Shown one piece after another: positions 1-64,000 of a stretch of DNA of 64,000 nt (position 1 is its first letter; each line of letters starts with the position of its first letter). Under the pieces are notes generated by a model that saw only the letters and a program-made list of their open reading frames with translations, did no database searches and had not been told where the DNA came from. Origin of the DNA: Nocardioides euryhalodurans (lineage in GTDB: Bacteria; Actinomycetota; Actinomycetes; Propionibacteriales; Nocardioidaceae); the NCBI RefSeq assembly GCF_004564375.1, contig NZ_CP038267.1:2234501-2298500 (forward strand). The letters are read 5' to 3'. Made by a program: the position numbers and the translations under genes.

Positions 1-1088
1 ATCTTGGTGACGCGGGCGTCGCGCCAGGCCCGGGCGACGCGGTACTCGTTCATGTAGCCGTAGCCGCCGAAGACCTGGACGCAGTGGTCGAGGACGTCGT
101 TCTGGACCTGCGAGGTCCACCACTTCGCCTTCGCCGCGTCGACCGCGGTCAGCTCGCCGCGCGTGTGGGCGAGGACGCACTGGTCGACGTACGCCTGGGT
201 GACCTCGACCCGGGTGACCAGGTCCGCGAGCAGGAACTGGGTGTTCTGGAAGGAGCCGATCGGCTGGCCGAACGCCTTGCGCTCCTTGGCGTACGCGACC
301 GTCTCGTCGAGGATCTGGGCGGCGTGGGCGAGGTTGGTGACGGCCGAGCCGAGCCGCTCCTGCGGCAGGAACTGCATCATCGAGATGAAGCCGGTGTCGA
401 GCTCGCCGATCAGGTCGTCGTTGCTGACCCGGACGTCCTCGAAGGCGAGCTCGGCGGTGTCGGACTCGTCCTGGCCGACCTTGTCGAGCACCCGGCCGAC
501 GGAGTAGCCCTCGGCGGAGGTGTCGACGCCGAAGAGCGAGATGCCCTTCGCCTTCTTCTCCGGGGAGGTGCGCGCCGCGACCACGACGAGGTCGGCGGAG
601 CCGCCGTTGGTGATGAAGGTCTTCGATCCGTTGAGGATCCAGCCGTCGCCGTCGCGGACGGCGGTGGTGCGCAGGGCCGCGAGGTCGGAGCCGCCGGACG
701 GCTCGGTCATGCCGATCGCGGTCAGCAGCTCCCCGGTGCAGAAGCGGGGCAGCCAGCGCTCCTTCTGCTCGTCGTTGGTGAGGTGGACGAGGTAGGGCGC
801 GACGATGTCGGCGTGGATGCCGACGCAGCTCGGCAGCGTCATGTTGACCTTGGCGAGCTCCTCGGTCAGCACCGCGTTGAAGCGGTAGTCACCCGCCTCC
901 ATGCCGCCGTACTGCTCGGGGACCTCGAGGCCGAGGAAGCCCTGCTTGCCCGCGGCGAGCCAGAAGTCGCGCGGCAGCCCGTGGTTGCTGGCGTGCTCGT
1001 CGAGGTCGGGCACGACCTCGCGGTCCAGGAACTCCCTGACGGAGCTGCGGAAGGCCTCGTGGTCCTCGTCGTAGATGCTGCGCTTCAT
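1..1088 (-). CDS. Acyl-CoA dehydrogenase (C-terminus cut by window edge)
   Basis: FAD enzyme that oxidises an acyl-CoA to the 2-enoyl-CoA and passes electrons to ETF, in beta-oxidation or a related breakdown route. The frame gives 362 residues and runs off the left edge; the family usually ends 20-30 residues beyond the last visible motif. Seen: an N-terminal helical stretch beginning MKRSIYDEDHEAF, the flavin/substrate signature GMTEPSGGSDLAAL, GSKTFITNGG, and near the edge QVFGGYGYMNEY followed by RVARAWRDARVTKI. The ATG at 1088 is chosen because AAGG precedes it by about nine bases. It is divergent from the M15 lipoprotein gene with a 43-bp gap. Chain-length preference cannot be read from the sequence. 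Confidence 0.93.
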   Translation of the reverse strand, partial: MKRSIYDEDHEAFRSSVREFLDREVVPDLDEHASNHGLPRDFWLAAGKQGFLGLEVPEQYGGMEAGDYRFNAVLTEELAKVNMTLPSCVGIHADIVAPYLVHLTNDEQKERWLPRFCTGELLTAIGMTEPSGGSDLAALRTTAVRDGDGWILNGSKTFITNGGSADLVVVAARTSPEKKAKGISLFGVDTSAEGYSVGRVLDKVGQDESDTAELAFEDVRVSNDDLIGELDTGFISMMQFLPQERLGSAVTNLAHAAQILDETVAYAKERKAFGQPIGSFQNTQFLLADLVTRVEVTQAYVDQCVLAHTRGELTAVDAAKAKWWTSQVQNDVLDHCVQVFGGYGYMNEYRVARAWRDARVTK

Positions 1089-1131
1089 GCGGCCATACCT
1101 TACTCGCCAGTAGCCCACGTAGGTTCGGAGT

Positions 1132-2070
1132 GTGACGAGACGTACGGCGGCCGCGGCGGCCCTGCTGGCCGGCGTCCTGGTCGTGGCCGGGTGCGGCTCC
1201 GCCGACCAGCAGCCGGAGCCGGAGACCCGGCCGTCGGAGTCCCCGTCGACGTCCCCCTCGCCGACCCCGGCGGAGTCGCCCAGGACCCGGCCGCCACGCG
1301 AACCCCGTCGGCCCGGACCGCCGAGCACCGACGGCACGCTGCGGGGCGCGGCGTACGGTCCCGGCAGCGAGCCTCCGCCCTGGCTGTTCCGGCGTGCGCT
1401 CCCCGAGACCGCGGACGGGTACGGCGTCGTGCGCCCGACCCCGCCGGCGCTGGTCCGGCGGGCGTTCACGCTGCCCGACACGGTGCCGATGCTGCCGGGT
1501 CGCGGCTACGCCTCCCGCCTGGTCTCACCCGCGCCGGGCGCGGTCGTCGACCGCTCGACGTGGGAGCCCGGCTGCCCGGTCGCCCGCGACGAGCTCGCCT
1601 GGCTGCGCGTGGTGTTCCTGGGCTTCGACGGCCGGCGCCACACCGGGGAGCTGCTCGTGCACGCCCGCGTGGCCGAGGACCTCGACCAGGTCTTCCGACG
1701 CCTGTGGGAGGCGCGGTTCCCGATGGAGCAGGTCCTGATCGTCCGCTCGCTCGACGAGGAGGCGCCGCCGACCGGTGACGGCAACGGCACCGGCGGCTTC
1801 GTATGCCGGCTCACCACCGGCGGCAGCTCGTTCTCGCAGCACGCCTACGGACTGGCGGTCGACGTCAACACCTTCCAGAACCCCTACCGATCCGGCCAGG
1901 TGGTGCTGCCCGAGCGGGCGTCGTCGTACCTCGAACGGGAGCGGGTGCGACCGGGCATGATCACGCCGGACGGTCCGGTCGTGGCCGCCTTCGACGAGAT
2001 CGGGTGGGAGTGGGGCGGTGCGTGGACGACCCTCGAGGACTACCAGCACTTCAGTGAGGACGGTCGCTAG
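1132..2070 (+). CDS. M15-family D-Ala-D-Ala carboxypeptidase-like lipoprotein
   Basis: Probable exported, lipid-anchored peptidase acting on peptidoglycan stem peptides. The 312-residue product starts with MTRRTAAAAALLAGVLVVAG, followed by the lipobox Cys, so it should be processed by signal peptidase II. A Pro/Ser/Thr-rich spacer (about residues 25-75) follows. The C-terminal third carries the M15 zinc signature SQHAYGLAVDVN (His and Asp ligands) and a closing WEWGGAW...YQHF with the last His ligand, as in the VanY/CwlK-like group. GTG start; no alternative fits the signal peptide better. The next lipoprotein gene overlaps its 3' end by 17 bp, suggesting co-transcription. Exact bond specificity is inferred. 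Confidence 0.85.
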   Translation: MTRRTAAAAALLAGVLVVAGCGSADQQPEPETRPSESPSTSPSPTPAESPRTRPPREPRRPGPPSTDGTLRGAAYGPGSEPPPWLFRRALPETADGYGVVRPTPPALVRRAFTLPDTVPMLPGRGYASRLVSPAPGAVVDRSTWEPGCPVARDELAWLRVVFLGFDGRRHTGELLVHARVAEDLDQVFRRLWEARFPMEQVLIVRSLDEEAPPTGDGNGTGGFVCRLTTGGSSFSQHAYGLAVDVNTFQNPYRSGQVVLPERASSYLERERVRPGMITPDGPVVAAFDEIGWEWGGAWTTLEDYQHFSEDGR

Positions 2071-2488
2071 CCCCCTGGCGCGACGGCTGCTCATCGGAGG
2101 CGTGCTGGTGCTCCTGTCGGCCTGCGCCCCGGAGCTGTCGTCCCTCCAGGACGACCCCATGGCCACCGGGACCCTCGCCGGCATGGAGGAGGTCGACCGG
2201 AACGAGGACCGCGGGAGCAGCGGCGGCATGCTCGGCAAGCCCGAACCCGCCAAGGTGCTGCGCATCTTCGAGATCCCACCGGACGAGGACCCCGCGGAGG
2301 TGCTCGCCGAGGCGCTCGTGACGGCCGAGGACCGCGGGTGGCAGGTGCGCAGCGACAACGCCACCGGCTTCGTCGCGGAGCGGGACCTCGACGACCGGTT
2401 GGCCACGCTCATCGTCAGCCTCAACGACGACGCCGACCTGGGCCCGGCCCCGGGGCTCTACGTCTCGCTCAGGATGTCCGTCGACTGA
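2054..2488 (+). CDS. Small lipoprotein of unknown function
   Basis: A 144-residue product with a clear lipoprotein signal: MRTVASPLARRLLIGGVLVL followed by LSAC as lipobox. The GTG at 2054 is chosen because it places the signal peptide at the N-terminus; it overlaps the preceding M15 peptidase gene by 17 bp, so the two are probably one operon. The mature part is acidic, begins PELSSLQDDPMATG, and has an alpha/beta-looking C-terminal half with no motif I recognise. A role at the outer face of the membrane next to the peptidase is inference from position only. Confidence 0.75.
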   Translation: MRTVASPLARRLLIGGVLVLLSACAPELSSLQDDPMATGTLAGMEEVDRNEDRGSSGGMLGKPEPAKVLRIFEIPPDEDPAEVLAEALVTAEDRGWQVRSDNATGFVAERDLDDRLATLIVSLNDDADLGPAPGLYVSLRMSVD

Positions 2489-2490
2489 GG

Positions 2491-2513
2491 GACCCCGTTC
2501 GGTGCGAGGGGTC
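2491..2513 (+). terminator. Possible terminator hairpin after the lipoprotein gene
   Basis: GACCCC and GGGGTC form a perfect 6-bp stem with an 11-base loop, two bases after the stop of the small lipoprotein gene. There is no T-run after it, so intrinsic termination is only a possibility. Confidence 0.35.
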
Positions 2514-2578
2514 GCAGACCCACCGATAGACTTGTATCGATCCAACACCGGATCCGACACGACGAACAGAGGTCACCA

Positions 2579-4756
2579 GTGCAGGTCTGGCCCGGAACGG
2601 CCTATCCGCTCGGCGCGACGTACGACGGGCGGGGCACGAACTTCGCCCTGTTCAGCGAGGTCGCCGAGCGCGTCGAGCTGTGCCTGTTCGAGGTGGGCCC
2701 GCGCGGCGGCTTCACCGAGACGAAGGTGGAGCTCACCGAGGTCGACGCCCACGTCTGGCACGGCTACCTGCCGCAGGTGCAGCCCGGACAGCGCTACGGC
2801 TACCGCGTCCACGGCCCGTACGAGCCGGAGCGCGGCCTCCGCTGCAACCCGAACAAGCTGCTGCTCGACCCGTACGCCAAGGCCACCACCCGCGAGATCG
2901 ACTGGGACCAGTCCCTGTTCGGCTACGACTTCGGCGACCCCGACAGCCGCAACGACGACGACTCCGCGGCCCACATGACCCTCGGTGTCGTGATCAACCC
3001 CTACTTCGACTGGGAGGGCGACCGGCACCCGGACACGCCCTACAACGAGACGGTGATCTACGAGGCGCACGTCAAGGGCCTCACCCAGCTCCACCCCGAC
3101 GTCCCCGAGGAGCACCGGGGGACGTACGCCGGTCTCGCCCACCCCTCGGTGGTCGGCCACCTCAAGAAGCTCGGCGTGACCGCGCTCGAGCTGATGCCGG
3201 TCCACCAGTTCGTCCAGGACAGCACCCTGCTCGAGCAGGGGCTGCGCAACTACTGGGGCTACAACACCCTCGCCTTCTTCGCCCCCCACTCCGCCTACGC
3301 CGCGCGTGGCGAGGGGCAGCAGGTCCAGGAGTTCAAGTCCATGGTGAAGGCGATGCACGACGAGGGCATCGAGGTGATCCTCGACGTCGTCTACAACCAC
3401 ACGGCGGAGGGCAACCACCTCGGTCCGACGCTGAGCTTCAAGGGCATCGACAACCCGGCGTACTACCGGCTCGTCGAGGACGACCAGCGCTACTACATGG
3501 ACTACACGGGCACCGGCAACAGCCTCAACGTGCGCCAGCCCCACTCGCTGCAGCTGATCATGGACTCGCTGCGCTACTGGGTGACCGAGATGCACGTCGA
3601 CGGCTTCCGGTTCGACCTCGCGGCCACGCTGGCTCGCGAGTTCTACGACGTCGACAAGCTGGCGACCTTCTTCGAGATGGTGCAGCAGGACCCGGTCGTG
3701 AGCCAGGTGAAGCTGATCGCCGAGCCGTGGGACATCGGCCCGGGCGGCTACCAGGTCGGCGGCTTCCCGCCGCTGTGGACCGAGTGGAACGGCGCCTACC
3801 GCGACACCGTCCGCGACTTCTGGCGCGGCGAGCCCAGCCTCGGTGACTTCGCCAGCCGGCTCGCAGGGTCCTCGGACTACTACGGGCACTCGGGCCGCCG
3901 GCCCTTCGCCTCCATCAACTTCGTGACCGCCCACGACGGCTTCACGCTCCGCGACCTGGTGTCCTACAACGAGAAGCACAACGACGCCAACGGCGAGGAC
4001 AACAACGACGGCGAGAGCCACAACCGGTCGTGGAACCACGGCGTCGAGGGACCGACCGACGACCCGCAGGTGCTGGAGCTGCGGGCCCGCGCACAGCGCA
4101 ACTTCATCACCACGCTGCTGCTGAGCCAGGGCGTCCCCATGCTGCTGCACGGCGACGAGCTCGGGCGGACCCAGCAGGGCAACAACAACACCTACGCCCA
4201 GGACTCCGAGCTCTCGTGGGTCCACTGGGACAAGGTCGACACACCGCTGGTGGAGTTCACGGCTGCGGTCGCGCGGCTGCGCAAGGAGCACCCGACGTTC
4301 CGCCGCAAGCGATTCTTCACCGGTACGACCGTGCGCACCGGCGACGGCACCCGCCTCAACGACATCGTCTGGCTCGACCTGGACGCCACCCCGATGGAGG
4401 GTGAGGACTGGCAGGCCGAGGGCGGCGCCGCGATCGGCATGTACCTCAACGGCCACGGCATCCCCGGCACCGACGAGACCGGCAACCCGATCACCGACGA
4501 GCACTTCCTGCTCTACTTCAACGCCGGCGGGGACGGGGTCACCGCGACCCTCCCGAGCGAGGAGTACGCCGCCGGGTGGGACGTCGTCATCGACACCGCG
4601 GGCTCGGCCGACGAGCGCGACCCCCTCGCGGCGGGCGCGACCCTGGAGGTCGCCGGAAGGACCGTGGTCGTGCTGCGGGAGCAGACGCCGCCGGAGTCCG
4701 ACCCGGACCACTCCGTCGCGGCCTCGATCAAGGCCCAGTCGACCAACGGAGACTGA
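2579..4756 (+). CDS. glgX: Glycogen debranching enzyme GlgX/TreX
   Basis: GH13 enzyme that hydrolyses alpha-1,6 branches of glycogen, releasing linear maltodextrins; cytoplasmic. The 725-residue product has the N-terminal beta-sandwich (GATYDGRGTNFALFSE) and a full catalytic barrel: nucleophile Asp346 in DGFRFD, acid/base Glu382 in LIAEPWD, and Asp453 in TAHDGFTL. Length and motifs fit GlgX/TreX. The GTG start is preceded by AGAGGT. A 90-bp upstream gap probably holds its promoter. With the TreYZ fusion at 11570-15667 it would form the TreX-TreY-TreZ route from glycogen to trehalose, although an RHS cassette of about 6 kb lies between them. Confidence 0.95.
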   Translation: MQVWPGTAYPLGATYDGRGTNFALFSEVAERVELCLFEVGPRGGFTETKVELTEVDAHVWHGYLPQVQPGQRYGYRVHGPYEPERGLRCNPNKLLLDPYAKATTREIDWDQSLFGYDFGDPDSRNDDDSAAHMTLGVVINPYFDWEGDRHPDTPYNETVIYEAHVKGLTQLHPDVPEEHRGTYAGLAHPSVVGHLKKLGVTALELMPVHQFVQDSTLLEQGLRNYWGYNTLAFFAPHSAYAARGEGQQVQEFKSMVKAMHDEGIEVILDVVYNHTAEGNHLGPTLSFKGIDNPAYYRLVEDDQRYYMDYTGTGNSLNVRQPHSLQLIMDSLRYWVTEMHVDGFRFDLAATLAREFYDVDKLATFFEMVQQDPVVSQVKLIAEPWDIGPGGYQVGGFPPLWTEWNGAYRDTVRDFWRGEPSLGDFASRLAGSSDYYGHSGRRPFASINFVTAHDGFTLRDLVSYNEKHNDANGEDNNDGESHNRSWNHGVEGPTDDPQVLELRARAQRNFITTLLLSQGVPMLLHGDELGRTQQGNNNTYAQDSELSWVHWDKVDTPLVEFTAAVARLRKEHPTFRRKRFFTGTTVRTGDGTRLNDIVWLDLDATPMEGEDWQAEGGAAIGMYLNGHGIPGTDETGNPITDEHFLLYFNAGGDGVTATLPSEEYAAGWDVVIDTAGSADERDPLAAGATLEVAGRTVVVLREQTPPESDPDHSVAASIKAQSTNGD

Positions 4757-4785
4757 GCCGGCGGACGGCACCTAGGATCCGCCCC

Positions 4786-5022
4786 ATGCCGACCCCTGCG
4801 CCGACCACCGATCCACGGGGCGCCCGCACCTGGCTGCCCGCCGTCCTCGTCGCGGTCGTCGGGACGGTGGTCGTGGTGGTCCTCTACGACCGGGGCGTGC
4901 TGCCGATCGCCGGGCCCTTCGTGCTGCTCGCGCTGCTGCCCCTGCTGATCCCCCTCCAACGACGCGGCCAGCGCAGGCTGACCGAGCGCCGGGCCGACGA
5001 GCAGGGCGACGCCGGCGCGTGA
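4786..5022 (+). CDS. Small membrane protein, unknown
   Basis: A 78-residue product starting MPTPAPTTDPRGARTW, with two adjacent hydrophobic helices (VLVAVVGTVVVVVLY and GPFVLLALLPLLIPL) joined by a short DRGVLPIA turn, then a basic/acidic cytoplasmic-looking tail. It starts 29 bp after glgX on the same strand, so read-through from glgX is possible. No family recognised and no sign that it acts in glycogen metabolism. Confidence 0.6.
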   Translation: MPTPAPTTDPRGARTWLPAVLVAVVGTVVVVVLYDRGVLPIAGPFVLLALLPLLIPLQRRGQRRLTERRADEQGDAGA

Positions 5023-5184
5023 GTCCGACGAGGCGCAGAAGTCGCCATTCCTCCGCGTGCTCCCCCACCACCCGGTAGCCTCCGCCGCAGCACGACGGGG
5101 GATCGACGTTCTTGCCCGGCCACGGGCGAGGACTGTGCTGAGCCCTCGAGCCCGTGCGACGTAGGCGAATCTCGAGGAGCAGTC

Positions 5185-8100
5185 GTGGGTCTGGGGCCCG
5201 TCACCGAAGACGTCCGTTTCGATCACGCCGCGGCGGACGAGCTCATCCGCCTGTGCAACGCCGCCGCCGGGGTCATCGAGGGCCAGGGCGGGTCGCGGGC
5301 CAGCTGGGTGGTCACCGCCAGCAGGGAGTTCCGCGGCTACTTCTCCGAGCTGTTCGCCCGCAACCAGGAGACCGCCAAGGCCGATGCCGAGGAGGTGGCC
5401 GCCCGACTGCGCGACGTCGCCCGCTACACCGGCGACCTCGCGGAGGAGGCCGCCGCGGAGCAGGAGCGACGCCAGCGGGCCCGGGAGTGGCAGCGGGAGC
5501 AGGACGACCGCGGCCTGCTCGAGAAGGGCTGGGACTGGATGACCGACGGCAACGACGCGCCGGTCCCCGACATGCCGGAGCCGAGCTCCTTCGAGCCGAC
5601 CGTGATCCCACCCAAGCCCCGGGAGACCCCGACCCCGGGGTCGGGCGGCGGGAGCAGCGGGGGCGGGACCTCCTCGGCCCGGCCCTCGGACCTGCGCACC
5701 TTCGCCAACGGCTCGCGCGGCGCCAACGCCTCCCTCGCCGGCAAGCCGACGAGCTGCCGAAGCGCCTACTCGACGTTCGTGGCCGGCTGCGGCTGGGGCG
5801 AGCTGCGCGCCGACGACGTCTTCGCCGGCTTCGCCCAGTACCTCGCCGCCAACGAGGAGGACGTGCGGTGGGCCACCACGATCGCCGCCGCCTTCGAGGC
5901 CGCCGGCGGCGAGGGCCAGGTCTCGACGCTGTCCAACAGCGCGTTCACCGCGGCACTGCAGGCGCGCGGCATCGACGCCAGCCGCCAGGACATCACCATC
6001 GACCCGCCGCAGGCCTTCGGCGCCATGCCGACCAGCGGCTACGCCGACGACCCGGTCAACGCCGCCACCGGCAACTTCACCGAGACCGAGACCGACCTGG
6101 CCTTCACCGCCGGCTCGGCCTCGCTGGTCCTCGACCGGACCTACAACTCCTTCGACACCGGTGTCGGTGGCTTCGGCCCCGGCTGGTCGAGCTGGACCGA
6201 GGCCGCCCTGGGCCTCGACGACGAGGCCGCCCGGCTCCGGCTGTCCGACGGCCGCGTCGTCGTGTTCCCCCGGCTGGGCGACGGCTGGGACCGCGGCCGC
6301 GGGACGAACCTCTGGCTGGCGCGCGAGGGCGACCACCTCGTCGCCACCTCCAACGACGGTGAGCGGTGGACCCACACCCGCGACGGTCGGCTCCTGGAGC
6401 ACACCCGGGGGCCCGGCACCACCGTCCGCCTCGACCGCGACGCGGCCGGCCGGGTCCTCCGCCTGACCCACGAGCGTGGGCGGGAGATCGACCTCACCTG
6501 GGACGACGACCTCGACCGCGTCGTCCGCGCCGCCGACTCCTCCGGCCGCGACGTGACGTACGCCTACGACGGGGCCGGCCGGCTCGTCGAGGTCAGGACC
6601 GGACTGGGCACGCGCACGTACCGCTGGAACGAGCAAGGGCTCATCGACGCGGTCACCGACGCCGACGGCGTCGTCGAGGCCGAGAACGCCTACGACGCCC
6701 ACCGCCGCGTCACCACGCAGCGCTCGCGCCACGGTCGGGTGAGCCGCTTCGTCTACCTCCCCGGCAACGTCACGGTGGTCTCGGACGCCGACGGGAGTCG
6801 CTCCAACACCTGGATCTCCGACCAGCAGGGCCGGCTCGTCGGCGCCGTCGACTCCGACGAGCAGCGCCAGTCGTTCTCCTACGACGCCCACGGCAACCGG
6901 GTCCTGGTCACCGAGCGCGACGGTTCCGCCACCGTCCGCGAGTTCGACGACCGGGGGCGGACCGTCCGCGAGGTGACACCGACCGGCGCCGACCTCACCT
7001 ACGGGTACGACCACGCGGACCGGCTCACCACCGTGGTCACCGCGGCGGGTGGGATCGCCGAGTACACCTACACCGGCGACGAGCGCAGCCCCTCCCTCCT
7101 GGTCGACCCCGAGGGGGGCCGGACCGAGATGACCTGGAGCGACGGACTGCTCACGCACCTCGTCGACCCCGCCGGGGTGAGCGTCTCCTTCACCTACGAC
7201 GCGCACGGCGACCTCGTCGCGACGACCGACGCCCTCGGCAACGTGGCGCGCCTCGACCGCGACGCCCAGGGGCGCGTGGTCGCGGCCACGACCCCGCTGG
7301 GGCACCGGACCACCTACACGTACGCACCTTCCGGGGCCCTGGCCTCCCGGCGCGATCCCGACGGCGCGGTCTGGCGCTTCGAGCACACCACCGCCGGACG
7401 GCTCTCGACGGTCATCGACCCCACCGGCGCCCGCACCGACATCGAGCACGACGACGCCGGCGACGCGGCTCGCACGATCGATCCGCTGGGTCGCGCGATC
7501 ACCCGCCGGACCGACGACCTCGGCAACCTCGCCGCCGTGGAGCTGCCGGACGGCGCGGTCTGGCGCTACACCCACGACGCCATGTCGCGGCTGGTCGAGA
7601 CCATCGACCCGTCCGGCGGCAGCTGGCGCACCGAGTACGACGTCAACGGCATGCCGACCGTGTCGGTCGACCCCACGGGCGTGCGCTCCGAGCAGCGGCG
7701 CGACCGGGGCGCCCGCACCCTGACGGTCGCGCAGGGCGACGCGACCCGGACCATCGGTCTGGACGAGCTCGGTCGGCCCGTCTCCGGACGCGGCGTCGAC
7801 GGCTCGGCGAAGATGTGGGTCCACGACCGGTGTGGACGGCCGGTCGAGCAGCTCGACGTCGACGGCGGCCTGACCCGCATCGTGCGCGACGCCGCCGGGC
7901 GGGTCACCCGGGTCACCACGCCCGCCGGCCGGACCACCTCCTACGAGTACGACGCCTGCGGCCGGCTGGCCGCCGTCCTCGACCCCCGGGGCGGCCGGAC
8001 GACGCGGTCCCACGACGCGGACGGCCGGCTGGTCGCGGTGACCATGCCGACCGGCGAGACCGGTCGCATCGAGCACGATGCCTGCGGTCGGGTCGTCGCC

Positions 8101-10527
8101 TCCCGCCGCCCGGGCCACGGCGTGGCGCGCTACCGCTACGACGCCGCCGGCCGGGTCGTGGAGTCCTCCGACACCTGGTACGGCCACCGCACCTTCCGCT
8201 ACGACGCCGCCGGGCAGCTGGTCGAGGTCGTCAACGGCAACGGCGGGGTCACCCGGTACGGCTACGACGCCGGTGGACGGGCGGTGTCGGTCACCGACCC
8301 GCTCGGCCACACCACCGTCCGCGAGTTCGACGCCCTCGACCGCTGCACGCGACTGACCGACGCCCTCGGCCGCACCACCCGCGCCCGCTACGACGGCGCC
8401 GGTCGCCTCGTGTGGCAGCAGGACCCTGTCGGCGACGTGATCGAGGTGGGGTACGACGCAGCCGGCCTCGACGAGTCGCTGACCGTCAACGGACGCATGG
8501 TCGCGCGGATCACCCGCGACGTGAGGACGCGTCGGGCCACGGTCACCGACACCACGCGCGACGCCGCGTGCGACATCGAGCTGGAGTGGAACGGGCTGGG
8601 CAGGCTGGTCAGCCGCTCCGCGAACGGCCAGACCGTCTCCTGGGGCTACGACGCCGACGGACGGCGTACGAGCATGACCACCCCGGACGGCGTGACCACG
8701 TACTACACCTGCGACGAGGGCGGCGACGTCATCGCCGTCGACCACCCGCTGCTGGGGCGCGCGACCTTCGCACGGGACCTCGCCGGGCGCGTGGTCGAGG
8801 CCACCGCCGGCGCGATCGTGCAGCGGTGGGAGCACGCGGAGGGGGCCGTGGTGGCCCACACCGTCGGTGACGAGTCCGGGTTCACCCGTACCGAGGTCCA
8901 CCGCGACGACCAGGGCCGCATCGTCGGGCTCACCCGTGGCGAGGACCACACCGCCTTCGGCTACGACCAGGCCTGTCAGCTGGTCGAGGCCAGGACGGGA
9001 GGCTCCACCACCCGGTGGCGCTACGACCTGGCCGGCCGCCTGGTGGCGGAGACGGCCGGCGACTCGACCCTCGAGCACCACCACGACGCGGCCGGCCAGC
9101 TCGTCTCCACCAGCGACGGCACGGCGACCGCCCGCTACACCTACGACGGCGCGGGCCGCCGGATCCGGGAGCAGTCCCGCGACGGCGCCGTCCGCGACCT
9201 CGCCTGGAGCGGCCGGGGATGGCTGAGCACCGTCACCGACCACCTCCCGGACGGCGAGACCCGGCGCACCGAGCTGCACGTCGACGCCACCGGCCAGCTG
9301 GCGGAGGTCGCCGGGGTCGCGATCCACTGGGACTCCGCGGGCTTCGCGCCCACCCCGGTCCGCGTCGGCGACCTCTCCGTCCTCACCGCCGGGCCGCTCA
9401 CCGGCCTCGGCGAGAGCTGGGCCGCTGCCGGCTGGCGCGGGCGGCGCGACACCGGCACGGACCCGTGGGCCACCGGGGGGCCCGCGACGGCGGGCCTGCT
9501 CGCCGGTGGCACGGGCGTCGGCGCCGACGGGGGGCTCTCGGTCGCCGGTCTGGAGTGGCTGGGTGCCCGGGTGTACGACCCGTCCAGCCGGGGCTTCCTC
9601 TCGGTCGACCCGGTCACCACGACCGCGGGCGCCGGCTGGGCACACAACCCGTACTCCTACGCGGGCAACGACCCCCTGCACGCCCTGGACCCGCTCGGCC
9701 TGGACCCGTTGACCGACGAGGACCTGCGGGCCTACAACGCGAGCCACAACGGCTTCACGACGATGGCCGCGACCGTGGCAGACCGCGTCACCAGCAAGGA
9801 GTTCCTCATCGGCGCCGGGCTCACGGCCCTCGGGGCCGCCGCCATGTTCGTGCCGGTGCCCGGCGCCCAGATCGTCGGCGGCATGCTGATCTCGGCGGGC
9901 GTCGACACCATGGTGCAGCAGGTCACGACCGGCAACGTCAACTGGGGAGAGGTCGCGGTCTCGGGCGCCTTCGGGGCCTTCGGCGGAGTCGCCGCGGGCA
10001 TGGCGGTGAAGATGGGCGCCCGGACGATGATGCGCCAGGCCGTCGTCTCGGGCGGCATCTCGGGTGCGGCGGAGGGCTTCACCAAGGGCAACGTCAACTA
10101 CTTCACGGGGGCCGGCCCGCACTCGCCCACCGACTACCTCAAGACGGTGGGCGGGGCCACGGTCCAGAGCGGCGTCCAGGGCGCGGTCACCGGTCCGCTG
10201 CAGCTCAAGGTGGACAACCTCGCCCTGGGCCGGATGATCGAGGGGCGCAGCCAGCCGCCCCTGGACTACCCCAGCGCCAACCCCCAGCTGGGGCCGGACC
10301 CCGTACCCGTGATCGGCAACTCCCAGGACGTCCGACTCCTCACCGACCTCGACCCGGGCGGGCACGTCAACGCCATGGGAAGCGGTCCGCTGCAGGAAGC
10401 GATCGACTACCAGCGGCCGGTCTACGTCGGCACCGACGGCCCGGGCGAGCACGCCGGCCAGCTGCAGGTGCTGCGCGACGCCGGCTACACCCAGCAGGGC
10501 GACTACATGGTCCCCGGTGGTCGGTGA
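5185..10527 (+). CDS. RHS/YD-repeat polymorphic toxin protein
   Basis: A 1780-residue RHS protein, expected to form a hollow YD-repeat shell that carries a variable C-terminal effector. Seen in order: a helical N-terminal domain (about 1-110) resembling WXG100/LXG-type export domains; a Pro/Gly/Ser linker (about 125-165); a second helical stretch; a DUF6531-like entry segment DPVNAATGNFTETETDLAF (about 290); about 25-30 YD repeats (YDAAGRV, YDADGRR and similar) to about residue 1450; and the RHS core end NPYSYAGNDPLHALDPLGL (about 1488-1506). After this come hydrophobic Gly/Ala-rich segments (about 1535-1610) and a tip of roughly 170 residues ending in GDYMVPGGR. The tip matches no toxin family I recognise. 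GTG start preceded by GAGGAG. A small membrane-protein gene follows 18 bp later and may encode immunity. Confidence 0.92.
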   Translation: MGLGPVTEDVRFDHAAADELIRLCNAAAGVIEGQGGSRASWVVTASREFRGYFSELFARNQETAKADAEEVAARLRDVARYTGDLAEEAAAEQERRQRAREWQREQDDRGLLEKGWDWMTDGNDAPVPDMPEPSSFEPTVIPPKPRETPTPGSGGGSSGGGTSSARPSDLRTFANGSRGANASLAGKPTSCRSAYSTFVAGCGWGELRADDVFAGFAQYLAANEEDVRWATTIAAAFEAAGGEGQVSTLSNSAFTAALQARGIDASRQDITIDPPQAFGAMPTSGYADDPVNAATGNFTETETDLAFTAGSASLVLDRTYNSFDTGVGGFGPGWSSWTEAALGLDDEAARLRLSDGRVVVFPRLGDGWDRGRGTNLWLAREGDHLVATSNDGERWTHTRDGRLLEHTRGPGTTVRLDRDAAGRVLRLTHERGREIDLTWDDDLDRVVRAADSSGRDVTYAYDGAGRLVEVRTGLGTRTYRWNEQGLIDAVTDADGVVEAENAYDAHRRVTTQRSRHGRVSRFVYLPGNVTVVSDADGSRSNTWISDQQGRLVGAVDSDEQRQSFSYDAHGNRVLVTERDGSATVREFDDRGRTVREVTPTGADLTYGYDHADRLTTVVTAAGGIAEYTYTGDERSPSLLVDPEGGRTEMTWSDGLLTHLVDPAGVSVSFTYDAHGDLVATTDALGNVARLDRDAQGRVVAATTPLGHRTTYTYAPSGALASRRDPDGAVWRFEHTTAGRLSTVIDPTGARTDIEHDDAGDAARTIDPLGRAITRRTDDLGNLAAVELPDGAVWRYTHDAMSRLVETIDPSGGSWRTEYDVNGMPTVSVDPTGVRSEQRRDRGARTLTVAQGDATRTIGLDELGRPVSGRGVDGSAKMWVHDRCGRPVEQLDVDGGLTRIVRDAAGRVTRVTTPAGRTTSYEYDACGRLAAVLDPRGGRTTRSHDADGRLVAVTMPTGETGRIEHDACGRVVASRRPGHGVARYRYDAAGRVVESSDTWYGHRTFRYDAAGQLVEVVNGNGGVTRYGYDAGGRAVSVTDPLGHTTVREFDALDRCTRLTDALGRTTRARYDGAGRLVWQQDPVGDVIEVGYDAAGLDESLTVNGRMVARITRDVRTRRATVTDTTRDAACDIELEWNGLGRLVSRSANGQTVSWGYDADGRRTSMTTPDGVTTYYTCDEGGDVIAVDHPLLGRATFARDLAGRVVEATAGAIVQRWEHAEGAVVAHTVGDESGFTRTEVHRDDQGRIVGLTRGEDHTAFGYDQACQLVEARTGGSTTRWRYDLAGRLVAETAGDSTLEHHHDAAGQLVSTSDGTATARYTYDGAGRRIREQSRDGAVRDLAWSGRGWLSTVTDHLPDGETRRTELHVDATGQLAEVAGVAIHWDSAGFAPTPVRVGDLSVLTAGPLTGLGESWAAAGWRGRRDTGTDPWATGGPATAGLLAGGTGVGADGGLSVAGLEWLGARVYDPSSRGFLSVDPVTTTAGAGWAHNPYSYAGNDPLHALDPLGLDPLTDEDLRAYNASHNGFTTMAATVADRVTSKEFLIGAGLTALGAAAMFVPVPGAQIVGGMLISAGVDTMVQQVTTGNVNWGEVAVSGAFGAFGGVAAGMAVKMGARTMMRQAVVSGGISGAAEGFTKGNVNYFTGAGPHSPTDYLKTVGGATVQSGVQGAVTGPLQLKVDNLALGRMIEGRSQPPLDYPSANPQLGPDPVPVIGNSQDVRLLTDLDPGGHVNAMGSGPLQEAIDYQRPVYVGTDGPGEHAGQLQVLRDAGYTQQGDYMVPGGR

Positions 10528-10545
10528 CCGGGCGGGAGTGCCACA

Positions 10546-11106
10546 GTGGGTGAGGTGAGTCGACCGCCGACCGGCGCGTCCGGGCGCTTCGCCGAGGGCA
10601 CCCTCGGCGGCGCGGTGCTGCGCATCCTGGGCGCGGTCGGCCTGCTGCTCCTCGTGGTCGTCGTCGTCGGCTCCCTCCAGGGGGCGGAATTCACGGTGGC
10701 GTGGGGGGTCGTCGGGACGCTCGGCGCAGCGGTCGTCGTCTACTGCGCGGTGGTCTGGCGCGGACGTCGGGTGACCGACCTCGGCCCCCGGGGCGTGCAG
10801 CAGCTGGACGCAATGCTCGCCGCGCTCGAGGCTGAGCGGGTCACTCCCGTGGACGTACGCACCAGCGGCATCGACAACACCTCGCTCTTCCACGTGCGCG
10901 ACCTGCTCGAGAAGGCCCGACGGGACCTGTCCTACGGCTTCTACACCTCGGCCGGCGAGGCCATGGTGGAGGTGCGGGAGGTCACCCGACGTGACGGCTG
11001 GTCCGCCTCCTCACCCCTCGGGGAGCACGCCGCAACCATCGGCGCCCTCGGCCGCGACCACCTCGACCGGCAGGGTCCTCTCCGTGGCCGGGGTCAGGCT
11101 TCGTGA
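10546..11106 (+). CDS. Two-helix membrane protein downstream of RHS (immunity candidate)
   Basis: A 186-residue product with two transmembrane helices (LGAVGLLLLVVVVVGSL and WGVVGTLGAAVVVYCAVVW) and a soluble helical C-terminal part beginning DLGPRGVQQLDAMLAAL. The start is GTG at 10546, with GGCGGGAG eight bases upstream; a second in-frame GTG lies at 10555. It begins 18 bp after the RHS stop on the same strand, the usual place for a cognate immunity gene, and membrane immunity proteins are known for effectors that act on the envelope or from outside. No family recognised, so immunity is inference from position. Confidence 0.6.
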   Translation: MGEVSRPPTGASGRFAEGTLGGAVLRILGAVGLLLLVVVVVGSLQGAEFTVAWGVVGTLGAAVVVYCAVVWRGRRVTDLGPRGVQQLDAMLAALEAERVTPVDVRTSGIDNTSLFHVRDLLEKARRDLSYGFYTSAGEAMVEVREVTRRDGWSASSPLGEHAATIGALGRDHLDRQGPLRGRGQAS

Positions 11107-11117
11107 CCCTCGGTCGG

Positions 11118-11444
11118 TCACGGCGCCTCGACGCGGCCGATCCCGACGTCGCGGGTGCACACGATCTCGACGTCGTCCAGCGAGCCCCAGGTCCCGTCGA
11201 CGGTGCAGTCATCGCTGAGGTCCCGGCCGTCGACAACCAGGTCGCTGCGCCGCTTCGACCACCCCTGGTCCCAGAAGACCTCGTCGACGCCGTACTTGTC
11301 CTCCAGCCGGGTGGCGACCTCCTCCGGGTCCGGCCCCCAGACGATCGTGGCCACGAGGACGACCAGGAGGGTGCCACCCCCCAACGCCAGGCGGAGCCAC
11401 GTCTCGGTCTGCACCCGTCCCAGCCGATCCCTGAATCCGCTCAC
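11118..11444 (-). CDS. Single-pass membrane-anchored protein, unknown
   Basis: A 108-residue product with an N-terminal basic segment (SGFRDRLGRVQTETW), one transmembrane helix (LALGGGTLLVVLVATIVW) and a small outward-facing domain containing EVATRLEDKYGVDEVFWDQG and two Cys residues (DDCTVDG, EIVCTRD) that could form a disulfide. The GTG at 11444 is chosen so the helix is N-terminal; a longer frame upstream looks non-coding. It is convergent with the putative immunity gene (11-bp gap) and divergent from treYZ. Function unknown; a second immunity or accessory role for the RHS cassette is possible. Confidence 0.6.
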   Translation of the reverse strand: MSGFRDRLGRVQTETWLRLALGGGTLLVVLVATIVWGPDPEEVATRLEDKYGVDEVFWDQGWSKRRSDLVVDGRDLSDDCTVDGTWGSLDDVEIVCTRDVGIGRVEAP

Positions 11445-11569
11445 GGGGCCGATGGTAGGAGATGCCCACGGGGCCGCACGGCACCGCACGGGTGGTGACC
11501 CGAGCGAGCCCGACCCCCCTTGCCGGTTCACCCCGACGGTGCCGCGGCACCGACTGGAAGGATGGTGCC

Positions 11570-14500
11570 GTGCAGACCCCCGCGAGCACCTACCGGCTCC
11601 AGATCACCGAGGACTTCGACCTCCTCGAGGCGGCGCGCACCCTCGCGTACCTCCACGAGCTCGGCGTCGACTGGGTCTACCTCTCGCCCGTGCTGGCGGC
11701 GGAGTCCGGGAGCGACCACGGGTACGACGTCTCCGACCACTCCGCGATCGACCCGTCCCGCGGCCGGGGCGCGGGCCTCTCGGCCCTCTCCAGCGAGGCC
11801 AGGCGGCTGGGGATGGGGGTGCTGGTCGACATCGTCCCCAACCACGTCGGCATCGCCCGCCCCTGGGAGAACGCCTGGTGGTGGCACGTCCTGACCCACG
11901 GCCGCGAGTCGCCGTACGCCGACGCGTTCGACATCGACTGGGACGCCGGCGGCGGGCGGCTGCTGATCCCGGTCGTGGGCGACGACGACCTCCGCGAGAA
12001 CGGCACGATCGAGCACCTGCGGGTGCTCGCGGGCGAGCTGCACTACCACGACCAGCGCTTCCCGCTGGCTCCCGGAACCGCCGCCGCGGACGCCGCCGCC
12101 GATCCCGACGCCGTCCACGCGCGACAGCACTACGAGCTCGTCCACTGGCGCCGGGGCGACAGCGAGCTCAACTACCGCCGCTTCTTCTCCGTCAGCACCC
12201 TGGCCGCGATCCGGGTCGAGGACCCCGAGTGGTTCACGCGCTCCCACGAGGAGGTGGCGCGCTGGTTCGCCGACGAGCTGGTCGACGGGCTGCGGATCGA
12301 CCACCCCGACGGGCTGCGCGACCCCGCCGGCTACCTCGACGACCTGGCCGAGCTGACCGGTGGGGCGTACGTCCTCGTCGAGAAGATCCTCGAGCCCGGC
12401 GAACGGCTGCCCGACTCCTGGGCCACGGCCGGCACCACCGGCTACGACGCCCTCGCCCTGGTCGACCGGGTGCTCACCGACCCGGCCGGCGAGCAGCCGC
12501 TGGGCGCGCTCGAGGACCGGCTCCGTGGCGCGCCGGTCGACTGGCCGGCCATGATCCACGGCACCAAGCGGACCGTGGCCGACACGACCCTGCTGGCCGA
12601 GACCCGCCGCATCGCCCGCGAGCTCGCACCCTGGCTCGACGAGGCTCCGGCCGCCGGCGTCCTCGAGGACGTCGTCGCCGAGCTGCTCGCCTGCTTCCCC
12701 GTCTACCGCTCCTACCTGCCCGAGGGACGCAGCCACCTCGACGAGGCGTTCGCCGCCGCGCGGCGCCACCGTCCCGACCTGGCCGACGTGCTCGACCTGG
12801 TCGCGCCGGTCCTCGGCGACGGCGCGGCCGACGCGACCCAGCGGTTCCAGCAGACCAGCGGCATGGTGATGGCCAAGGGCGTCGAGGACTGCGCCTTCTA
12901 CCGGTGGGCCCGGCTCACCTCGCTCAACGAGGTCGGCGGCGACCCGTCGGTCTTCTCGGTGACGCCGCACGACTTCCACGAGGCCATGGCGGTGCGCCAG
13001 GCCGAGCGACCGCACGCGATGACGGCCGCCTCCACCCACGACACCAAGCGCGGCGAGGACGTCCGCGCCCGGATCGCCGTGCTCGCCGAGGTGCCCGACC
13101 TGTGGGCCGGCGCCCTCGACCGGCTGCTCACGCTCGCCCCCGTTCCCGACGCCGGCTTCGGCAACCTGCTGTGGCAGGCGGTCGTGGGCACGTGGTCCGA
13201 CGATCCCGCCCTGCGCGAGCGCCTCCACGCGTACGCCGAGAAGGCGATGCGCGAGGCCGGCGACCGGACGACGTGGACCGCGCCCGACGAGGCCTACGAG
13301 CACGCCGTGCACGCTGCGGTCGACGCGGCCTTCGACGACGAGCGGGTCCGCGCCGTGCTCGACGAGGTGCTGCTCGCCGTCGGTGACGCCGGCCGGAGCA
13401 ACGCGCTGTCCGCCAAGCTGGTCGGGCTCACGATGCCCGGGGTGCCGGACGTCTACCAGGGCTCGGAGCTCCGCGAGGACAGCCTGGTCGACCCCGACAA
13501 CCGGCGCCCGGTCGACTTCGACGTCCGACGCCGGCTGGTCGCCGAGGACCGACCCGGCCACCCCAAGCTGCTGCTGGTGCGCGAGACGCTGCGGCTGCGG
13601 CGCGACCGGCCCGAGCTCTTCACGGCGTACGACGCGGTGCCGGCCACCGGCGAGGCGGCCGGCCACGCCCTGGCCTTCGACCGCGGCGGCCTGGTCACCG
13701 TCGCCACCCGGCTGCCGGTCGGCCTGGCCGCCCGCGGCGGCTGGGGCGACACCACGCTCGCCCTGCCCGCGGGTCGCTGGCGCGACGCCCTGACCGGCGC
13801 CGTGGTCACCAGCGACGGCTCGGTGCCCGTCGCAGACCTGCTGACCGAGCTGCCGGTCGCCCTGCTCGAGGCGCTGCCCGAGCAGCCCCGGGAGCGCGGG
13901 CGGTTCGAGGTGTGGGCCCCCCTCCCCTCCCGGGTCCGGCTCGCGGTCGGCGACGAGGTCGTCGAGATGACCCGCAGCCAGGGCGACTGGTGGCGCCCGG
14001 CCGGACCGGTGCCGGAGGGCGAGGCCGACTACGGCTACCTGCTCGACGACGCCGACACCCCGGTCCCCGACCCGCGCTCGCTCCGGCAGCCCGGAGGGGT
14101 CCACGGCCGGTCGCGCACCTTCGACCCCGGCGCGTTCGCCTGGACCGACCACGCCTGGCACGGTCGGCCGCTCGCGGGCGCCGTCGTCTACGAGCTCCAC
14201 GTCGGCACCTTCACACCCCAGGGCACCCTCGACGCCGCGATCGAGCGGCTCGACCACCTCGCGGAGATCGGGGTCGGGTTCGTCGAGCTGATGCCGGTCA
14301 ACGCGTTCAACGGCCGGCACGGCTGGGGCTACGACGGCGTGCTGTGGTCGGCGGTCCACGAGCCCTACGGCGGGCCGGAGGCCTACCAGCGGTTCGTCGA
14401 CGCCTGCCACGCACGCGGTCTCGGCGTGGTGCAGGACGTGGTGCACAACCACCTCGGCCCCTCGGGCAACTACCTGACGATGTTCGGTCCCTACCTCGTC

Positions 14501-15667
14501 GACGGGGACACCCCCTGGGGCGACCAGGTCAACCTCGACCGCGAGGGAAGCGACGAGGTCCGTCGGCTGGTCCTCGACTCGGTCCGCGGCTGGTTCACCG
14601 ACTTCCACGTCGACGGGCTCCGCCTCGACGCGGTCCACGCCCTGGTGGACGGGAGCGACACCCACCTGCTGGAGGAGATGGCGTCCGAGACGGCCGCACT
14701 GGCGGCGTACGTCGGGAAGCCGCTGTTCCTCGTCGCCGAGTCGGACCTCAACGACCCCCGCGTGGTCGCGCCGCGGGAGGCCGGCGGGCTCGGCCTCGAC
14801 GCACAGTGGAGCGACGACTTCCACCACGCGCTGCACGTCGCGCTGACCGGCGAGACGGACGGCTACTACGCGGACTTCGAGCCGCTGGGCGCGCTGGCCA
14901 AGGTGCTGGAGCGCGGGTTCTTCCACGACGGCACGTGGTCGTCGTTCCGCGGCCGCGACCACGGGTCACCGCTGGACACGGAGCGGGTCCCCGGTTGGCG
15001 GCTCGTCGTCGCCAACCAGAACCACGACCAGGTCGGCAACCGCGCCCGCGGTGACCGGCTCACCGAGTCGCTCGACGACGACCAGCTCGCCGTCGCTGCC
15101 CTGCTGACACTCGCCTCGCCCTTCACCCCGATGCTCTTCATGGGCGAGGAGTGGGGCGCCTCGACGCCGTTCGCCTTCTTCACCGACCACCCCGAGGCCG
15201 ACCTCGGGCAGGCCGTGACGGAGGGCCGGCGTCGCGAGTTCGAGCGGATGGCCTGGGGCGACGACGTTCCCGACCCGCAGGACCCGGCGACCTTCGAGGG
15301 GTCGAGGCTCGACTGGTCCGAGCTCGACTCCCCCCGCGGCCGGACGCTGCTCGGGGTCTACCGCGAGCTCGCGGCGCTGCGGCGGACGATGCCGGTCCTC
15401 ACCGACCCCGACCTGCGCACGGTCCGCGCCTCGGTCGACGAGGACGAACGGTGGCTCGTGGTCCGGCGAGGCAAGGGTGTCGACGCCGTGGTGCTGGGCG
15501 TCAGCTTCTCCGACCGACCCGTGACGGTGCCGCTCGACCACGACGTGGCCTACGTCGTGGCCTTCGCGACGCCCGGGTCGACCCAGCCGGTCGGCTCACC
15601 GGTCGGCGGGGACCGGCTGATCCTCCCGCCGCACGTCGGGGTGCTGCTCCGTCCCGACCTGGGGTGA
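11570..15667 (+). CDS. treYZ: Fused maltooligosyltrehalose synthase / trehalohydrolase (TreY-TreZ)
   Basis: One uninterrupted 1365-residue chain joining two enzymes normally encoded separately. Residues about 1-765 are TreY (converts the reducing end of maltodextrin to a trehalosyl unit): [18 protein letters not shown], nucleophile Asp244 in [17 protein letters not shown] and THDTKRGED. Residues about 770-1365 are TreZ (releases trehalose): [14 protein letters not shown] starts the N-terminal sandwich, followed by [12 protein letters not shown], nucleophile Asp1020 in [22 protein letters not shown] and [10 protein letters not shown]. All catalytic landmarks of both halves are present and there is no stop or frameshift at the joint. 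The GTG start has GGAAGGA seven bases upstream. It works with GlgX encoded at 2579. Confidence 0.93.
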
Positions 15668-15685
15668 GGCGTTGCGGCCGTTCCT

Positions 15686-15763
15686 GTTCGGTAACGGTGG
15701 CTCGAGTGCGCTCCACACGCGTTGCAGCCCGTGTGTAGCGTTTCGGATCCACCGTTACCCAAC
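15686..15763. repeat. 78-bp nested palindrome between convergent genes
   Basis: Two concentric inverted repeats share the centre 15724.5. The outer arms are GTTcGGTAACGGTGG (15686-15700) and CCACCGTTACCcAAC (15749-15763), 15 bp with one mismatch. The inner arms are CGCTcCACACG (15709-15719) and CGTGTGtAGCG (15730-15740), 11 bp with one mismatch. Two 8-base spacers and a 10-base loop separate them. It fills the gap between treYZ and the convergent MMPL gene, so a bidirectional terminator is the simplest reading. Two inverted copies of a protein-binding site is the alternative. No T-run is present. Confidence 0.75.
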
Positions 15764-15776
15764 CGAGAGAGGTCCC

Positions 15777-17963
15777 CTACGAGTCGGCCCTCACGAGATC
15801 CCGGTCCGCGCCTGCCTCGGGAACCTCACCAGTCGACGCCGGCTCTTCGCGGAAGCCGTACCGCTCCCACCACCGGCGCAGCGGGCCCGGCGCCCACCAG
15901 TTCCACTCGCCGAGCAGCTTCATCGTCGCGGGGACGAGGAGCGCCCGGACGACCGTCGCGTCGATGAGGAGCGCGACGAGCATGCCGACACCGATCATCT
16001 TCATGAAGAGCACGCCGCTGAAGGAGAAGGCCCCGATCACGACCGCGAGCAGTAGGGCGGCCGAGGTGATGATGCGCCCGGTCTTCTGGACGCCCATCGC
16101 GACGGCGGCGTCGTTGTCGCCCGTCCGGTCCCACTCCTCCCGGACCCGCGAGAGCAGGAAGACCTCGTAGTCCATCGAGAGGCCGAAGAGGATCGCCAGC
16201 ATCAGGATCGGGTTGGTCATGTCGAGGAAGCCCTGTGAGCTGAAGTCGAGCAGCCCCTCGAGGTTGCCGTCGCTGAAGATCCACGTGACCACCCCGAAGG
16301 ACGCCGTGATCGACAGCGCGTTCATCAGGATCGCCTTGACGGGGAGGACCAGCGAGCCGAAGGCGAGGAACAGCAGCACCATCATCACGACCACCACCAC
16401 GAGCGCCATCCACGGCAGGTGGTCGGAGACCGAGGCCCCGAGGTCGACGGTGTCGGCGGTCAGGCCGCCGACCAGCGACTCGCCGCTGGCGGGCTCGACG
16501 GCCCGGATGTCGACGACGGTGTCCTGCGATGCCTGGCTCTGCGAGGAGCCTTCCCAGCTGGCGCGCAGCATCGTGACGTCACCCTCGGCCGCGACCGGCT
16601 GGACGCCGGTGATGCCGTCGACCGCCGCGAGGTCGCGGGTGTACGCCACCACGTCCTGCTCGGCGGTGCCGTCGAGCACGACGGTGGCCGTCGAGGTCTC
16701 GGGACCGAAGTCGGTCGCCAGCTTCTCGGCCGCGACGTAGGCGTCGGAGTCCGGCGGCAGGATCCGGTGGTCGACCGAGCCCCACTTCACCCCGAGGAAC
16801 GGAGCGGCGAGGAAGAGCAGCCCGGCGGTGACCACCACGAGGACGGTCACCGGCCGGCGCATCACCGCGGCCGCGATCCGGGCCCAGGCCCCGTTGGCGT
16901 CGTCGACCCCCGCCCGCGCCCGGGCCCGGCGCATCACGCGTCCCTTGTCGATCCGCCGGCCCAGCAGCCGCAGCGTGGCGGGCAGCACGGTGAGGGCGGC
17001 CAGCATGGCGACGAGGACCGCCGCGATGCCGCCGTACCCCATCGAGCGCAGGAAGGCCTGCGGGAAGACCAGCAGCGACGACATGGCCGCGGCGACGGTG
17101 AGGCCGGAGAAGAGCACGGTCCGGCCCGCGGTGCGCATCGTGGTCGTGAGTGCCTCGGAGACACCGTCGGGATCGTCGACGGGTCGTTTCGCGAGCTCCT
17201 CGCGGAAGCGGCTGACGACGAAAAGGGCGTAGTCGATCGCCAGACCCATCCCGAGCAGGGTGATCACGTTGACCGAGAAGATCGAGACCTCGGTGAAGAG
17301 GGTGATCCCGCGGACGACGGCGAGGGCGCCGATCACGGCGAGCGCTCCGACGAGCACCGGCATCGAGGCGGCCACCAGGCTGCCGAAGATCAGGATCGCG
17401 AGGACGGCCACGACCGGGAGCGAGATCGTCTCGGCCCGCTGCAGGTCCTCCTCGGTCCGCTCGTTGACGTCGGCGTACGTCGCGAACACTCCTGCAACGT
17501 CGGTCTCGAGGCCCTCGGCGGCCAGCGTGGGCTCGAGCTCCTCGAAGCTCTCGAGGTAGTCGTCCTGGGTCTCGCCGGCGAGCGAGATCAGCACCTGGGC
17601 GGAGTGGCCGTCGGTGCTGACGAGCCCGGGGTCCTCGGCCGCGAACCACGGGACCACCTCGGTGGTGGTGTCCTCCGGGAGACCGGCCAGGGTCGCCTCG
17701 ACCCGCTCGCGGAACTCGGGGTCCTCGACGCGGAGGTCCTCGCTGGAGTAGATGGCGATCACGTCGACGCCCTGGTTGCCGAGCGCCTCGCGCTGCACGG
17801 CCAGCGACCGGGACGACTCGGTGTCCGGGTCGTCGAAGCCGCCCTGCGAGAGCGAGCCGAAGACCCCGGCGCCGTACACCCCCGCGGCCAGCGCCAGCGC
17901 CAGTCCGGCGAGGAGGACGGCCAACGGCCGACGGACCAGGATCCCGCTCCAGCGATCGAGCAT
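15777..17963 (-). CDS. MMPL/RND-family membrane transporter
   Basis: A 728-residue inner-membrane exporter of the MMPL family, typically moving lipids, siderophores or hydrophobic compounds using the proton gradient. Two similar halves are visible, each with one N-terminal helix, an outer domain and a helical bundle. First half: WSGILVRRPLAVLLAGLALA and the signature GLAIDYALFVVSRFREEL. Second half: VMRRPVTVLVVVTAGLLFLA and GLSMDYEVFLLSRVREEW. It ends with a short charged tail. The gene is divergent from a TetR regulator; the 84-bp gap holds a 15-bp palindrome and a nearby repeat that overlap its promoter region, so TetR repression is likely. The substrate is unknown. Confidence 0.92.
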   Translation of the reverse strand: MLDRWSGILVRRPLAVLLAGLALALAAGVYGAGVFGSLSQGGFDDPDTESSRSLAVQREALGNQGVDVIAIYSSEDLRVEDPEFRERVEATLAGLPEDTTTEVVPWFAAEDPGLVSTDGHSAQVLISLAGETQDDYLESFEELEPTLAAEGLETDVAGVFATYADVNERTEEDLQRAETISLPVVAVLAILIFGSLVAASMPVLVGALAVIGALAVVRGITLFTEVSIFSVNVITLLGMGLAIDYALFVVSRFREELAKRPVDDPDGVSEALTTTMRTAGRTVLFSGLTVAAAMSSLLVFPQAFLRSMGYGGIAAVLVAMLAALTVLPATLRLLGRRIDKGRVMRRARARAGVDDANGAWARIAAAVMRRPVTVLVVVTAGLLFLAAPFLGVKWGSVDHRILPPDSDAYVAAEKLATDFGPETSTATVVLDGTAEQDVVAYTRDLAAVDGITGVQPVAAEGDVTMLRASWEGSSQSQASQDTVVDIRAVEPASGESLVGGLTADTVDLGASVSDHLPWMALVVVVVMMVLLFLAFGSLVLPVKAILMNALSITASFGVVTWIFSDGNLEGLLDFSSQGFLDMTNPILMLAILFGLSMDYEVFLLSRVREEWDRTGDNDAAVAMGVQKTGRIITSAALLLAVVIGAFSFSGVLFMKMIGVGMLVALLIDATVVRALLVPATMKLLGEWNWWAPGPLRRWWERYGFREEPASTGEVPEAGADRDLVRADS

Positions 17964-17983
17964 CGAACTACCCCTTCAGGAAA

Positions 17984-18014
17984 GTGAACGGTGTTCACCG
18001 TAAACAGTGTAAAC
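17984..18014. promoter_or_regulatory. Probable TetR operator between mmpL and tetR
   Basis: GTGAACGGTGTTCAC (17984-17998) is a perfect 6-3-6 palindrome. It is followed directly by GTAAACAGTGTAAAC (18000-18014), a 6-3-6 direct repeat with the same period. It lies 20 bp before the mmpL start and about 35 bp before the tetR start, where one dimeric repressor could control both genes. Confidence 0.6.
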
Positions 18015-18047
18015 TCGCCGCGTCAAGACATTTCGGAGGTTTCAGTG

Positions 18048-18800
18048 GTGACGGACCAGACCATGACGCGGCGCCAGCGGCAGCGGGAGGCGACGCTCGA
18101 CGAGATCGTCGCGACCTCGCGGCAGCTGCTCTCGGCCGGCGAGGAGCTCTCCCTTCGCGCGATCGCGTCCCGGATGGGGCTCACCGCCCCGGCCCTCTAC
18201 CGCTACGTCGGCAGCTACCAGGAGCTGGTCGACGTGGTGGCCTACGAGATCGACAAGGCGGCGACCGACGAGTTCCGGGAGGCCGCGGCGACCCAGCCCG
18301 AGGACGACCCGCTCGCCCGGCTCATCTGTGCCTCGGTGGCGTTCCGTCGCTGGGGCCTGCGGGAGAAGGCGGAGTTCTCGCTGGTCTTCGCCAACCCGGT
18401 CGCCGACTCCCACTGCCATCGGCGCGAGGTGATCACCGCGTGGACCTCGGGGCTCTACATGCACTCGCTGCTCCTCGAGGTCTGGCAGCGGACCCACTAC
18501 GCCCATCCCGAGCTCGACGAGCTCCCCCCCGCGGTCGCCGAGGCGCTGCGCGACCCGATGTTCCCGGTCGACGTCGAGGACATCCCCGCCGACCACCGCG
18601 GCCTGATCTGGGTGTTCATGCAGGGCTGGGCCACTCTCTACGGCACCGTGGCGCTCGAGGTCTTCGGCCACATGGATCCGCGGATCATCACCAGCGGCGC
18701 GCTCTTCGCCGAGATGCTCGGCGGCTGGGTGCCCCGGCTCGGGGTCGAGGACCCCGACGGCCGCTACCGCGACCTGCTGCTGGCCGAGCTCGCCCGCTGA
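18048..18800 (+). CDS. TetR-family transcriptional regulator (WHG-type C-domain)
   Basis: A 250-residue repressor. The N-terminal helix-turn-helix is clear: EATLDEIVATSRQLL, then LSLRAIASRMGLTAPALYRY. The C-terminal ligand domain includes CASVAFRRWGLREKAEFSLV, resembling the WHG/TetR_C_33 type. The GTG at 18048 is chosen because GGAGGT lies seven bases upstream; another GTG sits at 18045. Divergent from the MMPL exporter with the palindromic site between them, so it probably controls the exporter and itself, with release by a ligand that the exporter may carry. Confidence 0.9.
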   Translation: MTDQTMTRRQRQREATLDEIVATSRQLLSAGEELSLRAIASRMGLTAPALYRYVGSYQELVDVVAYEIDKAATDEFREAAATQPEDDPLARLICASVAFRRWGLREKAEFSLVFANPVADSHCHRREVITAWTSGLYMHSLLLEVWQRTHYAHPELDELPPAVAEALRDPMFPVDVEDIPADHRGLIWVFMQGWATLYGTVALEVFGHMDPRIITSGALFAEMLGGWVPRLGVEDPDGRYRDLLLAELAR

Positions 18801-18804
18801 CCCC

Positions 18805-19533
18805 TCATCTCCGATAGTCCGCCAGGACCTCGTCCACCCACGCCGGTACCAGTCGGGTCGCCGGCCCGCGGCGTGACTCGTCGAAGTCGCTGGTGCCGTC
18901 ACTGGCGTCGAGGTTGAGCTCGAGAGTGGGCGTGCCGCGCGCCACGGCGTACTGCACGAAGGCCGCGGCCGGGTAGACCAGCCCGGAGGTGCCGATCGAG
19001 ACGAAGAGGTCGCAGTCCCACAGCGCCTCCTCGATCCGGTCCATCCCGTGCGGGACCTCGCCGAACCAGACGACGTCCGGGCGCAGCTCCCTCGTGCCGC
19101 AGTCCGGGCAGGCGGGGTGGTGACCCAGCGGGCCGATCCAGTCGTGGCGGGCGTCGCAGGCGGTGCACCACGCCGAACGGAGCCTGCCGTGCATGTGCAG
19201 CACCCGGCGGGACCCGGCTCGCTCGTGGAGGTCGTCGATGTTCTGGGTCACGACGAGCAGGTCGTCGCCGAGCGCCTCCTCGAGCCGGGCCAACGCCGAG
19301 TGGGCCGCGTTGGGTCCGACCCGGGCGAGCGCGGAGCGGCGCTCGTCGTAGAAACGGTGCACCAGCGCCGGGTCAGTGGCGTACGCCTCGGGCGTCGCGA
19401 CCTGCATTGGGTCGTGGCCCTCCCACAGCCCGTCGGCGTCGCGGAAGGTCGGCAACCCGCTCTCCGCGGAGATGCCGGCGCCGGTGAGGACGACGATGCG
19501 CGCCGGGGCAGGGCCGGCGGTCACTGGCTCCAA
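18805..19533 (-). CDS. cobB: NAD-dependent protein deacylase, sirtuin (CobB-like)
   Basis: Cytoplasmic NAD-dependent lysine deacylase. Seen: VVLTGAGISAESGLPTFRDA (NAD site), TQNIDDLH, catalytic His in VLHMHGRL, and four zinc Cys in CTAC and CPDC. FYDERR supplies the Tyr-x-x-Arg pair that in class III sirtuins such as E. coli CobB and SIRT5 binds succinyl or malonyl groups, so desuccinylation is likely. Start is uncertain: TTG at 19533 has GAGGAAG five bases upstream, GTG at 19524 is the shorter choice, and the frame stays open to 19581. It is convergent with the TetR gene, four bases apart. Confidence 0.9.
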   Translation of the reverse strand: MEPVTAGPAPARIVVLTGAGISAESGLPTFRDADGLWEGHDPMQVATPEAYATDPALVHRFYDERRSALARVGPNAAHSALARLEEALGDDLLVVTQNIDDLHERAGSRRVLHMHGRLRSAWCTACDARHDWIGPLGHHPACPDCGTRELRPDVVWFGEVPHGMDRIEEALWDCDLFVSIGTSGLVYPAAAFVQYAVARGTPTLELNLDASDGTSDFDESRRGPATRLVPAWVDEVLADYRR

Positions 19534-19638
19534 CGAGACTTCCTCGGTGCGTGTGTGGTGGACGTCTCCGGAAGACGCCACGCCTGCTGGGGGGACGATA
19601 TCGGGACCCCGACCCGGGCTTCCTGGTGATGGGTCCTG

Positions 19639-21372
19639 TCAGCCGCCGGGTGTCGGTGACTCCCCACGGGCACCGTCTGCTGGTCCCTCGGGGGCGTCGA
19701 GGTGCGCCTGCAGCGCGAGCAGGATGTTGCCGTGGACCTTGTCCGGGCCGAGGCGCTCGAGGACGTGGTCACGCTCGAGCAGCGCCCTGAACCCGGGCTT
19801 CACCCGCGCCAGGCGCAGCACGATCCCGGCGTCGTCGGTGAGGGTGATGATGTCGTCCAGCGTGGCGGAGCCCTGGGAGTCGACGAAGTCCATCCCGCCG
19901 CAGTCGAGCACGATCCCGGTCAGGTCGGGGGCCAGGTGGATGATCTCGCGGACCCGGTCCTCGAGGGCGTCCGAGGTGGCGAAGAACAGCCCGCCGTCCA
20001 TGCGCAGCACGACGACGCCGGGGACCTGCTCGTCATCCGGGTGCTCGCTGAGCTCACGGAACGCGGGGGTGCCGGGTTCGCGCGCCAGCACGGGGATGTG
20101 GGGTCGGGTCGCGACCGAGATGAGCCAGAAGATGGAGAGACCGACGCCGATCAGCACGCCCGAGAGGACGCCGAACACCAGGGTCCCCAGCAAGGCTGCC
20201 ATCGCGACCCAGAAGTCGAACCTCTGGACGCGCGCGAGCCGCCTGACCTCCGGGAAGTTCATCATCCCCATCACCACCGCCTCGGTGATGACGGCGGCCA
20301 GCACCGGTTTCGGCAGGTCGGAGAAGAGGGGAGCCAGCACGAGGAGGGTCAGCAGGACCCCGACCCCGGTGGTGAGGGAGGCCACCCCCGACCGGGCGCC
20401 GGCATGGTCGTTCAGCGAGCTCGCCGACAGGCTCGTCGAGACCGGCATGCCCTGGAACACCCCCGCTCCGGCGTTCGCCATCGCCTGCGCGACGGACTCC
20501 TGGTCGATGTCGATCGGGTAGCGGTGCCTGGCGGCGAACATCCGCGCGTCGCCCGCCGTCTGGGAGAACCCGATCAGCACCAGCGCGAAGGCCGCCAGCG
20601 CCCCGGTGCCTGCGTGCTCCCACATCAGCCCACCGTCGGGGACCACGAAGGACGGCAGCCCGCGCGGCACGTCTCCGACGAGTGCCACACCACGGTCCCC
20701 GAGGTCGAACAGCCAAGAGGCTGCCAGACCACCGACCACCAGGACCAGCGCTCCGGGCACCTGGGGTGCGACGACGCGGAGCCCGAAGATGACGACGAGG
20801 GAGATGACACCCACGACGAGCGTCGTCCGGTGGGTCTCGTCCACGCCGCCCAGCCACGACCAGAGCTCCCGCAGCGAGTTGGAGCCGCTGGCGTCGGTCC
20901 CGGTGAGCTTGGACAGCTCGCCGATGACCACGTCGATCGCGGCGCCGAACAGGAACCCGGTGACCACGGCACGTGACAGGAACTGCGCGATCCACCCTGC
21001 CTTGATCACCGCGAAGACCAGGAACAGGACTCCGGAGGCCAGGGTGATCCCCGCGACGAACGCCGCGACCTCCCTCTCGTCGGTGATGCCGGCGGCCAGC
21101 ACCGCGCTGGCGGCGACGGCCGCCAGGCCGGAGCTCGGCCCGACGGAGATCTGCCGGCTGGTCCCGAAGATCCCGTAGAGGATCGCTCCGGCAGCCGCCG
21201 CGTAGAGCCCGTTCTGGACCGGGATCCCGGCGATGTCGGCGTACCCGAGGTTCTTGGGGACGATCAGCGCCAGCACGGTGAGCCCGGCGATCAGGTCCCC
21301 ACGCAGCCAGCCACGGTCGTAGGACCGCACCCACCCCGCGATCGGGAGCAGCCCGGTCAACCGAGAGCTCAT
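19639..21372 (-). CDS. SulP-family anion transporter with STAS domain
   Basis: A 577-residue permease of the SulP/SLC26 family, which carries sulfate, bicarbonate or other anions across the cytoplasmic membrane. About 10-12 hydrophobic helices occupy residues 25-430, including the family-typical LIVPKNLGYADIAGIPVQNG and SVGPSSGLAAV. A cytoplasmic STAS domain follows (about 440-555) with VVVLRMDGGLFFATSDAL and VDSQGSATLDDI. ATG at 21372. No sulfate-assimilation or carbonic-anhydrase gene lies next to it, so the anion cannot be inferred from context. Confidence 0.92.
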   Translation of the reverse strand: MSSRLTGLLPIAGWVRSYDRGWLRGDLIAGLTVLALIVPKNLGYADIAGIPVQNGLYAAAAGAILYGIFGTSRQISVGPSSGLAAVAASAVLAAGITDEREVAAFVAGITLASGVLFLVFAVIKAGWIAQFLSRAVVTGFLFGAAIDVVIGELSKLTGTDASGSNSLRELWSWLGGVDETHRTTLVVGVISLVVIFGLRVVAPQVPGALVLVVGGLAASWLFDLGDRGVALVGDVPRGLPSFVVPDGGLMWEHAGTGALAAFALVLIGFSQTAGDARMFAARHRYPIDIDQESVAQAMANAGAGVFQGMPVSTSLSASSLNDHAGARSGVASLTTGVGVLLTLLVLAPLFSDLPKPVLAAVITEAVVMGMMNFPEVRRLARVQRFDFWVAMAALLGTLVFGVLSGVLIGVGLSIFWLISVATRPHIPVLAREPGTPAFRELSEHPDDEQVPGVVVLRMDGGLFFATSDALEDRVREIIHLAPDLTGIVLDCGGMDFVDSQGSATLDDIITLTDDAGIVLRLARVKPGFRALLERDHVLERLGPDKVHGNILLALQAHLDAPEGPADGARGESPTPGG

Positions 21373-21531
21373 GGGCCACCACCCCGTCGCGTCGTCGGTC
21401 CGAGGGTCACCCCGGCCCGACGGCCGGCTCGTCAGTCACCCTGGATCGTGCGGTTGCGTCCTGACGTCGGAGGCCGCACCACCACAGCCCTCCGCCTGCG
21501 GCCACTGTCCTGCGTCGCCCGGTGTCCCACG

Positions 21532-21879
21532 TCACCCGCGGAGCATGAGGTGGCGACGCCTGGACCGACGAGGGCTTCCAGCCGTCGGGACGGTCGCGGG
21601 GTGGCGGCCGGTGGCGCCCCGTCCCAGCACGTCGGGTCCGAGGTGGTCACGCAGCTCCTCCTTCGCCTGCTTGCGGACCAGCACCGGCACGAAGTCCCGG
21701 ACCGTGGCGTCGTCGAAGTGGGCCCACAGGCACTCCACGAGCGTGGTCACCTGGTCGATCGGCACCGACGGGAACTCGGCGCACAGCTCGAGCTCGACCG
21801 ATCTCATGACGGGCCCCTCGTCCACCCGAGCGCGCTGCCGAGGAGCTCGCGCACCCGCGTCGTCCAGCTCGATCGTCAT
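21532..21879 (-). CDS. Small three-helix-bundle protein, unknown role
   Basis: A 115-residue product. The central part (VMRSVELELCAEFPSVPIDQ, then CLWAHFDDATVRDFVPVLV) resembles the short actinobacterial three-helix-bundle dimerisation proteins, often seen beside stress or transport genes. The C-terminal tail is basic and probably disordered. The ATG at 21879 is chosen because GGAG precedes it by six bases; a GTG at 21894 is possible. It lies about 160 bp upstream of the SulP gene in the same orientation. Confidence 0.7.
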   Translation of the reverse strand: MTIELDDAGARAPRQRARVDEGPVMRSVELELCAEFPSVPIDQVTTLVECLWAHFDDATVRDFVPVLVRKQAKEELRDHLGPDVLGRGATGRHPATVPTAGSPRRSRRRHLMLRG

Positions 21880-22021
21880 GGCGTGCTCCGTCACCGCTCG
21901 GCTACGCAGACAACGATGAGCACGTCGTACCCGGGCCGCATCCTCCGGTACGGGTGACGCGAGGCGTGGTCGGGGTCACCCTCGAGCGCGGACCGTCGCT
22001 GGGCCGAGGAGCTGCAGCGGC

Positions 22022-22939
22022 TCAGTAGTACCAGGGGTAGGGCGACCAGTCCGGCTCGCGCTTCTCGAGGAACTGGTCGCGACCCTCCTGCGCCTCGTCG
22101 GTCATGTAGGCCAGCCGCGTCGTCTCCCCGGCGAAGAGCTGCTGGCCGACCAGACCGTCGTCGATCAGGTTGAAGGAGTACTTCAGCATCCGCTGCGCCG
22201 TCGGGGACTTGCCGTTGATCTTGCGGCCCCACTCCAGTGCCTCGGCCTCGAGCTCGGCGTGCGGCACGACCCGGTTGACCATGCCCATCCGGTGCGCGTC
22301 CTCGGCGGTGTAGACGTCGCCGAGGAAGAAGATCTCGCGGGCGAACTTCTGACCCACCTGACGGGCGAGGTACGCCGACCCGAACCCGCCGTCGAAGGAC
22401 CCGACGTCCGCGTCGGTCTGCTTGAACCGCGCGTGCTCGGCGCTCGCGATCGTCAGGTCGGAGACGACGTGGAGGCTGTGGCCGCCGCCGGCCGCCCAGC
22501 CGTTGACCAGGCAGACCACGACCTTGGGCATGAACCGGATCAGCCGCTGGCACTCCAGGATGTGGAGCCGGGCCATCTTCGCCTGGTCGACCGTGTCGGC
22601 CGTCTCGCCCTCGGCGTACTGGTAGCCCGCCCGCCCCCGGATCCGCTGGTCACCACCCGTGCAGAACGCCCACTTGTCGTTCCTGGCGCTCGGTCCGTTG
22701 CCGGTGAGCAGCACGCAGCCGACGTCGGCTGAGGTGCGGGCGTGCTCGAGGACCCGCAGCAGCTCGTCGACGGTGTGCGGCCGGAAGGCGTTGAGGACGT
22801 CGGGCCGGTCGAAGGCGATCCGCACCGTGCCGTGCGCCCGCGCCCGGTGGTAGGTGAGGTCGGTCAGGTCCTCGAAGCCCGGGACGTCGTCCCACTGGTC
22901 GGGGTCGAAGGTCTCCGACACGCCGTCGATCGCACTCAT
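22022..22939 (-). CDS. menB: 1,4-dihydroxy-2-naphthoyl-CoA synthase MenB
   Basis: Crotonase-fold enzyme closing the naphthoquinone ring in menaquinone synthesis. The 305 residues fit actinobacterial MenB. Seen: ITFDRPDV-like RIAFDRPDVLNAFRPHTVDE, KWAFCTGGDQRIRG, VNGWAAGGGHSLHVVSDLTI (oxyanion hole), DADVGSFDGGFGSAYLARQV, GQKFAREIFFLGD, and the C-terminal EKREPDWSPYPWYY that caps the neighbouring active site. ATG start. No other men gene is in the window; the next gene on this strand is a methyltransferase about 40 bp upstream, not recognisably MenG. Confidence 0.95.
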   Translation of the reverse strand: MSAIDGVSETFDPDQWDDVPGFEDLTDLTYHRARAHGTVRIAFDRPDVLNAFRPHTVDELLRVLEHARTSADVGCVLLTGNGPSARNDKWAFCTGGDQRIRGRAGYQYAEGETADTVDQAKMARLHILECQRLIRFMPKVVVCLVNGWAAGGGHSLHVVSDLTIASAEHARFKQTDADVGSFDGGFGSAYLARQVGQKFAREIFFLGDVYTAEDAHRMGMVNRVVPHAELEAEALEWGRKINGKSPTAQRMLKYSFNLIDDGLVGQQLFAGETTRLAYMTDEAQEGRDQFLEKREPDWSPYPWYY

Positions 22940-22977
22940 GCGGGCACGCTATCGGCCCGGTCGCCGGGGCCCGGACG

Positions 22978-23772
22978 TCAGGCCCGGCAGCGCACCTCGG
23001 CGTGGGGCACCAGGAACCAGCCGTCCTCGTCCTCGGCCCACTCCCGCCACGCCTCCGCGATCCGTCCCAGGTCCTCCTCGGCGGCCAGTCCGCGCTCGAG
23101 GGCCTGCCGGGCGAAGGCGGAGTGCTGGCTGCGCTCGGCCCACTGGTGCCCCCACCAGCGCCGCTCCTCCGGCGAGGCGAAGGACCAGATGCTCGCGCTG
23201 CAGGCCAGGTCGGTGAAGCCGGCGGCCCGGCACCACGCGCGCAGCCGGCGTCCGGCGTCGGGTTCGGCGTCGTTGCCGTGGGCGACGGCGCGGTAGACCC
23301 GGAGCCAGTCGTCGAGCCCGGCGGCGTCCGGCCACCACGTCATCGCGGCGTAGTCGGCGTCGCGCACGGCCACCACTCCCCCGGGCCGGCACACCCGGCG
23401 GAGCTCCTGCAGCGCCGCGACCGGGTCACTGAGGTGCTGCAGCACCTGGTGGGCGTGGACCACGTCGAACGAGCCGTCGGCGAAGGGCAGCCGGTAGCCG
23501 CTGGCGAGCGCGACCCTCACGTCCGCGGAGGCCTCGCGCGTGGCGCGCACCGCCTCCCACACCACGTCGACCCCCACCACCCTGCCGGGGTGGACCCGGT
23601 CGGTGATCTCGGCGGTGATGCTGCCGACGCCGCAGCCGACGTCGAGCACGGAGACCCCCGGCTGCAGGTCGGGCTCGAGGTAGGCCGCGGAGTTGGCGAT
23701 CGTGCGCGCCCCGTGGGCGCGCAGCACGCTCGCGTCGTGCCCGTGGCTGTAGACGTCGGTCCTCGTGGCCAT
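22978..23772 (-). CDS. SAM-dependent class I methyltransferase
   Basis: A 264-residue methyltransferase with the SAM motif VLDVGCGVGSIT, the acidic motif II VVGVDVVW, and FDVVHAHQVLQHLSDPVAAL followed by RVCRPGGVVAVRD (post-motif II), as in the Methyltransf_11 group. The ATG at 23772 gives MATRTDVYSHGHDASVL; an open frame further upstream looks non-coding. Its 3' end is about 40 bp from menB on the same strand, but the motifs do not single out demethylmenaquinone as substrate. Many related proteins methylate small molecules, so the substrate is left open. Confidence 0.88.
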   Translation of the reverse strand: MATRTDVYSHGHDASVLRAHGARTIANSAAYLEPDLQPGVSVLDVGCGVGSITAEITDRVHPGRVVGVDVVWEAVRATREASADVRVALASGYRLPFADGSFDVVHAHQVLQHLSDPVAALQELRRVCRPGGVVAVRDADYAAMTWWPDAAGLDDWLRVYRAVAHGNDAEPDAGRRLRAWCRAAGFTDLACSASIWSFASPEERRWWGHQWAERSQHSAFARQALERGLAAEEDLGRIAEAWREWAEDEDGWFLVPHAEVRCRA

Positions 23773-23830
23773 GTCCGCCACGCTACCCAGCCTCTGGCGT
23801 CGCCCCCGGGCGCGTGATGGGGTGTGAGAC

Positions 23831-24277
23831 ATGGCACTCACGGGAGAGTACGAGCCCAGCACGGCGGCCTGGGTCCGCAACCAGGTGGCGGCCTTCGAGG
23901 CCTCCGACGGCGCGAGGGCCAACACGCTGGCGTCCACCGGCGACCCGATCGTGGTCATCACCTCGGTCGGAGCCCGCAGCGGCAAGCTGCGCAAGAACCC
24001 GGTGATGCGGGTCGAGCACGAGGGCGCCTACCTCGCCGTGGCGTCCAAGGGCGGGTCCGACGACGACCCGGTCTGGGCCCACAACTTCCGCGCCCGTCCC
24101 GAGGTCGACCTCCAGGACGGCGCCGACAAGGCGACGTACGACGTGCGCGAGCTGGCGGACGGCCCGGAGCGCGACGTGTGGTGGGAACGCGCGGTCCGGA
24201 CCTGGCCGAGGTACGGGACCTACCAGCAGAAGACCGATCGACTGATCCCGCTCTTCCTCCTGGAACGCCGTTCGTGA
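23831..24277 (+). CDS. Deazaflavin (F420)-dependent nitroreductase-family protein
   Basis: A 148-residue protein of the Ddn/FDOR-A family. Members use reduced F420 to reduce quinones, nitro compounds or other substrates, often at the membrane. Seen: an N-terminal amphipathic helix (STAAWVRNQVAAFEAS), PIVVITSVGARSGKLRKNPV (cofactor-binding strand and basic loop), YLAVASKGGSDDDPVWAHNF and the closing KTDRLIPLFLLERR. Length is typical. The ATG at 23831 lies 58 bp from the divergent methyltransferase start. The MFS permease gene follows 15 bp downstream, suggesting a two-gene operon. Confidence 0.9.
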   Translation: MALTGEYEPSTAAWVRNQVAAFEASDGARANTLASTGDPIVVITSVGARSGKLRKNPVMRVEHEGAYLAVASKGGSDDDPVWAHNFRARPEVDLQDGADKATYDVRELADGPERDVWWERAVRTWPRYGTYQQKTDRLIPLFLLERRS

Positions 24278-24292
24278 CGTCATGATGTGCGG

Positions 24293-25594
24293 GTGACCCA
24301 GACCGCGGCGCCCAGGTCGGCGCTGTCCGAGCCCACCCTCGCTCCTCCCGCACGCTGGGTCGCGGCCCTGACGCTGCTGAACCTCGGCATCTACTCCGGG
24401 TGGTTCGGACCGATCCAGGTTCTGCTCGCCGAGCAGGCCGCCACGATCTCGCCCGACCGCAAGGAGGCGGTGCTCTCCCTCGTGCTCGGCGTCGGAGCCG
24501 CCGTCTCGACGATCTGCAACCCGGTCTTCGGGGCGTTCTCCGACCGGACGACGCTGCGCCGCGGACGCCGGCTGCCGTGGGTCCTGGCCGGGGCCGCCGG
24601 CAGCGCGCTCTCCCTGCTCGTCCTCGCGGCCGCCGAGTCGGTGACCGTGATGCTGCTCGGCTGGTGCGCCGCCCAGGTGTTCCTCAACGCCATGTACGCC
24701 GCCGCGATGGCGGCGATCCCCGACCAGGTGCCGGTCGCCCGACGCGGCCTGATCGGTGGTCTGGTGGCGATCGCCCAGACGATCGGGATCGTGGCCGGCG
24801 TGGCGATCGCGGGGCTGACCGGCTCGATCGCGACCGGCTACCTCGCCACGCTGGTGGTGCTGCTCCTGCTGACGCTCCCGTACGCCCTCGGTTCGCGCGA
24901 CCTCGCGCTGCCGGCCGACCACCGGCCGCCGCCGTTCGCGATCGGCTCGTTCGTCCGCTCGTTCTGGATCTCCCCGCGCGAGCACCCCGACTTCGCCTGG
25001 GCGTGGATCACCCGGTTCCTGGTCAACCTCGGCAACTACGTCGCCACGCTCTACCTGCTCTTCTACGTCATCGACGGCCTCGGCGTCAGCGAGGACGACG
25101 CGCCCGGTCGGGTCCTGGTGCTCACGGCGTTGTACGCCGTCGCCACCATCGTGACGACGGCCGTCTTCGGGCACTGGAGCGACCGGCTCGGTCGACGCAA
25201 GGTGTTCGTCATCTGGTCAGGGGTCGTCTCGGGCGTTGCGTCCCTGATCCTGGCCGTCGGGCAGACGTGGCCGGCGGCGGTGGTGGCGGCGATCGTGCTC
25301 GGCTGCGCGTTCGGCATCTACACCGCGGTCGACTTCGCCCTCATCACGCAGGTGCTCCCGCGGGCCGAGGAGCGGGCCAAGGACCTCGGGGTCATCAACA
25401 TCGCCAACGCGCTGCCGCAGGTGCTCGCCCCGGTGCTCGCCGGGGCGATCCTGGTCGTGGTGCGCGAGGCCGGAGGGTCGGTGGCCACGCGCGGCGACGG
25501 CTGGTCGCTGGGCTACGGCACCGTCTACCTGGTGTCGTTCGCCGCGAGCGTCCTGGGCTCGGTGCTGGTCACGCGGATCCGTTCGGTGGCCTAG
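24293..25594 (+). CDS. MFS transporter
   Basis: A 433-residue membrane permease with about 12 helices. The GTG at 24293 gives MTQTAAPRSALSEP; an in-frame GTG lies at 24287. Seen: the MFS loop 2-3 motif as GAFSDRTTLRRGRRLPWVL and its second-half counterpart GHWSDRLGRRKVFVIW. The second-half motif and the long central loop (HEHPDFAWAW-like REHPDFAWAWITRF) resemble the glycoside-pentoside-hexuronide/sugar-type MFS group. It probably shares a transcript with the F420-type gene upstream. Its stop overlaps that of the convergent XRE regulator. The substrate is unknown. Confidence 0.88.
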   Translation: MTQTAAPRSALSEPTLAPPARWVAALTLLNLGIYSGWFGPIQVLLAEQAATISPDRKEAVLSLVLGVGAAVSTICNPVFGAFSDRTTLRRGRRLPWVLAGAAGSALSLLVLAAAESVTVMLLGWCAAQVFLNAMYAAAMAAIPDQVPVARRGLIGGLVAIAQTIGIVAGVAIAGLTGSIATGYLATLVVLLLLTLPYALGSRDLALPADHRPPPFAIGSFVRSFWISPREHPDFAWAWITRFLVNLGNYVATLYLLFYVIDGLGVSEDDAPGRVLVLTALYAVATIVTTAVFGHWSDRLGRRKVFVIWSGVVSGVASLILAVGQTWPAAVVAAIVLGCAFGIYTAVDFALITQVLPRAEERAKDLGVINIANALPQVLAPVLAGAILVVVREAGGSVATRGDGWSLGYGTVYLVSFAASVLGSVLVTRIRSVA

Positions 25595-25890
25595 CCGGCG
25601 ACCGGTCGCCGCGACCCTGCGACCGCCCCTCCGGGAGCGCCCGAGGAGGTCTGGTTGACCTCGGCCCACAGGGCGTCGAGGGAGAGGCCCAGGACGTCGG
25701 CGATCGCTGCGATGGTGGGGAAGGCGGGGGTGGCGACGCGACCAGACTCGATCTTCCGGAGCGTCTCGGGCGAGACCCGGGCGTCGAGGGCCGTGGCGAG
25801 CATCGAGCGCTCCCCGCGGGCCTGACGGAGGAGGGCGCCGAGGCGCTGGCCGCGCTCGACCTCCGCGGGCGTGAGCGGCAACCTGACCAT
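25591..25890 (-). CDS. XRE-family HTH regulator
   Basis: A 99-residue DNA-binding protein, mostly one HTH_3 domain: LGALLRQARGERSMLATALD, then VSPETLRKIESGRVATPAF and IAAIADVLGLSLDALWAEV. A short disordered tail follows. It is divergent from the methionine aminopeptidase gene; the 63-bp gap has two copies of ACCGGGATA, the likely site of action. The 3' end overlaps the convergent MFS gene by four bases, with interlocked stop codons. A specialised repressor for the adjacent peptidase is the natural inference. Confidence 0.88.
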   Translation of the reverse strand: MVRLPLTPAEVERGQRLGALLRQARGERSMLATALDARVSPETLRKIESGRVATPAFPTIAAIADVLGLSLDALWAEVNQTSSGAPGGAVAGSRRPVAG

Positions 25891-25905
25891 GGCACCAATT
25901 CTAGT

Positions 25906-25929
25906 ACCGGGATAACATGACCGGGATAG
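25906..25929. promoter_or_regulatory. Direct repeat, probable XRE operator
   Basis: ACCGGGATAA (25906-25915) and ACCGGGATAG (25920-25929) are direct repeats 14 bp apart in the gap between the divergent XRE and methionine aminopeptidase genes, 13-24 bp before the AGGAGG ribosome-binding site of the latter. This stretch is also unusually AT-rich for the window (AATTCTAGTA, ATAGTTATTGG), as expected of a promoter. Confidence 0.55.
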
Positions 25930-25953
25930 TTATTGGACCGCAGGAGGCGCCGC

Positions 25954-26727
25954 GTGATCGAGATCCTGAACCCCGCCAAGGTGGCCCGCGCCCGCGACAC
26001 CGGGGCCCTCGTCGCCCACATCCTGCAGACGCTGAGGAGCCGCAGCGCGGTCGGCACCAACCTGCTCGACATCGACCGGTGGGCCCGGACCATGATCGAC
26101 GAGGCGGGTGCGCAGTCCTGCTACGTCGACTACGCGCCGTCCTTCGGGCGCGGGCCGTTCGGCCACCACATCTGCACCGGGGTCAACGACGCCGTGCTCC
26201 ACGGGCTGCCTCACGACTACGCGCTGGCCGACGGCGACCTGCTGTCCCTCGACCTCGCCGTCTCCCTGGAGGGCGTGGCCGCGGACTCGGCCATCAGCTT
26301 CGTCGTGGGCGAGTCCCGGCCAGCGGAGAGCGTGGCGATGATCGATGCCACCGAACGCGCCCTGGCCGCGGGGATCGCCGCCGCCGCGCCGGGGGCCCGG
26401 ATCGGCGACCTGTCCCATGCCATCGGAACGGTCCTGACCGAGGCCGGATACCTGATCAACACCGAGTTCGGAGGTCACGGCATCGGCTCGACGATGCACC
26501 AGGACCCGCACGTCTCCAACACCGGACGGCCCGGTCGTGGCTACCAGCTGCGCCCCGGGCTGCTGCTGGCGCTGGAGCCGTGGGTGATGGCCGACACCGC
26601 CGACCTGGTCACCGACGCCGACGGGTGGACCCTCAGGAGCGCGACCGGGTGCCGGACGGCCCACAGCGAGCACACGATCGCCATCACCGCGGACGGGGCC
26701 GAGGTGCTCACGCTGCCCAGGTCCTAG
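25954..26727 (+). CDS. Methionine aminopeptidase type I (M24), regulator-linked paralogue
   Basis: A 257-residue metallopeptidase predicted to remove N-terminal Met. All five metal ligands are present: Asp100 (SLDLAV), Asp111 (AADSAI), His175 (GGHGIG), Glu208 (LALEPW) and Glu239 (HSEHTI). The His of VNDAVLHGLP is also there, so it should be active. The GTG start is fixed by AGGAGG seven bases upstream. It is not next to secY/adk/infA, where the housekeeping map gene usually lies, and is divergent from its own XRE regulator, so this is probably a conditional second copy. Its stop overlaps the convergent ACT-domain gene by four bases. Confidence 0.93.
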   Translation: MIEILNPAKVARARDTGALVAHILQTLRSRSAVGTNLLDIDRWARTMIDEAGAQSCYVDYAPSFGRGPFGHHICTGVNDAVLHGLPHDYALADGDLLSLDLAVSLEGVAADSAISFVVGESRPAESVAMIDATERALAAGIAAAAPGARIGDLSHAIGTVLTEAGYLINTEFGGHGIGSTMHQDPHVSNTGRPGRGYQLRPGLLLALEPWVMADTADLVTDADGWTLRSATGCRTAHSEHTIAITADGAEVLTLPRS

Positions 26728-27323
26728 GTGGCGATGGAGCGCGCCAGGCTCGCGAGGTGCTTGACCCGGGCCAGCTCGGAGTCGAGGAACTCCGGTCCCC
26801 CGCGTCGCCCGATCAGCAGCGCCTCGTCCGGGCCCAGCGGGCAGGCGAGGACCAGGTCGTCGTCCTCGTCCTCGAGCGGTCCTGGAGCGGAGACGTCGAC
26901 CCAGGCCACCTCGTCGGGCGCCGCAGCGGTCGAGACCAGGACCCCGCGTTCGCGGTGCACCCGCGCCGCCCAGTCGGAGCGGAAGACCACCGGCAGCAGC
27001 TCCACCAGCCGGTCCAGCGCCCGCGCCGGGTGGGCGGTCAGGTCCTCGACGGCCTCGAGGTCGAGGAAGACGTTGCTGCCCGCGGCGTACCGGTTGATCC
27101 AGAGCACCTCGACGCCGGTGAGCTGGGTGCAGGCCGAGACGATCGTGTCCGGCATGGTGCCGTCGACCATCTCCAGGAAGACGTCGTCGACCGCCGTCCC
27201 GTCGTAGCGCTTCTCGACGATCTCGATCGCCTCGATGTCACCGCCGGCCTCACCGATCGCGGTCGCCACGCGTCCCAGCGAGCCCGGGACGTCGGGGAGC
27301 GAGACACGCAGGAGGTACGGCAC
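26724..27323 (-). CDS. ACT-domain amino-acid-binding protein
   Basis: A 199-residue protein with an N-terminal ACT domain (about 1-75): YLLRVSLPDVPGSLGRVATA, GGDIEAIEIVEKRY and DDVFLEMVD. ACT domains bind amino acids and regulate enzymes, but no catalytic domain is attached. The C-terminal half (FRSDWAARVHRERGVLVSTA, LACPLGPDEALLIGRRGGPE) is a conserved-looking domain I cannot name, somewhat GAF-like. GTG start. The 3' end overlaps the methionine aminopeptidase stop. Probably a sensor; the ligand is unknown. Confidence 0.8.
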   Translation of the reverse strand: MPYLLRVSLPDVPGSLGRVATAIGEAGGDIEAIEIVEKRYDGTAVDDVFLEMVDGTMPDTIVSACTQLTGVEVLWINRYAAGSNVFLDLEAVEDLTAHPARALDRLVELLPVVFRSDWAARVHRERGVLVSTAAAPDEVAWVDVSAPGPLEDEDDDLVLACPLGPDEALLIGRRGGPEFLDSELARVKHLASLARSIAT

Positions 27324-27387
27324 CCCCCGACACTAGCGTCGTCGTGTTGCCGCGACGTGACACCGCACGAGGGGTGGAACGCGCGGC

Positions 27388-29124
27388 TCAGCCGCCCTCG
27401 CGCAGCCGCTCCCGCAGGCCGCTGGCACGTCCCACGGGCCGGTCGACGGCGGCGCGGACCGATGCCTCGCTGCCGACGACGCGGACCCGGTCCTGGGCCC
27501 GGGTGATCGCGGTGTAGAGGAGCTCGCGGGTCAGCAGGCGCGACTCGACGTCGGGCAGCAGGACCGTGACCTCGCCGGCCTGGCTGCCCTGGCTCTTGTG
27601 GATGGTCATCGCGTGCATGGTCTCGACGTCGCTCACCCGGGAGGTGGCGAGGTCGAGCGGGCCGGTGACACCGGCGACGACCGCACGCAGGACCCCGCGT
27701 CGGAGCACGGCGGCCCCGGTGTCGCCGTTGTAGATGCCGAGGCCGTAGTCGTTGGCGGTCACCAGGAACGGGCGACCGGGGTACCAGGCGGACCAGAGGC
27801 CCTCGGTGAGCTCCTCGCTGAGCCAGCGCTCCACCTGGTGGTTCCAGTGGTGGACGCCATGGGGACCGTCACGGTGGGCGCAGAGCAGCCGGTGGCCGTC
27901 GAGCAGCGCCAGTGCCTCGTCGGCCGCGCCGTCGAGGCCCGCCAGCCGCAGCTGCCGAGCACGCGGCAGGAGCACGTCGCGCAGCACCGGGCCGGGGTCC
28001 TCGGTCTCCTCGAACACGACGTGGGGGTCGCCCTGACGGAGCAACGCGACCGCGTCGTCGGCCCGGCCGTCGCGGACCGCCGCCGCCAGCGCGCCGATGG
28101 CCTCCCCGAACCGGTGGGAGGTGGCCAGGGCCGCGACCTCGACGTCGCGTCGCGCGCCGAGGCCGTCGACCAGGTCGGCGAGCACCGCCCCGGCCTCGAC
28201 CGAGGCGAGCTGGTCGGGATCGCCCACCAGCACCAGCCTCGCGTCAGGGCGCAGCGCCTCGAGCAGCCGCGCCATCATCGTCAGCGACACCATCGACGCC
28301 TCGTCGACGACCACCACGTCGTGGGGCAGCCGGTTGTCTCGGTGGTGGCGGAACCGGGCCGAGGTGTCGGGACGGGTGCCGAGCAGCCGGTGGAGCGTCA
28401 TCGCCCGGAGCCCCGCCAGCCGGCCGCGATCGGCCTCGTCGCGGAGGTTGCCCACCTCCTTCTCGACCGCCTGCTGCAACCGCGCCGCCGCCTTGCCGGT
28501 AGGAGCTGCCAGGGCGATCCGGAGCCGGGGCGCGCCCTGCTGCTCGGCCTGCTCGGCGAGCAGCGCCAGCAGCCCCGCGACCGCCGTCGTCTTGCCCGTT
28601 CCGGGGCCGCCGGTGAGCACGGTCGTCGGCTGCGCGAGCGCCAGGGCGGCCGCGTCGCGCTGCTCGTCGTAGCCGGTGAGGGGGAACACCCGGTCGAGGC
28701 CCTCCGGACGCTCGACCCGGCCGGTGCTCGCCCGGGCGAGCACGTCGGTGCAGACCTGCACCTCCTCGCGCCAGTAGCGGTCGAGGTAGAGGCGGTCGTC
28801 CTCGAGGTGGAGCACCTCGGGATCGCGCGTCAGCGGGCTGGCGGCGATCGCCGCGCGCCAGGTGGCCGGATCGGGCCAGGCGACCTCGTCGTCCTCGGCG
28901 ACCAGCCCGTCGAGGCGGACGCAGACCGACCCGCCCCGCACCGCGCGGACGGCGACGGCGACGGCCAGCGCGACCAGGGGGTCCTCGTCGTGGGCGAGGG
29001 TGGTCACCCGGGCGGCCACGTGGAGGTCGACGGCGTCGAGGACGCCGGCGCGGTTGAGGTCGCGGAGCAACCCGGTGGCTCCCACGGCGATCCGTACGTC
29101 GTGGGGATCCTCGACGACGCTCAT
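27388..29124 (-). CDS. recD: Exodeoxyribonuclease V subunit alpha, RecD
   Basis: 5'-3' SF1 helicase subunit of RecBCD, which processes double-strand DNA ends for recombination repair. 578 residues with the ATG at 29124. Seen: Walker A VLTGGPGTGKTTAV, DEASMVSLTMM (Walker B), LVLVGDPDQLASVEAG, and the C-terminal helicase motif AMTIHKSQGSQAGEV followed by ELLYTAITRAQDRV. The ATG overlaps the recB stop (ATGA), so it is translationally coupled as the last gene of recC-recB-recD. Confidence 0.95.
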   Translation of the reverse strand: MSVVEDPHDVRIAVGATGLLRDLNRAGVLDAVDLHVAARVTTLAHDEDPLVALAVAVAVRAVRGGSVCVRLDGLVAEDDEVAWPDPATWRAAIAASPLTRDPEVLHLEDDRLYLDRYWREEVQVCTDVLARASTGRVERPEGLDRVFPLTGYDEQRDAAALALAQPTTVLTGGPGTGKTTAVAGLLALLAEQAEQQGAPRLRIALAAPTGKAAARLQQAVEKEVGNLRDEADRGRLAGLRAMTLHRLLGTRPDTSARFRHHRDNRLPHDVVVVDEASMVSLTMMARLLEALRPDARLVLVGDPDQLASVEAGAVLADLVDGLGARRDVEVAALATSHRFGEAIGALAAAVRDGRADDAVALLRQGDPHVVFEETEDPGPVLRDVLLPRARQLRLAGLDGAADEALALLDGHRLLCAHRDGPHGVHHWNHQVERWLSEELTEGLWSAWYPGRPFLVTANDYGLGIYNGDTGAAVLRRGVLRAVVAGVTGPLDLATSRVSDVETMHAMTIHKSQGSQAGEVTVLLPDVESRLLTRELLYTAITRAQDRVRVVGSEASVRAAVDRPVGRASGLRERLREGG

Positions 29125-32100
29125 GGTCGCCTCCCGTCGAGCAGGTCGGACAGGTCGGTCACCAGGCCCGCAGGTGGGCGCCAGCTGAAGACGCCGGCGG
29201 GGTGGCCGTCGACCACCGGGGTGTCGGGGCCGCACATCCCCCGGACGTAGAGGTAGAGGACGCCGCCGAGGTGGACCTCGGGGTCGTAGCCGGGCTGGCG
29301 CCAGCGGAGGTAGCGGTGGAGGACGACGGTGTAGAGCATCGCCTGCAGGGGGTAGTCGGAGTGGAGCATCGCCTCGCGCACCCGGTCGGGGGCGTAGTCG
29401 GCGGCGGTGAGCGCGCCCTCGCCCTCACCGAGCCAGTTGGTCTTCCAGTCGACCACGAGGTAGCGCGGCCCGGGCGCCCGGAGCACGACGTCGATCGAGC
29501 CGGAGAGGTAGCCCCGCAGCGACTGGTCACCGAGGCCCGGCTCGCGCAGCCGGTGGGCGTAGGGGCGGACGGGGTCGTCTGCCTCGAGGTGGTGGTCGAG
29601 CACCGCGGCCAGCTCACGCACCCGGATGTCGGGGAACGGCCCGAGGTCGCCGCCGGCGAGCGGGATCTCGAAGTCGAGCTCGCGCAGCCGGTCGTGCCGG
29701 CCGATCTGCGCCAGCGTGAGCTCGGGCAGCAACGGCCCCAGCGGACTGTGGTGGAGCGGGACCAGGGCAGCGGCGAGCTCGCCGGGCGTGGCGTCGACCG
29801 GCCACCACGGGAGCTGCTCGGCGACGTGGCGCGCGAGCTCGGCCTCCAGGTCGGGGGCGAGCGGGTCTGCCTCCTCGAGCACCCCGTGGACGAGCGACCC
29901 GAAGTCGGCGCCACCGGGCAGGTCCGCCATCGGGGAGGGCAGCTCGGCCCCCGCCGCCGGGGGCTCGGCGACCATGACGGGGGTCTCGAAGGGTTCGTCG
30001 TCCACGACGCCGACCTCGGGCTCGCTGGCGACGCCCACAGCGTCGCCGGCGGAGCGCAGCAGCCCGGAGTAGGACGTACGACGCCAGGCGGTGTCGATGG
30101 ACCGCGTGAACCGGCGAACCGACAGTCCGGGCGGCAGCTCAGCGACGGGTGACTCGGGTGCGGCGACGACCTCGGAGCGCTCCAGGGAGGGTCCTCCCTC
30201 CTCCTGCCAGTGGCGGAGCCGCTGGATCATCTCCTCGTCGGACGGCCGGCCGGGAGCCTGCTCGGGCACGGTGGCCTCACCCGGTCCCCGGCCGCGCAGC
30301 AGCCGGGAGAGGCCGCCGTGGGGTTCCTCCCAGGACGGTGCCCACCAGGCGACGACCTGCGACTGCGCACGGGTGAGCGCGACGTAGGTGAGGCGGATGT
30401 CGTCGCCGGCGGACTCCTGCCGGCCCAGGGCCTGGATCGCCGCGAAGCCGGATCGACGGCCGCCGATGTCCAGGCACCGCTCGGCCCCGCGGTGGTAGAG
30501 GACGTTGACCGGGTCGGGGACGTGGCGGTTGAACGCGAACGGCAGGTAGACGAGGGGGTACTGGAGTCCCTTGCTGACCCACACCGTCATGATCTGGACG
30601 GCCTTGGCGTCGCTGTCGAGGCGCCGGTTGCGCTCGCCCGCCCCGCGCCGCTCGGAGGTCTGGTCGCGCAGCCAGTCGAGCAGGGCCGGGGACCCGAGCC
30701 GCTCCCGGTGGGCGGTCTCGTGGAGCACCTGCGCGAGGTGGGCGAGGTCGGTGAGGTGGCGCTCGCCGCCCTGCCAGCCCAGCACCCGGTCGCCCATCCC
30801 GGCGACCTGAGCCGCCTCCAGCACGGCCGCCACCCCGCGCTCCCGGGCGTGGTCGGCCCACTCCCGCAGCGTGTGGGCCACCCGGTCGGTGAGATCGTCG
30901 CCCCCCGCCGCGAGGCTCGCAGCGGACTCCCCGAAGAACATCGTGGTGGCCGCAGCCCGGACCAGGCCGCTGCGCTGCGGCTGCTCGAAGGCCTCGAGCA
31001 GGCACAGCCAGTCGGCGGCCGCCCGTGAGGAGAAGACGTCGGTGTCACCGGTGTAGACGGCGGGGACCCCGGCCGCGGCCAGCGCGTCGCGGCAGGCTCG
31101 CGCGTCCTTGTGGGCCTCGACGATCACGGCGACGTCACCGGCCGCGACCGGACGCCCGTCGTACGTCGCATCGCTGGCCAGCAGCGCCTTCACGTCGGCC
31201 GCGAGGTCGGCCGAGATGTGGTCGCGCAGCCGGTCGATGCCGACCGTCCTGTGGGGCGGGACCCCGCACTGCTGGCGGGTGACGAGCCGCAGCCGGAACG
31301 GGTCGTTGCGGGGGGCGCCGGCCAGCCGGTGGGCGGTGTGGTGGGCATGGACGTCGCGGACCTGGATCCGGTCGTCGCCCAGGCTGGCGCCGCGGAGCAC
31401 CGCGTGGGTGGCCGCGACGAGCGGCTGGTCGCTGCGCCAGTTGGTGTCGAGGGTCCGGACGTCGCGGCCCTCGGCGGCGGTGAGGTAGGTGGCGATGTCT
31501 CCGCCGCGGAAGGCGTAGATGGCCTGCTTGGGGTCGCCGATCAGCACCAGGGTGCTGGCGCCGTCGAACGCGCGGTGGAGCACGTCCCACTGCACGGGGT
31601 CGGTGTCCTGGAACTCGTCGACCATGACGATCGACCACCGGTCGCGCATCCGCTGCCTCGCCGGTGCGTCGTCGTCGGCGAGCGCCTGGGCCAGCCGGCT
31701 GAGCAGGTCGTCGAAGCCGAGCACGCCGAGGCGGCGCTTGCGGCGCTCGAGCTCGCGCAGCACCTCCGTGGCGAAGGCCACCCGCGCCGCGGCGCCCGAC
31801 CCCGGTTCGGGCTGCTCGGGGGTCAGCGTGGTGTGGGGGTTGGCGACGACGTCGCGGGCGAGCGCGCCGGCCTCGGCCCGCGAGAAGGGCGGCTTCTCCC
31901 GGTCCTGCCGGAAGCGCGCGAGGTAGAGGTCGTCGACGACCTCGGACACCAGGTCGTCGAGGCTCTCGACCAGGGTCAGGCCGGCCTCGGAGTCACCGGC
32001 GACGCCCAGCGAGCGCAGCACCAGCTGGCAGAACTGGTGGGTGGTGGCGATGGTCGCGGAGTCGAAGGACGCGAGCGCGTCGCACAGCCGGCCCCGGCGG

Positions 32101-32420
32101 AGGGCGAGCTCGCCGGCCGGCGCGTCGACCAGGTGGCGGAGGAGGGCGTTGTCGTCGGGGACCCGGGTCGGGTCGTCGAGCGCGTCGGCCGCCACGACGA
32201 GCGCCGCACGCACCCGCTCGCGGAGCTCCTGGCTGGCGGCCCGACCGAAGGTGATGAGCAGCATGTCGTCGAGCCGCGCGTGGCCCTCGGCGACGTAGCG
32301 CGTGACCAGACCGGCGAGGGCGAACGTCTTGCCGGTGCCGGCGCTGGCCTCGAGCACGGTGGTCGTGCCGGTCGCGGGCAGCGCGCCGGTGAGGTCGAAG
32401 GGCGTCGGGGAGCCGGCCAT
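29121..32420 (-). CDS. recB: Exodeoxyribonuclease V subunit beta, RecB
   Basis: 3'-5' helicase and sole nuclease subunit of RecBCD; 1099 residues. Seen: Walker A VLEASAGTGKTFALAGLVTR, VDEFQDTDPVQWDVL, LIGDPKQAIYAFRGGDI, TMVWSKGLQYPLVYLPFAFN-like MTVWVSKGLQYPLVYLPFAF, LTYVALTRAQSQVV, and the C-terminal RecB nuclease motif YLVVDWKTNWLG (Asp and Lys of the active site). The ATG at 32420 overlaps the recC stop by one base, and its own stop overlaps the recD start. The frame continues upstream of this ATG inside recC but without a ribosome site. Confidence 0.95.
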   Translation of the reverse strand: MAGSPTPFDLTGALPATGTTTVLEASAGTGKTFALAGLVTRYVAEGHARLDDMLLITFGRAASQELRERVRAALVVAADALDDPTRVPDDNALLRHLVDAPAGELALRRGRLCDALASFDSATIATTHQFCQLVLRSLGVAGDSEAGLTLVESLDDLVSEVVDDLYLARFRQDREKPPFSRAEAGALARDVVANPHTTLTPEQPEPGSGAAARVAFATEVLRELERRKRRLGVLGFDDLLSRLAQALADDDAPARQRMRDRWSIVMVDEFQDTDPVQWDVLHRAFDGASTLVLIGDPKQAIYAFRGGDIATYLTAAEGRDVRTLDTNWRSDQPLVAATHAVLRGASLGDDRIQVRDVHAHHTAHRLAGAPRNDPFRLRLVTRQQCGVPPHRTVGIDRLRDHISADLAADVKALLASDATYDGRPVAAGDVAVIVEAHKDARACRDALAAAGVPAVYTGDTDVFSSRAAADWLCLLEAFEQPQRSGLVRAAATTMFFGESAASLAAGGDDLTDRVAHTLREWADHARERGVAAVLEAAQVAGMGDRVLGWQGGERHLTDLAHLAQVLHETAHRERLGSPALLDWLRDQTSERRGAGERNRRLDSDAKAVQIMTVWVSKGLQYPLVYLPFAFNRHVPDPVNVLYHRGAERCLDIGGRRSGFAAIQALGRQESAGDDIRLTYVALTRAQSQVVAWWAPSWEEPHGGLSRLLRGRGPGEATVPEQAPGRPSDEEMIQRLRHWQEEGGPSLERSEVVAAPESPVAELPPGLSVRRFTRSIDTAWRRTSYSGLLRSAGDAVGVASEPEVGVVDDEPFETPVMVAEPPAAGAELPSPMADLPGGADFGSLVHGVLEEADPLAPDLEAELARHVAEQLPWWPVDATPGELAAALVPLHHSPLGPLLPELTLAQIGRHDRLRELDFEIPLAGGDLGPFPDIRVRELAAVLDHHLEADDPVRPYAHRLREPGLGDQSLRGYLSGSIDVVLRAPGPRYLVVDWKTNWLGEGEGALTAADYAPDRVREAMLHSDYPLQAMLYTVVLHRYLRWRQPGYDPEVHLGGVLYLYVRGMCGPDTPVVDGHPAGVFSWRPPAGLVTDLSDLLDGRRP

Positions 32421-35400
32421 CACAGGCTCCTCTCGGCGCGCAGGAGAGGGCCCCACAGCCGGACCGACAGGGCACCGAGGCGGTGGGGCTGTCCGAGGTC
32501 GTCCTCGTCGGGACGAACCTCGCCGAGGACGGCCGGGAGCGGCGCGTGCCGACCCCAGACCCGGACGTGGGCGGGCAGCTCGTTCTCGCCGGGGTACAGG
32601 CTCGACTTCCAGCGACGCTCGGCGGCCTGCACCGGGTCGTCACCCTGGTGGACCGCCGAGGCCCAGGCGTACGACGTCTTGACCGGCAGCGGCAGCGGTT
32701 CGCGCCGGCCGCGGTCGTAGAGGTCGACGAGGTCGCGCAGCAGCAGGTCGGGAGCATGGTCGGCCGGGCCGAGCAGTCGCTGGGCCACGGTGGTGCCGCG
32801 GGCGGCACGGCCGACGACCAGGGCGGTCCAGTGCTTGTCGGGGTCGTGGGCCGCCAGGGCGAGCAGCCGCACCCACGCCTGCAGCAGCTGCTTGCCGCCG
32901 AGGCGGGAGAAGCCGACCTCGACGAGCCGCCCGTCGTAGACCGGGCCGACGGTGCCGGTCAGCCGTCGCCCGTCGGGCAGGGCGACGTCGACGTCGTGGC
33001 TGCGCGGGGTGGTCTGGCGGTGGGTGAGCGCCGCGACGGCGAGCGCCATCGCCTGGTCGCGCACCTCCTGCGCCTTGCGCCACCCGAGCTGGCCGGGCGG
33101 CAGCGACCCGCGACGCCACTCCAGGCCGAGCGCCTGGTCGGGGTGGACCATCCGCAGCATGTCGGCGAGCATCCGGTCGCCGACCCCCCAGGTCTCCAGC
33201 TGGTCGATCTCGACCGGCATCGCGTCGGCCACACCGTCGACCTCCCACGGCAGGGTCACGTCGAGGGACCGGAAGAACCCCTTGACCGGATCGGCGAAGA
33301 AGCCGAGCAGGTCGACCAGCGCCACGTCGTCGGGCCGACGCGGCGGGAGCCGCTCGTCGAGGAAGGCGGGTGGGGCGGGGCGCTGCGAGGCCGCGGTCCG
33401 CGCCGCCGAGAGCAGCCGCTCGTCGAAGGTGAAGGGCCCGGGGACGCCCAGCCGGCCCGGCGCGACGTTGCGGACGTCGAACGCCTGCAACGGGTGGCGT
33501 ACGACGACGCGCTCACGGATCGGCTCGGGAGTGGTGCGGTCGAGTGCATCGAGCAGCTCACCCAGCGGCACCGCCGGGGGGCGGGCCTGGCCGGTGTGCT
33601 CGTCGGCTCCGGTGTAGGTGACCACCAGCCGCTCGGTGGCAGCCAGGACGGCGTCGAGCATCAGCTGGCGGTCCTCGGACCGCACGTCTCGCTCCCCGAC
33701 CACGGGGTCACGCGCCAGCACGTCGTCGCCGTCGACGGCTCCGACCCGAGGGAAGACGCCGTCGTCGACGCCCACCAGGCACACCACCCGGTGGGGCACC
33801 GAGCGCATCGGGACCATGGTGCAGACCGTGAGGGTCCCGGAGCGGAAGTTGGCGCGGGTCGGACGGCCCGCGAGGTGGTCGCCGAGGAGGGCTCGGACGT
33901 CGGGCAGCCGCAGCTCGGTGGTCGCGCGGGCGCCGGCCTCGCCCAGCACGCCGGACAGCTCGCGGTGGAGCTGTCCGACCTGGCCCTGGTCGGCGCGGCG
34001 GGTGTGGGTCAGCGATGCGATGCCGGTGGCGAGCGCCTCGACCCAGGCACCCAGCGGTCGGGTCCCGGTGAGCCGGTCGGTGACCTCCCGGACCCGGGCG
34101 ACCAGCTCGGCGACCCGCCCGGCGAGGTCGACGCGGTTGCTGCCGACGTCGTCGAGGGGCAGGGTCACGTCGAGCCACGCGCGCGCGTCCTCGCTCATGG
34201 TGACCCCGGTCAGGATCCGGTCGAGACCGAACTGCCAGGTGTTGTGGACGATCCCCGAGAGGCCGTACGGCTCCCGGTGCTCCTGGTCGAGACCCCACCG
34301 GATGCCGGCCTGCCGGACCCAGGCGGCCATCGTGTCGAGGTCGTCGTCGCTGAAGCCGAACCGGCTGCGGACCACCGGCGCCTGGGCCAGGTCGAGCAGC
34401 TGGCTCGCGGTGACCCGGCTGCCGGCGAGGTCGAGCAGCTGGGCGGCGACCCCGAGGAGCGGGTTGGTACGGCTCAGGGCCCGGTCGGCGAGCAGCACGC
34501 GCAGCTGGTGGCCGGGGTGGGCCGCGGGGACCACCTCGCCGAGTCCGAAGGCCGCCGTGATCAGCGGGGCGTAGGTCTCGATGTCGGGGCACATCACGAG
34601 GATGTCGCGCGGCTGCAGCGTCGGGTCGTCCTCGAGCAGACCCAGGAGGACCTCGCGGAGCACGTCGACCTGGCGGGCCGGTCCGTGGCAGCGGTGCACC
34701 TGGACCGAGCGGTCGTCGTCGGCGAGCGAGCGACCGGCCGGGGCGACGGTGTTGGCGGAGAGGTCGGACTGCAGCCAGCCCAGCAGGCTGTCGGGACGAT
34801 CCGGGGCGGGGCGCGTCTCGTCGACGGTGTCGACCTCGGCCAGCCGTGCCTGCAGCTCCCGGACGTCGCGGCCGAGGGTGGCCAGCAGCGGGTGGCCGAC
34901 CCTGAGGTGGCCCGGGTGGTCGCGGCGCGGACCGGGACCGGGGGCGTCGCTCAGCGCCTGCCACAGGGCGTCACCGGGATGGGGCAACCACAGGTGGACG
35001 GCGTGGTGGGTCGCGAGCGCGTCGAGCAGCTCGATCTCGGTGGTCGGGAGCCGCGTGTGGCCGAAGAGGGACAGCCGGGCCGGCAGGTCGGTGGCCCCGC
35101 CGCGCAGCCGCTCGAGCACGGTGGCGTGCCGCTCGTGGGGCGCCGGCGCGGCGACCTCGTCGACCAGGGCGCGCCAGAGCGGCGGCTGCCACGCCAGGTC
35201 GTCGGGCAACGGTCGCCCGAGGCCGTCGGTCGGCTCCCCCGCGAGCCAGTCGACCAGCACCTGCGGCCGCTGGGTGGCGTACGACGCGAACAGGCCGGCG
35301 ACCCGGCGGGCCACCGCGTAGCGGCGACCGCGCCGCAGGTCGGCCTCCTCACCGGTACGGCCGTGGCCGAGGTGGGCCGCGAGCGAGGCAGCCCAGGGCT

Positions 35401-35719
35401 CGTCGAGACAGGTGTCGAGCACGGACAGCAGGGGCCACGCCAGCGCGTCGGGACGCCACGGGTCGTCGCGCGTGGTGCCGGTCAGCTCGGCGACCAGCGA
35501 GCGCGGAGAGCGGAACTCCACCCCCGCACAGACCCCACCCTCGTCCGGGCCGCAGCCGAGCCGGTGGGAGAGCCGCTGCGAGAGCCAGCGCTCGATCCCC
35601 TTGGCGGGCACGACGACCAGCTCGCCGGCGAAGGGGTCCTCGAGCGGGTCGAGGAGCAGGTCGGCCAGGCCGTCGGCGAGCACGTCGGTGCGCTCGGCCC
35701 GGTGGACGAAGAGGGTCAC
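32420..35719 (-). CDS. recC: Exodeoxyribonuclease V subunit gamma, RecC
   Basis: Chi-scanning, inactive-helicase subunit of RecBCD; 1099 residues. Seen: an N-terminal LFVHRAERTDVLADGLADLL, FAGELVVVPAKGIERWLSQR, SLFGHTRLPTTEIELLDALA, ILVMCPDIETYAPLITAAF and TVCTMVPMRSVPHRVVCLVG, all typical of RecC. The GTG at 35719 (MTLFVHRAER) is chosen because the family begins just before this motif; the frame is open to 35788. First gene of the recCBD operon. A 70-90 bp region upstream separates it from the GPGG protein gene. Confidence 0.93.
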   Translation of the reverse strand: MTLFVHRAERTDVLADGLADLLLDPLEDPFAGELVVVPAKGIERWLSQRLSHRLGCGPDEGGVCAGVEFRSPRSLVAELTGTTRDDPWRPDALAWPLLSVLDTCLDEPWAASLAAHLGHGRTGEEADLRRGRRYAVARRVAGLFASYATQRPQVLVDWLAGEPTDGLGRPLPDDLAWQPPLWRALVDEVAAPAPHERHATVLERLRGGATDLPARLSLFGHTRLPTTEIELLDALATHHAVHLWLPHPGDALWQALSDAPGPGPRRDHPGHLRVGHPLLATLGRDVRELQARLAEVDTVDETRPAPDRPDSLLGWLQSDLSANTVAPAGRSLADDDRSVQVHRCHGPARQVDVLREVLLGLLEDDPTLQPRDILVMCPDIETYAPLITAAFGLGEVVPAAHPGHQLRVLLADRALSRTNPLLGVAAQLLDLAGSRVTASQLLDLAQAPVVRSRFGFSDDDLDTMAAWVRQAGIRWGLDQEHREPYGLSGIVHNTWQFGLDRILTGVTMSEDARAWLDVTLPLDDVGSNRVDLAGRVAELVARVREVTDRLTGTRPLGAWVEALATGIASLTHTRRADQGQVGQLHRELSGVLGEAGARATTELRLPDVRALLGDHLAGRPTRANFRSGTLTVCTMVPMRSVPHRVVCLVGVDDGVFPRVGAVDGDDVLARDPVVGERDVRSEDRQLMLDAVLAATERLVVTYTGADEHTGQARPPAVPLGELLDALDRTTPEPIRERVVVRHPLQAFDVRNVAPGRLGVPGPFTFDERLLSAARTAASQRPAPPAFLDERLPPRRPDDVALVDLLGFFADPVKGFFRSLDVTLPWEVDGVADAMPVEIDQLETWGVGDRMLADMLRMVHPDQALGLEWRRGSLPPGQLGWRKAQEVRDQAMALAVAALTHRQTTPRSHDVDVALPDGRRLTGTVGPVYDGRLVEVGFSRLGGKQLLQAWVRLLALAAHDPDKHWTALVVGRAARGTTVAQRLLGPADHAPDLLLRDLVDLYDRGRREPLPLPVKTSYAWASAVHQGDDPVQAAERRWKSSLYPGENELPAHVRVWGRHAPLPAVLGEVRPDEDDLGQPHRLGALSVRLWGPLLRAERSL

Positions 35720-35806
35720 CCGCTGCTCACCTGCTCTCCCGGGACGTGGATCGGCGACGGGCCCCAACATAGGGCCCGTCGCCGACACGTCAGCGGTGCG
35801 ACCGGC

Positions 35807-35950
35807 CTAGGTGAACAGGCTCACGCCGCCCGGGCCGACCAGCAGCCCGACGATGATCAGCAGGATCCCCTGGAGCATCGCTCCGCGCACCAGCGACACG
35901 ACGCCGGCGATGACGAGGATGACGGCCAGGATCCAGAGCACGAGCTCCAT
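35807..35950 (-). CDS. GPGG-motif small membrane protein
   Basis: A 47-residue protein: one N-terminal helix (MELVLWILAVILVIAGVVSL), a short VRGAM turn, a second helix (LQGILLIIVGLLVG), then the GPGGVSLFT tail. This matches the tiny GPGG-motif membrane proteins common in actinobacteria, whose function I do not know. The ATG at 35950 has GGAAGGGAA seven to fifteen bases upstream. It stands alone between recC and the divergent rhodanese gene. Confidence 0.8.
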   Translation of the reverse strand: MELVLWILAVILVIAGVVSLVRGAMLQGILLIIVGLLVGPGGVSLFT

Positions 35951-36074
35951 CTTCGTTCCCTTCCCGGACCGCCTCCCTGACGGTCCGGACCCAACCTGTC
36001 ATCGGGCGGACCGCCGGCCCCACACCCCGTCGGGTGAGCGCCGGACCTCACCGGCAGGCAGGCAGACTGGCGAC

Positions 36075-36518
36075 ATGTCGAGCGCAGGGCGGGTCGTGGC
36101 CGTCGTGCTGGCCGTCGTGGTGGGTCTCGTGGGGCTCACCGTCATCGGGCTGGTCGCGGTCCCGGGCGACCCCGAGGGGGCGTCCAGCGGCGAGTCCGGG
36201 CCCGCCCCGGAGCTCGCCGACGCCGACCTGGTCCGGGAGCGGATCGAGACGGGCGCGACCGTGATCGACGTCCGGACCCCGGAGGAGTACGACGCCGGTC
36301 ACGTGGCCGATGCCCTGCCGGCCGACATCGGCACCGACGACTTCGAGCAGGCGGTCGCCGACCTGCCGCGGGAGGACGCGTACGTCGTCTACTGCGCCAC
36401 CGGCCGACGTGCCGCCGCGGCCGTCGAGCGGATGGAGGACGCGGGCTTCACCGACGTCCTCAACGGCGGTGGCTTCGACCGGATGGTGGAGCTCGGCGCA
36501 CCCACCTCGGCGGGCTGA
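36075..36518 (+). CDS. Membrane-anchored rhodanese-like protein
   Basis: A 147-residue protein with an N-terminal transmembrane anchor (VVAVVLAVVVGLVGLTVIGL) and one rhodanese domain on the outer side: TVIDVRTPEEYDAGHVADAL and the active-site loop YCATGRRAAAAVERM with the catalytic Cys. It could move sulfane sulfur or take part in redox or thiol chemistry at the membrane. ATG start. The PEP carboxykinase gene follows about 110 bp downstream on the same strand, with no obvious functional link. Confidence 0.9.
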   Translation: MSSAGRVVAVVLAVVVGLVGLTVIGLVAVPGDPEGASSGESGPAPELADADLVRERIETGATVIDVRTPEEYDAGHVADALPADIGTDDFEQAVADLPREDAYVVYCATGRRAAAAVERMEDAGFTDVLNGGGFDRMVELGAPTSAG

Positions 36519-36628
36519 CCGGCAGCCCCCGCCCTCACCCTCCTGTCCCACAGGGCCCCCGGGCTTGTACGGTGCCACCCACAGTCGACACGGTTGCCGT
36601 GCTGCTGGCGGCGGAGAGGTGGAGCGAG

Positions 36629-38464
36629 ATGCCCGACGTGGAGGACGTCCTGGACGCTGCCGGGTTGCGCAACGAGGCGGTCCGCGCCTACGTCGCGCAC
36701 TGGGCGGGGGTCACCGGTGCGGAGCGGATCGAGGTCGTCAGCGCCGCCGACGACGCGCGCCTGGTCCGCGAGGCGCTCGACGCCGGGGAGATCGAGCCGG
36801 CCGGCGAGGGCCGCTACTACTCCCGCAGCTACTACAAGGACACCGCCCGCTCCGAGGAGCGGACCGTCGTCGCCACCAGCAACCCCTCCGACAAGGGCGT
36901 CTACAACAACTGGCGCCCGTCGGAGGAGATGAAGCCGCTGCTCGAGGACAAGATGCGCGGACAGCTCGCGGGCAAGACGATGTACGTCATCCCGTACCTG
37001 ATGTCGCCTCCCGGCTCGCCGCTCGAGAAGTACGCCGCCGGCGTCGAGCTGACCGACAACCGCACCGTCGTGCTCCACATGATCCGGATGGCCCGCGTCG
37101 GCATCGACCTGATCAACGAGCTCGCCGAGCCGGACCACTTCGTCCGGGCGGTCCACGTCACCGGCGACCTGCCCAACCTCGGCCAGGGCACCGCCGACGA
37201 CCAGCGCTGGTTCGTGACGGTCGCCGACGAGCGGACGATCCTCCACTACGGGTCGTCGTACGGCGGCAACGCGCTGCTCGGCAAGATCGCCCACGGCCTG
37301 CGGCAGGCGGCGTACGACGGGTGGGCCTCGCGCGACTTCCTCTCCGAGCAGTTCATGCTGATCGGCATCACCGACAAGCAGACCGGCAAGAAGTGGCACG
37401 TCTGCGGCGGCTTCCCGAGCGCGTCTGGCAAGACCAACCTCGCGATGATGCTCGCCCCCGAGGGCCTCGGCGACCGCTACCACGTGTCGTTCTACGGAGA
37501 CGACATCGCCTGGCTGTGGGTCGACCCGTCCGACGGCCGGCTCTACGGGATGAACCCGGAGTTCGGCGTCTTCGGCGTCGCCAAGGACACCAACGAGCGC
37601 ACCAACCCCACCGCGCTGGAGTCGGTCGCCGAGCGCACCGAGGTGCTCTTCACCAACGTCGCCTACAACACCGACACGCACGAGGTGTGGTGGGAGGGCA
37701 AGACGCCCGCCCCGCCGTCCGACGTCACCGGCTGGCACGACTGGAAGGGCGAGAAGATCTCCGACCGGTCGGCGCGCGACGACTCGCCATGGGCCCATCC
37801 CAACAGCCGCTTCACGACCACGCTCGCCAACGTCCCCAACGTGGCCGAGGACTTCGAGGACCCGAAGGGCGTGCCGATCGACGGCATCATCTTCGGCGGC
37901 CGCACCTCCGACCGCGAGCCGCTGGTCCGCGCGATCACCGACCTCGCCGAGGGCGTCTACGACGGCCTCACCCTCGGCGCCGAGGCGACCTTCGCCGCCG
38001 AGGGCGTCGACGGCCAGCTGCGCTACGACCCGATGTCGATGCGGCCCTTCATGGCCTACGCCGAGGGCGACTACGCCGAGCACTGGCTGCGCATCGTGGG
38101 CGCCGCGACCGAGCAGCCCATCTTCGCCCACGTCAACTGGTTCCAGAAGGACCCCGACGACGGCCACTTCCTGTGGCCCGGCTACCGCGACAACCTCCGT
38201 CCGCTGCTGTGGCTGATGCAGCTCAAGGACGGCGAGGTGACCGGCCGGCGTACGCCCGTCGGCATCCTGCCGACCGAGGAGGAGCTCGACCTCACCGGCA
38301 TGGACGTCCCCCAGGAGGACCTCGACCGGGTGCTGTCGATCGACGTCGACCGCTGGCGGCAGGAGATGGGCTTCCGGGAGGAGCACCTCCAGCAGTTCGA
38401 CCGGCTTCCCGAGTCGATCTGGGAGGCGCACCGGCGGGTGACGGCGGCGCTCGAGGAGGGCTGA
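36629..38464 (+). CDS. pckG: Phosphoenolpyruvate carboxykinase (GTP)
   Basis: Gluconeogenic enzyme converting oxaloacetate and GTP to PEP, CO2 and GDP; 611 residues, usual length. Seen: YYSRSYYKDTARSEERTVVA, MYVIPYLMSPPGSPLEKYAA, HYGSSYGGNALLGKI, the P-loop GGFPSASGKTNLAM, the metal/kinase-2 stretch FYGDDIAWLWVD, and the C-terminal MRPFMAYAEGDYAEHWL and FAHVNWFQKD. The P-loop has Ser266 where the GTP-type family normally has a hyper-reactive Cys. The ATG at 36629 is chosen for GGAG six to nine bases upstream and for length; the frame is open back to 36572. Confidence 0.95.
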   Translation: MPDVEDVLDAAGLRNEAVRAYVAHWAGVTGAERIEVVSAADDARLVREALDAGEIEPAGEGRYYSRSYYKDTARSEERTVVATSNPSDKGVYNNWRPSEEMKPLLEDKMRGQLAGKTMYVIPYLMSPPGSPLEKYAAGVELTDNRTVVLHMIRMARVGIDLINELAEPDHFVRAVHVTGDLPNLGQGTADDQRWFVTVADERTILHYGSSYGGNALLGKIAHGLRQAAYDGWASRDFLSEQFMLIGITDKQTGKKWHVCGGFPSASGKTNLAMMLAPEGLGDRYHVSFYGDDIAWLWVDPSDGRLYGMNPEFGVFGVAKDTNERTNPTALESVAERTEVLFTNVAYNTDTHEVWWEGKTPAPPSDVTGWHDWKGEKISDRSARDDSPWAHPNSRFTTTLANVPNVAEDFEDPKGVPIDGIIFGGRTSDREPLVRAITDLAEGVYDGLTLGAEATFAAEGVDGQLRYDPMSMRPFMAYAEGDYAEHWLRIVGAATEQPIFAHVNWFQKDPDDGHFLWPGYRDNLRPLLWLMQLKDGEVTGRRTPVGILPTEEELDLTGMDVPQEDLDRVLSIDVDRWRQEMGFREEHLQQFDRLPESIWEAHRRVTAALEEG

Positions 38465-38562
38465 GGGGGGTCGTGTGGTTTAGCCGGCCGGCCGGGTAGA
38501 CCGTGGGCGTGTGCTGGAAACAACGGGCACGAACCCCGAGACTCACTCGCGAACCTGCCCCC

Positions 38563-39780
38563 TCAGCGGCCTGACAGGAGCGGCGTCAACCGCACCATCG
38601 CCACCGCCCCGAGCAGCGGCCCGAGGCCGAGCATCGCCACCGCGAGCGGCCAGCCGACCGCCCCGGCGACGACCGGCACCAGCTGGATCGTGACCACGGT
38701 CAGCAGGAAGCCGAGCGCGGTCTGCAGCGTCAGGGCAGTGCCGACGTAGCGTGGGTCGACCACGGTGCCCAGGCAGGCCGAGAACATCGCCGAGTCCGCG
38801 ATCACCGACGCGCCCCAGACCATGAGCAGCGGCACCAGGACGTACGCCGGCCCGCCGAAGGCGAGTGCGGCCAGCAGGCAGCACGAACCGCTGACGACCA
38901 TCGCGCCGGCAGCGGCACGCGCCAGCCCGAGCCGGTCGCCGAGCCAGCCGGCGGCCACGCAGCCGAGCAGCCCGCACAGCCCCATCGACACGAAGACGAT
39001 CACGCCGACCGTCACCGCCGACGGCCGGTCGCCGCGGGCCGCGAGGCTCGCGCTGACGAAGGCAGGAGCCCAGGCCCACAACGCGTAGAGCTCCCACATG
39101 TGGCCGAGGTAGCCGAGGTTGGCCAGCCGCGGTGCGCGGTCGCGCCACACGTCGAGCACCACGCCCGGGTGGAAGCCGTCGGACCGAGTCACGAGCGGGC
39201 CGACCACGATCCACCGCTGCAGCACCGCGGCCAGCAGCGCGAGCCCGGCCGAGACGAGCAGCGCCGTACGCCAGGCGGATCCGAGCGAGCCGGCGATCAG
39301 CTGCGGGAGGATGCTGCCGAGGGTGAGCGAGCCGACCATGATGCTCACCGCCAGCCCCCGCCGGTCGACGAACCAGCTCACCACGAGCTTCATCCCGACC
39401 GGGTAGACCAGCGCCAGCGCGGTCCCGGTCACGATCCGGAGCGCCACCCCTGCCACGACCCCGTCGACGAGGGTGGCCGTGGCGAGCGTCGCCAGGGCCG
39501 CGACGGTTGCGCCGAGCGCCATCAGCCGGGGCGGGTCGACCCGGTCGGGGAGGTTCGTGGCCGCGGAGGCCAGCGCCCCGACGACGAAGCCGAGCTGGAC
39601 GCCGATCGTCAGCAGCGCCTCACCGATCCGGCCCATCTCCCACTCGGCGCGCAGCGCGGGCGCCGCCGCCGACGCGGCGAACCACGTCGCCACCGCCATC
39701 ACCTGGACCGCCGAGATCAGCGCCAGCTGACGTACGGCGGTCCTGCCGTCCGCCTCGACCAGGGTCGTGGGGGGAGTCAC
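38563..39780 (-). CDS. MFS transporter
   Basis: A 405-residue permease with about 12 helices. Seen: an N-terminal LALISAVQVMAVATWFAASA, VQLGFVVGALASAATNLPDR (helices 2-3), RIVTGTALALVYPVGMKLVV, SWFVDRRGLAVSIMVGSLTL and CVAAGWLGDRLGLARAAAGA in the second half. Resembles nitrate/cyanate- or YbfB-type MFS proteins, but the substrate is not readable. GTG start at 39780. It is convergent with pckG across a 98-bp gap and lies about 30 bp from the lldD-like gene, with which it may be co-transcribed; transport of a 2-hydroxy acid is one possibility. Confidence 0.87.
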   Translation of the reverse strand: MTPPTTLVEADGRTAVRQLALISAVQVMAVATWFAASAAAPALRAEWEMGRIGEALLTIGVQLGFVVGALASAATNLPDRVDPPRLMALGATVAALATLATATLVDGVVAGVALRIVTGTALALVYPVGMKLVVSWFVDRRGLAVSIMVGSLTLGSILPQLIAGSLGSAWRTALLVSAGLALLAAVLQRWIVVGPLVTRSDGFHPGVVLDVWRDRAPRLANLGYLGHMWELYALWAWAPAFVSASLAARGDRPSAVTVGVIVFVSMGLCGLLGCVAAGWLGDRLGLARAAAGAMVVSGSCCLLAALAFGGPAYVLVPLLMVWGASVIADSAMFSACLGTVVDPRYVGTALTLQTALGFLLTVVTIQLVPVVAGAVGWPLAVAMLGLGPLLGAVAMVRLTPLLSGR

Positions 39781-39809
39781 GCGTCGACCGTAGGGCTTGC
39801 GTCGCGGTC

Positions 39810-41036
39810 TCAGCGAGGCCGGAGCCGACGCAGCATCACGACGTGCTCGGGCGTGAGCTCGTCGAGCGTCCGCACGCCCAGCAGCCGCATCGTCCGTTCG
39901 ACCTGGCCGGTGAGGATCTCGACCATCCGGTCGACGCCCTCACGACCACCGGCCATCAGGCCGTAGAGGTAGGCCCGCCCGACCAGCGTGAAGTGGGCAC
40001 CGTGGGCCACCGCCGCGACGACGTCCTGCCCCGACATGATGCCGGTGTCGAGGTGCACCTCGAGGTCGTCGCCGACGGCGGCGACCACCTCGGGGAGCAG
40101 GTGGAAGGGCACCGGGGCGCGGTCGAGCTGCCGGCCACCGTGGTTGGAGAGCAGGACGGCGTCGACCCCGACGTCGCGCACCCGGCGGGCGTCGTCGACG
40201 GTCTGCACGCCCTTCACCACGACCTTGCCCGGCCACTGGTCCCGGATCCAGGCCAGGTCGTCGTAGGTGACCGTCGGGTCGAACATCGTGTCGAGCAGGT
40301 CGGCGACCGTGCCCGACCAGGAGTCGAGCGAGGCGAAGGCGAGCGGCTCGGTGGTGAGGAAGTTGATCCACCAGGCCGGCCGCGGCACCGCGTTGACGAC
40401 CGTGCGCGGCGTCAGCGTGGGTGGGATCGTCATGCCGTTGCGGACGTCGCGCAGCCGCGCACCGGCGACGGGGACGTCGACCGTCACCAGCAGCGTGTCG
40501 TAGCCCGCCTTCGCCGCCCGGTCGACCAGCGCCATCGAGCGGTCGCGGTCCTTCCACATGTAGAGCTGGAACCAGTGGCGACCGCCCGGCGCCGCGGCGG
40601 CCACGTCCTCGATCGAGGTGGTGCCCATCGTCGACAGCGAGAACGGGATGCCGGCCGCCTCTGCGGCCGTCGCACCAGCGATCTCGCCCTCCGCGTGCAT
40701 CATCCGGGTGAAGCCGGTCGGTGCGATCCCGAACGGCAGCGCCACCCGCTGGCCGAGCACCTTCCGTGAGGTGTCCACGTCCGAGACGTCACGCAGGATC
40801 GAAGGACGGAACTCGACGTCCGCGAACGCCTCCCGCGCCCGGGCCAGCGACACCTCGCCGTCGGCGGCGCCGTCGGTGTAGTCGAACGCCGGCTTCGGCG
40901 TACGCCGGCGCGCGATCCGCCGCAGGTCCTCGACCGTGAGTGCCCGCGCGAGGCGCCGCTCCTTCGGGGACCAGACGGGCTCCTTGAACTTCAGCAGCGG
41001 GGCCAGGTCGCGCCGCTTCGGCAGCTGTCGCTTCAT
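39810..41036 (-). CDS. lldD: FMN-dependent alpha-hydroxy-acid dehydrogenase (LldD-like)
   Basis: Oxidises L-lactate or a related 2-hydroxy acid at the membrane, passing electrons to quinone. 408 residues. Seen: [94 protein letters not shown], and the active-site His/Arg loop [13 protein letters not shown], then [21 protein letters not shown] at 41036; the frame upstream has no good start. The MFS gene lies just downstream. Lactate is the likeliest substrate, but mycofactocin-type and mandelate-type homologues share these motifs. Confidence 0.9.
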
Positions 41037-41149
41037 CGCCGTCACCTCCCGAGGAGCTCGTACGCGCACCGTACCCGCCGACGGATGGCGCAGCCGCCCG
41101 TCGTGGGCCATGCTGCTCCGAGCATCGACGGTCGAGGAGCGGAGCGCAC

Positions 41150-42469
41150 GTGCACACCTGGTGGCAGAGCCTCCACGAGCGGCTCCGCGCGGGCTTCTGG
41201 TTCGTCCCGCTGGGCATGTGCCTGGCCGCCGCCGTGCTGGCCACGCTGACCCTCTGGCTGGACGACCGGTACGACGGCACGCTCGGAGGCCTGCTGACCA
41301 CCGGCGGCCCGGTGGGGGCCCAGAACGTGCTGACGACCGTCGCCGCCTCGATGGTGGCCGTGGCCGCGACCGTGCTGTCGGTGACGATCGTGGCCATGCA
41401 GCTGGCGAGCACCCAGTTCGGCCCGCGGATCCTCACCAACTTCGTGCGTGACCGCGTCAACCAGGCCGCGATGGGCTCCTTCGTCGCGGTCTTCGTCTAC
41501 GCCGTGCTCGTGCTGCGCCGCACCAGCGACAGCCCCGAGGACCTCCCCCGGATCTCGGTCATGGTCACGATCGCGCTGACCTTCGCCGCGGTCGTCATGC
41601 TGATCGTGTTCGTGCACCACATCGCGACCACGATCCAGGCGATGAACCTGGTCGGCCTGATCGCCCGCGACGTCGGCCGCACGATGGACTCGCTCTTCCC
41701 CGACCCGGCCGAGGCCGACGACGTCCGCCGCGCCGACAGCGACGTCGAGCTGCAGGGCGAGGGGACCTCGATCATGGCGGCGTCGACCGGCTACCTGCAG
41801 CTGATCGACCTCGAGGAGCTCGTCGAGCTCTGCGAGGAGCAGGACCTGGTGATCCGCTTCGACCACCGGCCCGGCAAGTTCCTGGTCGGCCGCACCCCGG
41901 TCGCGACGGCTTGGACCGGCGACGGGACCGCGGCCGCGGACCTGTCCCGCGAGACCTGCGAGAAGATCGCCGACGGCTTCGTCACGGGGCCGCGACGCAC
42001 GCACGACCAGGACGCCGAGTTCCCCGTGAAGCAGCTTGTCGAGGTCGCCGTGCGCTCGCTGTCACCGGCCATCAACGACCCGATCACCGCCTGCGCCTGC
42101 ACCGACCACCTCGGCGCCGCGCTCTGTCGGCTCGCCGAGCGCTCGCTTCCCCCGACCGTGCTGGCAGGGCCCGGTGGTCGGCCCCGGTTGATCCACGGCG
42201 ACCCGGTGACCTTCGGGATGATGGTGGGCGTCTGCTTCGACGCCATCCGGCAGTCGGCCGACTTCCACGTCGTCGTCTACGTCCACCTGCTCGAGTCGCT
42301 GGAGCGGCTCGTGCCCTGCCTCACCCACGAGGACCAGCGCGAGCCCGTGCGTCGCCAGGCCGACCTCGTGCTCGAGCGCGCGGAGGTGGCGATCGCGCAG
42401 GAGGCCGACCGCGAGGTCGTACGCCGACGGCACGCCCGCGTCACCGAGCTGCTCGACCGCCTCGACTGA
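41150..42469 (+). CDS. DUF2254-family membrane protein
   Basis: A 439-residue protein with four N-terminal helices ([74 protein letters not shown]) and a soluble C-terminal part. [19 protein letters not shown] between helices 2 and 3, and [20 protein letters not shown] later, are hallmarks of DUF2254, whose function is unknown. GTG at 41150. It is divergent from the lldD-like gene across 113 bp and nearly touches the convergent gene at 42477. Confidence 0.88.
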
Positions 42470-42476
42470 CGGCGGG

Positions 42477-43031
42477 TCACCGGCGCGGTCGGGTCACCGG
42501 GTCGGGCGGGTCGTGGGGCTCGACGTCCACGTGGGCCTCGCTGCGGACCGCCTGCTTGATCTGCTCGAGGTTGTTGCGCAGCAGGTCGCTGACCAGCTCG
42601 TCGGTGCGGGGGTCCGCCAGCATCTCGACGACGACCCGCAGGGTGGTCTCGGTGACCTCGCCGACGATCGCGTCGTAGCCGGGCAGCTTGCCGATCAGGC
42701 GCACGTTGGGGTCCTGGCGCACCTTCTCGGCGATGAGCGCCTTGAGCTGGTCGTGGTTCTCGGTGATCGCCCGCGAGATGTTCTCGGTGTAGTGGCCGGT
42801 CCGCAGCACCGCCGCCACCTCGTCGAGCACCACGATCGTGAGCGGACGCTTGACCAGGGTGAAGACGCGCTCGGCCAGCTGCGAGGCCCACTCGACGACC
42901 GCCGGGCGACGCATGCCGAGCCGCACGAGCACGGCCCCCACGATGACGGCGAGCACCGAGAGCCCGAACGTCACGGCCAGCACCAGCAACAGCACCTGCA
43001 GGGTGCTCAGACTCTCCAGCCACTGCGACAT
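42477..43031 (-). CDS. Membrane-anchored protein, unknown
   Basis: A 184-residue protein with one N-terminal helix (TLQVLLLVLAVTFGLSVLAV, then IVGAVLVRLGM) and a long, mainly helical cytoplasmic domain: LAERVFTLVKRPLTIVVLDE, LIAEKVRQDPNVRLIGKLPG and VSDLLRNNLEQIKQAVRSE. No family recognised. The ATG at 43031 is used; an ATG at 43040 is possible and GTG codons lie further upstream. It is divergent from the TSUP gene with an AT-rich gap of 117 bp. Confidence 0.72.
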   Translation of the reverse strand: MSQWLESLSTLQVLLLVLAVTFGLSVLAVIVGAVLVRLGMRRPAVVEWASQLAERVFTLVKRPLTIVVLDEVAAVLRTGHYTENISRAITENHDQLKALIAEKVRQDPNVRLIGKLPGYDAIVGEVTETTLRVVVEMLADPRTDELVSDLLRNNLEQIKQAVRSEAHVDVEPHDPPDPVTRPRR

Positions 43032-43103
43032 GGGGACCATCCTGCCGGACACGCCGGATCCGGGGACTTGACCTGACTGGTCCACCATCCCCATAATTTT
43101 GAG

Positions 43104-43129
43104 TTGTTCAGTAGGAATAGCAGGAACAA
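43104..43129. promoter_or_regulatory. Inverted repeat upstream of the TSUP permease gene
   Basis: TTGTTC (43104-43109) and GAACAA (43124-43129) form a perfect 6-bp inverted repeat with a 14-base spacer, inside an AT-rich stretch (ATAATTTTGAG) unusual here. It ends 19 bp before the TSUP start, where a repressor or activator could act. No regulator is encoded next to it. Confidence 0.4.
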
Positions 43130-43148
43130 TCAAGAAACGGGTCATCAC

Positions 43149-44045
43149 ATGCGCAAGCTGCTCGTCCTCGGATTCGTGGGCCTCCTGGCCCAGCTCGTCG
43201 ACGGTTCACTCGGGATGGCGTACGGCGTCACGTCCTCCACCCTCCTGCTGGCCGTCGGGGTCGCCCCCGCCGCAGCCTCGGCAGCCGTCCACTTCTCCGA
43301 GATCGGCACCTCGCTGGTCTCCGGCTTCTCCCACCACAAGCTGGGCAACGTCGACTGGAAGACGGTGTCCACGCTCGCGCTGCCGGGCTTCGTCGGCGCC
43401 TTCGCCGGCGCGACGTTCCTCGCCAGCCTGCCGGCCGACACGGCCAAGCCCTGGGTCGCCGGGCTGCTGATGGCCCTCGGCCTCTACGTGATCTACCGGT
43501 TCCTCGTGCTCGGCGGACGCCGCCCGAAGTTCAAGGCCCGTCCCGGCGCGAAGTTCCTCGTCCCCATGGGCCTCGTCGGCGGCACGCTCGACTCCATCGG
43601 CGGCGGCGGCTGGGGACCGGTCGGCACCACCACGCTGCTGTCGTCGGGTCGCCTCGAGCCCCGCAAGGTCGTCGGCTCGATCGACACCTCCGAGTTCGTG
43701 GTCGCGGTCGGCGGCTCGCTGGGCTTCCTGTTCGCCCTGAGCAGCTCGGGCATCCCGTGGGACTACGCGCTGGCGCTGCTGGCCGGTGGTGTCATCGCCG
43801 CACCGATCGCCGCCTGGCTGGTCAAGCACCTCCCCGCCCGCGTCCTCGGTGTCGCGGCCGGTGGCCTCATCGTCCTCACCAACTCCAAGACCATCGCCGA
43901 GGCGCTCGGCGCCACCGGCGGCACAGTCGGCCTCATCGCGGCCGTCGTCGCGGTCATGTGGATCTCCGGCATCGTCTGGGCCGTGGCCCAGGAGCGGAAG
44001 GCCCGTGCCCTCGAGACCCGCGAGGAGGTGTACGCCGGGGCCTGA
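43149..44045 (+). CDS. TSUP-family (TauE/SafE-like) membrane permease
   Basis: A 298-residue permease of the TSUP group, usually moving sulfite, sulfonates or other sulfur-containing anions. The family halves show as LLVLGFVGLLAQLVDGSLGM with AYGVTSSTLLLAVGVAPAAA, and VPMGLVGGTLDSIGGGGWGP with VGTTTLLSSGRLEPRKVVGS. Both include the conserved Asp-Gly(-Ser)...GxGxG pattern. About eight helices. ATG start with an AT-rich promoter region and an inverted repeat upstream; a strong hairpin follows the gene, so it is probably monocistronic. A sulfur link is family knowledge, not shown by context. Confidence 0.88.
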   Translation: MRKLLVLGFVGLLAQLVDGSLGMAYGVTSSTLLLAVGVAPAAASAAVHFSEIGTSLVSGFSHHKLGNVDWKTVSTLALPGFVGAFAGATFLASLPADTAKPWVAGLLMALGLYVIYRFLVLGGRRPKFKARPGAKFLVPMGLVGGTLDSIGGGGWGPVGTTTLLSSGRLEPRKVVGSIDTSEFVVAVGGSLGFLFALSSSGIPWDYALALLAGGVIAAPIAAWLVKHLPARVLGVAAGGLIVLTNSKTIAEALGATGGTVGLIAAVVAVMWISGIVWAVAQERKARALETREEVYAGA

Positions 44046-44064
44046 CCCGTCTCCGGCGAACCGG

Positions 44065-44095
44065 GCGGCCGGTGGGATGCGCTCCCACCGGCCGC
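44065..44095 (+). terminator. Strong terminator hairpin after the TSUP gene
   Basis: GCGGCCGGTGGG (44065-44076) and CCCACCGGCCGC (44084-44095) form a perfect 12-bp GC-rich stem, extended to 13 by an A-T pair, leaving a 5-base loop. It starts 20 bp after the stop codon. No T-run follows, as is common for high-GC actinobacterial terminators. Confidence 0.75.
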
Positions 44096-44225
44096 TCGTC
44101 ACGTCCGGAGCACGTGGTCCGCGATGTGCCCGGAGCCACGTCGGGAGACGGAATCCCGGCGGCCGCGCGGCGTGTTGCCCTGAGGTCGTGCCCACCGCTT
44201 GAAGCCTCTCGGAAAGGTCCTCCCC

Positions 44226-45533
44226 GTGTCCCCCACCCCCCGCCGCGCCTTCCCCTTCTGGGCGCAGATCCTGCTCGGCCTCGTGGTCGGCGTCGTCCTC
44301 GGGCTCGTCGCCCGGACCTACGACGTCGCCGGGCTGACCACCTTCCTCGAGATCCTCGGCAGCACCTTCGTCACGCTGCTCCGGACCATCGTCGTCCCCC
44401 TGGTCTTCCTCGCCATCGTCGTGAGCGTCAGCCGGCTGCGCGAGGTCACCGACGCGATGCGGCTCGCTGGCCAGACCCTGCTGTGGTTCGCGATCACGGC
44501 CGCCATCGCGGTCTCGATCGGCATGGCCCTCGGCCTGCTCACCGACCCGGGTCTCCGTACCAACGTCGACGGCAGCAGTGCGGCCGCGCCGGACAGCACC
44601 GGCTCCTGGCTCGACTTCCTCACCGGCATCGTCCCGGCCAACATCCTGGGACTCAGCGGCTCGGTGGAGGAGGGCGCCGTCGTCCTCGACTTCAACGTCC
44701 TCCAGATCGTGGTGGTCGCGCTGCTGATCGGTGTGGCGGTGCTGCGGACCGGTGCGAAGGCGGAGCCCTTCCTCGCGTTCGCCGAGTCGTTCCTGGCCGT
44801 GGTGCAGACCGTGCTGTGGTGGATCATCCGGCTCTCGCCCCTGGGCACGCTCGGCCTGATCGGCTCGGCCGTGGCGACGTACGGCTGGGACCTGGTCTCC
44901 CCGCTCGCCGTCTTCACGCTCGACGTCTACATCGGCTGCGCGCTGGTGCTCTTCGTCGTCTACCCGGTGCTGCTGCGGCTCCACGGCCTGAGCCCGGCCA
45001 AGTTCTTCTCCGGCGCCTGGCCCGCCCTGCAGCTGGCGTTCGTGTCGCGCTCCTCGGTCGGCACGATGCCGGTCACCCAGTACGTCACCACCCGCAACCT
45101 CGGCGTCGCCCCCGAGTACGCCTCCTTCGCCGTCCCGCTCGGCGCGACCACCAAGATGGACGGCTGCGCGGCGGTCTACCCGGCCCTGGCCGCGATCTTC
45201 GTCGCGCAGTTCTTCGGCGTGGAGCTCGGACTGTCCGACTACCTGCTGATCGCGTTCGTCTCGGTGGTCGGCTCGGCGGCGACGGCCGGCCTCACCGGTG
45301 CCGTCGTCATGCTGACCCTGACGCTCAGCACCCTGGGCCTCCCCCTCGAGGGCGTCGGCCTGCTGCTCGCGGTCGACCCGATCCTCGACATGATGCGGAC
45401 GATGACCAACGTGGCCGGCCAGGCGCTGGTGCCGACGATCGTCGCCAAGCGGGAGGGCCTGCTCGACCAGGCGGCGTACGACGGCGACCGGGCGCTGGAC
45501 CCGATCGGGGAGGCGCAGCCGGCCGCGGCGTGA
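44226..45533 (+). CDS. Dicarboxylate/amino acid:cation symporter (DAACS)
   Basis: A 435-residue permease of the GltP/DctA family that takes up C4-dicarboxylates or acidic amino acids with Na+ or H+. Seen: FVTLLRTIVVPLVFLAIVVS (helix 2-3 region), FVSRSSVGTMPVTQYV in place of the usual Ser-rich re-entrant loop, VPLGATTKMDGCAAVYPALA (the conserved NMDG-type motif reads KMDG here), and LAVDPILDMMRTMTNVAGQA. The GTG at 44226 is chosen for GGAAAGG six bases upstream. It is preceded by the TSUP terminator, so it has its own promoter. Confidence 0.93.
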   Translation: MSPTPRRAFPFWAQILLGLVVGVVLGLVARTYDVAGLTTFLEILGSTFVTLLRTIVVPLVFLAIVVSVSRLREVTDAMRLAGQTLLWFAITAAIAVSIGMALGLLTDPGLRTNVDGSSAAAPDSTGSWLDFLTGIVPANILGLSGSVEEGAVVLDFNVLQIVVVALLIGVAVLRTGAKAEPFLAFAESFLAVVQTVLWWIIRLSPLGTLGLIGSAVATYGWDLVSPLAVFTLDVYIGCALVLFVVYPVLLRLHGLSPAKFFSGAWPALQLAFVSRSSVGTMPVTQYVTTRNLGVAPEYASFAVPLGATTKMDGCAAVYPALAAIFVAQFFGVELGLSDYLLIAFVSVVGSAATAGLTGAVVMLTLTLSTLGLPLEGVGLLLAVDPILDMMRTMTNVAGQALVPTIVAKREGLLDQAAYDGDRALDPIGEAQPAAA

Positions 45534-45553
45534 CCACCGGGCACAATCGGACG

Positions 45554-45904
45554 ATGCCCGAGCCGACCCAGCCCCGTCGGGCCCGTCACCTGATGGACCC
45601 GACCGCGCCACGGCCGCCGCGCGACCCCGAGGCCGACGCCCGGCTGGCGCGGGTCCAGCAGTGGGTGATGTCCGTCCTCGCCGTCACGACGATCCTGCAC
45701 CTGTGCGTCGGCCTGGTGATCGCCGCGTTCTTCCTCGACGGGCAGGACACGGTGGGCCGGGTCGGCCTGTGCGTGATCGCCGGCGCCTTCGGCGTGATGG
45801 GCGTCGCGATCGGGCTGGCCATCCACCGGCGGCCCGTGCTGACGCCGTGGCTGCTCGTCGGCACGGTCCCGGGCGTCGTCGGCGTGTGGCTGGTCCTGGG
45901 CTGA
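45554..45904 (+). CDS. Small membrane protein, unknown
   Basis: A 116-residue product: a Pro/Arg-rich cytoplasmic N-terminus (about 1-35) and three closely spaced hydrophobic helices (VMSVLAVTTILHLCVGLVIA; VGLCVIAGAFGVMGVAIGLA; LLVGTVPGVVGVWLVLG). ATG at 45554, 20 bp after the DAACS stop, so it may share that transcript. No family recognised. Confidence 0.65.
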   Translation: MPEPTQPRRARHLMDPTAPRPPRDPEADARLARVQQWVMSVLAVTTILHLCVGLVIAAFFLDGQDTVGRVGLCVIAGAFGVMGVAIGLAIHRRPVLTPWLLVGTVPGVVGVWLVLG

Positions 45905-45910
45905 GCGCCG

Positions 45911-46330
45911 TCAGGACTCCGGCGGGTGGTCCGGGACCACCAGCCCGTCCGGGTCGGAACGCGGCGGGAGCGCGGCGAGCGCGCTCTGGACGAGGGCAAC
46001 CCGTGCGCGCACCACGACGCTGCGTCGCAGCCGGCCCGACACCCCTTCCCCCAGCTGGCCCTCGACCGCCTCGCGGACCTGGGTGTCGGTGAACGTCGGA
46101 GCGGTTCCGGGCTCCACGTCCACGTCGGGCAGCGCCACCAGCACGGGCAGCAGCTGGTCGCCGATCCCGTCGAGCAGCTGGAAGCGCTCGTAGCCCGACA
46201 TCGCGGCCCAGGTCTCGTCGACGTCGAGACGCCCCCGGCGTACGTCCTTCCGGGCGGCGACCAGCACCTTGGCGGCGCCGGTGAGGGCGACAGTCAGCTC
46301 GTTCTCGGTGAAGCGCACGGGCACCAGCAT
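45911..46330 (-). CDS. Hypothetical soluble protein
   Basis: A 139-residue acidic protein beginning MLVPVRFTENELTVALTGAA, then KVLVAARKDVRRGRLDVDET, followed by helical stretches (YERFQLLDGIGDQLLPVLVA; DTQVREAVEGQLGEGVSGRL). No signal or membrane helix and no motif I know. The ATG at 46330 lies 47 bp from the divergent serine hydrolase gene. The frame is open further upstream but the translation there is low-complexity and probably not coding. Confidence 0.65.
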   Translation of the reverse strand: MLVPVRFTENELTVALTGAAKVLVAARKDVRRGRLDVDETWAAMSGYERFQLLDGIGDQLLPVLVALPDVDVEPGTAPTFTDTQVREAVEGQLGEGVSGRLRRSVVVRARVALVQSALAALPPRSDPDGLVVPDHPPES

Positions 46331-46377
46331 GCCCTCACCACCGGACGTCGCGGCGGCATGGTCGTAGCCTTCGCTCC

Positions 46378-47700
46378 GTGCGCATCGTGCGGCGGCTCCT
46401 GCTGGGCCTCTTCCTGTTCCTCCTCGTCGCCCTGGTGGCCGGCTACTGGTGGCAGCGCCCGCTGCTCCTGACCGGCACCGGGTACGCCGCCCACAACGCG
46501 TGCGCGCTGGAGACCATCGCGGGCCGCGACGACCCCGAGGACGACCTCCCGCCCAACCCGCTGGTGCCGGTGCTGCGGACGGCGACCACGGACGACGGCG
46601 CGGTGCAGGGCTCGATCCTGGGCCTGCTCGCCCGGCAGCGCGCGTTCGCCACGGACGGCTTCGGCTGCACCCTGGCCGACGAGGCCCCCGAGCTGCCCGA
46701 CCCCCTGGCGGTGACGACGACCAACCCGTACGCGGACGTGCCGGAGCCCACACCCGCCCCCGACACCGAGGCCGCGGTGGCGCGCGCCTTCGGCGACGAC
46801 CTCGACGCCGGGGCGCGCGAGGAGCTGGGGACCCGCGCGGTGCTGGTCATGCAGGACGGCGAGCTGGTGGCCGAGCGCTACGCCGAGGGGTTCGACGCCA
46901 CGACGCCGCAGCTGGGCTGGTCGATGAGCAAGAGCGTGACCAGCCTGGTCGTCGGCCGCCTGGTCGCGGAGGGCGAGGTGAGCCTCGACGACGACGACCT
47001 GCGACCGGAGTGGCGCGGCGACGAGCGCTCCACGATCACGGTGCGCGACCTGCTGTCGATGACCAGCGGGCTGGCGTGGGACGAGACCTACGACCTCGGG
47101 ACGCCGATCACGCGGATGCTCTACCTCGAGCCCGACATGGGTGACTACGTCGCGAGCCAGGAGCTGGCCCACCAGCCCGGGACCCACCTGCAGTACTCCT
47201 CCGGGAGCACCACCCTCCTCTGCGACATCCTCGGCGAACGGACCGGTCTGGGCGCCAACCTGCCCCGCGAGACCGTCTTCGCCCCGCTCGGCATGTCCAG
47301 CGCGGTGCTCGAGCCGGACGCGTCGGGCACCCCGGTCTGCTCCTCCTACCTGTGGGCGACCCCGCGTGACTGGGCGGCGATCGGTCAGCTCGCGCTGCAG
47401 GACGGCGAGTGGGAGGGTGAGGAGCTGCTGCCGGAGGGCTGGATGGCGGAGACGACCACCGCGGTCGACGCGGGTGGCGAGCGGGAGGGGTACGCCGCCG
47501 GCTGGTGGGCCAACGAGCTCCCGGACGGCACGCTGGTCGAGCCGACCCTGCCTGCCGACGCCTACTTCGCGGAGGGCCACGACGGCCAGTGGATCGTGGT
47601 CGTGCCGTCCGAGGACCTGGTCGTCGTACGGCTGGGGTTCACGCCGGTGGCCGAGGACGACCGGGTGGTGCAGCTCGCCGCAGACCTCATCGGCGGCTGA
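46378..47700 (+). CDS. Serine hydrolase, beta-lactamase (class C/PBP-like) family
   Basis: A 440-residue protein with an N-terminal membrane anchor (LLLGLFLFLLVALVAGYWW) and an outer beta-lactamase-fold domain (about 130-440). Active-site landmarks: SMSK (nucleophile Ser and Lys) in LGWSMSKSVTSLV, YSS in LQYSSGSTTLLCD, and HDGQ near the C-terminus in place of the KTG/HxG box. Members include D,D-peptidases, esterases and amidases; which one this is cannot be read. The GTG at 46378 begins the anchor directly. The gene is convergent with the SGNH esterase gene, 21 bp apart. Confidence 0.9.
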   Translation: MRIVRRLLLGLFLFLLVALVAGYWWQRPLLLTGTGYAAHNACALETIAGRDDPEDDLPPNPLVPVLRTATTDDGAVQGSILGLLARQRAFATDGFGCTLADEAPELPDPLAVTTTNPYADVPEPTPAPDTEAAVARAFGDDLDAGAREELGTRAVLVMQDGELVAERYAEGFDATTPQLGWSMSKSVTSLVVGRLVAEGEVSLDDDDLRPEWRGDERSTITVRDLLSMTSGLAWDETYDLGTPITRMLYLEPDMGDYVASQELAHQPGTHLQYSSGSTTLLCDILGERTGLGANLPRETVFAPLGMSSAVLEPDASGTPVCSSYLWATPRDWAAIGQLALQDGEWEGEELLPEGWMAETTTAVDAGGEREGYAAGWWANELPDGTLVEPTLPADAYFAEGHDGQWIVVVPSEDLVVVRLGFTPVAEDDRVVQLAADLIGG

Positions 47701-47721
47701 GCTCCGCGGCCGGCCGGCGGA

Positions 47722-48585
47722 TCAGCGGCCGATCACCCGCAGTGCCCGCCGGGCCATCCGCCGCTCGCCGAGCGCGTTGGGGTGGACGATCACCGGGTTG
47801 GTGCTGGTGACGACCGGCTCGACCCACCGCACGCCGAGGTCCTGGCAGGCGTCGTGCCCGTCGGACACCCCGCTCAGGTCGACGTACGTCGAGCCGGTCC
47901 GTGCGGCTGCGCGCTCGACGGCGAGGTTGAGGACCCGCTGGAGGTTGCGGAGGTACGGCACGTCGCCCTCGGCGATCGGCAGCCTGGTGAAGCAGCCGCC
48001 CTCGGTCGGCACGATCCAGGGATAGCCGAGGATCGCGACCTGCGCCCGCGGCGCGTTCCGGTGCACGGCACGGAGTGCCCGCACGAGCGCCGGGGCGGTC
48101 TTGTTCCGGATCGTCCGGACGAACGACTGCCCGTACTGCTCCCGGCAGGGGCTTCCGGTCCCGGCAGTGGAGAGGCCGGCGGTGCCGCACTTGGCGATGG
48201 CGCCGATGAAGACGCCGTTGTCGTTGCCGCCGATGGTCATGGTGACCAGCTCGGTCCGGCGCCCGAGTGCGTCGAGCTGCGGGGCGACGCCGGGGTACTG
48301 CTCCTGCCGGTAGTCAGCGGTCTCGGCCGCACCACAGGTGACGTCGGTCAGCCGGGCGCCGAGCTGCTCGGCGATCACGTGGGGGTAGTTGCGCGTGGAG
48401 CGCAGGCACTGCGGCGGTGCGGTCGGGTCCAGGGGCAGCACACCGGAGGCGGCGCTGTAGGAGTCGCCCATCGCCACGTAGCGCAGCGGGCGCTCCTGCG
48501 GGGCCACCTCGCCGCCGGCGACCGGGCTTGCGGCGGTGACGAGCAGGGCGGCGAGGACGACGGCGAGCGGGGCGCGGCGCGGCAT
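47722..48585 (-). CDS. Secreted SGNH/GDSL-family esterase
   Basis: A 287-residue exported hydrolase. The signal peptide (PLAVVLAALLVTAASPVAGG) ends near residue 25. SGNH blocks: AMGDSYSAASG (catalytic Ser), the conserved Gly in VTCGAAETADY, TIGGNDNGVF (Asn), and IVHPNALGERRM (catalytic His). Six Cys residues suggest three disulfides as in Streptomyces SGNH lipases. The ATG at 48585 has GGAG about six bases upstream; the open frame further upstream is not signal-like. Substrate probably short-chain lipid or carbohydrate esters; not shown. Confidence 0.9.
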   Translation of the reverse strand: MPRRAPLAVVLAALLVTAASPVAGGEVAPQERPLRYVAMGDSYSAASGVLPLDPTAPPQCLRSTRNYPHVIAEQLGARLTDVTCGAAETADYRQEQYPGVAPQLDALGRRTELVTMTIGGNDNGVFIGAIAKCGTAGLSTAGTGSPCREQYGQSFVRTIRNKTAPALVRALRAVHRNAPRAQVAILGYPWIVPTEGGCFTRLPIAEGDVPYLRNLQRVLNLAVERAAARTGSTYVDLSGVSDGHDACQDLGVRWVEPVVTSTNPVIVHPNALGERRMARRALRVIGR

Positions 48586-48660
48586 GGGGGCTCCGGGGGT
48601 CGAGGTGGCGTACGCCCCTCTCAACGTCGCGACGGGCGCGGAGTCACGCCGGCGCCGACC

Positions 48661-49041
48661 TCACAGGACCGCACCGACCACCGCGCCCAGGCTCACCAGG
48701 GGAAGGAGACCCTGGACGAGCGCGGCACGCGCCTTCGACCGGTCGGAGGTCACGAGCACCAGGGCGGCCGCGAGCATCGAGCCGGTCCCTGCGACCAGCA
48801 GCGCGAGCCCGACGGCCTCGTCGATCCCGAGCGACACGATCCCCGCGGCCGTGACGACGGCGAGGAAGAGGTTGTAGAAGCCCTGGTTGTAGGCCAGTGA
48901 CCGCGTGGTCCTCGCCTCCGCCTCGGTGACCCCGAAGGTCCGCCGCGTCGCGGGCGCCTCCCAGGCGAGGGACTCGAGGTAGAAGATGTAGACGTGCACG
49001 AGCGCGGCCAAGGCCGCGAAGGTGGCGGCGACGATCTGCAT
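48661..49041 (-). CDS. DUF1304-family membrane protein
   Basis: A 126-residue protein with four helices: VAATFAALAALVHVYIFYLE, the conserved loop ARTTRSLAYNQGFYNLFLAV (NQGxYN is the DUF1304 hallmark), VGLALLVAGTGSMLAAALVL, and LLPLVSLGAVVGAVL. Function of the family is unknown. ATG at 49041. It lies about 75 bp upstream of the esterase gene on the same strand; a shared transcript is possible. Confidence 0.88.
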   Translation of the reverse strand: MQIVAATFAALAALVHVYIFYLESLAWEAPATRRTFGVTEAEARTTRSLAYNQGFYNLFLAVVTAAGIVSLGIDEAVGLALLVAGTGSMLAAALVLVTSDRSKARAALVQGLLPLVSLGAVVGAVL

Positions 49042-49093
49042 GGTCGAGGCTAGCGCGGCATCCAGGGTCGACGTCGGGCTGAACCTGGTTCGC

Positions 49094-50308
49094 TCAGGCC
49101 ACCGCCCACGACACCCGGAGCGCGATCACTGGATTGAGCCGCGGGGTCGACGCGCCTGCGCCCTCATACAGGAAGGCCACGCTTCCCCCGACGTAGTCAG
49201 CCGTCCACGTCCCCCGAACCTGCAGCCCGTTGAACATCGACGTGGCGGCACCGGCCCCGAGCTGCGCATCCGCGCTACCGGACATGCCACGGGCTGCTCC
49301 CGTGACATCGGTGAGCGAGTACCGCAGCCCTCCGAGTGGCTGCCGCGCACGAACGGCCCCCGCGGCCTGCGGCGCGGTCTGCGACGCGTTGACCGTGGAC
49401 GTGATGACAGCTCCCGCTGGGACCCCCGCCACCTGACGGGTGTCGGCGGTGAAGCTCGTCGGGTGCCCCGGCCGCCCCTCTCCGACCCCGACGAACGGAA
49501 CGGTGATCACACCCGTGGTGGGCCCCGCGCCCCCACCTCCACTTCCTACAGTGACCGTGTTGTGCCCCACCCTTCTCGGTCCGAGCAGGATGCGCAGCGG
49601 ATCGCTCAGCCGGGGCGCTGGACAGTACGGGTTGAACGACTCGTGCCGGACCTCGATCTCGAAAGTCTCAGCCTGCACCCAGACCCCGAGCGCCGGCGCC
49701 GGGAGCGCCACCTGCGCCCACCACAGGCTCAGGTCCCGCTTCACGAAGCCAGGCTCCAACGGTGTGTGGTCGACCCAGGGCGGATCGGGTCGGCGGGCCG
49801 GCAGCGGGACCTCGAGGTTGGGCTGCCCGTCCATGAGGCGCCTCACCGTGAATCGCAGGTCCCCCGGCCACGGAGCAACGAGACGAAAGCTCACAGCCGT
49901 CGTCGGCAGCGCGTAGTAGGCGCCCGAAGGCCCCGGGGTGTTCTTGAAGCGCCCGAACTGGTCCATTCGTGGCATCCGCGGACCTGGGAGCCAGGCTGCG
50001 TTCTGGGGCGGCTTCTGCTCTCCCCCACCAGGCGGCTGCGGAAGGTTGGCGAGGTTGTTCTGGGCGTTCGGGACACCGTCTGGGACGGTGGTGAGGTACG
50101 TGGTCCCGCCGCTCGTCCTGGTCACGACGCTCACGCGATCGCCGACCGGCTCCTCGACGAAGAAGTCCCACTGCTGCGTGGGCTCCTCGATCAGGGCGAC
50201 CACGTCCTTCACCGGCAGGAGCCAGCGTCCGTCTCCCCACCCGCTCGGTCCGCCGACGAGCTCGAGACGCCCGCCGGACTGTACGACTGAATCGATCCGC
50301 ACACACAT
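49094..50308 (-). CDS. DUF3892-like N-terminal domain protein, unknown
   Basis: A 404-residue protein with no signal peptide. Residues 1-90 (MCVRIDSVVQSGGRLELVGG; VVALIEEPTQQWDFFVEEPV; YLTTVPDGVPNAQNNLANLP) look like a DUF3892 domain. A Pro/Gly-rich linker with PQPPGGGEQKPP follows. The rest (about 130-404) is beta-rich with GHNTVTVGSGGGGAGPTTGV and ends ALRVSWAVA; I cannot name it. The ATG at 50308 has GGAGG about five bases upstream. Last gene of a three-gene minus-strand set with an unknown protein (26 bp upstream) and a LuxR regulator. Confidence 0.7.
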   Translation of the reverse strand: MCVRIDSVVQSGGRLELVGGPSGWGDGRWLLPVKDVVALIEEPTQQWDFFVEEPVGDRVSVVTRTSGGTTYLTTVPDGVPNAQNNLANLPQPPGGGEQKPPQNAAWLPGPRMPRMDQFGRFKNTPGPSGAYYALPTTAVSFRLVAPWPGDLRFTVRRLMDGQPNLEVPLPARRPDPPWVDHTPLEPGFVKRDLSLWWAQVALPAPALGVWVQAETFEIEVRHESFNPYCPAPRLSDPLRILLGPRRVGHNTVTVGSGGGGAGPTTGVITVPFVGVGEGRPGHPTSFTADTRQVAGVPAGAVITSTVNASQTAPQAAGAVRARQPLGGLRYSLTDVTGAARGMSGSADAQLGAGAATSMFNGLQVRGTWTADYVGGSVAFLYEGAGASTPRLNPVIALRVSWAVA

Positions 50309-50334
50309 GTTGTCCTCCGCCTCACCGATGCCGG

Positions 50335-51189
50335 TCAGCCGCGACGCCACCGGTAGTCGACCGACGTTCCGCCGAAAGCCGCCCAGTACTGGTCGCTGCG
50401 GAAGTGACCCACGTCGTGCCAGATGCCGAGGAACCCGGGCTTGCGGAACAGCACCGTGTCCTCCCCGTCGTCTCCCGATGCAGCGCCGAGCGTCATCCAG
50501 CGCGTGCTCGCGCTGCGTCCCGGCTGGAACACAGATCGCACGGAGCCACTGCACACGTTCTCCGCGCGGATCTCCTTGGCCCAGTCCGTGTCGTTCGACA
50601 GCCCGACGAGCGAGTCGGACTTGGGGAGGAAGGACCCAGCGGGGTCCGTGGGGCGACGGGGGAGGACGACCATGCGAGCCGCGTTCCAGCCATGTTGGTC
50701 GAGGTAGATCGCCACCACCCACGCATCGGGTGGCAGCCCCGGTGGACGTGGGCCGCTCGGCAGACGCCAACCGCCGCCCTGCCACCAGGGCACCGGATCA
50801 ATCGTGATGACGTCGCCCGGGATCCTCGTGGCGCACACCCGCACACCGTCGGCTGCCCGGTCGCTGCCGGTGGTGGCCGCCACGGCGACGCGCACAGCCC
50901 GCGTCGCTTCGTCGATCTCGGTCGACGAGGTGGTCAGCCCATCCATCGTGACCTCAAGCTGCCGGCGACCCCCAGACCCGTGCATCGACTCCGGCTGCGA
51001 TCTCCGCTCGTCGGCCGCGACCTGCCTCTCCGTGACCCCGGTCGCCTCGACACGCGCTCCTGCGTACTCCTGGACCCTGCGCCTGATCTCTGCGGCGTCC
51101 TCGGCGTCCAGCCCGTCAACGCGAACCGAGATCGCCGTCGTCTGCGGTCCGGGGAGCAACACATGGTCCACGACGCGCTCTTGCCTCAC
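50335..51189 (-). CDS. Unknown protein in LuxR/DUF3892 cassette
   Basis: A 284-residue soluble protein. N-terminal region: VRVDGLDAEDAAEIRRRVQE and VTERQVAADERRS. Middle: TIDPVPWWQGGGWRLP, then AWVVAIYLDQHGWNAARMVV. C-terminal Trp/His-rich segment: GFLGIWHDVGHFRSDQYWAA. No family recognised. The GTG at 51189 is chosen for GGGAGG five bases upstream; a GTG at 51213 has a poorer spacing. The next gene starts 26 bp downstream, so the pair is probably co-translated. Confidence 0.65.
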   Translation of the reverse strand: MRQERVVDHVLLPGPQTTAISVRVDGLDAEDAAEIRRRVQEYAGARVEATGVTERQVAADERRSQPESMHGSGGRRQLEVTMDGLTTSSTEIDEATRAVRVAVAATTGSDRAADGVRVCATRIPGDVITIDPVPWWQGGGWRLPSGPRPPGLPPDAWVVAIYLDQHGWNAARMVVLPRRPTDPAGSFLPKSDSLVGLSNDTDWAKEIRAENVCSGSVRSVFQPGRSASTRWMTLGAASGDDGEDTVLFRKPGFLGIWHDVGHFRSDQYWAAFGGTSVDYRWRRG

Positions 51190-51276
51190 AGCAGCCTCCC
51201 GGGCTCGGGGCACACCCTCTCCGTGCCTCCCTGCTCGGAGGATCCGCCCAACCCAGCGCCCGGACCATACGGAGAT

Positions 51277-52128
51277 CTACGTAGCGGCTGCTACGCCATC
51301 GGGTGCCCCGCGGGGCGCCAGGACCCCGATGGCCTCGGCACGACGCACGGCCGACACCCGCTCCTGCACGCCCAGCTTGCGATACGCGTTCTCCAGGTGC
51401 TTCTCCGCAGTCCGGGGAGAGATTCCCAGACGCCGCGCGATGCGGGCGGTCGTGAACCCCTCCCCACACAGGGACATCACCGCGACCTCGCGAGCGGTCA
51501 GCCGGATCGCCTCAGCCGTGTCGTACGCGCGAGGCAGCGCCTCCACCCGAGCGTGGCCGGCTCGCCAGGCAGCCATGACGTCAGCGTGGAGCTGCAACCC
51601 CGCGAGGGTCCGTTGCAGCGTGGTGGCCAGCTCCAGCTCCAGGTCCGTGTACGCGTCGCCGGCCCGGCACACGCCGCACACGCGCCGAGTCCCATCGACG
51701 GGCGGGAGGGGGATCCACAGGTGCTTCTCGATGCCATGCTCGGCCAGCTCCACCAGGTAGTCGCTGGCGTCGGGACCGGTCACCGGTGGCACGTCATCGA
51801 TGCTGAGCACGGTTCGCTCACGGTGCTCGGCATAGTGGCGGGCAAGCGGATGCAGGCCCGGCGCCCTCCCAGCCACGTCGGCGAGGTCGTAGCCGGTCGG
51901 AGGCGGGAAGCCCGTCACGTCGGCACCACCAGCGGCGTGCCAGGTGAAAGTCCCCGCCAACGGCGCGTGCAACTGCGCCCTCAGGAGGGCGGCAGCGACC
52001 GACCAGTCGACGTCCGCGGCTGTCGTTGACAGTGCTTCCGTGGCCAGCTCGAGCCACGGAGCAAGGATCTGCTCCACCTTGCTCACCCACTCGGTCCCAA
52101 GAGCCAGAGCTACGAGGAGCCTATCCAC
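51277..52128 (-). CDS. LuxR-type transcriptional regulator
   Basis: A 283-residue regulator. The C-terminal GerE/LuxR helix-turn-helix is clear (about residues 205-265): LTAREVAVMSLCGEGFTTAR, IARRLGISPRTAEKHLENAY, RKLGVQERVSAVRRA. The N-terminal about 190 residues look GAF-like, with KHLWIPLPPVDGTRRVCGVC, so a small-ligand or redox signal is possible. No receiver domain. It is the upstream gene of a minus-strand set with two genes of unknown function (87-bp gap), its likely targets. Confidence 0.85.
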   Translation of the reverse strand: MDRLLVALALGTEWVSKVEQILAPWLELATEALSTTAADVDWSVAAALLRAQLHAPLAGTFTWHAAGGADVTGFPPPTGYDLADVAGRAPGLHPLARHYAEHRERTVLSIDDVPPVTGPDASDYLVELAEHGIEKHLWIPLPPVDGTRRVCGVCRAGDAYTDLELELATTLQRTLAGLQLHADVMAAWRAGHARVEALPRAYDTAEAIRLTAREVAVMSLCGEGFTTARIARRLGISPRTAEKHLENAYRKLGVQERVSAVRRAEAIGVLAPRGAPDGVAAAT

Positions 52129-52156
52129 GACAGGGCGCGCCCGACAGGGCCACCAC

Positions 52157-52585
52157 TCACTCGTTGATCGCCTCGATGCCGCGGCGCTCGAGCTCGGCGA
52201 GGTGGTCCCGCATCGCCTGGAGGACCTCCGGCGGATGCCCCTCCCAGTGCTCGACCACGTCGACCACCCGGAGCGGGTGGGCGGTGCGGTAGGACCGCGT
52301 GGGGTTGCCGGGGAACCGGTGGTCGGTCAGGTTCGGGTCGTCCTCGAAGGGGCCGGTGGGCTCCACCCGGTAGACGGTGCCGGGGCCCTCCCCCACCGCC
52401 AGCTCCGCTCCCCAGACGGCGGCGTCCATGGTGGCGGTCAGGTAGAGGTAGTTCGCCCTGCGCCGTGCGCCGTAGTTGGAGGCGCGGCCGGGCTCCAGCA
52501 CGTCCCCGGGAGCCAGGGTGGCCTTGGTGCCGTGGAAGAACGGTCCGGGGTCCGGACCCTCGGTCGGCGTCGGTTCGTCGTCCAT
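52157..52585 (-). CDS. arr: Rifampin ADP-ribosyltransferase (Arr family)
   Basis: Transfers ADP-ribose from NAD to the C23 hydroxyl of rifamycins, inactivating them. 142 residues, the family length. Seen: FFHGTKATLAPGDVLEPG (NAD-binding His), SNYGARRRANYLYLTATMDA, WGAELAVGEGPGTVYRVEPT, FEDDPNLTDHRFPGNPTRSY (catalytic Asp and the conserved DxxFPGNPT box) and HPLRVVDVV. The ATG at 52585 has AGGAGGAG a few bases upstream. Stands alone, divergent from the secreted-protein gene at 52734. Whether it confers resistance depends on expression. Confidence 0.92.
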   Translation of the reverse strand: MDDEPTPTEGPDPGPFFHGTKATLAPGDVLEPGRASNYGARRRANYLYLTATMDAAVWGAELAVGEGPGTVYRVEPTGPFEDDPNLTDHRFPGNPTRSYRTAHPLRVVDVVEHWEGHPPEVLQAMRDHLAELERRGIEAINE

Positions 52586-52733
52586 GCACTCCTCCTGCGA
52601 TCGACTCCGGACCACCCTGCCCGGTCGTCCCCGGACCGTCGAGCGCCCCCACTCGCGCGACCGGTGCGCCCGGTGCCGGACGGGAGTAAGGTAAAGGGTT
52701 GGGCATTCCCGAGCGCTGGCTCGAGGAGAGGCG

Positions 52734-53849
52734 ATGAACGGGGAGACGAGGTCGAGCAGGTCCGTACGCGCGGGGGCCGTGGTCGCCGCCGTCACGCTGC
52801 TCGCCTTCGCGGTCCCGGCCGTCGCGCCCCTGTACGCGCAGGTCTACCCACCCCCGGACGCCGACACCATCGACGAGGCGCTCGACGAGGCCAACCTCGA
52901 CGCCCGCTTCGCCTCCGACGACGTCACCCAGTTCGAGACCGTCCCGTTCACGGCCACCCTCATCTACGGCACGGCGACGAACCCCCAGCTGCCCACGGTC
53001 CAGGTGTCCTGGAGCAACGAGGCCACGCTCACGGCGCAGGACGAGGACGCCTTCGTCATCCTGCCGACGTCTCCGTCCCGAAAGTTCCTCAGCCAAGGCA
53101 CCCGACGGCCGGGTGGTGGGCTCGCGGTGGACTGGACCTGGGACGTCACCCCGCTGCTGCCGGGCGAGCAGACGCTCGTCGTCGGCATCCACCCGTCCGT
53201 GGTGGTCGAGGGGAAGCAGGTTCCCGAGCTGGCGGACGTGAACCAGCCCGTCGAGGTGACCGTGGACGTGAACCCGGTGCAGCGCGACTTCGACGACGTG
53301 GTCGTGGCGGCCAACGACATGGACACCGAGCTCCCCGACGAGATGACCGTGGGCGAGGAGCACGACGTCAGCGCGACGATGTCCCTGGCCGGGCACGCCG
53401 GGACGGTCGCGGCCGACATCAGCCTCACCCAGGGCGAGACCTCGGCCGACGTCACCATCACCGGCTCGTCGGCCGCACCGCAGGCCATGACTCCGGTGGG
53501 GGCGGTCGCGGCCGACGACGTCGTCGAGCGGCGGTGGACCGTCATCCCCGACGAGCCCGGCCAGGTGGACCTGGTGTTCACGGCGGCGGTGGCCGGACGG
53601 GCAGGGGACCGGGCGCTGCAGCAGGACGTGCCGATCGTGGCGACCGTCCGGGCCGTCGAGCCAGGGGACTCCTTCTGGGAGGCCCTGCAACGACCTGTTC
53701 TCTACCTGGCGCCGTTCGCGGCGCTCGCCGCGACGCTCGTCGGGCTGTGGGCGGCGTGGTCGAAGAGGAAGCAGGCGCACGCCACGGCCGGGCCGGCGGC
53801 AGGAGACGAGGGCACGGGCCCACCGCCGCCGGCAGACCCGGCACCGTGA
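52734..53849 (+). CDS. Exported membrane-anchored protein, unknown (beta-domain)
   Basis: A 371-residue protein with an N-terminal signal (AGAVVAAVTLLAFAVPAVAP), two beta-rich outer regions (LIYGTATNPQLPTVQVSWSN; TPLLPGEQTLVVGIHPSVVV; VGEEHDVSATMSLAGHAGTV), and a C-terminal helix (PVLYLAPFAALAATLVGLWA) with the basic SKRKQAH tail. The layout resembles stalked receptor-like or Ig-fold surface proteins; no family named. ATG start. The downstream O-antigen-ligase-like gene overlaps it by four bases (GTGA), so the two are translationally coupled and probably work together at the envelope. Confidence 0.75.
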   Translation: MNGETRSSRSVRAGAVVAAVTLLAFAVPAVAPLYAQVYPPPDADTIDEALDEANLDARFASDDVTQFETVPFTATLIYGTATNPQLPTVQVSWSNEATLTAQDEDAFVILPTSPSRKFLSQGTRRPGGGLAVDWTWDVTPLLPGEQTLVVGIHPSVVVEGKQVPELADVNQPVEVTVDVNPVQRDFDDVVVAANDMDTELPDEMTVGEEHDVSATMSLAGHAGTVAADISLTQGETSADVTITGSSAAPQAMTPVGAVAADDVVERRWTVIPDEPGQVDLVFTAAVAGRAGDRALQQDVPIVATVRAVEPGDSFWEALQRPVLYLAPFAALAATLVGLWAAWSKRKQAHATAGPAAGDEGTGPPPPADPAP

Positions 53850-54967
53850 CGGCGTACGTGCTGCTCGCCGCCGTCGCATGGGCGGTGGCCACCCGCGGCG
53901 GGACGGGTCCCCGAGACCTGGCGCTGGTGCTGGTGCTGCTCGCCCTCGCGGTGGTGACCGCGCGGGCCCGCCCGCCGCGCCACGTGTCCCTCGGTGTCAC
54001 GATGGTCGCCCTCCTCCTGTGGTTGCTGGTCGCTGGACCACTTCGCACCGGCCTGACGCTCGAGGGCGTCCGCGTGCCGTTGCTCGTCGTGGGGGTGGTG
54101 CTCACGGTCCTCGCGACCCGCCGCCTGGACCACGCCGAGAGGGAGGTCTTCCTCGGCGGCATGGTCGTCCTGGGGTGCCTGCACGCAGTGGTGGCCCTCG
54201 GCGAGCTCGCCGTCGCCGTGTCGCAGCGGCTGCCGTACCCGGCGCGCGTCGACTCCCTGCTCGGATCCTCCAACGGCCTGGCCATGCTGCTGGTGGCGAC
54301 GTCCGTGCTCACGGTCCGGGAGATCGCCCACCGTGGCGGCCGGCTGCCGGCGCTGGCGCTGCTCGTGCAGGGGGCGGCCGTGATCGCCACCGGGAGTCGC
54401 ACCGCGATCGCCCTCGCGGCGGTGCTGCTCGTCGGGTACGCCGCCAGCCGCCCCGGCTGGCGGCCGCGAGCGGTCGCCACGTGTGGGGTCCTCGCCGGCG
54501 GCGCGATGGTCGCGTGGCGGTTCGCGACTGAGCCGCCCGAGCCGCGCCCCCACCTGTGGCGGGAGGCCCTCGCCCGGATCGCCGACCACCCGCTCATGGG
54601 CGCCGGGCCGGAGCCGGCGGAATTCAGCCTCTCGGCTGCTGACGCGCGGGCGACGACCCACGCCCACGACGAGCTGCTGCAGTGGGGGGTCGAGTACGGC
54701 CTCGTCGGCGTCGGGCTCGCGCTGCTGGTGCTGGTGCTCGCTGTTCGGACCACGCGTCCGTATGGTCAGGGCGACCGATGGGCGCTCCTGGCCGCCACGA
54801 TCCTGCTGTCCGCCGGGCTGGTCGACTTCACGCTCCGGATCACGGCGCTCGCCGTCGTCGCCGCCGCCCTCGCGACCCTCGGCCTGACCGACCCGCCTCC
54901 CCCACGGGCGGCTGCACCTCCGGCGTCCCGCGCCACGTCACGCGACACCCGCGTGCGACCTGCGTGA
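53846..54967 (+). CDS. O-antigen-ligase/Wzy-like polytopic membrane protein
   Basis: A 373-residue membrane protein with about ten helices and the Wzy_C-type large outer loop: GSSNGLAMLLVATSVL, then VIATGSRTAIALAAVLLVGY (GSRT is the usual ligase signature) and LARIADHPLMGAGPEPAEFS, followed by THAHDELLQWGVEYGLVGVG, typical of the family's catalytic His region. Members join or polymerise lipid-linked glycans at the outer face of the membrane. The GTG overlaps the preceding stop. No glycosyltransferases are nearby, so the glycan is unknown. Confidence 0.85.
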   Translation: MTAYVLLAAVAWAVATRGGTGPRDLALVLVLLALAVVTARARPPRHVSLGVTMVALLLWLLVAGPLRTGLTLEGVRVPLLVVGVVLTVLATRRLDHAEREVFLGGMVVLGCLHAVVALGELAVAVSQRLPYPARVDSLLGSSNGLAMLLVATSVLTVREIAHRGGRLPALALLVQGAAVIATGSRTAIALAAVLLVGYAASRPGWRPRAVATCGVLAGGAMVAWRFATEPPEPRPHLWREALARIADHPLMGAGPEPAEFSLSAADARATTHAHDELLQWGVEYGLVGVGLALLVLVLAVRTTRPYGQGDRWALLAATILLSAGLVDFTLRITALAVVAAALATLGLTDPPPPRAAAPPASRATSRDTRVRPA

Positions 54968-55032
54968 CGGACCCGCGGGTGGTGCCCGTCACAGCGTGCA
55001 TGGACGGTGGCAGGACGGGGTACGCGAGCAGG

Positions 55033-55191
55033 ATGAGCGAGCACCCCCGTGACGAGTCCTCCGACCCGAGCCTGGACGACGGCACCTCGACGGACTGGAG
55101 CGGTGAGGGCGGCGCCGTGCCCGAGGGGCCGGCGACCGACCCCGACGACGGGTCCGACGAGGTCGACGCGCACGACGGGCCGTCGTCGTGA
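55033..55191 (+). CDS. Small acidic protein, unknown
   Basis: A 52-residue, very acidic, Ser/Gly/Asp-rich product (MSEHPRDESSDPSLDDGTST to DEVDAHDGPSS) with no hydrophobic core, probably disordered. The ATG at 55033 follows GAGCAGG. Its stop overlaps the GTG of the next gene (GTGA), which supports real translation and coupling to that gene. Confidence 0.5.
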   Translation: MSEHPRDESSDPSLDDGTSTDWSGEGGAVPEGPATDPDDGSDEVDAHDGPSS

Positions 55192-55670
55192 ACGAGCTGG
55201 AGACCTACCTCCGCAACCACTGGACCGCCGCGGCCGGGGGCGTGGACCTGGCCCACCGCGTCGCGGGATCACACCGGGGTACCGACCTCGGGCCGCCCCT
55301 CGCCACCATCGCCACCGACATCCGTGAGGACCGCACGTCCCTGGCCGAGGTGATGGACCAGCTCGGCTGCGACCGCGGCCACGTCGGCCCACTCGCCGCC
55401 CGCGTCCTGGAGCGCATGGGACGCCTCAAGCCCAACGGCCGCCTGCTGCGCCGTTCTCCGGTGTCGGACGTCCTGGAGGTCGAAGCCCTCCGCAGCGCCG
55501 TCGCCGGAAAGGCATCGGTGTGGGATGCCCTGCTGGCGATGCAGCAGCGGGACGGGCTGGCGATCGGGGTCGACCTCGAGCAGCTGCGGGCCAGGGCCAC
55601 GGACCAGCTCGCACGTCTGACCGGGCTCCACGCCGACCTGGCGCACCGCGCTCTCGGCCGCGGGGCATGA
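55188..55670 (+). CDS. Helical-bundle protein, conserved hypothetical
   Basis: A 160-residue, almost entirely helical protein: MNELETYLRNHWTAAAGGVD, TDIREDRTSLAEVMDQLGC, RMGRLKPNGRLLRRSPVSDV, LRSAVAGKASVWDALLAMQQ and LEQLRARATDQLARLTGLH. It resembles ferritin-like/hemerythrin-like bundles in layout, but I see no clear metal-ligand set, so function is open. The GTG overlaps the small acidic gene upstream. Confidence 0.7.
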   Translation: MNELETYLRNHWTAAAGGVDLAHRVAGSHRGTDLGPPLATIATDIREDRTSLAEVMDQLGCDRGHVGPLAARVLERMGRLKPNGRLLRRSPVSDVLEVEALRSAVAGKASVWDALLAMQQRDGLAIGVDLEQLRARATDQLARLTGLHADLAHRALGRGA

Positions 55671-55736
55671 CCGCGCCGCCGGCCCGGTGGCGCGCCACGC
55701 ACGGTGACCCGGCTCCGGTGTGCCTAGGCTCGGCGC

Positions 55737-56087
55737 ATGGCTGACCACGAGGTCCAGGTCCGGGTGACGTCCGAGACCCTCCGCCGGTCGGCGGAGGCTC
55801 GCGGGGTCGTGTCGGAGCAGCCGGGCATCGCTCCCGAGGTCGCGGCGATCGAGCAGCTGCACGAGGCGTTGGACGCGGCCGTCGAAGGGACCGGGGTCGG
55901 CGGCACCGACGACTTCGACGAGTTCGACGACTACTGGGTGGTCTGGCTGTTCGGACCCGACGTCGACGCCCTCGTGGCCGCCGCTCGAGGCGTCGTCGTC
56001 GAGCACCGGTTGATGGACGGCGCGTACGCCTTCGTCACCGATCCGAACGCGGGTGACTTCCGAGTCGGGCGCCGCATCGACTTCTGA
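55737..56087 (+). CDS. Hypothetical acidic protein
   Basis: A 116-residue protein with no signal or membrane helix. Features: DHEVQVRVTSETLRRSAEAR, an Asp-rich DDFDEFDDYWVVWLFGPDVD, and RLMDGAYAFVTDPNAGDFRV near the end; the fold looks alpha/beta. No family recognised. ATG at 55737. It is convergent with the histidine kinase gene, 22 bp away. Confidence 0.65.
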   Translation: MADHEVQVRVTSETLRRSAEARGVVSEQPGIAPEVAAIEQLHEALDAAVEGTGVGGTDDFDEFDDYWVVWLFGPDVDALVAAARGVVVEHRLMDGAYAFVTDPNAGDFRVGRRIDF

Positions 56088-56109
56088 AGGTGGGCCCCGC
56101 CGGCGCTCC

Positions 56110-57462
56110 CTAGGTGGTGGTCGGCGAGGCCAGCTCCATGCGGACGCAGGTCCGACCGTCGCGGCGCAGCACCTCGACCGAGCCACCGTGTGCCCGGGCG
56201 ATCTCCCGCACGATGCTCAGGCCCAGGCCGCTGGTTCCCGCGGGGGACCCGTCCTCCGGCGGGAAGCCATCACCCTCGTCGGTGACCGTGACGACCGCAC
56301 CGTGACCGGTGGTCCGGACCTCCACCTCGATGGCGCCGGCGCCGTGGCGGAGCGCGTTGTCGACGAGGTTCGACAACGCCCGGTCGAGGCGGGGACCGTC
56401 GCCCTCGAGCTCGACGGGTCCTGGTGCGAGGACGGTGATCTCCCGGGGCCCGGCGGCCGGCCGGAAGCGATCGGCGACAGTCCGAGCGGTCGCCGCCAGG
56501 TCGACGGTGTCGCTCCGGATCGAGAGGGAGCTCCCGTCGCCGGCGGCACGACCGAGCAGGTCCTCGACGAGGGCCATCAGTCGGCGTACCTCGTCGTGGA
56601 CCGAGCGGAGCGCTGCCGTCAGCTCCTCGGGGTCGCGTGGCCGCGCCAGCGCCAGGTCGATCTCGGTGCGCATCAGCGTCAGCGGCGTTCGCAGCTCGTG
56701 GCTGGCCTCGGCCACGAACCCCCGCTCCCGTTGCAACCCGGCGTCGAGCCGGTCGAGCATGGCGTTGAGGGTGAGGGCCAGGCGACGGAGCTCGTCGTCG
56801 GCGTCGGGGAGCGGGAGTCGTTCCCCCGCGTTGCGGTGCGAGATCGTGGCGGCGTGGGTCCGCATGCGCTCGATCGGCCGCAACCCTGCACCTGCGACGA
56901 GATAGCCGAGGACCCCCGCCACGAGGAGGGCGAGCGGGATGCCCACCAGGAGCTGGGCTCGCAGGTCGGCCATCGCCTCGTCGGCGTCCTCCCTCGAGAC
57001 GGCCGTGACGAGCCGGCCGTCGTCGGTCGGCCGGACCAGCAGCAGCGACGTCTCCCGCTCCGCGTCCCGCCGACCCTCCGCGGATGCGTCGTCGTCGAGG
57101 ATCAGGACCGTGCTCCGGCCGTAGCCGGTCCCGGTGCCTCGGAGCGCCTCCTCGGTGGACCCGGAGCCGAGCAGGGGCGCGGCCACCAGCGGGGAGGAGG
57201 CCAGCACCTCGCCCCCCGGCGCCACCACCTGGGCATGGACCTCGCCCCCGAGCGCCTGCACGGCCTCCAGCCGCGCCTGCGGCGACAGAGCGGTCAGCCT
57301 GTCGGCCTCGAGCGCGAGGGTGTCGCGCAGCCGCTCCTCGAGGGCGTCGGACATCCGTACGTGCACGAACACCCCCAGGCCCGTCAGCGCCACGAGGGTG
57401 GTGCCGAGGAAGGCCAGGGCGACCCGTACGCGCAGCGGCCACCGTGCCGCCGACCACCTCAT
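56110..57462 (-). CDS. Sensor histidine kinase (PepSY-linked two-component system)
   Basis: A 450-residue membrane kinase. Order: TM1 (VALAFLGTTLVALTGLGVFV), an outer sensor region (about 35-165), TM2 (LLVGIPLALLVAGVLGYLVA), HAMP, the phospho-acceptor His in FVAEASHELRTPLTLMRTE, then the ATPase boxes RALSNLVDNALRHGA (N), VTDEGDGFPPEDG (G1) and GTSGLGLSIVREIARAHGGS (G2). The ATG at 57462 overlaps the response-regulator stop by four bases (ATGA), so the two are translationally coupled. The signal is unknown; the PepSY protein encoded upstream is a likely output or modulator. Confidence 0.93.
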   Translation of the reverse strand: MRWSAARWPLRVRVALAFLGTTLVALTGLGVFVHVRMSDALEERLRDTLALEADRLTALSPQARLEAVQALGGEVHAQVVAPGGEVLASSPLVAAPLLGSGSTEEALRGTGTGYGRSTVLILDDDASAEGRRDAERETSLLLVRPTDDGRLVTAVSREDADEAMADLRAQLLVGIPLALLVAGVLGYLVAGAGLRPIERMRTHAATISHRNAGERLPLPDADDELRRLALTLNAMLDRLDAGLQRERGFVAEASHELRTPLTLMRTEIDLALARPRDPEELTAALRSVHDEVRRLMALVEDLLGRAAGDGSSLSIRSDTVDLAATARTVADRFRPAAGPREITVLAPGPVELEGDGPRLDRALSNLVDNALRHGAGAIEVEVRTTGHGAVVTVTDEGDGFPPEDGSPAGTSGLGLSIVREIARAHGGSVEVLRRDGRTCVRMELASPTTT

Positions 57463-58139
57463 CCAGGAGTCCCGTCCGTGAGCCGGTAGCCCGCGCCACG
57501 CACGGTCTGCAGCGTCGTCACACCGAAGGGGCGGTCGACCTTGGCCCGCAGGTAGCGCACGTAGACGTCGACCACGTTGGAGGCGACCTCGTGGTCGCTG
57601 CCCCAGGCGAGGTGGAGCAGCTGCTCGCGGGTCAGCACCTGGTCCGGATGGCGCATGAAGGCCTCCAGGAGCGAGAACTCCCGCAGCGACAGCGACACCT
57701 CGACGTCGCCGCGACGGACCCGCCGTCCTGCCGGATCGAGGCGCAGGTCCCCCACCTCGAGATCGGTCGGGCGCGGCACCGGCCCTCGTCGCGCCAGCGC
57801 ACGCATCCGGGCCAGCAGCTCCTGGAAGGCGAACGGCTTGGCCAGGTAGTCGTCCGCACCACTGTCCAGCCCGGTGATCCGGTCCGCCACGGCGGCACGG
57901 GCGGTCAGCATCAGCACCGGCGTCCAGTTCCGCTCCGCGCGGAGCCGTCGGCACACCTCGAATCCCTCGAGGTCGGGCAGCCGCACGTCGAGCAGCACCA
58001 CGTCGTAGGTCCCGCTCCGCGCGGAGCCCAATGCCTCCGTCCCCGTCCCGACGACGTCGACCACGTCGCCGCGCTCGGTGAGGCCCCGAGCCACCAGGGC
58101 AGCGAGCTTCGCCTCGTCCTCGACCAGCAGCACTCGCAC
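57459..58139 (-). CDS. OmpR/PhoB-family response regulator
   Basis: A 226-residue regulator. Receiver: MRVLLVEDEAKLAALVARGL with the acidic pair, phospho-acceptor Asp51 in VVLLDVRLPDLEGF, and the switch Lys in DYLAKPFAFQEL. Winged-helix output: LEVGDLRLDPAGRRVRRGDV, LSLREFSLLEAFMRHPDQVL, NVVDVYVRYLRAKVDRPFG, LQTVRGAGYRL. I choose GTG at 58139 over ATG at 58148: it gives the standard RR N-terminus and lies exactly as far from the operator centre as the divergent PepSY start, suggesting leaderless starts on both sides. Confidence 0.92.
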   Translation of the reverse strand: MRVLLVEDEAKLAALVARGLTERGDVVDVVGTGTEALGSARSGTYDVVLLDVRLPDLEGFEVCRRLRAERNWTPVLMLTARAAVADRITGLDSGADDYLAKPFAFQELLARMRALARRGPVPRPTDLEVGDLRLDPAGRRVRRGDVEVSLSLREFSLLEAFMRHPDQVLTREQLLHLAWGSDHEVASNVVDVYVRYLRAKVDRPFGVTTLQTVRGAGYRLTDGTPG

Positions 58140-58160
58140 GCCACCCATGCTAGGGAGGTG

Positions 58161-58197
58161 GATGAGCACCGGATGAGAGCCTCATCGACGCCTCATC
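58161..58197. promoter_or_regulatory. Four-box symmetrical OmpR-type operator
   Basis: GATGAG-N5-GATGAG (58161-58177), the triplet AGC, then CTCATC-N5-CTCATC (58181-58197). These are two tandem pairs with 11-bp spacing, one per strand, mirror-symmetric about 58179. Tandem hexamers at one helical turn are the standard target of OmpR-type dimers. The dyad sits in the 79-bp gap between the divergent response-regulator and PepSY genes. Confidence 0.8.
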
Positions 58198-58218
58198 TCT
58201 GCGACCTACCGTCGGAGC

Positions 58219-58560
58219 ATGGACATGAACCTGACACCCAAGAGGATCGCCGTGGTGCTCGGCGCCACCGCCGTCCTGACCTTGGGCGCCGTCGGCGGCG
58301 CCTACGCCCTGACCGGCGGTGACGACGACCGGCGGGAGCAGCCCATCCCTGCGGCCGACCTGGAGCAGGCGGAGCAGGCAGCGCTCGAGGAGACGGGCGG
58401 CGGCACCGTCACCGAGACCGAGGTCGACGACGAGGAGAGCAAGTACGAGGTCGAGGTCAGCCTCGAGGACGGCACGCAGGTGGACGTCCAGCTCGACACC
58501 GACTTCCAGGTCGTCGGCACCGAGGACGACGGCACCGACGACGAGTCCGACGGCGAGTGA
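58219..58560 (+). CDS. PepSY-domain exported protein
   Basis: A 113-residue protein with an N-terminal signal/anchor (RIAVVLGATAVLTLGAVGGA) and one PepSY domain: ADLEQAEQAALEETGGGTVT, then TEVDDEESKYEVEVSLEDGT and VDVQLDTDFQVV. PepSY proteins are often targets and modulators of adjacent OmpR-type systems. The ATG at 58219 is 40 bp from the operator centre, with TACCGT at about -10, fitting a leaderless transcript; a second ATG lies at 58225. The tail is Asp/Glu-rich. The lipoprotein gene follows after 9 bp. Confidence 0.88.
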   Translation: MDMNLTPKRIAVVLGATAVLTLGAVGGAYALTGGDDDRREQPIPAADLEQAEQAALEETGGGTVTETEVDDEESKYEVEVSLEDGTQVDVQLDTDFQVVGTEDDGTDDESDGE

Positions 58561-58569
58561 GCACGCGCC

Positions 58570-59385
58570 ATGCGCACCGTGCCGGCCGTGCTCGGCGCCG
58601 CGCTGCTCGCCGCGCTCGCCGGCTGCGGCGGTGACGGATCGACCCCCGGGGCACTGCAGGATCCCCCGGGCCGAGCACCGTCGCCCGCGCTCCCGCAGGC
58701 CGGCGAGCCCGTCGAGCTGGACCCCTCCGCGTTCACCGCGGACGTGACCAACCCCTGGTTCCCGCTCGAGCCGGGGACACGCTGGACCTACCTGGAGACG
58801 ACGGAGGACGGCGAGAGGGTGCGGGTCGTCGTCACCGCCACCGCCGAGACCCGAGTGGTCGCCAACGGCGTGACCGCACGCGTCGTGCGTGACACCGTCA
58901 CCCTCGACGGCGAGATCATCGAGGACACCTTCGACTGGTACGCCCAGGACGACGCCGGGACCGTCTGGTACCTCGGCGAGGACACCGCCGAGCTCGAGGA
59001 CGGAGAGGTGACCACGCGCGCAGGATCCTTCGAGGCGGGCGTCGACGGTGCGGAGGCGGGCGTGATCATGCCGGCCTCCCCCGAGGTGGGGATGACCTAC
59101 CGCCAGGAGTTCTACGCAGGTGAGGCAGAGGACCGCGGCGAGGTGCTGGCGCTGCACCAGCGGGCGACCGTGCCCGCCGGCAGCTACGACGGGCTCCTCC
59201 AGACCGCCGACACGACCCCCCTCGAAGCCGCGGTGCTCGAGCACAAGTTCTACGCCGAGGGCGTCGGGCTGGTCCTCACCGTCGACCTCGAGTCCACGGC
59301 CCGCGAAGAGCTGGTGTCGGTGGCCCGGGTCGACGCTGCCGAGGCACACCGCTCCGGCACCACACCGCTGGGCCGTCCGTCCTGA
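58570..59385 (+). CDS. Lipoprotein, unknown function
   Basis: A 271-residue lipoprotein: signal MRTVPAVLGAALLAALAG, lipobox Cys, a Pro-rich spacer, then a beta-rich domain with NPWFPLEPGTRWTYLETTED, WYAQDDAGTVWYLGED, AGVIMPASPEVGMTYRQEFY and EHKFYAEGVGLVLTVDLEST. The NPWFPL...GxxWxY start is shared by a group of actinobacterial secreted proteins whose role I do not know. ATG start 9 bp after the PepSY gene, so it is very probably in the same operon and under the same two-component control. Confidence 0.8.
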   Translation: MRTVPAVLGAALLAALAGCGGDGSTPGALQDPPGRAPSPALPQAGEPVELDPSAFTADVTNPWFPLEPGTRWTYLETTEDGERVRVVVTATAETRVVANGVTARVVRDTVTLDGEIIEDTFDWYAQDDAGTVWYLGEDTAELEDGEVTTRAGSFEAGVDGAEAGVIMPASPEVGMTYRQEFYAGEAEDRGEVLALHQRATVPAGSYDGLLQTADTTPLEAAVLEHKFYAEGVGLVLTVDLESTAREELVSVARVDAAEAHRSGTTPLGRPS

Positions 59386-59476
59386 CCGCCTCGCCCGCCG
59401 GGTCCCGGGTACCGATGAGTCCCGGGTCCCACCGAGGTCGACCCATCCGGGACGACGAGCGCGAGGAGCGGACGCG

Positions 59477-59836
59477 ATGGCGGTGGTCGACGACGTACGG
59501 CCGCTCGGCAGCGAGCTCGAGCGGTCCTACGAGGTGTTCGTGCGCGGCCGGCTGAAGTTCCGGGTCAAGCAGATCGTCTACGTCGCGTTCTCCCTCGACG
59601 AGACCGTGAAGGGCTTCGCCTTCCCGCGGGACGAGCGAGCGGCGCTGGTGGCGAGCGAGCCGCAGAAGTTCCAGCTCCCGTCGACCTCCGACCTGCGCTT
59701 CCACTGGGTCCACGCCGACCTCGCGGCCCTGGACCCGACCGAGGCCCGCGAGCTCGTCGTCGACGCGTGGCGGATGGTCGTCCCCCAGAAGCTCTCGCGG
59801 GCGTACGACCTCGCGCACCCCAGCGGCCCGGGCTGA
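59477..59836 (+). CDS. MmcQ/YjbR-family protein
   Basis: A 119-residue protein: SYEVFVRGRLKFRVKQIVYV, AFSLDETVKGFAFPRDERAA and LAALDPTEARELVVDAWRMV, then the C-terminal PQKLSRAYDLAHP. The pattern (short beta-sheet, 'F..P...R..L', then a conserved 'EL..DAW' helix) fits the MmcQ/YjbR double-wing fold, annotated as DNA-binding-like but without proven function. ATG at 59477 with GAGGAGC upstream. It is convergent with the MFS exporter, 24 bp apart. Confidence 0.72.
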   Translation: MAVVDDVRPLGSELERSYEVFVRGRLKFRVKQIVYVAFSLDETVKGFAFPRDERAALVASEPQKFQLPSTSDLRFHWVHADLAALDPTEARELVVDAWRMVVPQKLSRAYDLAHPSGPG

Positions 59837-59860
59837 GGTGAGGATCGAGAAGGCACGGAC

Positions 59861-61417
59861 CTAGGCGGGCGGCGCCGTCGTCACCGGACGCCCGGGGTCG
59901 TCGGCGAGATCCCCGCGCTCCGAGGGAGGCACGAATCGATTGCCCGGCAGCGCCACCAGGGAGAAGACTGCTCCGGCCACGCACAGCACCCCGATCATCA
60001 CGCACGCCGCACCCAACCCGGACATGAAGGCCTCCTCCATCGCTGCGGCCACCCCGGGCACCTGGGCGCCGATGGCGTCGGCGACGCCGACCGAGTCCTC
60101 AGCGGCTCGCAGCTGGTCCGAGGGGAGCCGACCCTCCAGGAGCTCGACGAGCCGGGACGCGTACAGCGAGGAGAAGAGCGACCCGACCACGGCCACGCCG
60201 AGGGTGCCACCCAGCTCGCGGGTGGCGTCGTTGACCGCCGAGCCGACGCCGGCTCGCGCGGGCGGCAGCACCTGCATGATCGACTCCGTCGCCGGCGTCG
60301 AGATCAGGCCGAGGCCGGCCCCCATCAGGATCATCTGCCCGACGATCGTGGTCGCGTAGTCGGCGTCGGCCTCCATCGTCGAGATCCAGAGGAACGAGGC
60401 GCCGAGGAGGGCCATGCCGGTGGCGACCACGACCTTGACCCCGATCCGCGGTGCCAGCAGCCCGCCGACGATCGAGGAGATCGCGATGCTCAGGGCCACC
60501 GGCAGGATCCGGGTGCCGGTGCCGAGGGCGGAGTAGTCGCGCACGAACTGGAAGAACTGGGTGATCAGGAAGATGAAGCCGAAGAGGGCGAAGTAGCTGA
60601 TCGTGACCGCAGCAGCCGCTGCCGAGAACCGCCGGTCGCGGAACAGCGTGATGTCGAGCATCGGGTGCTCGGCGCGGTGCTCCAGGCGCAGGAAGACGGA
60701 CAGCAGCACCAGCGTGGCGCCGAATCCGAGCAGGGTCTGGGTGCTCGTCCATCCCGCCTCAGGGGCCTCGATGATGGTCCAGGTCAGCAGCCCGAGCAGG
60801 CCGACGGAGACCCCCAACCCGGGCAGGTCCAGGGGCGGGACCCCCGGGTCCCGGGACTCCGGGACGAAGGCGATCGCCATCACGATGGCCACGACCGCCA
60901 CCGGGACCATCGCCCAGAACACGCTCTGCCAGGCGAAGTGCTCGAGCAACCACCCGCCGGCGACCGGACCGGCCGCGACCCCGACCCCGGTGGCTGCGCC
61001 CCAGATCCCCAGCGCCGCGGCGCGCTGACGACGGTCGGTGTAGGCGTTCGCGATGATCGACAGCGTCGTCGGGAAGATGACGGCGGCGCAGACACCGGCG
61101 GCGAAGCGGGTGGCGATCAGCGCGCCCGAGGAGTCGACGAGGGCGGCGGCGAGGCTGGCCAGACCGAAGCCGAGCAGGCCCAGGACCAACGCCGGCCGGC
61201 GCCCGAACCGGTCCGAGAGGCTTCCCGCAGCCAGCACCAGCGCCGCGAACGACAGGTTGTAGCCGTCCACGATCCACAGCAGCTCACGCGTCCCCGCATC
61301 CAGCTCACGCGACAGGGTGGGGAGGGCGATGTTGACGATCGTGGTGTTGAGGTTGATGGCGAGCACCGCGACGCAGACCGTCGCGAGGATCGCGGACCTG
61401 GACCTGATGACAGGCAT
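59861..61417 (-). CDS. DHA2-family (EmrB/QacA-type) MFS drug exporter
   Basis: A 518-residue, 14-helix proton-driven efflux protein. Seen: LNTTIVNIALPTLSRELDAG (helix 1 motif D1-like), WIVDGYNLSFAALVLAAGSL, SDRFGRRPALVLGLLGFGLA (loop 2-3), GIWGAATGVGVAAGPVAGGW (motif C of drug exporters) and QSVFWAMVPVAVVAIVM. ATG at 61417. Divergent from a TetR regulator; two copies of a 19-bp repeat lie in the gap, so expression is probably induced by the exported compound. Confidence 0.93.
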   Translation of the reverse strand: MPVIRSRSAILATVCVAVLAINLNTTIVNIALPTLSRELDAGTRELLWIVDGYNLSFAALVLAAGSLSDRFGRRPALVLGLLGFGLASLAAALVDSSGALIATRFAAGVCAAVIFPTTLSIIANAYTDRRQRAAALGIWGAATGVGVAAGPVAGGWLLEHFAWQSVFWAMVPVAVVAIVMAIAFVPESRDPGVPPLDLPGLGVSVGLLGLLTWTIIEAPEAGWTSTQTLLGFGATLVLLSVFLRLEHRAEHPMLDITLFRDRRFSAAAAAVTISYFALFGFIFLITQFFQFVRDYSALGTGTRILPVALSIAISSIVGGLLAPRIGVKVVVATGMALLGASFLWISTMEADADYATTIVGQMILMGAGLGLISTPATESIMQVLPPARAGVGSAVNDATRELGGTLGVAVVGSLFSSLYASRLVELLEGRLPSDQLRAAEDSVGVADAIGAQVPGVAAAMEEAFMSGLGAACVMIGVLCVAGAVFSLVALPGNRFVPPSERGDLADDPGRPVTTAPPA

Positions 61418-61441
61418 GGGTGCCTCACTCGGAGCCGAAGG

Positions 61442-61493
61442 AATGTGGATGGTGTCAACATCACCATGCTCCGCAATGTGGGCGCTGTCAACA
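61442..61493. promoter_or_regulatory. Tandem 19-bp repeat, probable TetR operator
   Basis: AATGTGG-N4-TGTCAACA occurs at 61442-61460 and again at 61475-61493, the same strand, exactly 33 bp apart (about three helical turns). TGTCAACA is itself a small imperfect palindrome (TGT/ACA). The pair fills the 94-bp gap between the MFS exporter and its divergent TetR gene. Confidence 0.65.
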
Positions 61494-61511
61494 CTCGGCT
61501 ACTCTTCGGTG

Positions 61512-62138
61512 GTGACCAGCGCGACGTACCACCACGGCAACCTGCGTGCCGCCCTGATCGAGACCGGACTCGCGATGGCCCGCGAGTCCGGACCGGACGG
61601 GGTGGCCCTGCGCGAGGTCGCCCGCCGGGTCGGCGTGTCGCACAACGCGGCCTACCGCCACTTCGCGGACCGGGAGGCGCTGCTCACGGAGATCTCGGCC
61701 CACGCCATGGAGCAGCTCACCGAGGCCATGCGGACCCGGATCGAGGCCGTCTCGACACGACTGGATCCGGTCTCAGGCGCCCGTCGACGCCTGAGCGAGG
61801 TCGGTCGGGCCTACGTCGAGTTCGCCCTGGCCGAGCCCGGCCTGTTCAGGGTGGCGTTCGCGAGCAAGGCCGACGGGGCTGCGGAGAGCCCGCTGGGTCC
61901 GCCGACGGGAGAAGGCCCGTACGGCCTGCTCAACGACGTGCTCGACGAGCTGGTGGCCACCGGCTACCTCGATCCGGCGCGCCGAGCCGGCTCCGAGGTC
62001 GCGTGCTGGTCCGCGGTGCACGGCTTCGCCGAGCTGTGCCTGGACGGCCCGCTCCGCCTGCTCCCGTCCTCACAGCGGGAGGAGGTCCTGACCCGACTGC
62101 TCGACACCGTCGACCGGGGACTGGGTGATCCCGCCTAG
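61512..62138 (+). CDS. TetR-family regulator of the adjacent exporter
   Basis: A 208-residue repressor: HHGNLRAALIETGLAMARES, then HTH GVALREVARRVGVSHNAAYR with HFADREALLTEI, and a WHG-type C-domain (SEVGRAYVEFALAEPGLFRV). GTG at 61512, immediately preceded by another in-frame GTG at 61509. Divergent from the DHA2 exporter with the 19-bp tandem repeat between them, so local repression is likely. Confidence 0.92.
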   Translation: MTSATYHHGNLRAALIETGLAMARESGPDGVALREVARRVGVSHNAAYRHFADREALLTEISAHAMEQLTEAMRTRIEAVSTRLDPVSGARRRLSEVGRAYVEFALAEPGLFRVAFASKADGAAESPLGPPTGEGPYGLLNDVLDELVATGYLDPARRAGSEVACWSAVHGFAELCLDGPLRLLPSSQREEVLTRLLDTVDRGLGDPA

Positions 62139-62141
62139 CAA

Positions 62142-62155
62142 GGGCGTCCACGCCC
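62142..62155. terminator. Possible short hairpin between convergent genes
   Basis: GGGCGT and ACGCCC form a 6-bp stem around CC, just after the tetR stop and before the convergent sigma-factor stop. It is short with a tight loop and no T-run, so only suggestive. Confidence 0.3.
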
Positions 62156-62188
62156 CCAGCGTGCCACGGACCCTGGGGCGGGCCACGG

Positions 62189-63430
62189 TCACGCCGAGCC
62201 CGGGCGGAGGGTCCGGCGCAGGTGCGCGGTGACGTGCGGCGACGTGGTGAGCGCGACGGCGCGGTCGGCCGAGGCCGGTGCGGTCGGCAGTCCCAGCTCC
62301 TGCTCGCACAGCGCCCGCAGCACCCAGTACGGCTGGTAGCCGGCCACGGCAGCCTCACCCAGCTCGGCGACGAGCGCGTCCAGCTGGGCGAGGGCCGTGC
62401 TCGCTCCGCTGACCTGCCGATGCGCCGCAGCCCTGGCCACGGCCGTCCCCGTGGTGGGGGCGAGCCGGATCAGCCCGTCGTAGAGCTGGACGATGCCGTT
62501 CCAGTGGGTCTGGCCGGTGGCGCTGCGTCGGTTGTGGAGGGACTGGATCGCCGCCAGCAGCTGGTAGGGCCCGAGGCGGCCTCCCCCGAGCGCGACGGCG
62601 AGGTGACGTTCGGCCTCGCCGACGAGCTCGCGCGACCACGAGGTCACGTCCTGGTCGGCCAGCGGCACGTACGCCCCGCTCGCGTCACGGCGCGCGTCGT
62701 GGCGGGCGTGCGAGTGCAGCATCAGGGAGAGCAGCCCGTGGGTCTCCGGCTCCCCGGGGAGCAGCTCGGTGAGCAGCCGGGCGAGTCGGATCGCTTCGGG
62801 CACCAGCTCCTGTCGGGCGTCGTCGAGGCCGTCGACGTCGTCCCAGCCGGTCCCGTAGGCGGCGTACACGGCCTCGAGCACGGCGTCGAGACGCTCCGGG
62901 AGCTCCTCGGGTCCGGGGACCCGGAACGGGATGCCGGCGTCCTTGATCTTGGCCTTGGCCCGCACCAACCGCTGCCCCATCGTGGTCGGAGCCACCAGGA
63001 ACGCCCGGGAGATCCTCGCGGCATCCAGCCCGAGCACGGCCTGCAGGATCAGCGGGCTACGCATCTCGGGGGCGATCGCGGGGTGGGCACAGGCGAACAT
63101 CAGGCGCAGCCGGTCGTCCGGGATCTCCCCGGCGGGCTGCTGCTCCCAGCGCTCCTCGATCGCCCGAGCCAGTTCCGGAAGGGCCGAGCGCGCCACGTCG
63201 CGGCGCCGGGACGCATCGATGATCCTCCGCCGCGCAGCCGTGAGCAGCCACGACTCCGGTCGCTCCGGGATGCCGCGATCGGGCCAAGTGCTCAGGGCGG
63301 CGACCAGGGCGTCGCCGAGGGCGTCCTCGGCGGCAGCAAGGTCGCCCGAGACCGTCGCCAGGTAGGCGACCAGGCGGCCGTACGACGTCCGGGCGACCTC
63401 GTCGACGGCCGCAGCCGTGGGGCTGGTCAC
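62189..63430 (-). CDS. ECF42-group RNA polymerase sigma factor
   Basis: A 413-residue sigma factor of the ECF42 type (about twice the usual ECF length). Region 2: YGRLVAYLATVSGDLAAAED and WLLTAARRRIIDASRRRDV. Region 4: LGLDAARISRAFLVAPTTMG with QRLVRAKAKIKDAGIPF. A long C-terminal helical extension (DUF6596/TPR-like, about 180-413) contains HGLLSLMLHSHARHDARRDA and YQLLAAIQSLHN; in this group the extension is known to be needed for activity. No anti-sigma factor is adjacent, as expected. The GTG at 63430 overlaps the YCII gene stop (GTGA), so the pair is co-translated. Confidence 0.92.
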   Translation of the reverse strand: MTSPTAAAVDEVARTSYGRLVAYLATVSGDLAAAEDALGDALVAALSTWPDRGIPERPESWLLTAARRRIIDASRRRDVARSALPELARAIEERWEQQPAGEIPDDRLRLMFACAHPAIAPEMRSPLILQAVLGLDAARISRAFLVAPTTMGQRLVRAKAKIKDAGIPFRVPGPEELPERLDAVLEAVYAAYGTGWDDVDGLDDARQELVPEAIRLARLLTELLPGEPETHGLLSLMLHSHARHDARRDASGAYVPLADQDVTSWSRELVGEAERHLAVALGGGRLGPYQLLAAIQSLHNRRSATGQTHWNGIVQLYDGLIRLAPTTGTAVARAAAHRQVSGASTALAQLDALVAELGEAAVAGYQPYWVLRALCEQELGLPTAPASADRAVALTTSPHVTAHLRRTLRPGSA

Positions 63431-63783
63431 GTCCGCGGGGGCAGCAGCGGGCGCACCTCGACCGAGGCATAGCTCGCCGAGGGACACCGCTCGGCCCAGG
63501 CCAGGGCGGTGTCGAGATCGGGGACGTCGATGACGAAGTAGCCCCCGAGCTGCTCCTTGGTGTCCGCGAAGGGACCGTCCTGGACCCGGCGCCTCCCGTC
63601 GCGCACACGCACGGTCGTCGCCGTCCACGGGGGTTGCAGGCCACCCGCACCGACGAGCAGGCCGCTCTCGGTGAGAGCGTCGATGTAGCCCTGCCAGGAC
63701 TCCCAGTATTCGCCGCTGCGCTCGGGGTGGTCCCGGGTGGCAAAGGCGTCGTCGTCCTCGAGCGCCTGGATGAGGTAGTGCAT
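63427..63783 (-). CDS. DGPF/YCII-domain protein, ECF42 partner
   Basis: A 118-residue YCII-related protein: MHYLIQALEDDDAFATRDHP, then SGLLVGAGGLQPPWTATTVR and the diagnostic DGPFADTKEQLGGYFVIDV, which gives the DGPF family its name. DGPF genes accompany ECF42 sigma factors and are their usual targets; their chemistry is not established. The ATG at 63783 has GGAGG about five bases upstream. Transcribed from the sigma-type promoter at 63828-63854 and translationally coupled to the sigma gene. Confidence 0.92.
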   Translation of the reverse strand: MHYLIQALEDDDAFATRDHPERSGEYWESWQGYIDALTESGLLVGAGGLQPPWTATTVRVRDGRRRVQDGPFADTKEQLGGYFVIDVPDLDTALAWAERCPSASYASVEVRPLLPPRT

Positions 63784-63827
63784 GGTGGCCTCCTGGGTCT
63801 CGGGGCAGGTGCTGCCTCCACAGGGCA

Positions 63828-63854
63828 GACGTCCGGGCGACTGCGGTTTCGACA
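63828..63854 (-). promoter_or_regulatory. ECF42-type promoter of the YCII-sigma operon
   Basis: On the minus strand TGTCGA (63854-63849) is followed by 17 bases and CGTC (63831-63828), about 45 bases before the YCII start. From family knowledge, ECF42 sigma factors use TGTCGA at -35 and a CGA/TC-like -10, so this operon is probably autoregulated. Confidence 0.75.
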
Positions 63855-63893
63855 TCGCCCGGACCGCAGCGAGCAGTCACCGATGTCGAAACC
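63845..63893. repeat. 13-bp inverted repeat holding both -35 elements
   Basis: GGTTTCGACATCG (63845-63857) and CGATGTCGAAACC (63881-63893) are perfect reverse complements with a 23-base spacer. They carry the two back-to-back TGTCGA elements pointing outward, so this is a duplicated promoter core and not a terminator. Confidence 0.8.
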
Positions 63894-63910
63894 CTCGCAC
63901 CTCCGACGTC
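63884..63910 (+). promoter_or_regulatory. ECF42-type promoter facing right
   Basis: TGTCGA (63884-63889), 17 bases, then CGTC (63907-63910), the same spacing and -10 as the minus-strand promoter and the same flanking GATGTCGAAACC. It points to the gene starting at 63969, leaving a leader of roughly 50 bases, and marks that gene as a sigma ECF42 target. Confidence 0.75.
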
Positions 63911-63968
63911 TGCAGGTTGAGCAGGTCCTTCCGGCCCGCGATCCGCACCCTGACACCAGGAGCACACG

Positions 63969-64000
63969 ATGACCACCACCGAGACCACGGCCCAGACCAT
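63969..64000 (+). CDS. Start of an ECF42-target gene (cut by window edge)
   Basis: Only the first ten codons are visible (MTTTETTAQT), opening with ATG preceded by AGGAG at a good distance. The downstream part lies outside the window, so the product cannot be named. It is divergent from the YCII-sigma operon and has a matching sigma-type promoter about 60-85 bp upstream. Confidence 0.6.
   Translation, partial: MTTTETTAQT

Follow-up and report, generated by a model that had tools for sequence, protein, structure and literature searches.

Two Predicted ECF42-Type Promoters Facing a YCII-Sigma Operon and a Divergent SRPBCC Gene in Nocardioides euryhalodurans

Introduction

Sigma factors of the ECF42 group are widespread. 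According to one view, contacts with another protein, perhaps the YCII protein, that are made through the C-terminal extension set the activity of these sigma factors (PMC8999054). Among the closest described systems is that of Sinorhizobium meliloti, in which the ECF42 sigma factor RpoE10 uses the promoter TGTCGG-N17-CGTC, and the transcription start of SMc01149 was mapped to a position 12 nt beyond the initial C of CGTC (PMC6180224). Overexpression of RpoE10 raises the SMc01149-SMc01148 operon, and SMc01149 is described as binding hydrophobic ligands (PMC6180224). Expression of the YCII gene belonging to RpoE10 was not raised in the same work (PMC6180224), indicating that positive autoregulation is not universal in this group.

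Two further systems are comparable with the locus described here. ECF-10 of Pseudomonas putida belongs to the ECF42 group and has a similar genomic context; its knockout affects stress resistance and biofilm, as cited in PMC8999054 and PMC6180224. The accounts of ECF-10 in these two papers do not describe an SRPBCC target, whereas the present locus has a candidate one. The Streptomyces venezuelae ECF42 sigma factors Sven_0747, Sven_4377, and Sven_7131 (Liu et al. 2018, cited in PMC8999054) share with our sigma factor the C-terminal extension and the YCII/DGPF neighbor. In this study, we analyzed a 64,000-nucleotide stretch of the N. euryhalodurans genome, hereafter the window, in which a leftward YCII-sigma operon adjoins a divergent SRPBCC gene at the right edge. 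The S. venezuelae ECF42 sigma factors reportedly use a TGTCGA-type promoter as well, and they are not known to have an SRPBCC partner in divergent orientation.

Results

The features of the locus are listed in Table 1. The leftward operon consists of a gene for a YCII-family protein, the sequence of which includes the literal DGPF motif QDGPFADTKEQLGGYF, and an ECF42-type sigma factor gene, whose GTG start overlaps the YCII stop codon (GTGA). In the sigma factor, Sigma70_r2 was detected above its Pfam cut-off (E 1.7e-9), and Sigma70_r4_2 (E 9.7e-5) reached 22.4 bits, under its cut-off of 25.7 bits. The C-terminal extension matched DUF6596 (E 1.4e-29, residues 178-278) and gave no match to the Pfam TPR models; the trait of ECF42 proteins is a TPR-rich extension of approximately 200 residues. 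No candidate anti-sigma gene was found beside the sigma gene, where the Pfam-matched neighbors were YCII, AHSA1, Glyoxalase, and TetR and the remainder was judged by eye. With an ECF core of sigma-2 and sigma-4, an adjoining YCII/DGPF gene, and no adjacent anti-sigma gene, the protein has the predicted makeup of an ECF42 sigma factor.

On the opposite strand, a preliminary description of this DNA had a gene begin at 63969. An ATG was found at this position, preceded by a ribosome-binding site, and the reading frame was completed past the window edge from the whole-genome sequence. Beyond position 64000, the partner gene proved to encode an AHSA1/SRPBCC protein (AHSA1 PF08327, E 1.4e-12, profile positions 2-125 of 125) with weak sequence matches to the PDB entries 3q63 (Mll2253) and 2lak (AHSA1-like RHE_CH02687). 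Members of this family bind hydrophobic molecules. The SRPBCC gene is followed by a convergent glyoxalase-like gene and then by a TetR gene. Approximately 6 kb to the right of the SRPBCC gene and beyond the window (L014:14186-15551), two further SRPBCC genes flank an ArsR-like regulator gene, and this pair sits near glutamate decarboxylase-like and ClC-channel-like genes, both named by eye.

Table 1: Features of the YCII-sigma operon, the divergent SRPBCC gene, and the region between them (window coordinates).
Feature	Position	Strand	Details
ECF42-type sigma factor	62189..63430	-	sigma-2, sigma-4, DUF6596 C-terminal extension; GTG start
YCII-family protein with DGPF motif	63427..63783	-	ATG at 63783; AGGAGG 63794-63789; Pfam YCII E 5.2e-17
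ECF42-type promoter of YCII/DGPF-sigma operon (predicted)	63825..63854	-	-35 TGTCGA 63854-63849; 17-nt spacer; -10 CGTCTGC 63831-63825
Inverted repeat of 13-mer CGATGTCGAAACC	63845..63893	arms 63845-63857 (-) and 63881-63893 (+)	formed by the two facing -35 regions
ECF42-type promoter of SRPBCC gene (predicted)	63884..63913	+	-35 TGTCGA 63884-63889; 17-nt spacer; -10 CGTCTGC 63907-63913
SRPBCC (AHSA1 family) gene	63969..64000 in window, to about 64433 (L014:8470-8934)	+	154 aa; AGGAG 63958-63962

The gap between the operon and the divergent gene is approximately 185 bp. In this gap, at 63828-63910, the preliminary description had noticed two back-to-back, nearly identical promoters, and the sequence was indeed present on both strands. 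Both read GATGTCGAAACC...CGTCTGC, one per strand, and in each a spacer of exactly 17 nt separates TGTCGA from CGTC. The 13-bp inverted repeat that had been described along with this gap was also found with both of its copies; the 13-mer is perfect and occurs once per strand in the 64-kb window. In a repeat search, the arms could be lengthened to 33 nt (76%), and the 17-nt spacers of the two promoters were identical at just 9 of 17 positions. In first-order Markov shuffles of the window, TGTCGA-N17-CGTC was expected 0.61 times per 64 kb, and a divergent pair of such sites within 150 bp appeared in none of 300 shuffled windows.

We then compared these sites with ECF42 loci gathered from GTDB genomes by means of an alignment of the window sigma factor with the two sigma factors nearest to it. 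Hexamers were counted in 36 independent regions of 200 bp, each lying upstream of a YCII gene linked to ECF42. TGTCGA (27/36 regions) and CGTCAT (24/36 regions) were the two most enriched, each against 2.1 expected; the count presupposed no motif but had two Nocardioides loci among the 36 regions. The spacing between TGTCGA and CGTC upstream of such genes was 17 in 24 of 25 cases, and the TGTCGA-N17-CGTC(AT) form was also present upstream of YCII in many other ECF42 loci. A matrix was built from 44 non-redundant ECF42 sites, with the window locus, N. aequoreus, and N. terrigena left out. The window sites tied at 16.34 and ranked first and second, followed by the next-best site in the window at 10.37; the training sites had been picked by pattern, so these scores gauge fit, not discovery. 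The window sites therefore fit the layout expected of ECF42-dependent promoters, namely, TGTCGA, 17 bp, and CGTC upstream of YCII. This comparison, together with the mapped S. meliloti promoters of the same layout (PMC6180224), supports the assignment to ECF42 made in the preliminary description. The consensus quoted there, TGTCGA/CGA-TC, was correct in its TGTCGA part; its -10 part was not, as the element is CGTC(TGC).

Applying the offset of the mapped S. meliloti SMc01149 promoter, we predicted transcription starts at G 63919 (+) and G 63819 (-). The base at the equivalent position was G in 41 of the 44 training sites and in both window promoters. In the training sites, TGAGC forms a third conserved block, which occupies positions 34 to 38 past the initial T of TGTCGA and coincides with the mapped start; the SRPBCC-side window promoter has TTGAGCA exactly at this position.

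The same divergent SRPBCC/YCII-sigma pair was found in N. aequoreus (G004, also L078), with both promoters kept and an SRPBCC orthologue matching AHSA1 at E 8.3e-11. In N. terrigena (G149), the sigma factor of which is 81% identical, only the YCII-side promoter is present; the locus is without an SRPBCC gene, the place of which is taken by an exonuclease-like gene (identified by eye). All five promoters of the three loci read GATGTCGAA-N16-CGTCTGC with differing spacers. A search of 342 genomes from the family returned the core of this pattern, ATGTCGAA-N16-CGTCTG, 8 times, and 5 of these hits were the promoters of the three loci.

A perfect 13-bp inverted repeat between divergent genes has the usual look of an operator, and such a site could serve a dimeric repressor or activator of both genes, with the CGTCTGC matches being incidental. 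We rejected this interpretation as very improbable, because the arm distance is not fixed (the distance between the first bases of the two TGTCGA boxes is 30 bp in the window and 48 bp in N. aequoreus) and a single arm occurs in N. terrigena and at dozens of other loci. These two observations argue for two promoters rather than one palindromic operator. Moreover, each arm is conserved together with a CGTC exactly 17 bp away, and the sigma gene is the sole gene for a DNA-binding regulator that directly adjoins the gap.

It is likewise improbable that the YCII-side site alone is active and that the SRPBCC-side copy is a by-product without a regulatory role. The SRPBCC-side site is missing in N. 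terrigena, and the YCII-side site is the one conserved across phyla, as such an explanation would have it. However, the SRPBCC-side promoter was retained in N. aequoreus despite a protein identity of 71%, a changed spacer sequence, and an altered distance between the arms. The predicted start at 63919 also lies 50 nt from the SRPBCC start codon with its good ribosome-binding site, and SRPBCC genes with ECF42-type promoters occur in Rhizobiaceae too.

Searching the 4,017,744-base genome (4.02 Mb) for TGTCGA-N17-CGTC, the pattern named in the preliminary description, returned 13 sites, compared with 1 for a reversed control. The form TGTCGAAA with CGTC was found only at the two window sites; the other sites belonged to two ECF42 paralogue operons and to nine further places, mostly inside coding frames. 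When ATGTCGAA-N16-CGTCTGC was searched with up to two mismatches, the whole genome yielded just two extra sites, both poor and within coding-looking frames, and a wider regulon was rejected on this basis. Control of the convergent VOC/glyoxalase gene by ECF42 was also rejected, as TGTCG was absent from its strand in L014:9301-9700, a segment covering the possible starts and the upstream sequence. The predicted regulon in the 4.0-Mb genome would thus comprise two units, the YCII-sigma operon and the SRPBCC gene.

The genome contains four ECF42 sigma genes, that is, three paralogues of the window sigma factor, two of which likewise have TGTCGA-N17-CGTC promoters. The window promoters could in principle be of ECF42 type and be served by one or more of these paralogues within a shared ECF42 regulon. 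We consider this unlikely, because the promoters of the paralogues read TGTCGAG...CGTCCC, TGTCGAG...CGTCAG, and TGTCGTG...CGTGG, in contrast to TGTCGAAA...CGTCTGC at the window sites, and because the GATGTCGAA...CGTCTGC form is common to the loci of the most similar sigma factors. As the SRPBCC-side promoter has the variant of the adjacent operon, the adjacent sigma factor, not a paralogue, probably serves it.

The paralogue with TGTCGTG...CGTGG (L045, positions 2608757-2609938 of this genome) belongs to a second ECF42 subgroup that is common in the family. In this Nocardioidaceae subgroup (L053-L074 and L045), TGTCGT-N17-CGTG takes the place of TGTCGA-N17-CGTC upstream of YCII (21 independent regions). 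The comparison of TGTCGA...CGTC with TGTCGT...CGTG suggests that ECF42 subgroups within one genome may be kept apart by small promoter differences. Another site, TGTCGAGGGCTGACGAAGGGGGGCGTCATGG (L010, positions 3454508-3454534 of this genome, + strand), is apparently intergenic and lies before a long gene; it might be served by an ECF42 paralogue.

Discussion

The data are best explained, with a probability of roughly 0.88, if the adjacent ECF42 sigma factor recognizes two independent promoters and activates the YCII-sigma operon to which it belongs as well as the divergent SRPBCC gene. The sigma factor of the leftward operon would recognize TGTCGA as the -35 element and CGTC as the -10 element, with 17 bp between them, at both promoters, and would raise the two units simultaneously. 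We further propose that a signal would act through the C-terminal extension of the sigma factor, the YCII protein, or both, and that the SRPBCC protein would bind or convert a small hydrophobic compound as the output. We infer the binding by the adjacent sigma factor and the positive autoregulation from sequence comparison. The preliminary description had proposed that the sigma factor controls itself and the divergent partner gene; both proposals are supported by the comparative sequence data and by the mapped promoters of like layout in S. meliloti (PMC6180224). Three points stand against this account: the three ECF42 paralogues might cross-recognize the sites, though their own promoters differ; RpoE10 left its own YCII gene unraised (PMC6180224); and the N. 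terrigena locus is without an SRPBCC gene.

The locus resembles that of S. meliloti RpoE10 and its YCII gene SMc01151 in that an ECF42 sigma gene lies beside YCII and a neighboring AHSA1 gene has its own TGTCG-N17-CGTC promoter. In S. meliloti and Rhizobium leguminosarum, the AHSA1 gene comes after the sigma gene and has its own TGTCGG-N17-CGTC site. The S. meliloti SRPBCC gene lies downstream of the sigma gene in the same orientation, with a SnoaL-glyoxalase gene behind it, whereas that of the window is divergent. The -35 element also differs, being TGTCGG in S. meliloti, where YCII is unresponsive to the sigma factor, whereas the window has two near-identical TGTCGA promoters. Judging from its position and promoter, the SRPBCC gene beside the sigma gene in strain Ak57 probably corresponds to SMc01149; its promoter differs from the published SMc01149 promoter by one base, upstream of the motif. 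The Nocardioides and Rhizobiaceae SRPBCC proteins are only distantly alike (BLASTP E 0.26), implying that the family is shared and that the ligand need not be.

In the collected ECF42 genome loci, such an SRPBCC gene was found only in N. aequoreus and Micromonospora andamanensis, in the latter downstream of the sigma gene and without a recognized motif. At two alphaproteobacterial loci (L163 and L194), an ECF42-type promoter is followed first by a gene for a membrane-anchored SRPBCC protein and then by the YCII-sigma genes; the L163 gene matched Polyketide_cyc2 at E 2.4e-15, and the L194 gene is a clear homologue by eye. Three separate arrangements were seen: a divergent AHSA1 gene in Nocardioides, a downstream AHSA1 gene in Rhizobiaceae, and an upstream Polyketide_cyc2-type gene in other Alphaproteobacteria. 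From these comparisons, SRPBCC appears to be a recurrent, not constant, target of ECF42; the partner gene is present at two of the three most closely related loci and seldom at others. The partner gene had been put forward as a prime lead for the function of the system, and this holds at the family level, since SRPBCC recurs in ECF42 regulons; it does not hold in the sense of a constant partner. The comparison also suggests that SRPBCC genes joined ECF42 regulons more than once. A tentative extension, which we regard as more doubtful than probable, is that SRPBCC-fold proteins are a recurrent ECF42 output across at least three arrangements and that the ECF42/DGPF response deals with small compounds that are hydrophobic or reactive.

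The locus is a well-supported and fairly ordinary example of the already known ECF42 system, with a newly identified SRPBCC partner. With a predicted regulon of only two units, of which one is the SRPBCC gene by itself, the function of ECF42 would be unusually easy to test here. When the generic motif was sampled broadly at random in Alphaproteobacteria, it gave mostly background and was informative only beside YCII-sigma genes. In two Acetobacteraceae genomes (L176/G356 and L179/G354), a glutathione-transferase-like gene directly follows an ECF42-type promoter and may represent a further target.
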